Source of the DNA: an uncultured Saprospiraceae bacterium
GTDB taxonomy: Bacteria; Bacteroidota; Bacteroidia; Chitinophagales; Saprospiraceae
Assembly: GCA_937922815.1 (NCBI GenBank)
Contig: CALAJP010000014.1
Location: 1-36,063 of the forward strand
DNA length: 36,063 nt
Direction of reading: 5' to 3'
Every line of letters begins with the position of its first letter. Positions within the stretch are counted from its first letter, which is position 1. Shown piece by piece: positions 1 to 36,063 of the stretch. The translations under genes and the position numbers were made by a program. Under the pieces are notes generated by a model. The model had not been told where the DNA came from. It ran no database searches and saw only the letters and a program-made list of their open reading frames with translations.

Positions 1-3000
1 TCAGGGAGGAAACGCCCATTACTTTGACCATTCCAACCATTCTTATTCTGGAAATTACTTACCCTAAATACTTCGTTACCATATCTGTTAAAAATAGAAA
101 TAGTATTGATCGGGTAACGCTCTATACCTCGTATTTTGAGTTCATCATTCATTCCATCACCATTAGGCGAAATTGCAGAATACACTACGACAGGATCACA
201 AATAATATGAATATGTATAATGGCAGTATCTGTTATATCTCCTTGTTTTACAACATAAATAATCGAGTCTAAAACATCACATTTTGTTCCACTATGTTCA
301 TATTCTAATTCATTATTTTCGAGAATAGATACGCTACCATAAACAGGCGTTCCTATTATTTCAATATTAGCTAAGTTATTTGAATTTAAGTCATTTTCAA
401 GAGGAAGAAAAATAGTCGATGCACCTGTAACTAAAGTCAAATTATCATCAAAAGCTTTTACCCTTGTAACATCATTAATCATTTTGATAACAGTAGTATC
501 ACAAATACCATCTTCATTACAAAGTTCATAACACAACTCATCTCCTTTATTTAATACGCCCTCTAGTTCGATGCATAAATCATTATCAAGTTGTAATTCA
601 TTAACACTTAAATCATTCCCACAAAGCTTATTAACGATTACATTACTACCTACTTCTGAAGTATCTAAACAGAAAGATACGGTAGCTTCATTTTCAGGCC
701 AAAAAATATCAATGGTATCTTTGGTTGGTGAAACTGTATTGATATACAAATAATTAGTATCGCAAATGGTTTCAAAACAAGTAGCAAATTTAATGCTGTG
801 AATGTCATATGATTCACTTTTGATAAAAATGCAACGCTCTTCTTGATTAACAATTAAAGAATTTTCATCGTTAAGAATTTCTATGTTCTCGTCAAAACAA
901 AATTTAGTTTCTCTTTGAATAACAACCGTAAAAGTATCACTTTCAATAGGTTTAGATTCTATATTAATTTTTCTAAAGTCAGGCTCATAATTATTAGGGT
1001 TTTCTTTTGGGAAATCCATAATTGAATTTAATTTATTGATGGCATTCAAACTTATATTTTCATCTTTCTCTTTTTCATCTTTCTCTTTTTCATCAAATGC
1101 ATCATCTAAACCATCATTATCTGAATCTTTATTAATAGGCGTTTTATTAAAAGCTTCTTCTATATCTAAATACGAATCGCCATCGGAATCCGTATCTAAA
1201 TAATCATAAACAGAATCCTCATCAGTGTCTACAGGAAGATTCCAATTTTGATTATCGTCAAATTCAAATTCATCATCTAAACCGTTTTGGTTTCTATCAA
1301 TACCAAGAGGCATTATGGGTTTTTCGGTAGTAATTTGTGATTCAATCCAATCAACAATTCCGTCATTATCTGAATCTATATCCTTAAAATTGGGAATACC
1401 ATCACCATCTTCATCTATTGAAAATAAAATAGTTACATTAAAATCATCTCTTAAACCGTCTTTGTCTTTATCTTCAAAAATAGAACTTTTATAACCAACT
1501 TCAATAGCATCTAAAATTCCATCATTGTCAGAATCTATATCATATTTATCCAATATACCATCTCCATCTGTGTCTTCTTCTCCTTCTAGGTGGTCGGGAA
1601 TACCATCATTATCATCATCGAGGTCATATTTATCTAAAATACCATCGCCATCTTTATCAGCGTTTTGATTTGAACATTCATTAGTAATTGTATATTGAAT
1701 AGAATCTAAGCAATTACCACTCGAATAAATAAGGGTATAAACTCCTGCTTCAAGTCCTGTTCTATGTTTAGGCTTTTCTGTTGTTTGGCTAAGGTCAACC
1801 CACCTTAAACTTTCATTTGAGATAGGAGTATTTATTAAAATTTCTCCATTTTTAGAACCACAAGACTCGTGAGTTAATTCACTCGAAATTTCATTTTCAT
1901 TCTTGTCAATATTAACCAAAATACTATCTGTTTGATAACATCCGTTTTTAGACGATTCTAAAAAATACATTCCTTCAGAAACAGTATTGATTGTTGCATT
2001 TTTAATTTCAAGTTTTTCTTTATTAGGTGTTGTCCAAGTATATGTGTCAGCATTCCCTTCAACAAACAGTTTTAATGATTCCTCATCACAGTTCAAATAT
2101 AAATAAGACAAAGAAATATCGTTTCGTTGGATTTCTATATCTATATTTTTTTGGATAGAACACCCATTTTCCGTCTGTATTTCTACTAACAATTCTGTAC
2201 CTTCTTGAAGGTTTGACAATTGGATAGGGTTTTCTGTGGAGGGGCTATCCCATTTATCAGAATACCAAGTAATATCTTCTGAACCAAATACTTCTAATGA
2301 CAAAGAAGAACCAATACATAAAACCGTATCAGATGGTAAACTAATATTGGCAGGAAAATCTTCAATTTCAATTTTAAAAGTCGAATCTACTTGGCAACCC
2401 AAAGAATTAGACCAAGAAACCTGAAAAATATGTTCGCCAACAGCAAGTTCATCTTTAATTATCCACTCAACCGCATCATTGGATTTGTCCAAATATTTCC
2501 ATAGCCAATTGCCATTTTCTGTTACTCCTTTTAAAAGAATAGTACTTCCAACACATACTTTTGAAGGATACTCAAAAACAATAGGTTGCGAATCATTAAC
2601 AAGTAGATTTACTTTATTAGTACCTGAATTTAAGTTAATAATTTTATTTTCGGAAGGGCTATAAAATTCATTTTCAACCCATTCATAGTTAGTCGATTTT
2701 TCTCCTAAATCTACAAGAAGATATACATCCGTAAACGCAATATTTGAAAAAGAAAAATCTCCTTGTTTATTGGTAAGCGTAGTTTTTATGGTATCATTAT
2801 TTACATTCATTAAATGAATTGTAATTTCATCAATATCTACATTCGTGTTTGTACAAGTTAAATTTACTTTTCCTTCGATTAAAATTAAATCCTCATCATC
2901 ACAGTTATTAATAATTCGATATTCATAGGTCTTACTACACCCGTCAGAATTGGCTATTATAAATGAATCTGTACCTTGATTCAAATCATTTCTTGATTGT

Positions 3001-6000
3001 AAATTAGAACCATCATTCCAAAGAATAGAAAAACCCTGAGGCATATTGCTTATCGTAATACTTCCTTTATTTTCACAATCTTGATCAACTTTCGATATTA
3101 GAATATCATTAAAAGGATTTTTTTCAATACTAAAAATGGTATCCGAAGATAATTTGCAATTATCATTAATTCCTTCTAAGGTAACTTGAAAGTTAGTTTC
3201 TCCATCAGCGTTTTCAACAATAGGGCTTGGAGAAGTGTATTTTTCACCATTGATGGTCCAATTGTAAGTTTCGAAAACATTGGCATCAATAGAAAACAAG
3301 AGGCTATCACCAATACAATTGTTAGGTTCTAGGTTAATTAAGAAATTTGAACTAAGCTCAGTTATCGTAATTTCTCTAGTGATATTACAATTATTAGAAG
3401 TTGTTACTTCAGCATTATAAGTACCTAGTTGTTCCTTACTTATATTTTCAAGGGTAAAAGAAGAGTCAAAAGAAAAGAAATTATTAGGGCCAGTCCAGAA
3501 AACAGAGGAAGCTCCTATTGTTTCTAGTTTAATATTAGCCCCCAAACACACAGCAGTATCAGGAGTAAATGAAACAGGGGTGGTTTCTAAAACGGTAATT
3601 TCAGTTTGTGTGCTTCCATCACAACCTACAAGAGGGTCTACATATAAGTGTAAAGTGTGTTTACCAACACCTAAATCTTCAGAATTTAAACTTATATTTT
3701 GCTCATTAGATTCAAAACCAAAATCACTTTCCCATTTATATGTAGTTGTTTCTAATCCCCTTGCTGACATTTCTATTATTTCACCAAAACAGAATTCATT
3801 TTTATCAAATGTAATCTTTGGCGTTGCAGATCTGTTTACTTGAACCGTTTTTGTAATGGTACTTGAACAGCCAGCATCCGTTGTAACCTTTACTTCAAAT
3901 TCTCCATTATGAATAAGTTGTGCCGTAGGAATAATTAACTCTTTATCATAAGATACGAAGTCATTAGGCCCTTTCCATTGATAATAATCTCCATTGTCAG
4001 CAACCAGTTTAATCGAATCCTTTTCACAATAAATCGAATCTCCTGAAATCGTTCCGAAATCAGTTTTTTCCTGAATTATAACTTGTACTTTATCAACTAC
4101 TTGGCAACCATTGGCATCTGTTAATAAAACTGTTGCAAAAAAATCATCTACTACTTCGCCAATCGACAATATAGGTGCGTTAGAGTTCGCATTATTAAAA
4201 CTACCTACAGGAGTTGTCCACTGAAAATAATAGGGAGCTTCTCCGTTAATTGGTCTTGCAGACAATAAGGCTGAATTCGTTTGACAAAGTTTAACCGTGT
4301 CTGGAAAAAGCTTAACTGCTAAATCAGAACCATAGATAAAAATGGAAGAATCTTTAGTTGAGTTATTACATTCATCTGTTGCAGTCCAAATATATTTAAT
4401 CGAATCTTTCTTGCCATCGGTTTGGTAAAGTACAGAATCGAATTTTATTTCTACCGTAGAAATATTATCTATTGCAGTAACAGCACTAAAATCAATTTCT
4501 TCAGAACATATCATTTTTCCTTGAGGAATACCTGTTAAAATAGGAGCTTCATTATCTTTAAAACCACCATTTAATTCTGTTGGAAAGTTTTTGATTAAGT
4601 TTTTCAATGCCACTTTGCCTGATAAATCTAAATGATTTCCATTAGCAATATTCAAATTTTGCTGATTAGTAACCACATAACTGGATGGAATTCCAAAGAA
4701 AATATCATAATCTATTAATGGAGAGATTTCAAAAGTATATTTTCCATTAGCATCTGTCAATGTAGAGTCAAAAGTATTCGTGGACTTATTCAGAATTTTA
4801 ATCTTAATATTATCAAATACATCATCACCAACTTTATACAGTCCATCAGCATCACAATCCAAAAAAGCAACTCCATTAATGTTAGAAATACAAGCATTAA
4901 TATCTTTATTTCGATAATCTACATCAATACTATAATTTACATCCGTTTCGTAATCATCATTGATTTCTAAGTGGTTTCCTAATCCGTTTGTCCCAAATGG
5001 GCTATTAATAACCCCATTTTCATCAGCAGAAGAGCCTGTTTTGGCTTCGTAAACATCAAAACACCCATCATTATCAGAGTCTGTATCTAAAGCATCAGGA
5101 AATTCATCGTTATCAGAATTAATAAGAGTTAATTTTACCCCCCCCAACTCCTCATCGTAAGTATCATGCAAGCCATTAGAGTTTTCATCTTTCCAAGGAC
5201 CTTTGGGTATAAAGCCTTCTTTAGTTTGACTTTCAACATTATCTAACACACCATCATTATCAGAATCAAGGTCTAAATAATCTGGTTTTCCGTCTCCATC
5301 TGAATCTTTAGCTACACAAGAATTAGCGTCTATATCAGAAATCACATCACCAACACAAATGTCTAATAACGAATTAGTTCCATTTGAAGTAATTGAAGAA
5401 TAAATTAGATCAATAGAAGTAATTCCTAAATCAGATTCTATCCGAATTACAGAATAATTATCAGGGTTACTATTTCTATCATTTCCAGTACCTGACAAAG
5501 TATTAACACCATTCCACGAATCTGTTGCTCCTAAACTTATCGCAGAATACGAAGCTCCAGAAGCTACAAAAGTACAAGATTCATTAAAATCCATATCCCC
5601 TAAAGCCCATTCCATGTAAGTAACTGGTTTTTCCCAAGTCAAAGTAAGAGTATGCCCGTTATTTGAAAAGTTCAGATAAGTACCAGAATTGTTTTGTGTT
5701 CCTATCCTAATGTTTGAACTACTGGTCCCATTTAAAGTAACTTGTCCAAGAGCTGGATGGTTAAAAACACCACCACCATCTAATGAAGTTCCAATAGTTT
5801 CCCAATCAATTGAATTAGCTCCATTACAATTAGGAAACGTTGTAGAAGAATTATGGCTAATTTCTTTATTTTCACAACCTAATTCTAAAACATCAATTAT
5901 CCCATCATTATCGTCATCTATGTCTATAAAATCTCCAATACCATCCTTATCATTATCAATACAGATATTAATTGCAGAATCTAAGGCATAATTCTCGTAA

Positions 6001-7817
6001 GTGGTACTGAAGTTTATTATACCATTATCAATACTAGTTTCTAAGTTATCAGCATATCCATTGCTACCAACTATTGGCGTTGTGCTATTTTCATACACTA
6101 AACTATCAATAATAGCACCTGCACCTGATTCTGCTAAGTCCGAACAACCATCTCCATCTGAGTCTAAATCTAAATGGTTAGGTATCCCGTCATCATCTGT
6201 GTCTAAGAAATTTGTGCAAACCTCTTTAATACCCATACCTGAAAATACCGACCCATAACCTGCATTGTTTGAAGTTTGTTCCAAGGTAATTGTAGTTATT
6301 GAAGACTTTGCCGTAAAAATAATCTCCTCCTTATGGATTTCAGTTTCGGTGATTTTTATTTCGGTTATAATATTTAGGCTATTTAATAGTTTATTATCGT
6401 CTAAAATTTCTACTCTCCCATATTGAGGAATTGGTCCACTATTATGTCCACCATGATAAAATGTAAAACTATATGTCTTTCCTGGTGTAGTAGTAATTTC
6501 TCTTTGTACTTTACCATCTGTAGAGCCACCATCAATCATATCTCCACCCTTAGTCTGCCAACCATAAGCACCAACAGATACTATATCTACATTTCCTTTT
6601 ACTATTGTCCACCCTCCATAAGTACCGCTTGAAAGTCTACTATAACCTCCACTGATAGTACCTTTTGGTATTGATAAATCTGTAACATTAATAGAAGTAT
6701 CACAATCAATCATCTCGTTTACATCTAATATTCCATCATTATCATCGTCTATGTCTATAAAATCTCCAATACCATCGTTATCGTTATCATTACAAATATT
6801 AGTAGTAGAATCTAATGCATAGGTATCATAAGTGCTACCATAATTCATTAAACCATTATCAGCAATAGTTTCTAAGTTATCAGCATATCCATTGCTACCA
6901 ACTATTGGGGTTAAACTATTTTCATTTACTAAACTATCAATAATAGCACCTGCACCTGATTCTGCTAAGTCCGAACAACCATCTCCATCTGAATCTAAGT
7001 CTAAACGGTTTGGAATGCCATCATTATCAGTGTCTATATCTAAACAAGTATATGAAACTTCTGGGGCTGTACCTGAAGAAGAATAAGGAATATAATCAAA
7101 ATGGGTCATCTCAACACCTAAATCATCACCAACTCCTGGGGCAACATTAAACACAAATTTGACCTCTATATTATTAGTGCTTGGTATTAAAGAGCCGTCT
7201 ATTACTCTTACTCCTGCTTTAGAACCAGCAGTAGCAAATTCTCCTGAATAGACTCCATTTAGGAATAGTTCCAATTTTGCTGAGCTAGGATTTCTATCGT
7301 AATAATGACAACGATCAAACCTATAAAAAACTTCTTTTCCAGGAATAACTGTTATATTATCGTAAAGAACGACTTCATTTACAGCATTATCTCTAGACGT
7401 ACGGTGACACTTACCTATTACGAAAGATTCTATGTCAATCACATTTTCAAAACAATTTTGTTCATCAACGTCTAAAACTCCATCGTTATCATCATCTATA
7501 TCTTCGTCATCATTAATGCCATCATTGTCACTATCTGTAACCAGTATTACATCTGTTTTCAATAAAGGATAATTGTATAGCTCTTTCTTTGAATTGTAGA
7601 ATTTGATTGGATTTTCAAAGGTAGGTTCTTCTAAGCAGCGATTCCTCCAGTGTTGAATACTATTAGCATTGGAATTTGATGCTCTTGAAATGCTAACGTT
7701 TGTATTCAAAGAATCTTTATTAGCAGTATGAGCTGTATTAAAAAAGAAAATTAATGCTATTAGAAGTAAAAATTCTATTGAGGTATGCTTTTTAAAAATA
7801 GAACCTAGCTTATTCAT
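1..7817 (-). CDS. Giant secreted multidomain adhesin with TSP3 repeats and CHU_C-type C-terminus (partial)
   Basis: One uninterrupted minus-strand frame from the ATG at 7817 to the window edge, about 2605 codons, missing only the last few dozen residues. It starts with a signal peptide (residues 1-31: KK, then a Leu/Ile/Phe core ending near AHT). Acidic DxDxDG calcium-binding repeats of thrombospondin-type-3 kind lie near residues 95-118, 250-360, 530-640, 840-960 and in a dense array at 2050-2250. Between them are beta-sandwich segments: a Cna-B/SdrD-B-like domain near 970-1070, an HYR-like domain near 1090-1165, a run of Ig/PKD-like repeats to about 1640, a second Cna-B-like domain near 1640-1730, and a cadherin-like segment near 2440-2530. 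The end matches the gliding-motility-associated C-terminal family (SPNGDG, then FNRYGNEVF, W-N-G), a type B type IX secretion signal. It is expected on the cell surface, in adhesion or gliding. The specific ligand is unknown. Confidence 0.93.
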   Translation of the reverse strand, partial: MNKLGSIFKKHTSIEFLLLIALIFFFNTAHTANKDSLNTNVSISRASNSNANSIQHWRNRCLEEPTFENPIKFYNSKKELYNYPLLKTDVILVTDSDNDGINDDEDIDDDNDGVLDVDEQNCFENVIDIESFVIGKCHRTSRDNAVNEVVLYDNITVIPGKEVFYRFDRCHYYDRNPSSAKLELFLNGVYSGEFATAGSKAGVRVIDGSLIPSTNNIEVKFVFNVAPGVGDDLGVEMTHFDYIPYSSSGTAPEVSYTCLDIDTDNDGIPNRLDLDSDGDGCSDLAESGAGAIIDSLVNENSLTPIVGSNGYADNLETIADNGLMNYGSTYDTYALDSTTNICNDNDNDGIGDFIDIDDDNDGILDVNEMIDCDTSINVTDLSIPKGTISGGYSRLSSGTYGGWTIVKGNVDIVSVGAYGWQTKGGDMIDGGSTDGKVQREITTTPGKTYSFTFYHGGHNSGPIPQYGRVEILDDNKLLNSLNIITEIKITETEIHKEEIIFTAKSSITTITLEQTSNNAGYGSVFSGMGIKEVCTNFLDTDDDGIPNHLDLDSDGDGCSDLAESGAGAIIDSLVYENSTTPIVGSNGYADNLETSIDNGIINFSTTYENYALDSAINICIDNDKDGIGDFIDIDDDNDGIIDVLELGCENKEISHNSSTTFPNCNGANSIDWETIGTSLDGGGVFNHPALGQVTLNGTSSSNIRIGTQNNSGTYLNFSNNGHTLTLTWEKPVTYMEWALGDMDFNESCTFVASGASYSAISLGATDSWNGVNTLSGTGNDRNSNPDNYSVIRIESDLGITSIDLIYSSITSNGTNSLLDICVGDVISDIDANSCVAKDSDGDGKPDYLDLDSDNDGVLDNVESQTKEGFIPKGPWKDENSNGLHDTYDEELGGVKLTLINSDNDEFPDALDTDSDNDGCFDVYEAKTGSSADENGVINSPFGTNGLGNHLEINDDYETDVNYSIDVDYRNKDINACISNINGVAFLDCDADGLYKVGDDVFDNIKIKILNKSTNTFDSTLTDANGKYTFEISPLIDYDIFFGIPSSYVVTNQQNLNIANGNHLDLSGKVALKNLIKNFPTELNGGFKDNEAPILTGIPQGKMICSEEIDFSAVTAIDNISTVEIKFDSVLYQTDGKKDSIKYIWTATDECNNSTKDSSIFIYGSDLAVKLFPDTVKLCQTNSALLSARPINGEAPYYFQWTTPVGSFNNANSNAPILSIGEVVDDFFATVLLTDANGCQVVDKVQVIIQEKTDFGTISGDSIYCEKDSIKLVADNGDYYQWKGPNDFVSYDKELIIPTAQLIHNGEFEVKVTTDAGCSSTITKTVQVNRSATPKITFDKNEFCFGEIIEMSARGLETTTYKWESDFGFESNEQNISLNSEDLGVGKHTLHLYVDPLVGCDGSTQTEITVLETTPVSFTPDTAVCLGANIKLETIGASSVFWTGPNNFFSFDSSFTLENISKEQLGTYNAEVTTSNNCNITREITITELSSNFLINLEPNNCIGDSLLFSIDANVFETYNWTINGEKYTSPSPIVENADGETNFQVTLEGINDNCKLSSDTIFSIEKNPFNDILISKVDQDCENKGSITISNMPQGFSILWNDGSNLQSRNDLNQGTDSFIIANSDGCSKTYEYRIINNCDDEDLILIEGKVNLTCTNTNVDIDEITIHLMNVNNDTIKTTLTNKQGDFSFSNIAFTDVYLLVDLGEKSTNYEWVENEFYSPSENKIINLNSGTNKVNLLVNDSQPIVFEYPSKVCVGSTILLKGVTENGNWLWKYLDKSNDAVEWIIKDELAVGEHIFQVSWSNSLGCQVDSTFKIEIEDFPANISLPSDTVLCIGSSLSLEVFGSEDITWYSDKWDSPSTENPIQLSNLQEGTELLVEIQTENGCSIQKNIDIEIQRNDISLSYLYLNCDEESLKLFVEGNADTYTWTTPNKEKLEIKNATINTVSEGMYFLESSKNGCYQTDSILVNIDKNENEISSELTHESCGSKNGEILINTPISNESLRWVDLSQTTEKPKHRTGLEAGVYTLIYSSGNCLDSIQYTITNECSNQNADKDGDGILDKYDLDDDNDGIPDHLEGEEDTDGDGILDKYDIDSDNDGILDAIEVGYKSSIFEDKDKDGLRDDFNVTILFSIDEDGDGIPNFKDIDSDNDGIVDWIESQITTEKPIMPLGIDRNQNGLDDEFEFDDNQNWNLPVDTDEDSVYDYLDTDSDGDSYLDIEEAFNKTPINKDSDNDGLDDAFDEKEKDEKEKDENISLNAINKLNSIMDFPKENPNNYEPDFRKINIESKPIESDTFTVVIQRETKFCFDENIEILNDENSLIVNQEERCIFIKSESYDIHSIKFATCFETICDTNYLYINTVSPTKDTIDIFWPENEATVSFCLDTSEVGSNVIVNKLCGNDLSVNELQLDNDLCIELEGVLNKGDELCYELCNEDGICDTTVIKMINDVTRVKAFDDNLTLVTGASTIFLPLENDLNSNNLANIEIIGTPVYGSVSILENNELEYEHSGTKCDVLDSIIYVVKQGDITDTAIIHIHIICDPVVVYSAISPNGDGMNDELKIRGIERYPINTISIFNRYGNEVFRVSNFQNKNGWNGQSNGRFLP
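1061..1090 (-). repeat. Two tandem 15-bp units in the giant adhesin
   Basis: The unit catctttctcttttt occurs twice in a row and encodes DEKEK DEKEK, a highly charged linker between the dense TSP3 array and the downstream segment. The unit length keeps the frame, so copy-number change would only lengthen or shorten the linker. Confidence 0.8.
5886..6208 (-). repeat. Internal duplication in the giant adhesin, copy B
   Basis: Second copy of the ~107-residue TSP3-containing module described at 6718-7040. The sequence between the copies encodes a different beta-sandwich domain, so the duplicated unit is the whole ~832 bp module with divergence in its middle. A third, much more diverged relative lies around 4990-5310 (DTDSDNDGCFD...). 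The high DNA identity between A and B suggests recent duplication or gene conversion. Confidence 0.88.
6718..7040 (-). repeat. Internal duplication in the giant adhesin, copy A
   Basis: About 323 bp encoding a ~107-residue module (DTDNDGIP ... DIDDDNDGIL) that recurs at 5886-6208. Many stretches are identical at the DNA level, including about 64 bp starting at actaaactatcaataatagc. Protein differences are few and mostly conservative. The module combines DxDxDG calcium-binding loops with a short linker that contains AESGAGAIIDSLV. The spacing between copies is about 832 bp. Confidence 0.9.
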
Positions 7818-8248
7818 AGAAAATACTCTTTGACGGGTGAAATAGTTCTTAACCTACCGTAACCCAAAAAAGCAAAGGTTTTTTTAATTTACGGTTATGG
7901 GTTTTTAAATTGTATCTTTTACATCTACAATTCTTATTTAAAGCATACTTGCAAGAACAAATACATTGTAATTTTACTTATATACTTTCTATTTCTTTAA
8001 CATTAAGTTTAATGAATTAGTTCCATTTTAGAGGTATGAGAATTCATTATAACTATTTACTTTTAACTCTCAACGAGTTAGGTGTTAGTTTTCAATATGT
8101 TGAATATATGTTATCGCTCTTGTGAAATTTAAATGAGATACAACACATATTTAACATTGAAACAAAAGACTTTCAAAAACAAAAATCCCCATTCAAAAGT
8201 CAATACTTCTGAATGGGGATTTATATTTTTAGCAACCAAAAGGTTGAA
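7818..8248. other. Intergenic region between pdhC and the giant adhesin
   Basis: 431 bp without a gene. It holds the pdhC terminator at 8183-8222 and must hold the leader and promoter of the giant adhesin, since both flanking genes are on the minus strand. I find no TAnnTTTG promoter match on the minus strand here and no tRNA or other recognisable RNA. The rest is AT-rich sequence in which I see nothing. Confidence 0.6.
8183..8222 (-). terminator. Rho-independent terminator of pdhC
   Basis: A perfect 13-bp stem (aaatccccattca / tgaatggggattt) is extended by three more pairs after one mismatch, with a loop of about 7 nt. On the minus strand it is followed by a T-rich tail (TTTTTGTTTTTG). It lies 27 bp past the pdhC stop codon. 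Confidence 0.88.
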
Positions 8249-9550
8249 TTATATCATAAAACGTAGTGGATTTTCCAATGCCGCTTTGATAGAGTTTAAG
8301 AACTGAGCCCCTGTAGCTCCGTCAATAACTCTGTGGTCACAAGAAAGTGTAACTTTCATACGTTTTCCAACTACAATTTCTTCATCTTTAACCACTGGCT
8401 TGCTGATGATACCGCCGATAGCTAAAATACAAGAATCTGGTGGATTAACGATAGCTGTAAATTCTTCGATTCCAAACATTCCTAAATTAGAAATAGTGAA
8501 TGTATTACCCGTCATTTCTGCTGGAGAAAGTTTTTTAGATTTTGCTTTCCCTGCCAACTGTTTAACTTCTGTATTTAATTGACTTAATGTCTTAATATCA
8601 GCCATTTTAATAACTGGTACTAACAAGCCATCTGGAACTGCAACAGCAACACCAATATTTACATCATTGTTTTGACGAATCTTATCTCCTAACCAAGATG
8701 AATTAACAGCAGGATGTTCTCTTAATGCAATTGCACACGCTTTGATAACGATATCGTTGAATGAAATTTTCACTGGTGCAACCTCATTGATTTTCTTACG
8801 CATATCCCAAGCTGCATCCATATCAATCTCTACTGTCAAGTAGAAATGTGGAGCCGTAAACTTACTTTCACCCAATCTTCGAGCAATTGTTTTACGCATT
8901 TGTGTAACTGGAATATCTGTATATCCACCTGAATTATCTCCGTAAGCAAAAGCAGCCACATTAGGAGCTTCTTGTTTTGGAGCAGCAGGTGCTGTTGTAG
9001 TCGCAGGTTGAGCAATAGGAGCAGCAGGTGCTACAGGAGCAGCTGGAGCTGGGTTGCTTATTGCAGACTCAATATCTTTCTTTACTATTCTACCATTATC
9101 GCCCGTTCCCGAAAGGGTACTCAAATCAATTCCAGCTTCCTTAGCCATAGATTTAGCTAATGGAGAAGCTTTTATTTTAGAATCAACTACAGGAGTAGGC
9201 TCAGCAGTTGGCGTTGCCGTTGTTTCTGTTGCAGGAGCTTCTTCTTTTTTAGGTTCTTCGGTAGCACCACCTTCAGCAGCAGCGTATTCAGCTAAAGCAG
9301 CTTTCCAATCTTCGCCTTCTTCACCAACAACAACTAAGGCACCACCGATAGGAACTGCACCTTCTTTGATAGCAATATGTAAAATTGTTCCTTCAAATTC
9401 GGAATCCAATTCCATAGTTGCTTTGTCCGTCTCCACTTCTGCTAATAAATCACCAACCTCAACGGTATCACCCTCTGCTTTTAACCAGCCAACAATCACC
9501 CCTTCTTCCATTGTGTCACTCATCCGAGGCATAACTTGTACTTCAGCCAT
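8249..9550 (-). CDS. pdhC: Pyruvate dehydrogenase complex E2, dihydrolipoamide acetyltransferase
   Basis: 433 residues with the full E2 layout. A single lipoyl domain occupies residues 1-78 with the lipoylated lysine in ETDKATMEL (K43). An Ala/Pro/Glu-rich hinge follows, then the E1/E3-binding domain (about 127-163, ASPLAKSMAKEAGIDL and GTGDNGRIVKKDI), a second Ala/Pro linker (165-200), and the acyltransferase core (about 212-433). The core carries the catalytic DHRVIDG motif (H406, D410). It transfers acetyl groups from E1 to CoA in the cytosolic complex that makes acetyl-CoA. Pyruvate dehydrogenase is favoured over the 2-oxoglutarate enzyme by the N-terminus (MPRMSDTMEEG), typical of pyruvate-type E2. 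E1 and E3 genes are not adjacent. The ATG at 9550 starts the lipoyl domain directly. Confidence 0.95.
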   Translation of the reverse strand: MAEVQVMPRMSDTMEEGVIVGWLKAEGDTVEVGDLLAEVETDKATMELDSEFEGTILHIAIKEGAVPIGGALVVVGEEGEDWKAALAEYAAAEGGATEEPKKEEAPATETTATPTAEPTPVVDSKIKASPLAKSMAKEAGIDLSTLSGTGDNGRIVKKDIESAISNPAPAAPVAPAAPIAQPATTTAPAAPKQEAPNVAAFAYGDNSGGYTDIPVTQMRKTIARRLGESKFTAPHFYLTVEIDMDAAWDMRKKINEVAPVKISFNDIVIKACAIALREHPAVNSSWLGDKIRQNNDVNIGVAVAVPDGLLVPVIKMADIKTLSQLNTEVKQLAGKAKSKKLSPAEMTGNTFTISNLGMFGIEEFTAIVNPPDSCILAIGGIISKPVVKDEEIVVGKRMKVTLSCDHRVIDGATGAQFLNSIKAALENPLRFMI

Positions 9551-9730
9551 AATATTTTAAATTATAATGATTTAATTATTTACAAAAATTCTCTTCATAA
9601 AACACTAAATATTAAAACTATGTTTAAAAAGAGCGTCGATATTTCGATTTTCTACAAAAAAACGAATTTTAATTCAAAAAAATACGGTTCGATGGTATTT
9701 TTTAGTAATGAAAGGCTCATTTTTTAAAAA

Positions 9731-11635
9731 TTAACCTATGTATTTTGCCAAAAAGCCAATCATTGATTTATAAAACTCGAATTGGTTTTCTTCATTTCTA
9801 AAGCCATGTCCCTCGTCATACTTAACTAAATAAGGTACATTAACGCCTCTGTTTCGTAAGTTTTCTACGATTTGGTCACTTTCATCTATATTAACTCTTG
9901 GGTCATTTGCCCCCTGAACAACATATAGCGGTGTTTTAATTTTATCGGTTGAATAAACAGGTGACCGTTTTTTCATGTCTTCAGCTTCTGTTGCTGGATT
10001 TCCAACCATTTCGTGCATCATTTCCAAATAAGGTTCCCAATAAGGAGGAATGGTTTGCATAAATGTTAATAAGTTAGAAACACCAACGTAGTTGATGGCA
10101 CAAGCGTAAAGGTCTGGAGTAAATGCAACACCTGCCAAGGTTGCATAACCACCATAACTGGCTCCATAGATAGCAACTTTATTCGCATCGACCGTTCCGT
10201 TTTCAATCAACCAATTTACGCCATCCGTTATATCATCCTGCATGGTCGTTCCCCATTTTTTGAAACTTTTCTCCCAAAAATCACGCCCATAGCCTGTGCT
10301 GCCACGGTAATTTACTTGCAAAACGGCAAAACCTCTACTTGCCATTAATTGAACTTCAGGGTTATAACCCCAATTATCTCTAACCCAAGGACCTCCATGA
10401 GGGTTTACTACCAAAGGAAGGTTTTTTGCCTCCTTATTTGCGGGTAATGTCAAATAACCATTAATTGTTAAACCATCTCTTGATTGGTAAGAAATAGATT
10501 CCATCGGACACATATCATTTTCATCTATCCAAGGACTAACTTCTGACAATAGTTCGATTTTTCTATTAACAATATCAAAATAATAGTATGCTCCTAAAGA
10601 ACGGTCAGAATAAGTACGAACTAAGGATTTTGTTTCTGTTTTGTCAAGACTTACAATTACAACTTCTTTGTTAGGGAATTGGCTGTTTAGGAATTTTTGA
10701 ACATCTTCTCTTTCTTTACTCAAAAAATGATAATTCCTTTTGTCTGTAGTATAGCTAATTAAAGTCAATTCCTTTTTTAGTTTAGAATAACTCAAACCAG
10801 AAACATCTACATCAGGGTGTTCAAATATAATTTCTCCAGTTTCTTCGCCTTTTTCTAAATCGAAAGAAGTAATCACACTTTTATCTCTATTCAGATTAGA
10901 ACTAACAAATATTTTGGTTGGGTCATCGAAATGAAAAAACAAAGGAGAAACACCTTCTTTAAAGTTAGTTTTTAATACTTCTTTAAAATCATCTGTTTCG
11001 TTTTTACGATACATCAACACCTGTTCTACTCCGTTCACCACTTTAGTTGCCAAACGGATTTTTCCATCATGGTCTGTCATCCAAGAAGAAATAGGCTCAA
11101 CTAAGTTTTTGTTGTCTGCCAACTGTGTTAATTCTAACGTGCTCAATTGCAAACGATAAGGTTCGAACAATCGAGCATCGTTTTTATTCATTCCAATAAT
11201 GATAAAATCAGGCTCTTCGTTCAAAATATCAATAATATCGATACGAACGTTCTCAAAAGGCGTATAGTCTTTTAATTCTTTGGTGTTCACATCAACACCA
11301 TATAATTTAAAGTTTTCATCGCCCCCATCATCTTTTATGTAGATTATGGTATTCTCATTTGCCCAAGCATAATCAGAAATTCCTCTTTTGGTTTCGTGAG
11401 TCAGTTGAGTAACTTCTTTCGTTTGAGGGTTTTCTATGAAAATATTCATTCTCCTTTCGTAAGGAGCCAAATACGAAAACCAAGAACCATCTCTTGATAG
11501 TTTATAATGAGATTGGTTAGGTTTTTTGAAAAAATCTTCAACTGAATAAGGATGCTCAGTGTGTCCAATGTCTATTAAAGATTGTATTACTTGTGCCGAA
11601 GATGGCAAACTTAGGTTTCCTTTTTTTTCTGTCAT
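9731..11635 (-). CDS. Prolyl oligopeptidase family (S9) serine peptidase
   Basis: 634 residues. The N-terminal ~370 residues form a beta-propeller-like region, and the C-terminal ~250 an alpha/beta-hydrolase domain. The catalytic triad is visible: Ser493 in GASYGGY, Asp578 in GANDPRV and His610 in DEGHGF. The oxyanion-side motif NPHGGPWVRD is near 411 and RGSTGYG near 444. There is no signal peptide, so it should act in the cytosol on short peptides, as acylaminoacyl-peptidase/S9C relatives do. It stands alone: pdhC lies 180 bp downstream and a divergent lipoprotein gene upstream. Length fits the family (about 600-700). The exact specificity cannot be read from sequence. Confidence 0.92.
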   Translation of the reverse strand: MTEKKGNLSLPSSAQVIQSLIDIGHTEHPYSVEDFFKKPNQSHYKLSRDGSWFSYLAPYERRMNIFIENPQTKEVTQLTHETKRGISDYAWANENTIIYIKDDGGDENFKLYGVDVNTKELKDYTPFENVRIDIIDILNEEPDFIIIGMNKNDARLFEPYRLQLSTLELTQLADNKNLVEPISSWMTDHDGKIRLATKVVNGVEQVLMYRKNETDDFKEVLKTNFKEGVSPLFFHFDDPTKIFVSSNLNRDKSVITSFDLEKGEETGEIIFEHPDVDVSGLSYSKLKKELTLISYTTDKRNYHFLSKEREDVQKFLNSQFPNKEVVIVSLDKTETKSLVRTYSDRSLGAYYYFDIVNRKIELLSEVSPWIDENDMCPMESISYQSRDGLTINGYLTLPANKEAKNLPLVVNPHGGPWVRDNWGYNPEVQLMASRGFAVLQVNYRGSTGYGRDFWEKSFKKWGTTMQDDITDGVNWLIENGTVDANKVAIYGASYGGYATLAGVAFTPDLYACAINYVGVSNLLTFMQTIPPYWEPYLEMMHEMVGNPATEAEDMKKRSPVYSTDKIKTPLYVVQGANDPRVNIDESDQIVENLRNRGVNVPYLVKYDEGHGFRNEENQFEFYKSMIGFLAKYIG

Positions 11636-12074
11636 AATTAATTAGAACGGTAAGGTAAATTGTTGATTTTCTTATGTAACGCCAAGATAAGATAAGAGTT
11701 GAGAATAAAAATGAGAATTAGAAGATTTTATTTTTAAAATATATATAACAAATTAAACTAACTAGAAAGAAATTATTAACAAGTTAGCCTATGTCTTTTC
11801 ATATCACTTACTACGAATATAGGTCTATGTAGAAATTTTTGGACGAAATTTTTGCCTACATTTTTTAACAGACTTTAGTATTTGGATTAACATTTTAATA
11901 GGCATAGTTGTGCTTTTTAAAGAGGATAATTGCATTTGTAAATACTTTAACGACAGCCATTAATACTTATTTTTTAATAAATGTGGAATTGTCGTTAGGT
12001 AAAACCATTTTCAACATTGATAAGAAATGTTGAAAGCGAAATGTGATTTTTTTAACCAGTTTAAAATATTTTTT
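11636..12074. promoter_or_regulatory. Divergent intergenic region with two hairpins before the lipoprotein gene
   Basis: 439 bp between the S9 peptidase (minus) and a lipoprotein gene (plus). Two inverted repeats lie near the plus gene. The first is taacgaca (11948-11955) with tgtcgtta (11990-11997), with further partial pairing inside. The second is a perfect 10-bp stem, tttcaacatt (12009-12018) with aatgttgaaa (12026-12035), with a 7-nt loop. The second hairpin covers the upstream in-frame ATG at 12027. I see no clear TAnnTTTG promoter; the nearest is tgcatttg around 11932. The remainder is featureless AT-rich sequence. Confidence 0.5.
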
Positions 12075-12572
12075 ATGCGACAAAAACTACTGTATAGCCT
12101 AACACTATGTGCGATGTTCTTCTTCTTAATGTCATGTAATAACGATGATACAAGTATTCAAAAAACAACTTTAGACTATTTAGTTCAAAATACTTGGGTT
12201 GTTGAGAATATTACAGCAAATCCTGCTTATGATTTTGACTTAGACGGCAATGAAGAAAACGATATTTATTCATCATTGCAAAACTGTGCTAAAGACAATT
12301 TGACAGCTTTTATAATTATAGGAAATGAACAATTAGTTCAAGTTAGAGAGGGGGATGAAAAGTGTTCTGATGAAGCAGCTACTCTTTATGCAGAAGGTAA
12401 TTGGGAACTTAGCAATGATGTATTGGTCTTGAAAAGTTTTGGGGTTAATAATGACACTTTAAACTTTAGTATCGAAAGTATTTCAGATACAGAATTAATT
12501 CTTGTGCAAGAGTTTGAAGATTTGGTGAATGAAAAAGAAATAAAGCAAACTACCCGATACATCAAATATTAA
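12075..12572 (+). CDS. Lipocalin-like lipoprotein
   Basis: 165 residues from the ATG at 12075. An in-frame ATG at 12027 would add 16 residues but sits inside a hairpin and puts a polar stretch before the signal peptide, so 12075 is preferred. Residues 1-20 are a lipoprotein signal peptide with lipobox LMSC (Cys21), followed by NNDD, an acidic +2 region that in Bacteroidota is compatible with outer-membrane or surface export. The mature part (LVQNTWVVENI ..., GNWELSNDVLVL, TLNFSIESISDTELILVQ) has the strand pattern of the lipocalin-like families common in this phylum. Ligand unknown. The next gene starts 33 bp downstream on the same strand and may be cotranscribed. Confidence 0.82.
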   Translation: MRQKLLYSLTLCAMFFFLMSCNNDDTSIQKTTLDYLVQNTWVVENITANPAYDFDLDGNEENDIYSSLQNCAKDNLTAFIIIGNEQLVQVREGDEKCSDEAATLYAEGNWELSNDVLVLKSFGVNNDTLNFSIESISDTELILVQEFEDLVNEKEIKQTTRYIKY

Positions 12573-12605
12573 AATAGAAGATTTACTAAACAAAAAATAA
12601 AAACT

Positions 12606-14999
12606 ATGAAACAGATTTTTACGATGCTTCTTTTGGTTACTTCCCTTGTGACCACATTGGCTCAAACTAATTTTAGCTTAAAGCAAGAGTTTGTAGGAAA
12701 GTACGATTATGTAGCTGTCGGAGGTTCTCTTAGTGAAGATGAACGAGCAGGAAAGACAAAAAAAGAATTTATGGATTTGGATTTACAAATCCCCAATACG
12801 GCAACGATAGAGAAAGCGTATTTATATTGGGCAAATTCAGGTTCTAAAGATACGGAGGTAATATTGGACGGACAAAGTGTAAACGCTATGGATATATGGA
12901 AAGATAGTCGTTCGTTAGGTTGGTTCAAGCCAACGGCTACTTTTAATGGCTATGCTTGTGAAATTACGAATGCCGTAAAACAAAAAAGAAGTGGAAAGTA
13001 TAGATTTTCAGGATTGAAATTCAGTAATGGTTATCCGTACAATAATATGTTTAGCACTTTAGGAGTTGCTTCAATTATCGTTGTTTATAAAAGTGAAAAC
13101 CTAAAAACAGTACGATTAAATATTTTTGATGGCTTTAGGTCTTCATTGGTTAGACCTAATAAGTGGATAAATGATGAAATGAAATGTGTTCCTTCTGACT
13201 GTGTGGATGAAATAAGTATAACTTGTTGTGTTTGGGAAGGGGACAGTTATAAAGATGAAAAATGTTTCTTTAATGATTTTGATTGTGGGCCAAATTCTTT
13301 GAACGGTTCATCAGGACCTAATTGCGATATCGATACCTATAAAATACCAAACCCTATTGATGGCAAAATAGAATGGAAATTACAAGCATTCAAGCAATCA
13401 ACACAGTATGGAAAAGCATATGAAGGTTGTATTAAGCAATATTGTATTGTCAAAATTGAATTATGCGATTCTGACGGAGACGGTATTCCCGATATTTTAG
13501 ATAAGTGTCCAACAGATTTTGGTTTAATTCAAAACCTTGGTTGTCCTGTATGTGTAGATTCAGACAATGACGGTATTTGTAATGAAGATGATAATTGCCC
13601 AAATGAACCTGGTTTGGTTAGTAATAATGGTTGTCCCGATTGCGAAGACTCAGACAATGACGGTATCTGTAACGAAGTCGATGATTGCCCTAATGATGCA
13701 GGTTTAGCGAGTAATAATGGTTGTCCTATTTGTATAGATTCAGATAATGATGGTATTTGTAACGAAGTTGATAGCTGTCCAGATGAAGCAGGTTCTATTG
13801 CTAATGGAGGTTGTCCAGTATGTATCGACTCTGATGGAGATGGTATTTGTAATGAAGAAGATAATTGTCCAAACGAAGTTGGACCAATATCAAATAGCGG
13901 TTGTCCTGTTTGTTTAGAAGACCAAGACGGTGACGGCATCGCAGATAATATTGATGAGTGCCCTGATAAAGCAGGCCCTTTAGATAATTTTGGTTGTCCT
14001 GAGTGTGTAGATTCAGACAACGATGGTATTTGTAATGAAGATGATGATTGTCCTAATGATGCAGGTTTAGTTAGTAATAATGGCTGCCCTGTATGTGTAG
14101 ATTCAGACAGTGATGGTATTTGTAATGAAGATGATGAGTGCCCTGACGAAGCGGGATTGGTTAGTAATAACGGCTGTCCAGCATGTGTAGATTCAGATAA
14201 TGATGGTATTTGTAATGAAGACGATGTGTGTCCCGACGAAGCAGGTATTCCTGAAAATGATGGTTGTCCAAACATTATTCCTTTCTTTCTTTCGGAAGGA
14301 GATATCGATTACCGTTCGGATTTTGTGCGTAGTGCTCCATCTACAAGTACTGCATTGAACAATGGATACAATATAATTGCGGCTGAAAGTACTGATGCAC
14401 TTACTTCATTTGATAATTTTTATGTAATTACGCTAAACAATTTTAATTATGAAGCAGGAGAATATGATGCAGCATTGGTTTCGATTAAAGACCTACCAAA
14501 CATTGGCAGTTTAACCAGTAAAACACATAATATTGAGACCAAAGTTACTATTACTAAATATGAAGAAAATGGTAAACGTATCGAAGGTACTTATGCAGGT
14601 AGCATAGAGTCTCAGGGGACAGATATTGATTATAATATCAATGGTTCGTTTAGAATAGTACAAGATGAGGAAGGAAATATTCAATCTCCAAATGTGAAAA
14701 AAGCATTGAAAGACATAGACCAATTACATGATAAAGGTTTGTTGTTTAAGAACAAAGTAGAACCTAGCGATATAACTAGTTTTCCTAACCCAACAGATGA
14801 TTATACTACCATTCAAAGTAGTAAAAAAGTGGATGGTTATGAAATTTATAACTTATCGGGGAGTTTGCTTTTTAGCAAAAATGTTGATGCTCAACAAGAA
14901 TTTAAAGTAACTACCGATGGCTTATCAACAGGCGTTTATATGGTTCAACTCAATTTTGAGGACGGGACTCAAGGTAATATTAAGTTAATGAAAAAGTAA
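12606..14999 (+). CDS. Secreted protein with nine TSP3-like repeats and a type IX secretion tail
   Basis: 797 residues. Signal peptide at 1-19 (ending TTLAQ). An N-terminal beta-rich domain (about 20-285) includes AYLYWANSG and a Cys-rich patch (CVPSDCVDEISITCC). Nine 30-residue repeats follow at about 287-556, each close to C-x-DSDNDGIC-NEDD-xCP-(x)-GLVSNNGCP. They carry DxDxDG-type calcium ligands plus four conserved cysteines per repeat, so Ca-stabilised, disulphide-linked modules are expected. A second beta domain occupies about 560-720. The last ~70 residues (SFPNPTDDYTTI ... GVYMVQLNFEDG ... KLMKK) match the Por-type (type A) sorting domain, so the protein should be exported and surface-attached or released by the type IX system. 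The role is probably structural or adhesive; no enzyme domain is recognised. Confidence 0.92.
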   Translation: MKQIFTMLLLVTSLVTTLAQTNFSLKQEFVGKYDYVAVGGSLSEDERAGKTKKEFMDLDLQIPNTATIEKAYLYWANSGSKDTEVILDGQSVNAMDIWKDSRSLGWFKPTATFNGYACEITNAVKQKRSGKYRFSGLKFSNGYPYNNMFSTLGVASIIVVYKSENLKTVRLNIFDGFRSSLVRPNKWINDEMKCVPSDCVDEISITCCVWEGDSYKDEKCFFNDFDCGPNSLNGSSGPNCDIDTYKIPNPIDGKIEWKLQAFKQSTQYGKAYEGCIKQYCIVKIELCDSDGDGIPDILDKCPTDFGLIQNLGCPVCVDSDNDGICNEDDNCPNEPGLVSNNGCPDCEDSDNDGICNEVDDCPNDAGLASNNGCPICIDSDNDGICNEVDSCPDEAGSIANGGCPVCIDSDGDGICNEEDNCPNEVGPISNSGCPVCLEDQDGDGIADNIDECPDKAGPLDNFGCPECVDSDNDGICNEDDDCPNDAGLVSNNGCPVCVDSDSDGICNEDDECPDEAGLVSNNGCPACVDSDNDGICNEDDVCPDEAGIPENDGCPNIIPFFLSEGDIDYRSDFVRSAPSTSTALNNGYNIIAAESTDALTSFDNFYVITLNNFNYEAGEYDAALVSIKDLPNIGSLTSKTHNIETKVTITKYEENGKRIEGTYAGSIESQGTDIDYNINGSFRIVQDEEGNIQSPNVKKALKDIDQLHDKGLLFKNKVEPSDITSFPNPTDDYTTIQSSKKVDGYEIYNLSGSLLFSKNVDAQQEFKVTTDGLSTGVYMVQLNFEDGTQGNIKLMKK
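13464..14273 (+). repeat. Nine tandem 90-bp coding repeats
   Basis: 810 bp made of nine 90-bp units with no length change, each coding one Cys-containing TSP3-like repeat. Units 7-9 are the most alike (gattcagacaatgatggtat and near copies), while unit 6 (LEDQDGDGIADNID) and unit 1 (GDGIPDILDK) are diverged. The regular period suggests expansion by unequal exchange. Confidence 0.92.
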
Positions 15000-15015
15000 T
15001 TTAGTCTTTTGATTT

Positions 15016-15056
15016 CAAAGCCCTGTTAAATCTATTTTAGCAGGGCTTTGTTTTTT
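15016..15056 (+). terminator. Rho-independent terminator after the TSP3-repeat protein
   Basis: Stem caaagccctg / cagggctttg (10 perfect pairs), extended by about 4 more including one G-T wobble, then six T at 15051-15056. The T run overlaps the TAA stop of the convergent gamma-carboxylase homologue (15055-15057), so the two genes end back to back. Confidence 0.9.
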
Positions 15057-16365
15057 AGCTTTTATTGAGAATCCAATTATTGTTTCCAAAATAATTCCAT
15101 TTCTCTTTTGCTAGGTCAGTTTTAGGCGAAATTAAACTTCTTCCGCCTTTTCTGTTTAGCCAAACTTTATTTTCAGTAACATGGATACTTATATTCGATT
15201 TTCCTTCTTTGTCATATTCTTTTTTTAGGTATTGAGCAAACTGCCACATGAAGTCAGGTTTAGTGGCTAGGTCATTTATTTGTTTTGTGGTTAAATATTC
15301 TGAAAGAACAATTTTGTCTGTTTTATTATTAGAATGGTTATGTACTTCAAATTTAATTTTTCCGTGTTTGCTACGTAACATCATTCTCCAACTGCAACGA
15401 TGTCCAGCTTCGTTCCAATTGACATCCCCCTCAAAAAAGTGGTGTCTCAGGGGTAAAAAAACTTGAATGAGTATAAAAACAGAAAATCCATATAACAAAT
15501 ATGGTTTTGAAGGTTCAACACTACTTGCTGTAACGACAGGGTATTTTTTCAGAAAAGTATTTCTCAACCATTCTCCGTCGTAAAAAAACACAGCCATGGC
15601 TATTACCATATAAGGGAATATTCCAATTTGGAAAACGACAGAGTTAAATAAATTAAAAATTAGTAAACCGATAAATGCAATTTTGCGAGTTGGTTTGTAC
15701 CATAAAAGTGGAACAATAAGTGCGTCGAAAATAATACCGCCGTAACTAATCAAATATTGAAAAGGTTCTGAGCCTAACAAATCCCCAATTAACCAATAAT
15801 TCTTTTTTGCATTAAAAGCGTTTTTAATGAATGTCGCCTCTAGCCAACCAGGATATAGTTTTGCAATAGAACCAAATATGAAAACAATACCTAATTGTAT
15901 TTTGAAAAGTAATATTTGCCAATGTTCACAAAATGAATTTCTGCTTTTAGTCAAAATAGAATCTAACGAAAAGTCTTTTGCGGCAGGTAAGAATACAAAA
16001 CTCCAAGAAACAAGCATTATTAAGTAATAATGGTTGTTGTAGCTAGCCTTTTGCATTAGGTAACAGCCTGTCCAAAGTAGGGCTAAGCCAATAGAAGACC
16101 ATTTGTATTTGTAACCGAGCATAAAAAATATGGAAACAATGCCCATAATCACGAAATATGAGTACATCAATTGCCCCTGCAAAATTTGTAAAAAATCGAA
16201 ACCTATAAAATTAAAAGTAAACTTGGGTTCGACTAAGGTTTTTCGCACCCACCCCGTAGCAATAGCCCCAAAGGATTCTAGTACCATCAATAGCCCAAAT
16301 AGACTTCTAAAAATGACCAGTGCGGCATTATCGTTTTTATGAGTTAGCGTTTGAAAAATATTCAT
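15055..16365 (-). CDS. Bacterial vitamin-K-dependent gamma-carboxylase homologue (HTTM/VKGC family)
   Basis: 436 residues with several membrane helices in the first ~300 residues. Two hallmark stretches of the vitamin-K-dependent gamma-carboxylase family are present: QKASYNNHYYL (K106, N110-H112), in the loop that in the human enzyme carries the proposed catalytic lysine, and LPLRHHFFEGDVNWNEAGHR followed by CSWRMMLR (about 304-331). The human enzyme uses reduced vitamin K to carboxylate glutamates; Bacteroidota have menaquinone (vitamin K2). The soluble C-terminal part is only about 105 residues, far shorter than in the human enzyme (~758 total), so the large lumenal substrate-binding region is missing. 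Whether it carboxylates protein, epoxidises quinone or does something else is not known. It is divergent from a Crp/Fnr gene and convergent with a Ca-binding repeat protein. Confidence 0.85.
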   Translation of the reverse strand: MNIFQTLTHKNDNAALVIFRSLFGLLMVLESFGAIATGWVRKTLVEPKFTFNFIGFDFLQILQGQLMYSYFVIMGIVSIFFMLGYKYKWSSIGLALLWTGCYLMQKASYNNHYYLIMLVSWSFVFLPAAKDFSLDSILTKSRNSFCEHWQILLFKIQLGIVFIFGSIAKLYPGWLEATFIKNAFNAKKNYWLIGDLLGSEPFQYLISYGGIIFDALIVPLLWYKPTRKIAFIGLLIFNLFNSVVFQIGIFPYMVIAMAVFFYDGEWLRNTFLKKYPVVTASSVEPSKPYLLYGFSVFILIQVFLPLRHHFFEGDVNWNEAGHRCSWRMMLRSKHGKIKFEVHNHSNNKTDKIVLSEYLTTKQINDLATKPDFMWQFAQYLKKEYDKEGKSNISIHVTENKVWLNRKGGRSLISPKTDLAKEKWNYFGNNNWILNKS

Positions 16366-16723
16366 TCAAATAAGGTCTTAATTCTTTTAAAAAACTTCAA
16401 TATATTCTTTAATAGGAATGTTTTATTTAAAATCAATCTAATAATTTGTTTAGGCTTAAAAATAAAAGATTAAACAAAATTATTCCACGTCACAAAAGGA
16501 GTTTCTTTTGTATGGTTTTAACGCAGAAAAATGCATCTTTTTCACCTTTTTGAATAAATTTTACATTTTTTTATTAAAAGTTGGGAAGATTTTAAAAAAA
16601 ACATACTCATATACAATGAGACACAGTAATTAAATAGTTGTTACATTTTTACCTTTTTTTTAAAAATGTAAATTCATGATTAGTTAAAAATCACATTAAA
16701 TTAAATCAATTAAAAACCCAAGG
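16366..16723. promoter_or_regulatory. Divergent regulatory region between the carboxylase homologue and the Crp/Fnr gene
   Basis: 358 bp. Near the Crp/Fnr gene lies a perfect 11-bp inverted repeat: ttacattttta (16641-16651) and taaaaatgtaa (16661-16671), 53 bp before the start codon. Another imperfect one, acaaaagga (16492-16500) with ttcttttgt (16503-16511), lies mid-region. TTACATTTTT also occurs at 16561-16570. A minus-strand -7-like motif TAATTTTG (16482-16475) could serve the carboxylase homologue, but I see no TTTG at the right distance. An operator for the adjacent regulator is an inference. Confidence 0.45.
16641..16671. repeat. Perfect 11-bp inverted repeat upstream of the Crp/Fnr gene
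   Basis: Arms ttacattttta and taaaaatgtaa are separated by 9 nt (ccttttttt). Both a DNA operator and an RNA leader hairpin fit. It does not match the classical Fnr (TTGAT-N4-ATCAA) or E. coli CRP sites. Confidence 0.6.
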
Positions 16724-17392
16724 ATGTTACGTAGCATGAACAACTTTAGCGAATCTAATCTTTCTGTAGAGCAAATTAATGCTTCATTTAAAGAGTCAAT
16801 TCTTGCTAAATTTCCAATTAAAAAGTTAAAAAAAGGGACATCTCTATATCGCAGTGGTGATACTTTAAAGTCTTTGTTTTTTATTGTTTCGGGGAGAGTA
16901 AGAATTTCTCAGCCTATCGGAAAAGATAAAGATCAGACAAACAATATCTTAATGAAAGGCGATTTTTTAGGTGAAGAGGTATTCTTTGACAATAAAAAAG
17001 TAACTCAAAACGCATATACCTTCGTTGAATGCGAGGTTATTGAAATGCCTATTCAAGAACTAATGAAAATTCCTAACATATTAGTTTTTACCAATAGCTT
17101 ACTAACTCAAAAGTTAGAAACATTCAAATACCGTCTTTCTACAATAGCTAATAAAGATTCTAAATCAAGAATTATTGATTTTATAGAAAACTTAGTAAAC
17201 ACGAAAGGTAAAAAAATTGGATTTGAGTATGTTGTCTATGACTTTATGACACACAATGATATTGCTGGAATAACTTCTACTTCTAGACAAACAGTTACTA
17301 CCGTTTTGAATGAATTAAAAAGAAATGACATTATTACCTTTAATAGAAGAAGATTAATAGTTAGAGATATGTCTGCTTTGCAGAATTTCTAA
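16724..17392 (+). CDS. Crp/Fnr-family transcriptional regulator
   Basis: 222 residues, or 218 if the ATG at 16736 is used; both are plausible and neither has a strong ribosome site. The N-terminal cyclic-nucleotide-binding-type beta-roll spans about 30-130 (KKGTSLYRSGD, FFIVSGRVRISQPIG, GDFLGEEVFF). The long dimer helix runs about 125-165. The C-terminal winged helix-turn-helix (about 170-215) has NDIAGITSTSRQTVTTVLNE as its recognition unit and RRRLIVRD as the wing. The cysteines needed for an Fnr iron-sulphur cluster are absent, and the phosphate-binding Arg of CAP is not evident, so the ligand is unknown. A palindrome upstream suggests autoregulation or control of the divergent membrane protein gene. 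Confidence 0.9.
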   Translation: MLRSMNNFSESNLSVEQINASFKESILAKFPIKKLKKGTSLYRSGDTLKSLFFIVSGRVRISQPIGKDKDQTNNILMKGDFLGEEVFFDNKKVTQNAYTFVECEVIEMPIQELMKIPNILVFTNSLLTQKLETFKYRLSTIANKDSKSRIIDFIENLVNTKGKKIGFEYVVYDFMTHNDIAGITSTSRQTVTTVLNELKRNDIITFNRRRLIVRDMSALQNF

Positions 17393-17831
17393 GTTTACAT
17401 ACCCCAAAGAACTCCCTAGACTTCGGTCTAAATTAAACCTATCTTAGAAAAAATATTATATTTTTTCCTACACACAAAACACAAAAAATTTAAATAGGTC
17501 TTTCTATTTAAACTAAGTATTACACTTTTTTTTGAAAAGAACTTGCTTCTTTTCAAAAAACTGCTGTCTTGTTGTATCTAGATTCGCTGTGCTGGTTGAC
17601 GTTTTATTTTGATGAATTCTTTATAAAAAACGCAATCTCGCAAGGTATACTTAAATAGATGGAGAGACTATTATGAAATTGGTATTTGAATAATAAAACC
17701 TGAACTTGGTTAGCGTAAAACCTTTTAACCAAAGACAGTATTTTCCTATTTGTGCTTGGCCAAATGTCCAAACACAGATAGGTTTAAAATAGTATTTTTT
17801 TCTCAATTTTAGGATGAAAATAGACTCGATT
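17393..17831. other. Intergenic region rich in inverted repeats, possible decayed ORF
   Basis: 439 bp between the convergent Crp/Fnr and methyltransferase genes. It holds a UUCG tetraloop hairpin (tagac-ttcg-gtcta, 17417-17430), a perfect 10-bp AT inverted repeat (17447-17467), and a perfect 14-bp inverted repeat with a 5-nt loop (17528-17541 / 17547-17560). The first two sit just past the Crp/Fnr stop and may help terminate it. At 17651-17831 there is a possible gene fragment on the minus strand, listed separately. Confidence 0.5.
17528..17560. repeat. Perfect 14-bp inverted repeat
   Basis: Arms ttttttgaaaagaa and ttcttttcaaaaaa with loop cttgc. The T arm comes first on either strand and no T tail follows, so it is not a standard intrinsic terminator. 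An operator, cruciform or mRNA 3' stabiliser would fit. Confidence 0.7.
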
Positions 17832-17863
17832 CTACTTTTCGCAGACCCATATTGTTCTCGCAA
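17651..17863 (-). pseudogene. Possible remnant ORF with a phage-protein-like segment
   Basis: A 70-codon minus-strand frame whose first 32 bp overlap the 3' end of the methyltransferase in another frame. Its middle, KPICVWTFGQAQ and CLWLKG, recalls a K-P-x-x-x-W-x-F-G ... C-L-W-L-K-G pattern that I associate with hypothetical proteins of phages and DNA-modification loci. Those are longer, so this would be a remnant. No ribosome site is seen. The likeness is from memory and the frame may be chance. Confidence 0.2.
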
Positions 17864-18773
17864 AATTTGATTTTCCTCGTTTGCTAATACTACAAGTGAT
17901 TAATATCTCTAAATTAGCTTCGTTTATCAGTGTTCTAATGTCTTTGATAGAAACGATGATTAGCCGATTGGTTATATTAGTGGTTGATTTTATGATGTGC
18001 AAAGTATCTTCGTCTGTAGCGGAACTCAATAGGTTGTATGGTAGGTCGATAATAGCGGCATCGTACTTTTTTGTAATATCTTTTATGTCTGACCGATATA
18101 TGGTAGATGTATAGCCAAAATGTGCAAGGTTTTCTCTAGCATCTCGGCATACTTTCCAATTAATATCACAGCCATCAATGTCAACTTTTGCAAAACAAGC
18201 TTCTAATATAATCGTGCCCACCCCACAGCAAGCATCTAATAATGTCTGTTTCTTTTTTCCGTTTACGGCTATATTAACTAACGCTTTGGCAATATGTATA
18301 TTTATCGAGTGGCTATAAGATCGTGGCTTTTTGTTATGTTTGTGCCAATCAAAGCTGTTTTTATTCAAAAGACCAAAACACCAAAATTCTTTATAAAAAC
18401 AGAGCCCATAAGTGATAGTTGGGTTATAATAATCTGGATTTCCTTTGATGCTCAGTCCCACATCTTTTAGCTTTCTTAGGCGTTGATCGTATTCCGTTTT
18501 ATCATTATCTAACACTAAATATTCTGCTTTAAAGCCTTCAATACAAATATTTTTTTCTTTTATTTTAGAAATGAGAGTAGTGTAGTCCTTAGAAAACGTA
18601 ATGATTTCGAGCCTTTTTTTTATAAATGCACTGATTGATGGGTCAATATCTATGTCCGAAATAAGTAATTTATCTTTCTCTTCTTGACCGAAAATGGATT
18701 TTGACTCTAATTTACATAAATCGTTAAGTGTTTTGTCGTAACCGAAAAGATATAAGTATTTGTTTAATTGCAT
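17832..18773 (-). CDS. TRM11/UPF0020-type SAM-dependent methyltransferase
   Basis: 313 residues. The N-terminal half (1-150) is a poorly conserved, possibly RNA-binding region. The C-terminal half is a Rossmann methyltransferase: motif I LLDACCGVGTIILEA (about 178-192), an acidic residue after strand 2 (CDINWK, about 202), and the catalytic-type motif DLPYNLLS (about 243-250), the N/DPPY equivalent of amino-methylating enzymes. Proteins of this architecture usually methylate a guanosine in tRNA or rRNA; the exact target cannot be told here. The gene stands alone, convergent with the Crp/Fnr gene. The ATG at 18773 fits the usual start of the family. Confidence 0.82.
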   Translation of the reverse strand: MQLNKYLYLFGYDKTLNDLCKLESKSIFGQEEKDKLLISDIDIDPSISAFIKKRLEIITFSKDYTTLISKIKEKNICIEGFKAEYLVLDNDKTEYDQRLRKLKDVGLSIKGNPDYYNPTITYGLCFYKEFWCFGLLNKNSFDWHKHNKKPRSYSHSINIHIAKALVNIAVNGKKKQTLLDACCGVGTIILEACFAKVDIDGCDINWKVCRDARENLAHFGYTSTIYRSDIKDITKKYDAAIIDLPYNLLSSATDEDTLHIIKSTTNITNRLIIVSIKDIRTLINEANLEILITCSISKRGKSNFARTIWVCEK

Positions 18774-18865
18774 AGAGAGGGAAAATGGTTTTTAATGTTC
18801 TTAAATATATGGATTAGTGAAATTAGAGAAGATCTGTTTTAGTTTACGGCCTTATACAATAGGTA

Positions 18866-18887
18866 TTATTACGAATTGGATTGTATG
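18866..18887 (+). repeat. Dispersed 22-bp repeat, copy 1
   Basis: ttattacgaattggattgta followed by tg. The exact reverse complement occurs at 29885-29906, 11 kb away. Similarity continues weakly past the right end (xxAGAAAAxA in both). It lies between the methyltransferase start and the bestrophin-family stop. Confidence 0.7.
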
Positions 18888-18939
18888 ACAGAAAACATAA
18901 GACAAATAATATTTTCGATATTTGTGGTTACTGAATTTT

Positions 18940-19986
18940 TTACATTAAAACACCGTTTTTGGCTTCAATCTTAGGCGGTAAATTAGTTTCTCCGAGCATT
19001 TCTTTCAAGTCTATTTCAATGGTTCTACACAGAGAAAGCATCGGAATATCATTTGCTAATCCTTCAAAGGGATTTTCGGAATAGTCGCCAATCAATTCCC
19101 AAAAAATAAAAACCCAACCAATAATTACAGTAAAAGGAATAGAAAGCCAAGCACCCCACTCGCTTAAATCATGAAATTCGGTTACTAATGCAAAAGGCAA
19201 TAAAAAGATAAAAATAGCAATAAAAACATGGCTTCCTGTTCCGTATTGCCTAGGTAAAGGAAATTTCTTTATTCGTTCTGCTTTGCCTTGGTGGGTATAA
19301 AAATCATTTAGTATTTTCTGCAATTCCATATGTCGAAAACTATCTATGATATTTTTTTCTTTCATTTCGGCTAAGCTTTGTGATTGGGCATGTATAATTT
19401 GGGTGGCAGTGTTTTGTGCATTTATTAAGCCGCCTATTTCGTTTGCGGGCAGATAATGTTTTAACTCTATTTGCGATATTTCATCGTTAAACAAACCTAC
19501 GCCCCATTTATTTTGCCTTTCCTCTGCTTTTTGCCTTATGTGTTTTCTTTGGTTGATGTGTTCCCATGGAGTAGGGATTAGTAGTTGGCTTCTAAGAGCG
19601 TAAAGCCATGCAATATGGCGATAAATCATTGTTTTTTGTAAAGCTTTTATTGCAGCAGCATCTATTTCGTTTTCTGAAAATCGTGTTGCTGAAAAACTTA
19701 ATAATGAAGCTCCCCACATACGGCTGCTGTTTATTATTGCTCCCCAAATTTTTCTTGCCTCCCAGAGTCGATCATAAGCACTATTGTTTTTAAAACCAAC
19801 ATAGAAGGCAACAGCAGTACCTATAATAGAAACAGGTAGCCAAGGAATCTTGAACCCATCAAAGTCGAAATAGTGTAATAATTCAGTAAAACAGGTAGCT
19901 ATAACAGACCAAAGAAAAAGCCATATTAAGTGTCCTCCCGAAAAACGGAGTATACTTTTTATCGTAAAATTTTTATATATATACAT
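18940..19986 (-). CDS. Bestrophin-family (UPF0187) membrane channel
   Basis: 348 residues. Hydrophobic segments occur near 20-37, 50-66, 253-268 and 280-298. The family signature is GFKNNSAYDRLWEARKIWG (about 64-82), equivalent to the conserved FRTNxAYxRWWEARxxWG segment of bestrophins. A helical cytosolic region lies between the two membrane-hairpin pairs. Bacterial bestrophins characterised so far form pentameric ion channels in the inner membrane; whether this one passes anions or cations cannot be told. The gene is divergent from the aldolase-like gene, with a good -7 promoter element (TATATTTG on the minus strand) 44 bp upstream of the ATG. Confidence 0.92.
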   Translation of the reverse strand: MYIYKNFTIKSILRFSGGHLIWLFLWSVIATCFTELLHYFDFDGFKIPWLPVSIIGTAVAFYVGFKNNSAYDRLWEARKIWGAIINSSRMWGASLLSFSATRFSENEIDAAAIKALQKTMIYRHIAWLYALRSQLLIPTPWEHINQRKHIRQKAEERQNKWGVGLFNDEISQIELKHYLPANEIGGLINAQNTATQIIHAQSQSLAEMKEKNIIDSFRHMELQKILNDFYTHQGKAERIKKFPLPRQYGTGSHVFIAIFIFLLPFALVTEFHDLSEWGAWLSIPFTVIIGWVFIFWELIGDYSENPFEGLANDIPMLSLCRTIEIDLKEMLGETNLPPKIEAKNGVLM

Positions 19987-20029
19987 AGTTACGAGTTTAA
20001 TTGCACATATTCTTAATATATACCAACTT

Positions 20030-20037
20030 CAAATATA
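20030..20037 (-). promoter_or_regulatory. Candidate -7 promoter element for the bestrophin gene
   Basis: TATATTTG on the minus strand, an exact match to the Bacteroidota -7 consensus TAnnTTTG, 43 bp before the start codon. A clear -33 TTTG is missing; TTTA occurs 15 nt upstream. Confidence 0.45.
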
Positions 20038-20128
20038 ACGAATCCTTTGAGCTAAATTTTTATTGAAAAATAGGTGCTCTAGCATAGGAGTAAATAATTT
20101 TTTCTTTTATAATGCTAAGATTGTAACC

Positions 20129-20136
20129 TATATTTG
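20129..20136 (+). promoter_or_regulatory. Candidate -7 promoter element for the aldolase-like gene
   Basis: TATATTTG matches TAnnTTTG exactly, 65 bp before the ATG at 20202. The -33 region has only TTTTAT at about the right place, so the match is partial. Confidence 0.5.
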
Positions 20137-20201
20137 ATAGTAGTACAAACAGATTTGGGATGATATCTGAATAACTAACAAATTAGTAAAAAATAAATAA
20201 A

Positions 20202-21242
20202 ATGGACATTCATTCAAAAATACTTTTCACGGATGATTATTCTGAAGGTTGCCACCCTCGTATTATAGAAGCATTATCGACAACGAACATGAAACAAGAG
20301 AAAGGTTATGGTTGGGATAGCTATTCGATAGAAGCAAAGGAGTTAATTAGACAAAAAATTAATTGTCCCAAGGCTAAAATATGTTTTATTAGTGGTGGTA
20401 CACAAACCAATTTAATTGCAATGGCTGCATTTTTGAGACCTCACGAAAGCGTTATTGCTGCCGAGACAGGTCATATAGCAGTCAATGAAGCTGGAGCAAT
20501 TGAATCTAATGGGCATAAAGTAAATACCATTGTTACTGAGGAGGGAAAGTTAACTCCGAAACACGTTCAACGGATAATAGACGCACATCAAAATACTCCG
20601 CATCAAGTAAAACCTAAATTAGTTTATATCTCTAATAGCACCGAAGTAGGGACTTTTTATACAAAATCCGAGCTAATAGACTTGTACACTTTTTGCCAAC
20701 TGCATGGTTTGTTACTATTTTTAGATGGAGCTAGGTTAGGACATGCTTTGACTGCAGAGGGAAATGATTTAACGATGGCAGAAGTGGCTCAATTTACAGA
20801 TGCTTTTTATGTAGGCGGAACTAAAAATGGAGCATTGCTAGGAGAGGCATTGGTGATTACAAAAGAGGAGTTGAAACTAGATATTGAATTTATCATAAAA
20901 CAGAAAGGGGCTATGTTAGCAAAAGGGCGGTTGATAGGAATTCAGTTTAGAGAATTATTTCGAGATGATTTATTTTTTGACCTGGCTAAAATTGCCAACA
21001 CTCAAGCTAGTCGCATTAAAGCAAATTTTAAAGAACTAGGTTGTAAGTTTTGGAAAGAAACCAATACTAACCAAATTTTTCCTATTCTTCATAATGACGA
21101 AATAGAAAAGTTGAGTAAAGGGTTTGGTTTTAGAGTTTGGAAAAAAATTGATGAAAACCATTCTGCTATTAGAATAATTACATCATGGGCGAGTAGAGAT
21201 GAAGATATAGAAACATTTATTGGGGCTATGAGAAAGAAATAG
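20202..21242 (+). CDS. Threonine aldolase / beta-eliminating lyase family PLP enzyme
   Basis: 346 residues, fold-type I PLP enzyme of the low-specificity threonine aldolase family. Visible parts: SGGTQTNL (phosphate-binding, about 64-71), ETGHIAV with the ring-stacking His91, LDGARLG with Asp175 and Arg178, and GGTKNGALLGE with the PLP lysine K208. It would cleave L-threonine or L-allo-threonine to glycine and acetaldehyde in the cytosol, though some members act on other beta-hydroxy amino acids. Length is normal for the family. It is a single-gene unit with a -7-like element upstream. The hairpin after the stop lacks a T tail on this strand. Confidence 0.92.
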   Translation: MDIHSKILFTDDYSEGCHPRIIEALSTTNMKQEKGYGWDSYSIEAKELIRQKINCPKAKICFISGGTQTNLIAMAAFLRPHESVIAAETGHIAVNEAGAIESNGHKVNTIVTEEGKLTPKHVQRIIDAHQNTPHQVKPKLVYISNSTEVGTFYTKSELIDLYTFCQLHGLLLFLDGARLGHALTAEGNDLTMAEVAQFTDAFYVGGTKNGALLGEALVITKEELKLDIEFIIKQKGAMLAKGRLIGIQFRELFRDDLFFDLAKIANTQASRIKANFKELGCKFWKETNTNQIFPILHNDEIEKLSKGFGFRVWKKIDENHSAIRIITSWASRDEDIETFIGAMRKK

Positions 21243-21244
21243 GC

Positions 21245-21272
21245 AAAAAAAATCCCCCGAAAAAATCGGGGG
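21245..21272 (-). terminator. Rho-independent terminator on the minus strand
   Basis: Stem cccccga / tcggggg with loop aaaaa on the plus strand. On the minus strand it is followed by ATTTTTTTT. On the plus strand the sequence after it (taatacaaaa) is not T-rich. It therefore ends minus-strand transcripts, either from the mutase operon about 350 bp away or from a small RNA in between. Confidence 0.8.
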
Positions 21273-21375
21273 TAATACAAAAACAAAAACTATGAACAAA
21301 CACTCACCCTGAAAAGTGTTTGCGAAGAAATTTCGCTTGCAGGATAAACCATCGAACGATGATAGTTTAATCTTT
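21273..21375 (-). ncRNA. Candidate small RNA or structured 3' UTR
   Basis: Three hairpins follow in series: aaacact/agtgttt (21298-21304 and 21315-21321), gcgaa/ttcgc (21322-21326 and 21332-21336), and catcg/cgatg (21350-21354 and 21357-21361) with outer pairs aaac/gttt. Read on the minus strand they end in a strong intrinsic terminator, the layout of a small RNA. The family is not recognised and no promoter was found. Confidence 0.3.
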
Positions 21376-21484
21376 TAATGTTAGTATGTTGTTAAATCTT
21401 CCTGCTATTTTACATTAATACAATCATTATACCAAAAGCAAAATTTGTCTTAACAACGGGATAAATTTAAGTTCTTCATGAAGT

Positions 21485-21500
21485 TAATGTAATTACATTA
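21485..21500. repeat. Perfect 16-bp palindrome
   Basis: taatgtaattacatta reads the same on both strands. It lies between two convergent genes, an unusual place for an operator unless a promoter for a small RNA is nearby. Confidence 0.6.
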
Positions 21501-21621
21501 CTACAAAATAGTGACAGGGATAATATTCTACTGAATCGAATAGATGTTTAGTAATCAAAAAAATACGCATAACAATCTAATGCCGTCAATAGATATATGT
21601 GACATTTGTTCAATGTGAAAT

Positions 21622-23688
21622 TCATTTTTGGTAATAAGCAAGCATGACGGAAAGGATAGAAACAGCGGCTTCTGCAACGACAGTACCTGGTCCAAAAACC
21701 CCTAAAACACCCATGTCAAAAAGCTTTTCATAATCTTGTTTAGGAATAACTCCTCCAACGACGATTAAAATATCGGGTCTGTTTAATTTCTTTAACTCAG
21801 CAATAGTTTCAGGAACTAAGGATAGGTGGCCAGCAGCAAGGGAACTGATACCAACAATATGAACATCATTTTCTACCGCTTGTTTTGCAATTTCTTTAGG
21901 AGTTTGAAACAGTGGAGATAAATCCACATCAAAACCAATATCGGCAAAGCTACTAGCTACAATTTTAGAGCCACGGTCATGACCATCTTGCCCTAACTTT
22001 GCAACCAAAATACGAGGTTGCCTACCTGCATGGCTAGCAAATTCTTTACTTAACTGTCGGGCTTTATTAAACTGTTCGTTCATATTTAGGTGTTGACTAT
22101 AAACCCCAGTTACTAGATTGGAAGTGGCTTGGTACCGACCAAAAACTTTCTCTAATGCCATTGATATCTCACCTAATGTCGCTCTTTTTTTTGCACATTC
22201 AATGGCCAATTCAAGTAGATTCCCTTGCTCTTTAGCAGCTTGTTCTAAATTTTTGAGACTATCTTGGCAATCCAATTCATTTCTATTTTTCTTAATGGTT
22301 TGGAGTTTATCAATTTGTTCTTCTCTTACTTTATTATTATCAATATTTAGGATGTCGAATTGGTTTTCTTTCTCAGGCGGAAAAATATTAACGCCGATAA
22401 CAAACTCATTTTTATTATCAATCTGAGATTGTTTAATAGTAGCAGCTTCTTCTATTTTCATTTTTGAAAATCCTGTTTCTATAGCTTTTACCATTCCGCC
22501 CATTTTTTCTATTTCATTCAAAACTTTCCATGTCTCTGAAATAAACGTGGCGGTTAATTGTTCAATCTGTTGAGAACCAGACCAAGGGTCGATGACAGAA
22601 GTAAGACCGAGTTCTGTTTGTAAAACCTTTTGAGTGTCTCTAGCTATCCGAGCCGAAAAAGGGGTCGGTAAAGCAATCGCTTCATCAAATGAATTTGTAT
22701 GCAAGGATTGTGTGCCTCCTGCTATGGCAGACATCGCTTCAATGGTAGTTCTGGCTATATTGTTCAATGCAGATTGTTCCGTTAAGGAATATCCGCTTGT
22801 TTGAGAATGTGTTCTTAACGCTTGAGCTTTAGGGTTCGTAATTCCTATGTTTTTGGTTAAAGTTGCCCAAATAACACGAGCTGCCCTCATTTTTGCTATT
22901 TCTTCTAGCGAATTCATTCCAATTCCCCAGAAAAAAGAAAATCGTTTTACGAAATTATTAACATCGAGTCCTGCATTTTTTCCTGTTTTAATATATTCTA
23001 CACCATTGGCTAAGGTAAAAGCAAGTTCTAGATGAGGAGGTGCTCCTGCTTCATGAAGATGATAACCGCTAATAGAAATGGAATTGAACAAGGGCATGTT
23101 TTTGCTGGTATATTCAAAAATATCAGCAATGATTCGCATCGACTCTTTTGGGGGGTAGATGTACGTATTTCTAACAATAAATTCTTTAAGAATATCATTC
23201 TGAATAGTTCCCCTCAGTTGTTCCGTTGATACGCCTTGTTCTTGTGCTGCAACTATGTAAAATGCCATTATGGGTATTACAGCCCCGTTCATCGTCATGG
23301 AAACAGACATTTTATCTAGAGGAATCTGGTCGAAAAGAATTTTCATGTCTTCAACGGAATCTATTGCTACGCCAGCTTTCCCTACATCGCCTGTTACTCG
23401 AGGATGGTCAGAATCATAGCCTCTGTGGGTAGCCAAATCGAAAGCTATGGAAAGCCCTTTTTGTCCATTTTTTAGATTATTTCTATAGAAATTATTACTT
23501 TCTTTGGCTGTTGAAAAACCTGCGTATTGGCGAATAGTCCAAGGCTTGTTAGCATACATACTGGAATAAGGCCCGCCTAAGTATGGTGGGATACCTGCTA
23601 CACTTTTTGAAAATAAATGTGTATTAGAATTACTTTTTGATTGTTTATTTGGGTTTAATTGATTTCTTATCTCTTGCTTCCAATCCAT
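21622..23688 (-). CDS. mutB: Methylmalonyl-CoA mutase, catalytic large subunit
   Basis: 688 residues. The catalytic barrel (about 30-540) has [15 protein letters not shown] and [15 protein letters not shown], as well as [10 protein letters not shown] with the active-site His near 210. The B12-binding domain (about 556-688) has the base-off ligand motif DGHDRGS (His570), then SSLAAGH and VVGGVIP. It interconverts methylmalonyl-CoA and succinyl-CoA with adenosylcobalamin in the cytosol. The small subunit, usually directly upstream, is absent from this window. The gene is instead 43 bp downstream of a CBS-domain gene and appears to be the last gene of that operon. It is slightly shorter than typical large subunits (about 710). 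A related acyl-CoA mutase is possible but the barrel reads as methylmalonyl type. Confidence 0.92.
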
Positions 23689-23731
23689 TCGTTGAGGTTT
23701 ATTGGTAATGAATATAGAAGATAAGAAAAAT

Positions 23732-24391
23732 TTAGATACTTAAATAATTCATTAGCGAATCATACCTATTTTGAATTATATCCATATACTCTTTTTCTTG
23801 GAATGTTGCCTTGATTTTATATTTAAACCGCTCGAAAGTACCTAGTATAGTTCTTAGGTTTAGGGAATTTATTTTGATGGTAACTTCCAATACTTCTTTA
23901 CCCATAGGGGAGGTAATATGAGAACTTAGTAATAACATTCCTTCGGATTCAACTATTCTAGAAATTTCTGTTAAAGAATAATCTCGTCTATTAATTTCTA
24001 AAATAATAATGCTTCCTGACTCGCTAAAAGATGCCGAGGCTGCAAAAAACTTAACAATATTAGTTTGGGTGACCGTTCCGATATAATGTTTGTTGGCATC
24101 AATGACAGGGATGATGGTTAATTCGGATTTGCTCATCATCGATAAGACTTCGTATAGGTGGTCTGAATTGGCAACAAACCCTCTTCTCAAACCTATTTGG
24201 TACGTTTCTATAGCTTTATCAATATCGAATTGAAGAATATCATCTTCTGAAATTACGCCTAATAATTGATTGTCCTTAACGATAGGAAGGTGGGAAAGGT
24301 TATAATCTTCCATAATTGTCAAAGCATCGGAACCTGTATCGGTAACTTTTAAAGGCACTATTGAATAGTCGATAAGTTGTTGAGCGTTCAT
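23732..24391 (-). CDS. CBS-domain protein with an ACT-like C-terminus
   Basis: 219 residues from the ATG at 24391. A longer frame reaches 24490, but its first 33 residues are not domain-like and would overlap the upstream gene. Two CBS motifs: about 1-60 ([20 protein letters not shown], then ISEDDIL) and about 70-125 ([19 protein letters not shown], then TQTNIVKF). Residues about 130-215 form an ACT-like alpha/beta segment ([20 protein letters not shown]). Such proteins bind adenine nucleotides and act as sensors or modulators; the partner is unknown. It lies 61 bp after the TM2/TPR gene and 43 bp before the mutase gene, in the same apparent operon. Confidence 0.85.
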
Positions 24392-24452
24392 AGCCAAAAT
24401 TTGAAAGTCAAAGAATCTTACATTTGTTAACGAAAAAAACTCAAAAAAGGTA

Positions 24453-25196
24453 TCAACCTTGGTTAAGTATTTTTTGTTTTTGTATATCAAACTCAGTTTC
24501 GGTAAGTACGCCGTTTTCTCTTAGTTTACTTAGTTTTTCTAATTCAGCGAGAAAATCCTTTGATTGTGCTGGCGTGTTTTGACTTCCTTGCGAAATTAAG
24601 CTATCAAATTCGGGTTGTATCCTCAAGTATGCTAATTTTTCGTCTAATTGAATTTCATTTATACTTTTTCCATTATCGATTGCCATATCTGCATGATAAA
24701 GAGATTGTTTTGCATCTTCTTTTAGGCTATAAACTTGAGCCAATGCAAAATGTGTTTCTGGGTCTTCGGGAGCTGTTTTTAGAACTTCTAAGTATGTGAC
24801 TAATGCTTTGTCCAAATCATAGTTTTCTAAATATTGTTTAGCTAATTCTAATTTTGTATTATCTCGTTTAATGGTTTTACGTTTGATTTTTTTCTTTTTC
24901 TTTTTCTTTTTTATCTCATCTTCAAAGTAACCTCTGGCTTGTGCTTTTTTATCATTTTTATATTCGTTTAGGTTTCTACCATAGCGACTATAAAAAAAAT
25001 CTTTGTTGTATCTATAATCAAATTCCATTTGATCTTCTGTGATAAAAAGAATGGTATCAATGAGACTTATTATAGCTGCAATAGGGAAAAATATCAGATA
25101 AATGACACCTAAAAGATACTGTTTTAAATAAAAGCGGTGTACTCCTAAAAAACCAAAAAAGAAAGCCAGTATTGCCGCTGTATATTTATTCTTCAT
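24453..25196 (-). CDS. TM2-domain, TPR-like and SHOCT protein
   Basis: 247 residues from the ATG at 25196, which puts the TM2 domain at the N-terminus as usual. A TTG at 25259, directly after the upstream stop, would add 21 residues. Residues 1-55 are a TM2 domain (FFFGFLGVHRFYLKQYLLGV). A very basic stretch (KKKKKKKIKRK) lies near 97-107 at the cytosolic face. TPR-like helices occupy about 115-190 (LENYDLDKALVTYLEVLKTA, PETHFALAQVYSLKED). The last ~33 residues are a SHOCT module (LSKLRENGVLTETEFDIQK). It is a clear paralogue of the upstream gene in the TPR and SHOCT parts. Function unknown; a membrane scaffold is an inference. Confidence 0.82.
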   Translation of the reverse strand: MKNKYTAAILAFFFGFLGVHRFYLKQYLLGVIYLIFFPIAAIISLIDTILFITEDQMEFDYRYNKDFFYSRYGRNLNEYKNDKKAQARGYFEDEIKKKKKKKKIKRKTIKRDNTKLELAKQYLENYDLDKALVTYLEVLKTAPEDPETHFALAQVYSLKEDAKQSLYHADMAIDNGKSINEIQLDEKLAYLRIQPEFDSLISQGSQNTPAQSKDFLAELEKLSKLRENGVLTETEFDIQKQKILNQG

Positions 25197-25259
25197 TTCT
25201 AAATGTATGTTTTTTGAAAATTCTCTTAAAGGGATATATTTAATAACACTTTGATTCAA

Positions 25260-25931
25260 CTATTGTTCCTTTAACAAACGCTCTTTTTGCTGAACAAATT
25301 CTAATTCACTCAAAACACCTTCTGTTCTTAATTTTTGTAAACGTTCTAATTTTGCTAATAAACCTTCTTCGAATCGAGGTGCGAATTTGTACCCATTATC
25401 AACATAAGATTCGTATTCAGGCTGAATTCTTAAATAAGACAGTGCATCGTGAGTTTTTATTTTCTCAAAATCATCAAATCCATTTACAATAGCACCGTTT
25501 AGGTGTTCGAGTGACTTTTCTCCATTTTCAATTAAGGAATAGCAACAAGCCAAATTGAAATGAGGAGCGGGGTCACTAGCTGAAATATCCAACACTTTTA
25601 AGAAACAACTTATCGCTTCATCATAATCAAATTCTAAAAAAGCAACTTTGCCCTTATTCATTAATTTTTGTTTTTCGCTTACTGTTGTTTTTTTGTTTTT
25701 CTTAGGCTTGGTATATTTTCTTTCGGCTCGTTGTTTTTTCTTAAAACGTCCGCCTGTTTTTAGGTTTTCTTTTTCCTCGTTTAGTTCGTAGGCTTCGTAA
25801 AAGTTTTTAAGTGCTAATCCAACGAATAATAATTGTAAAAAGAATGTACCACTAAAGATACTCAGCCCTATGATAAGTAGGATGCCGCCCGAGACTACTT
25901 TATTTTTTATTTTCTTTTTTAGTTCTTTCAT
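25260..25931 (-). CDS. Membrane-anchored TPR-like and SHOCT protein, paralogue of the next gene
   Basis: 223 residues. An N-terminal hydrophobic hairpin (about 13-42) replaces the TM2 domain of its neighbour, followed by a Lys-rich linker (60-85). TPR-like repeats occupy about 88-170 (GKVAFLEFDYDEAISCFLKV, PAPHFNLACCYSLIENGEKS). The stretch YLRIQPEYES matches YLRIQPEFDS in the neighbour. The C-terminal SHOCT module reads LERLQKLRTEGVLSELEF. The shared TPR and SHOCT order shows a tandem duplication in which one copy changed its membrane anchor. It starts 35 bp after the phosphatase gene. Function unknown. Confidence 0.8.
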   Translation of the reverse strand: MKELKKKIKNKVVSGGILLIIGLSIFSGTFFLQLLFVGLALKNFYEAYELNEEKENLKTGGRFKKKQRAERKYTKPKKNKKTTVSEKQKLMNKGKVAFLEFDYDEAISCFLKVLDISASDPAPHFNLACCYSLIENGEKSLEHLNGAIVNGFDDFEKIKTHDALSYLRIQPEYESYVDNGYKFAPRFEEGLLAKLERLQKLRTEGVLSELEFVQQKERLLKEQ

Positions 25932-25966
25932 TTAAGTTTTATTTTACCTCTTTCTTCAAAAATAAC

Positions 25967-27076
25967 TTATGACGATTTTGCTTTTTTAAACTTGCACGTT
26001 AGGACTGTAAAGTCGTCAGGATATTCTGTTTTTCCTTTGAATAAGGATATCCGTTCTAATAACTCTAAGTTAAATTCGGTCGCACTTAATTCACATCTAT
26101 TGTTAACAAACTCGTGTAGCAGCTTTTCGTCTAAATAATCGCCTCTATCGTTTTGCAAATCGGTTAAGCCGTCAGTATAAACCAACAACATTCCGTCAAA
26201 GACATTTATTTCGCCAACTTCAATCCCCATTAGGTTTTTAAAATTCCCTAAAATAGTACAGCCTTTATCTAGAATTTGCGTTTTTTTATTGATAACCATG
26301 ATAGGAGGTTGGTGTCCTGCGTTTACATATTCTAATCTACCGTCGTTAGGACAATAAATACCCAAAAACATAGTCAAAAATCTATTGCCCTGAGTGGTGT
26401 TAAATAATGCAAAGTTTAGTTCTTTAATCAAGTCTTCAATCGTATCCATTTTGTTTACGCAATACCTTAGCGTACTTTGGAAATTGGACATTAGTAGTGC
26501 GGCGGCAATTCCTTTTCCTGAGATATCGGCAACGCAAAATAGCATTCTACCGTCTTTTAATTCTATGTAGTCGTAGTAATCACCACCAATTCCAATTTGT
26601 GGCATATAGATACTTGCCAACTCCATGCTGTCGTTGGAAGGTAGCACATCAGGAACAAGCATCAATTGCATTTCAGAAGCTAATTCCATTTCACGAAGCA
26701 TTCTTTCTCGCTCCAATTTGTTTTTAAAGAGTTTTTTATTCTCAATAGCAACAGCAACAATATTAGAGATAGCAGTAATGAATTGAATTTTGTTATATCC
26801 ATCTTGAGACTTGCTATCTACTTCGCCCAGTAATACATAAGCAATGGGGTCTCCATTGTGAATAACAGGAATGATGATTTGGAATAATTTTAGCACTTTA
26901 TCATCTTGGCCTTCTAATGTTTTCATTCTTTCGAATTGATTAAAAGGAGGAATTTCATCTTCATTAAAGATTTCCTTAGGAACACCAATAGAAGATACAC
27001 ATTTCCATTTATTAAAGTTTAAGAAAAGTGCCATTTTCTTGACGCCCAACTCCCATCCCAAAAAGGAGTTATACAT
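25967..27076 (-). CDS. GAF-SpoIIE/PP2C-type protein phosphatase (N-terminus extends further upstream)
   Basis: 369 residues from the first ATG, but the coding frame clearly continues upstream to 27238 (see next entry). The N-terminal part is a GAF-like sensor, truncated if the ATG is used. A helical linker lies at 112-140, then the PP2C-type SpoIIE domain (about 150-365). Metal-binding motifs are visible: GGDYYDY (Asp166, Asp169), VADISGKG (Asp184), YTDGLTD (near 315) and DDFTVL (near 359). It should dephosphorylate Ser/Thr, typically an anti-sigma-factor antagonist in a partner-switching pathway; no such partner is encoded here. It is the first gene of the run ending with the mutase. Confidence 0.87.
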   Translation of the reverse strand: MYNSFLGWELGVKKMALFLNFNKWKCVSSIGVPKEIFNEDEIPPFNQFERMKTLEGQDDKVLKLFQIIIPVIHNGDPIAYVLLGEVDSKSQDGYNKIQFITAISNIVAVAIENKKLFKNKLERERMLREMELASEMQLMLVPDVLPSNDSMELASIYMPQIGIGGDYYDYIELKDGRMLFCVADISGKGIAAALLMSNFQSTLRYCVNKMDTIEDLIKELNFALFNTTQGNRFLTMFLGIYCPNDGRLEYVNAGHQPPIMVINKKTQILDKGCTILGNFKNLMGIEVGEINVFDGMLLVYTDGLTDLQNDRGDYLDEKLLHEFVNNRCELSATEFNLELLERISLFKGKTEYPDDFTVLTCKFKKAKSS

Positions 27077-27241
27077 TTTAAATAATTCGTCCGCAGGAAT
27101 ATTGTTATTTACTCCCTGAGAGATATTAAGTAGTCCGTTAATTTGTAATTGCTTTAAATGAATCGCATTTTCTAATTGATCTAATTTAGAAGATTCTTCA
27201 TTTAGCTTTTTGTTGGTTATTTTCAGAATCGGAATTAAATT
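27077..27241 (-). other. Upstream coding extension of the phosphatase without a standard start codon
   Basis: 54 codons in frame with the phosphatase, from 27238 to 27077. They read as coiled coil plus the start of a GAF domain (KKLNEESSKLDQLENA, then HLKQLQINGLLNISQ and NNNIPADELFKM). A TAA stop lies just upstream at 27242-27244, and no ATG, GTG or TTG occurs between it and 27076. Candidate non-standard starts are ATT codons at 27235 and 27229 and a CTG at 27226. A lost start, an upstream frameshift or a sequence error are the alternatives. Confidence 0.75.
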
Positions 27242-27431
27242 TTATTGTTGATAAAAATGATAATCTAATTATAGGTATAATTTACATTTTTTATCGATTC
27301 AATTCGAAGTTTGCTAGTTTTTTTTATACCAAAGTTGCGTTTTTATCTTTTTTTGAATAAAAAACAAACTTTTAAGATTGAATGTATTAGAAGAGGAGGG
27401 GGCTTGGTATTTGAAAAGAGAAGCAGTTTTT

Positions 27432-27580
27432 GGGCAAAAAAAAAGACCAACCACTTTTAAGGCTAGTCTTTTTGTGTAATCGATTCCATGAACATACTCT
27501 TTCGAGTTATTTCTTTTAGAACAACATTTTTTCTTGCTTTCAATAATATACACGAGAATATAATGCGGATGGTTGGGTAG
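27432..27580 (-). repeat. 149-bp tandem direct repeat, copy 1 (distal to acs)
   Basis: It differs from copy 2 by two bases (A/G at 27450 in the terminator stem, and A/C in caataatata versus caatactata). It contains a terminator at its left end and about 110 bp of unique 3'-UTR-like sequence. A 22-bp spacer separates the copies. Confidence 0.93.
27436..27470 (-). terminator. Second (distal) acs terminator
   Basis: On the minus strand, aagactagcc pairs with ggttggtctt (10 pairs including two G-T), with an 8-nt loop, followed by T9. On the plus strand the same arms have mismatches, so it works for the minus strand. Confidence 0.75.
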
Positions 27581-27602
27581 GTGGCGAAAAAAGAATAAAA
27601 AA

Positions 27603-27751
27603 GGGCAAAAAAAAAGACCAGCCACTTTTAAGGCTAGTCTTTTTGTGTAATCGATTCCATGAACATACTCTTTCGAGTTATTTCTTTTAGAACAACATTT
27701 TTTCTTGCTTTCAATACTATACACGAGAATATAATGCGGATGGTTGGGTAG
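27603..27751 (-). repeat. 149-bp tandem direct repeat, copy 2 (proximal to acs)
   Basis: Begins gggcaaaaaaaaagaccagc and ends ggttgggtag, like copy 1. It lies 45 bp past the acs stop codon, so the acs transcript should run through it to its terminator. Confidence 0.93.
27607..27641 (-). terminator. First (proximal) acs terminator
   Basis: On the minus strand, aagactagcc pairs with ggctggtctt (10 pairs, one G-T), with an 8-nt loop, followed by T9. The single base difference from the distal copy turns a G-T into a G-C pair, so pairing is kept in both. Confidence 0.82.
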
Positions 27752-27796
27752 CTCTAAAAGAAAATTAGTATTTTTTTATTTTTATATAAATTACAC

Positions 27797-29710
27797 TCAA
27801 GAGCTAACTGTTTTTAAACCTGCTTTTTCAATGATTTCATCAACAATTTCAGGGTTTAGTAGCGTCGAAATATCTCCTAAATTCGAAATTTCTTTTTCGG
27901 CAATCTTCCGTAGAATACGTCTCATTATTTTTCCTGACCGAGTTTTGGGCAATCCAGATACTAATAATACTTTATCTGGTTTTGCAATTGGGCCAATGAT
28001 TTTAGACACTTTATCTCTTACCAAAGGCTCTAGTCTATCATTATCAACATTACTATTACAAATAACATACGCAAAAATACCTTGTCCTTTGATTTCGTGT
28101 GGATAACCAACAACGGCAGATTCAATAACGAAATCGCAGGCATTGATCGCATTTTCTACTTCGGCAGTTCCCAGCCTATGCCCTGAAACATTAATAACAT
28201 CATCTACTCGTCCTATAATTCTGTAAAGTCCATCTTTATCTCTTCGTGCTCCATCTCCTGTGAAATACTTGCCTTTAAAAACACTGAAATAGGTATTTTT
28301 ACATCTTTCATGGTCTCCGTAAGTTGTTCTCAACATAGAAGGCCAAGGATGTTTGATACATAAAAGACCTTCGACATCATTTCCTTCTATTTCGTTTCCG
28401 TCAGTATCTACCAAACAGGGTTGAATACCAGGTAAGGGCAGAGTAGCGAAGGTGGCTTTTTGAGGAGTAACTCCCGCCAAATTGGATATCATCATTCCTC
28501 CAGTTTCTGTTTGCCACCAAGTATCAACAATAGGACATTTATTTTTTCCAATTTTATTATCATACCATTCCCACGCTTCTTTATTGATAGGTTCTCCAAC
28601 CGAACCTAAAACTTTTAAAGAATCTAAATTGTATTTGTCAACAAAAGCATCTCCTTTTGCCATCAATGCTCTAATGGCAGTTGGTGCAGTATAAAATTGA
28701 TTGACTTTGTATTTATCGCATATTTCCCAGAATCTTCCTGCATCTGGATAAGTCGGAACACCTTCAAACATAATGGAGGTTGCTCCAGCGGCCAAAGGAC
28801 CATAAATAATGTAGGAATGTCCCGTTATCCAACCAATATCGGCTGTACACCAATAAATATCTCCTTCTTGATATTGAAAAACATTTTTGAAAGAGAATGT
28901 GGTATAAACCATATAACCCGCACAAGTATGGACTACTCCTTTAGGTTTTCCTGTTGAACCCGATGTGTATAAAATAAATAATACATCTTCAGCATCCATA
29001 ACGGTTGCAGGGCATACGGGAGGTTGTTCTTTTATAGCTTGTGACCAAAGAATGTCTAAATTTAAATTCCAATTAACTTCTTGATGAGTGTGTTTAAGCA
29101 TCAAGACTTTTTCTACAGAAGGACAACCTAACTCAATGGCTTCATCAACTACTTTTTTTACAGCAATTTGTTTACTCCCACGATTGTTTCCATCGGTACA
29201 AATTACCATTTTTACAGAAGCATCATTAATCCTATCGGCTAAAGCTTTTGCGGAAAAACCTGCAAAGACTACGGAATGAATGGCACCAATTCTAGCACAA
29301 GCCAAAACAGATATTGCTAATTGAGGAACCATTGGCATATAGAAACAAATGACATCTCCTTTCTTTATTCCTAAAGATTTGAGCATATTGGCTGTTTTAC
29401 AAACTTCGTCATGTAGTTCTTGGTAAGTAAAACGTATGGTTTCGTCATTAGGATCGTTAGGTTCCCAAATAATGGCGGTTTGATTAGCTTTGTCTTTTAG
29501 ATGTCTATCGATGCAGTTTTCGGTAATGTTTAATTTAGCCCCTTCAAACCATTTGATATTAGGCTCTTCAAAATTCCAATCTAGTACTTTATCCCATTTC
29601 CTATGCCATTGGAAAGTATTTGCCTGTTCTTCCCAAAATAATGCTGGGTTTTCAACACTTTTTTGGTAAGCTTCTTTATATTCTTGGAAGTTTTTTACTT
29701 GTAAAGCCAT
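27797..29710 (-). CDS. acs: Acetyl-CoA synthetase (AMP-forming)
   Basis: 637 residues, the usual length. ANL-superfamily motifs: YTSGSTGKPKG (248-258), WWQTETGG, GRVDDVINVSGHRLG (hinge and CoA-side motif), and KTRSGKIMRR with the catalytic lysine near K594, the residue that is acetylated for regulation in other bacteria. It makes acetyl-CoA from acetate, ATP and CoA through acetyl-AMP in the cytosol. It is a single gene ending in a duplicated terminator. The ATG at 29710 gives the normal N-terminus (F-W-E-E-Q-A ... W-H-R-K-W-D). No clear promoter was found. Confidence 0.96.
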   Translation of the reverse strand: MALQVKNFQEYKEAYQKSVENPALFWEEQANTFQWHRKWDKVLDWNFEEPNIKWFEGAKLNITENCIDRHLKDKANQTAIIWEPNDPNDETIRFTYQELHDEVCKTANMLKSLGIKKGDVICFYMPMVPQLAISVLACARIGAIHSVVFAGFSAKALADRINDASVKMVICTDGNNRGSKQIAVKKVVDEAIELGCPSVEKVLMLKHTHQEVNWNLNLDILWSQAIKEQPPVCPATVMDAEDVLFILYTSGSTGKPKGVVHTCAGYMVYTTFSFKNVFQYQEGDIYWCTADIGWITGHSYIIYGPLAAGATSIMFEGVPTYPDAGRFWEICDKYKVNQFYTAPTAIRALMAKGDAFVDKYNLDSLKVLGSVGEPINKEAWEWYDNKIGKNKCPIVDTWWQTETGGMMISNLAGVTPQKATFATLPLPGIQPCLVDTDGNEIEGNDVEGLLCIKHPWPSMLRTTYGDHERCKNTYFSVFKGKYFTGDGARRDKDGLYRIIGRVDDVINVSGHRLGTAEVENAINACDFVIESAVVGYPHEIKGQGIFAYVICNSNVDNDRLEPLVRDKVSKIIGPIAKPDKVLLVSGLPKTRSGKIMRRILRKIAEKEISNLGDISTLLNPEIVDEIIEKAGLKTVSS

Positions 29711-29884
29711 AAGGTTTGGTGATTTGAAAAGTGTAGTAATGAAGAAACAATATACAATTCATTTTGAAAAACATCAAAATAAAATTCTTTTAATTACTAA
29801 TCTTTTAGTGAAATGTTTGGTGTTTCTTTAGTGGGCATTATTGCGAATGAATTTATATGGATTAAAAATTTCTGTTTTTTCTCA

Positions 29885-29906
29885 CATACAATCCAATTCG
29901 TAATAA
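29885..29906 (-). repeat. Dispersed 22-bp repeat, copy 2 (inverted relative to copy 1)
   Basis: catacaatccaattcgtaat followed by aa is the exact reverse complement of 18866-18887. It begins 4 bp past the mpl stop codon. Confidence 0.7.
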
Positions 29907-29909
29907 CGT

Positions 29910-31259
29910 CTAATGATTTTTACCAAAACTTTTCGCCAATTCTTTAAGGTTCGTTTTTCCGAAATTACCGCTAGACATAAATACGACGATGGAATTTGTT
30001 TTTTCTAAATGGGTTATTTGTTCGATGGCTTTGTGTGGATGATTAAAAACGGAGAGTTTTTCATTGTCAAAAGCTTCTTTGATAAATGCTAATGAAAGTG
30101 GAGGCATCTTCTTCATTTCTAAGGTATGTGAACTATAACAAACAATTGCCTCGTCAGCCGAATCAAGAGCATTTTTGTATTCAGGTAAAAAATCTTTATT
30201 CAGGCTACTGAAAGTGTGTAGCTCTAAAGCAACAATTAGTTTTTTATCAAAATATTGTTTTTTCAGACTATCGACCGTCGCTTTTACTTTTGATGGAGCA
30301 TGTGCAAAATCTAAAAAAACTTTCGTTTGATTGGATTCACCTAATAATTCCAATCGTTTAGCCGCTCCTTTAAATTCCTTTAATGCTTCAAAAAATATTT
30401 CTTTAGATACGCCTAGTTCTTTACACACCAAGTATGCTGCTTTTAAGTTCTGCATATTATGCGTTCCTGTAATGGCTAGAGGGTACTTGTCTTCTACAAT
30501 AAAACGATGGTTTTTATCAATTTTATAATCAAAAGAAGTATAGGGTATGTTCGAGTATGAAGAATTGTTTATCATCTCATTTAAGATTAAATCATTCTCA
30601 TAATGAATAATTTTGCATTCCTCAGATAATGAATCAATATAAATTTGAAATTGTTGACAATAATTTTCAAAAGTGGGAAAAACATTAATGTGATCCCAAG
30701 CAATACCTGTAATTACGGTTAAGTGGGGTTGGTAGTGCATAATTTTGGGGCGACGGTCTATTGGTGACGATAGGTATTCGTCTCCTTCAAAAATCATAAC
30801 AGGAGCGTCAGAGATGCGAACCATGTTGGTGAAACCTTCTAATTGAGCACCTACCATATAGTCCGTATCAATGTTAGCATGTTTTAATACTTGGAGTATC
30901 ATGGCAGTAGTGCTGGTTTTACCATGACTTCCAGCAATCACAATACGCTTTTTATCTTTGGCAGCCATACCTAAATATTCAGGATATGAAACGATAGGGA
31001 TTTTTAAATCCTGAGCGGCTTTTAATTCAGGGTTATCAGGTCGTGCATGCATGCCTAATATCACCAAATCTAAATCTTTAGTAATGCGTTCTGGTTTCCA
31101 GCCCATTTGTTTAGGCAATAGCCCTACGTTTTCAAGTTTGCTTCTACTAGGCTCGTATATTTCATCATCAGAACCACTTACGGCATGGTCGTTGTTATAT
31201 AGTTCGATAGCAAGATTATGCATGGCACTGCCTCCAATGGCGATAAAATGTATTCTCAA
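29910..31259 (-). CDS. mpl: UDP-N-acetylmuramate:L-alanyl-gamma-D-glutamyl-meso-diaminopimelate ligase
   Basis: 449 residues, Mur-ligase family. N-terminal UDP-binding domain: HFIAIGGSAMHNLAIELY, resembling MurC but with GSAM. The ATP loop is AGSHGKTSTT (109-118). The central domain has FEGDEYLSSPIDRRPK and GIAWDHINVFPT; the C-terminal domain has LDFAHAPSKVKATVDSL. The GDEYLSSP-DRRPK stretch is typical of Mpl rather than MurC. It attaches the recycled tripeptide to UDP-MurNAc in peptidoglycan recycling. It stands alone on the minus strand, divergent from the small-lipoprotein/YtxJ/MnmD group. A minus-strand TAACTTTG (31398-31391) is a possible -7 element without a good -33. Confidence 0.94.
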   Translation of the reverse strand: MRIHFIAIGGSAMHNLAIELYNNDHAVSGSDDEIYEPSRSKLENVGLLPKQMGWKPERITKDLDLVILGMHARPDNPELKAAQDLKIPIVSYPEYLGMAAKDKKRIVIAGSHGKTSTTAMILQVLKHANIDTDYMVGAQLEGFTNMVRISDAPVMIFEGDEYLSSPIDRRPKIMHYQPHLTVITGIAWDHINVFPTFENYCQQFQIYIDSLSEECKIIHYENDLILNEMINNSSYSNIPYTSFDYKIDKNHRFIVEDKYPLAITGTHNMQNLKAAYLVCKELGVSKEIFFEALKEFKGAAKRLELLGESNQTKVFLDFAHAPSKVKATVDSLKKQYFDKKLIVALELHTFSSLNKDFLPEYKNALDSADEAIVCYSSHTLEMKKMPPLSLAFIKEAFDNEKLSVFNHPHKAIEQITHLEKTNSIVVFMSSGNFGKTNLKELAKSFGKNH

Positions 31260-31464
31260 GTTGAATGAGTTTTTAATTGATTTTAAAAATAAATTTATAA
31301 CCTTGAAAGATTGGAAATATATTCACTGAAAAAACGTTATTTAGTAACGTAGTTGTTCTGTTGAATAGCATAAATTTTCTTCTTTCTGTTCAAAGTTATT
31401 TATTTATACATTATAAGTATCAATACTTGTTGCAAAAGAAGTAGATTAGTTGAACTCTATTTAG

Positions 31465-31472
31465 TAATTTTG
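31465..31472 (+). promoter_or_regulatory. Candidate -7 promoter element for the small-lipoprotein operon
   Basis: TAATTTTG fits TAnnTTTG, 37 bp before the ATG at 31510. No TTTG is present at the -33 spacing, so it is only half supported. Confidence 0.4.
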
Positions 31473-31509
31473 AGGGTTAATTATATATTTTAGTATAAAT
31501 ATTTTATAA

Positions 31510-31668
31510 ATGAAAAAGAAAGGCACATTACAAGTTTTAGGAATAGCTTTAATGCTTTTGGTGGTAACCGTTGGTAGTTCGTGTAATCGAGGACTTGGAT
31601 GTCCTGGCGAATTTTCAGTAGATATTATTGAACAAACCGAGGACAATCAACGTTGTGAAGTAATCTAA
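31510..31668 (+). CDS. Small lipoprotein (52 residues)
   Basis: ATG at 31510, TAA at 31666-31668. The protein begins MKKKGTLQVLGIALMLLVV, a classic lipoprotein signal, with lipobox VGSSC (Cys25). The mature peptide is only 28 residues with two more cysteines (GLGCPGEF and QRCEVI). The gene lies 17 bp before ytxJ on the same strand, so the two are probably cotranscribed. No family is recognised. The signal peptide, lipobox and operon spacing make it a likely real gene despite its size. Confidence 0.72.
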   Translation: MKKKGTLQVLGIALMLLVVTVGSSCNRGLGCPGEFSVDIIEQTEDNQRCEVI

Positions 31669-31685
31669 ATCATAAAACATATTCA

Positions 31686-32015
31686 ATGAATTGGAATACA
31701 ATATCCTCAGCAGCAGATATCGAAAATATCAAAAAAGCTTCGAATAGTCAAACCGTATTAATCTTTAAACATAGTACGCGTTGTAGTATTAGCTCAATCG
31801 CTAAGACTAGGTTAGAATCGGACTGGAATTTTGATAATATTACTCCTTATTATTTGGATTTGATTGCACATAGAGATTTATCAGCTAAGATTGCTGAAGA
31901 CTTTAAAGTATATCATGAATCTCCGCAAATTATTCTAATTAAAAATGGAGAAGCTTTTCACGATGCTTCTCATCTCGATATTAGTGTTTCTGAAATTTCT
32001 GACGTTACGGCTTAA
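31686..32015 (+). CDS. ytxJ: Bacillithiol-system redox-active protein YtxJ
   Basis: 109 residues with a thioredoxin-like fold. The family motif KHSTRCSIS holds a single active cysteine (Cys33), where thioredoxins have CxxC. The region HESPQIILIKNGE, with the cis-Pro-like segment, follows at about 77-89. YtxJ is thought to act as a monothiol bacilliredoxin-like protein that removes bacillithiol from protein thiols in the cytosol. Bacillithiol is found in Firmicutes and many Bacteroidota. Spacing of 17 bp on both sides places it in an operon with the small lipoprotein and mnmD. Confidence 0.87.
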   Translation: MNWNTISSAADIENIKKASNSQTVLIFKHSTRCSISSIAKTRLESDWNFDNITPYYLDLIAHRDLSAKIAEDFKVYHESPQIILIKNGEAFHDASHLDISVSEISDVTA

Positions 32016-32032
32016 AATTTATACCTGCTTTT

Positions 32033-32701
32033 ATGGATAAACCTCCTGAAATCATAATTACTCAAGATGGTTCTTCGTCTGTCATGTGTGGCATTCATGG
32101 AGTAACTTATCATTCCAAGTATGGTGCAATACAGGAATCCAAACATGTATTTATTAATGCAGCCCTATTACCCCAGCTAAGAGTAAAAAATTCAATAAGT
32201 ATATTAGAAATGGGCTTTGGTACAGGTCTAAATACTTTACTTACGCTTCAGAATACTGATAAAAATAAAGTTTTTTATACGACATTAGAAAGTAATCCAT
32301 TAGTAGAAAAAGATTGGAAAAAATTGAATTATCCGTCTTTAATAGATTCTAAATTAGAGAAAGATTTTCAACAAATTCATCAATCTAATTGGGGCGTTAA
32401 ATCAACGATTAATTCTAATTTTGAGCTGCTAAAATTAAATACAAACTTAGAAGATTGGGCTCCAACAGATAAATATGATATTATTTATTTTGATGCTTTT
32501 GCTCCTACTTCTCAACCTGAGCTGTGGACTAAAGAGATTTTTCAAAAATTATTTAACACACTTCACCCCAATGGTGTTTTGGTTACCTATTGTGCCAAAG
32601 GGGTTGTGAAAAGAACATTAAAAGAAGTCGGTTTTACGGTAGAATCTATTCCCGGTCCTCCTGGCAAAAGAGAAATGACTCGTGGTATTAGAGTCGTATA
32701 A
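32033..32701 (+). CDS. mnmD: tRNA (5-methylaminomethyl-2-thiouridine)(34)-methyltransferase MnmD
   Basis: 222 residues. SAM-binding loop EMGFGTGLN (59-67), then TTLESNPL (acidic residue after strand 2) and the family motif YFDAFAPTSQPELWTKEIF (about 152-170). Near the C-terminus is the conserved GPPGKREMTRG. This is the methyltransferase half of MnmC without the FAD oxidase domain, as in other bacteria with a stand-alone MnmD. It methylates nm5U34 to mnm5U34 in tRNAs such as those for Glu, Lys and Gln. It is the last gene of the lipoprotein-ytxJ group and lies just upstream of two tRNA-Glu genes, whose product is a substrate type. Confidence 0.93.
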   Translation: MDKPPEIIITQDGSSSVMCGIHGVTYHSKYGAIQESKHVFINAALLPQLRVKNSISILEMGFGTGLNTLLTLQNTDKNKVFYTTLESNPLVEKDWKKLNYPSLIDSKLEKDFQQIHQSNWGVKSTINSNFELLKLNTNLEDWAPTDKYDIIYFDAFAPTSQPELWTKEIFQKLFNTLHPNGVLVTYCAKGVVKRTLKEVGFTVESIPGPPGKREMTRGIRVV

Positions 32702-32763
32702 AAAGAAGTTTTTGAATGATTCGCTTTAAGTTGTTAACTTTTTTTAAAAATTAGCAAAAAGTG

Positions 32764-32796
32764 TTTGACTTTTTGAATGAAATAAACGTATATTTG
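32764..32796 (+). promoter_or_regulatory. Promoter of the tRNA-Glu pair
   Basis: TTTG at 32764-32767 and TATATTTG at 32789-32796, spaced 21 nt, match both parts of the Bacteroidota housekeeping consensus. Transcription would start near 32803, about 20 nt before the first tRNA. This is the best promoter in the window. Confidence 0.82.
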
Positions 32797-32822
32797 CATC
32801 GCTAAAATTCTCAACGTAGAAT

Positions 32823-32894
32823 GGCCCGTTCGTCTAGGGGTTAGGACGCCAGGTTTTCATCCTGGAAACAGGGGTTCGATTCCCCTACGGGCTA
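32823..32894 (+). tRNA. tRNA-Glu (anticodon UUC), copy 1
   Basis: 72 nt. Acceptor ggcccgt pairs with acgggct (G1-U72 wobble), discriminator A. The anticodon arm ccagg-ttTTCat-cctgg gives anticodon TTC. The T arm is caggggttcgattcccct-like. No CCA is encoded. U34 of this tRNA is the position acted on by MnmEG and MnmD. Confidence 0.97.
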
Positions 32895-32931
32895 CTTTTT
32901 ACTGAGAATTTTCCAAAATAGAATATATTTT

Positions 32932-33003
32932 GGCCCGTTCGTCTAGGGGTTAGGACGCCAGGTTTTCATCCTGGAAACAGGGGTTCGATTCCCCTACGGG
33001 CTA
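32932..33003 (+). tRNA. tRNA-Glu (anticodon UUC), copy 2
   Basis: Identical over all 72 nt to copy 1, which lies 109 bp upstream. The 37-bp spacer is AT-rich and has no promoter of its own, so both are probably cut from one transcript that ends at the terminator at 33008-33043. Confidence 0.97.
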
Positions 33004-33007
33004 CTTC

Positions 33008-33043
33008 AAAAGTCTTATTTGTTTTACGAATAAGACTTTTTTT
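33008..33043 (+). terminator. Rho-independent terminator of the tRNA-Glu transcript
   Basis: Arms aaaagtcttatttg and cgaataagactttt (14 pairs with one wobble) and a 5-nt loop. A run of seven T's (33037-33043) covers the end of the right arm and the following tail. Confidence 0.92.
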
Positions 33044-33098
33044 ATGCCCAAAATATAGGTTTTACTTACCACTGACAGCAATTCCAACGGAATAGTTG

Positions 33099-33106
33099 TA
33101 ATTTTG
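33099..33106 (+). promoter_or_regulatory. Candidate -7 promoter element for mnmG
   Basis: TAATTTTG fits TAnnTTTG and ends 23 bp before the ATG at 33130. This gives a short leader and independent transcription after the tRNA terminator. No good -33 TTTG is seen. Confidence 0.5.
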
Positions 33107-33129
33107 TATTTACAAAAATCAAAAAGATT

Positions 33130-34995
33130 ATGTTTCCTGAATATGATGTAATTGTTGTTGGGGCTGGACATGCAGGTTGCGAAGCGGCTGTAGGTGCTGC
33201 CAATATGGGAGCCAAAGTAATGTTGGTGACTATGAATATGAATACTATTGCTCAGATGTCTTGTAACCCTGCTATGGGCGGAGTTGCAAAAGGGCAAATA
33301 GTGCGTGAAATTGATGCTTTAGGTGGGTACTCAGGAATGGTTACTGACCATACGATGATTCAATTCAGAATGTTGAACAAATCTAAAGGACCCGCGATGT
33401 GGAGTCCTCGGGCACAATCCGACAGAATGTTGTTTGCTGCAGAATGGAGAAAACGTTTGGAAAATAATCCGTTAATTGATTTTTGGCAAGAGATGGCAAC
33501 GGGTTTGGTCGTCAAGAATGGTGTTGTTAAAGGCGTAAAAACTAGTTTGGGCTTAGAAATCCCTTCTAAAACAGTTATCCTTACCAACGGAACTTTCCTA
33601 AATGGAATTATTCATATTGGCGAAAAACAATTCGGTGGAGGTAGAGCAGGGGAGAGAGCAGCCAAAGGACTTACCGAACAATTGCAAGAATTAGGTTTCG
33701 AATCAGGTAGAATGAAAACAGGAACACCTCCAAGAGTTGATGGACGTTCACTAGATTGGGAGGCTATGGAAACGCAACCTGGGGATGAAGTTCCTTCTAA
33801 GTTTTCGTACACCGATACACCTACTTTGAAAAAACAACGCCCTTGTCATATTACTTATACCAACAAGGAAGTCCATGAAACCTTAAAAGAAGGTTTTAAC
33901 CGTTCTCCTATGTTCAATGGTCGAATCCAAGGTTTAGGACCAAGATATTGCCCTTCGATAGAAGATAAAATTGACCGTTTTGCACAGCGAGACCGACACC
34001 AATTATTTGTTGAGCCAGAAGGTTGGGATACTTGCGAGATTTATGTAAATGGGTTTTCTTCTTCTTTGCCAGAAGATGTTCAGTATAAAGCAATGCGTAA
34101 AATTCGTGGTTTCGAAAATGCAAAAATGTTCCGACCAGGATACGCTATTGAATATGATTTCTTTCAACCGACTCAATTAAGAGCAACTTTAGAAACCAGA
34201 TTAGTGAAAAACCTGTTTTTTGCAGGGCAAATCAATGGAACTACGGGCTACGAAGAGGCAGGAGCGCAAGGTATGATGGCTGGAATTAATGCGGCTTTGG
34301 CAATTAAAGACCAAGAACCATTCATTTTAAAAAGGTCAGAAGCTTATATAGGAGTGTTAATTGATGATTTAATAAACAAGGGGACAACGGAACCTTATCG
34401 AATGTTTACTTCTAGGGCTGAATATCGTATTCTTTTACGCCAGGATAATGCCGATATGCGTCTAACTCCTTTGGTCAAGGCAATAGGAATGCTTCATTTG
34501 GATGAGCGAATGGCGAGAGTAAATGAAAAAAATGAAGCTGTTGAACAAATCAAAAAATATTTTAGAAAAAATAGCATTCACCCAGACCAAGCGAATAGCT
34601 ATCTAGATAGTAAAAATTCTTCGAAAATGAAGCAACGTGACAAACTGCTTCCATTGCTTACTAGGCCACATATAACGATAGAAGGCTTGAGAGGTTGTCA
34701 AGCAGAATTAGATAATTATCTGAAAGGTTTTGATAACGAATGCCTCGAAATAGCCGAGATAGCGATGAAATACGAAGGCTATATCAAAAAAGAAGAAGAG
34801 CTAGTCGGCAAAATGAACCGATTGGAATCTGTTAATTTGTCGGAAAAGTTAGATTATTCTCAATTTGTATCTTTATCCGCAGAAGCTAGAGAAAAGTTGA
34901 ATAAATTGAAACCGAGAACTATTGGACAGGCGAGCCGAATTAGTGGCGTTTCTCCTTCGGATGTTTCTGTATTATTGGTTCATCTAGGTAGATGA
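33130..34995 (+). CDS. mnmG: tRNA uridine-5-carboxymethylaminomethyl(34) synthesis enzyme MnmG (GidA)
   Basis: 621 residues. N-terminal FAD-binding GAGHAGCEAA (11-20), then the family stretch CNPAMGGVAKGQIVREIDALGG (two parts: CNPAMGG and AKGQIVREID, about 45-61). Further family motifs are KGPAMWSPRAQSDR, RMKTGTPPR, RYCPSIEDKI and GTTGYEEAGAQG. The helical C-terminal domain (about 545-621) has KYEGYIKKEEE and RTIGQASRISGVSPSDVSVL. With MnmE it installs the carboxymethylaminomethyl or aminomethyl group on U34 of tRNAs for Glu, Gln, Lys, Leu, Arg and Gly. Two tRNA-Glu(UUC) genes precede it and MnmD, the next enzyme of the pathway, is just before those. Its 3' end overlaps the convergent lipoprotein gene by 16 bp. 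Confidence 0.97.
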   Translation: MFPEYDVIVVGAGHAGCEAAVGAANMGAKVMLVTMNMNTIAQMSCNPAMGGVAKGQIVREIDALGGYSGMVTDHTMIQFRMLNKSKGPAMWSPRAQSDRMLFAAEWRKRLENNPLIDFWQEMATGLVVKNGVVKGVKTSLGLEIPSKTVILTNGTFLNGIIHIGEKQFGGGRAGERAAKGLTEQLQELGFESGRMKTGTPPRVDGRSLDWEAMETQPGDEVPSKFSYTDTPTLKKQRPCHITYTNKEVHETLKEGFNRSPMFNGRIQGLGPRYCPSIEDKIDRFAQRDRHQLFVEPEGWDTCEIYVNGFSSSLPEDVQYKAMRKIRGFENAKMFRPGYAIEYDFFQPTQLRATLETRLVKNLFFAGQINGTTGYEEAGAQGMMAGINAALAIKDQEPFILKRSEAYIGVLIDDLINKGTTEPYRMFTSRAEYRILLRQDNADMRLTPLVKAIGMLHLDERMARVNEKNEAVEQIKKYFRKNSIHPDQANSYLDSKNSSKMKQRDKLLPLLTRPHITIEGLRGCQAELDNYLKGFDNECLEIAEIAMKYEGYIKKEEELVGKMNRLESVNLSEKLDYSQFVSLSAEAREKLNKLKPRTIGQASRISGVSPSDVSVLLVHLGR

Positions 34996-35780
34996 TTGAG
35001 TACATTTTCTTGGTATCTTTCTACGCCTCCATGATGCGTTCCACAGCGATTACAGTCAGTACATTCGCCTAATTGGTTATGTGCTTTTTGTATGCCCCAA
35101 GTGGTGTTCATCTCTATTTTATTCATAATGGAAGAGTAACCGTCGGTTTTGAAAACTGACGTTTCGCAGATATTGTGAACGGCTTTTGCTCTTATTTTAT
35201 TAGCCGTTTCTTTTTCAAGAGAAAGGGAGAAAAGTTTATTGTAAAGCTCTTGTATGGTGCTTAATGAATAATTTTGGTCAGATAATCGCATTAATTTATC
35301 GGAACTTATATTTTGTGATAATGCTTTATATAATTCCTCTGAATTGAGTAAGGTGGATTCGAATGACATTAAATAATACAATTCATTTTCTGAACGTAAA
35401 GCTTTCAATAGTCCTGAGGTGATTAGTAAATGTCCGCCTGTGGTGCAAAAAGCATGAATTTCATCCGTATCTAAAATAAGTACCCGCCATTCTCTATCTT
35501 TTGTCCAAGCTTGTGACAGTTGAGAATCTTCATTTTTATAAAACACAGTCACCTGATCATAAAAACGCTGAACGTAATTATAAACTACATGATATTGGGT
35601 TGTGTCTAAATATGGATATTGATTCTTGTTGTCCAATACATGAAGTAAAAGCTCGTCTCCAATAAATTCACGGTTTTCGATAGTTAAATTACTTGGAAAA
35701 AAAACTTCTTCATTACTGGAACAAGAATACAGTATCATAAACCCTATAATAATTAAGAATTTACTAAAATACTGATGCAT
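34980..35780 (-). CDS. Lipoprotein resembling M48 metallopeptidases with a degenerate active site
   Basis: 266 residues. Lipoprotein signal with Cys20 (ILYSC-SSNEE). Residues about 99-150 follow the M48 pattern of an extracytoplasmic peptidase: WRVLILDTDEIHAFCTTGGH, then LLITSGLL and RSENELYYLM, equivalent to the usual NAFxxPGGxIxVxxGLL ... E-x-E-L. At the place of HExxH the sequence is F140-E141-S-T-L144: both zinc histidines are lost while Glu is kept. A Cys/His-rich tail, CTDCNRCGTHH, near residue 245 could bind metal. Catalytic activity is unlikely; a binding or structural role is an inference. The gene is convergent with mnmG. Other identities are possible because the match is to one segment. 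Confidence 0.72.
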   Translation of the reverse strand: MHQYFSKFLIIIGFMILYSCSSNEEVFFPSNLTIENREFIGDELLLHVLDNKNQYPYLDTTQYHVVYNYVQRFYDQVTVFYKNEDSQLSQAWTKDREWRVLILDTDEIHAFCTTGGHLLITSGLLKALRSENELYYLMSFESTLLNSEELYKALSQNISSDKLMRLSDQNYSLSTIQELYNKLFSLSLEKETANKIRAKAVHNICETSVFKTDGYSSIMNKIEMNTTWGIQKAHNQLGECTDCNRCGTHHGGVERYQENVLNHLPR

Positions 35781-36063
35781 AAAACAGTGTTACATAGTTT
35801 TGATGTAAATAGTTTCAGTGGCAAATGGGCATGTAATAGTTTTGTCGACAATTTATGCCTTTTTTGAACCTAATGCCATTTTTGTAATTTGTTTATTTTT
35901 AATCTATCGCTCCTAATTTATTAAAGAAAACAGTTTTTTCTCTTTGAAAATTAAAATAATAAGCGAATAAAACAGAATACTTATTCTCTTTATTTTTATG
36001 TTTATTTTCTTGACACTTAGAATATTTTGATTAGCAATCCAGTATGTTTTACAGTATTGAATT
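35781..36063. other. Upstream region at the right edge
   Basis: 283 bp of AT-rich sequence upstream of the M48-like lipoprotein. I find no ORF of note, RNA gene or exact TAnnTTTG motif. A gene may begin beyond the edge. Confidence 0.5.

Follow-up and report, generated by a model that had tools for sequence, protein, structure and literature searches.

A gene for a SpoIIE/PP2C-type serine phosphatase, carried by an uncultured Saprospiraceae bacterium, lacks the usual start codon that its examined relatives possess: either a rare and weak start codon is used, or the first bases of the gene have been shifted by a recent mutation or a sequencing error. When the window (the whole stretch of 36,063 nucleotides that was analysed) is read directly, the phosphatase frame on the minus strand comprises 424 codons, from AAT 27241 to a stop codon ending at 25967, and is bounded upstream by an in-frame TAA at 27242–27244. 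This TAA (27244–27242) is followed by AAT 27241, TTA 27238, ATT 27235, CCG 27232, ATT 27229, CTG 27226, AAA 27223 and ATA 27220, and the same direct reading reveals no ATG, GTG or TTG in frame between 27241 and ATG 27076. The initial annotation had described 54 open codons without a standard start; the absence holds, whereas the count becomes 55, as AAT 27241 had been omitted. When ORFs are ranked by the coding signal upstream of their first standard start, the phosphatase ORF heads the list of the 121 coding-like ones that 231 kb of this genome contain. With the remainder of the frame uninterrupted over 424 codons, the gene gives no impression of decay.

Judging from sequence comparison and structure models, the gene is an intact member of its class, with an N-terminal coiled coil, a GAF-fold domain and a PP2C domain of predicted phosphatase activity, and the protein is an ordinary representative of a well-known phosphatase family. 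The SpoIIE/PP2C domain (residues 230–418; 25988–26554, minus strand) matches Pfam SpoIIE (PF07228) with 118 bits against a cut-off of 25; all 23 members of homologue set A3 match this profile too, and residues D221, D239, D357, D409 and D410, which we take to be the conserved acidic metal-binding residues of PP2C, are invariant in 23 sequences. The PP2C fold is matched by SiaA (6k4e_B; Z 26.8, rmsd 2.8, 240 residues) and by the RsbU domain of Rv1364c (3ke6_A; Z 24.9, rmsd 2.5, 219 residues) among known structures. The GAF-fold domain and the helix that follows it (residues 46–198; 26648–27106, minus strand) are assigned from the structure model and its fold matches: the middle part of the protein, modelled alone, reaches a pLDDT of 84.5 and a Foldseek match to 3eea_A at E 1.3e-5, and the model superimposes on 3eea_B with Z 12.2 and an rmsd of 2.7 over 125 residues. 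At E ≤ 1 the window protein gives no match to a Pfam GAF family, the only entry being SpoVT_C (0.036, below its cut-off), and none of the 23 members of set A3 has a Pfam GAF match at 0.01. The N-terminus is a long helix (residues 3–45), with a mean model confidence of 52 in its first ten residues.

The position at which relatives begin was compared over 176 loci; after the removal of 41 duplicates and one cut locus, 134 distinct usable ones remained, the window gene included, with positions numbered backwards, in codons, from the anchor KQLQIN, which sits at 27154 in the window. In 133 of 133 relatives a standard start occurs eight or more codons ahead of this anchor, leaving the window gene as the sole one of the 134 without it. 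ATG lies exactly at -23 in 89 of these relatives and elsewhere in 33, whilst 11 have only GTG or TTG; in the 122 homologues having ATG, the one nearest the usual place is found 10–28 codons before the anchor, and 22 of the 133 have no standard start beyond -19. In the window the family position -23 falls on 27223 and is occupied by AAA; the two codons preceding it are CTG (-24) and ATT (-25). All 133 homologues start upstream of the conserved N-terminal coiled-coil block (27101–27190, minus strand; homologous to LERELHLKQLQINRLLNITQAINNN of relatives), which bears out the earlier view that the protein begins well upstream of 27076. Homologues beginning at 27076 itself, which the initial annotation had set against such a view, number none of the 133. 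It is therefore improbable that the start was lost recently, with the gene now silent or its product, if any, beginning at ATG 27076 (27074–27076, minus strand) and hence deprived of the coiled coil and of half the first helix of the GAF fold. This ATG is the first standard start in frame, but its context is poor (-2.43 bits, 4th percentile of 71 starts) and initiation there would remove invariant residues such as E24, L29, Q31–Q33, N35 and N45. As had been proposed, it would also cut into the GAF domain, because residue 56 falls within helix 50–64 of the modelled GAF-fold domain.

How far upstream of the anchor the frame is still protein can be read from a profile built on the 89 homologues whose ATG lies at -23. 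At positions -13 to -1 the window gene scores 16.8 bits (relatives 29.5 ± 3.9), a value reached by 0 of 5000 random open sequences, so the frame is protein down to about 27184–27190. Homology is firm only to that point in the sequence comparison, and further upstream the evidence is neutral. At positions -22 to -14 the score is -1.6, below all 89 homologues of that class and better than 92% of random sequences (8% reach it). This low score was considered as evidence against coding and set aside, since 12 of 21 homologues with other, divergent N-termini score as low or lower, and the profile thus does not discriminate there. Codon usage of the 13 codons from 27241 (27241–27203) is not coding-like (-3.7 bits), whereas the 13 codons from 27202 give +9.1 bits; -3.5 bits or less in the first 13 codons is seen in 8% of 99 genes, and among random AT-rich sequences 31% keep 13 codons free of stops by chance. 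Another open frame on the same strand, that of TTT 27239 (27200–27239), ends at TGA 27200 and has no start; its codon usage over the 13 codons 27239–27203 is coding-like (+3.7 bits), a value attained by 3% of random sequences.

A frameshift near 27240 that had removed a longer, true N-terminus, one of the explanations put forward in the initial annotation, is not supported, as no upstream standard start stays open to 27240 in any of the three frames. ATG 27287 is followed directly by TAA; beyond this stop its frame is open as far as TGA 27200 but contains no ATG, GTG or TTG. Of the remaining two frames, one is closed at 27237 and the other at 27244, and neither has a start since its preceding stop; TTG 27302 meets a stop after two codons. 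Nor is a long N-terminus expected, since the ATG of the relatives lies so close to the anchor. Whichever of the two main explanations considered below applies, a near-cognate start or an indel, the gene is neither missing a long N-terminus nor naturally starting at 27076. Searches for promoters gave one of the sigma-70 type (3.6 expected, not above chance) and none of the Bacteroidetes type (TTG/TANNTTFG-like: TTG with TANNTTTG, one mismatch; 0.12 expected), and the RNA fold of 27156–27300 has a z of -1.45.

The reading that we tentatively favour, at not far short of an even chance, is that translation begins at a near-cognate codon, CTG 27226 being the likeliest and ATT 27229 the next choice. 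Start contexts were scored with a start-site matrix from 71 genes of the window genome. CTG (27224–27226, minus strand, as are all candidates here; position -24) is the best near-cognate candidate, with 2.16 bits (38th percentile of the 71 starts), a usable context. If it is the start, the coding sequence extends over 25967–27226, the open frame itself running up to 27241. ATT at -25 (27227–27229; 1.31 bits, 31st percentile) comes second, ATT at -27 (27233–27235; -0.33 bits, 18th percentile) is weaker, and ATA at -22 (27218–27220) has a poor context of -4.42 bits. Of the codons singled out earlier as possible starts, CTG 27226 and ATT 27229 indeed lie within two codons of the family start position. 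In favour of a near-cognate start are this positional match, the firm homology at -13 to -1 and the usable context of CTG, together with the otherwise intact frame, the precedents infC and sigR, and a score at -22 to -14 that is usual for relatives with divergent N-termini. Against it, such a start is shared by none of the 133 homologues, none of which lacks a standard one, and the codon usage of 27241–27203 does not look like coding sequence. Chance alone, moreover, often places an in-frame near-cognate codon upstream of a start: 37 of 71 genes have one, five of them with at least 2.16 bits. As no examined relative has a non-standard start in common with it, the gene is a single-genome oddity; its genus is represented by one genome in the comparison set, and single-protein searches of genome contigs and viral contigs confirmed no closer relative. 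A single-base consensus error or a strain mixture may instead hide an ordinary start codon near 27220–27229: 89 homologues start at the corresponding place, CTG and ATT are each one base away from ATG, and the genome is an assembly of 308 contigs; single-base consensus errors are rare in general, however, and we regard this as the least probable of the explanations, below even a start at 27076.

The main competitor of a near-cognate start is an ATG that the initial annotation did not mention. ATG 27201 opens a six-codon frame ending at TAG 27183 (27181–27201, minus strand) and lies 25 nt downstream of CTG 27226, one nucleotide out of the phosphatase frame, so it can be the true start only if a single nucleotide was gained or lost somewhere from 27201 to about 27187, whether during assembly or by recent mutation. 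Its context of 3.79 bits (61st percentile of the 71 starts) is excellent for this genome and is reached by 1% of random sequences; it is better than that of CTG, which counts against the near-cognate codon, as 24 of the 71 genome genes have some out-of-frame ATG at +4 to +45 but none has one of this quality. The A-rich context agrees with the pattern described for Flavobacterium johnsoniae, where, in the portion of that study available, A at -3, -6, -12 and -13 helps initiation; the same source describes a shortage of AUG around start sites in Bacteroidetes (PMC6847099). From about 27202 onwards the codon usage is of the coding type, and a start at 27201, equivalent to about -16, is within the family range, given the 22 homologues without a standard start beyond -19. 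A second gene of the same assembly, a methyltransferase-like one (L100:6283-6986, contig C230), seems, judging from the sequence of this genome, to be split by a frameshift at a T6 run; of its two parts, the second resembles the second half of Methyltransf_25, though at an E of 0.01 that falls short of the cut-off, and the first gives no hit to a methyltransferase. Weighing against an indel, homopolymers in the interval concerned do not exceed three bases, indels seldom hit any particular 14-nt stretch, and most homologues start at -23 rather than -16. We consider it possible, yet on the doubtful side, that ATG 27201 is the true start. A programmed frameshift from this ATG would be a remote variant of the same idea, and inspection by eye of ATG AAG AAT CTT CTA AAT TAG revealed no slip site of the X XXY YYZ type. 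The indel thus has start context and codon usage on its side; for the near-cognate codon speak its agreement with the family start position and the fact that indels are rare. The evidence available does not decide between them; we lean slightly towards the near-cognate codon, and the weights given to the two were set by judgement, not by calculation.

If CTG 27226, or otherwise ATT 27229, is used for initiation at the place where relatives start, the initiator tRNA would pair only weakly with it. The protein level would then be low for that reason, and would be set by how strictly IF3 rejects the codon. Speaking against such a start, according to the accessible text of one study, CUG accounts for only 0.024% of start codons in bacteria and has 0.86% of the efficiency of AUG (PMC11497404). 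The fuller proposition, that this GAF-PP2C phosphatase is translated from CUG (or AUU) and is hence scarce and under IF3 initiation-fidelity control, the phylum being one without Shine-Dalgarno sequences in its mRNAs (as stated for Bacteroidota in an excerpt of PMC6847099), is more tentative than the choice of codon itself. Elsewhere in the genome lies infC (L062, contig C41), whose start is likely TTG in all but one of the 21 genomes examined from the order, this genome included (L062 and L228–L247). The exception is L234, which has ATG; in L239, ATG and GTG also occur further upstream. The TTG start of infC is possibly a conserved IF3 autoregulation signal.

A search of 398 genomes of the family found a homologue of the phosphatase (E 1e-60 or less) in 357. 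Gene order was followed in named loci, the best 80 of at least 229 relatives from a profile search, which are mostly Saprospiraceae and include Phaeodactylibacter, Lewinella, Flavilitoribacter and Saprospira grandis. Within the flanks of these best 80 of at least 229, the order is partly kept, with a TPR protein in 37 of 80, a TM2/TPR protein in 37 of 80 (the TPR and TM2/TPR queries can both match one gene) and a CBS protein in 35 of 80, whilst acs, located upstream of the phosphatase gene in the window, has no match in any of the 80 flanks.

The window also carries two tandem repeat copies, 99% alike and about 140–150 nt long (27432–27580 and 27603–27751, minus strand), with additional copies in the same genome at C71:8546-8702, C157:7987-8130 and, partially, C21:5611-5677. 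The element consists of a box (ACCCAACC-N16-CGTGTAT), a conserved core of about 70 nt and a hairpin followed by a T run, and it folds with z of -3.75 and -2.57; from these sequence features it looks like a family of small-RNA genes. It has no match among Rfam families, and in 120 family genomes it was matched along its length in the window genome only, one other genome showing a 26-nt match inside an ORF. The exact box occurs six times in the genome and not at all in the reversed control; because five of the six are at elements and one lies about 420 nt upstream of an ECF sigma-factor ORF (L203:1948-2532), an ECF-controlled small-RNA regulon is plausible. The box alone is found in 11 of 112 genomes, and no literature joining Saprospiraceae, an ECF sigma factor and small RNA was found. 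At the Rfam gathering threshold, the only matches were two tandem tRNA genes with identical scores (window 32823–32894 and 32932–33003, plus strand). The window also holds a MurC/Mpl-like ligase gene (29910–31259, minus strand), whose first possible start is TTG and whose best NCBIfam match, murC, is below its cut-off, and an ORF of at least 2605 codons (3–7817, minus strand) that runs off the window end.

Under whichever explanation of the start, a gene caller limited to ATG, GTG and TTG would shorten a conserved sensor phosphatase by some 50 residues, invariant positions among them. If an indel is responsible, the case is an ordinary artefact or a private mutation. If CTG or ATT is truly used, a Bacteroidota signalling gene would join the few with non-standard starts, as an addition to a small set rather than a new mechanism, and would be open to a test of IF3 control.

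Compared with known systems, the window protein shares the PP2C fold and a regulatory region in front of it with SpoIIE/RsbU-type phosphatases that have a sensory N-terminus, such as RsbU, SiaA and RssB of Pseudomonas; in contrast to these, its GAF-fold sensor is seen by structure only and its gene has no standard start codon. A well-placed ATG just out of frame is what frameshifted gene starts present, and a similar event seems to have befallen the methyltransferase-like gene mentioned above, but no homopolymer occurs at the required place in the phosphatase gene. As far as the available part of one source goes (PMC5472188), tested non-standard starts do exist: E. coli infC begins with ATT and Streptomyces sigR with GTC, the latter being repressed by IF3, and both resemble the window gene in that its start, too, would lie outside ATG, GTG and TTG, sigR being, like the phosphatase, a regulatory gene as well. 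The starts of infC and sigR were established by experiment, whereas that of the window gene is deduced and common to none of its 133 relatives.
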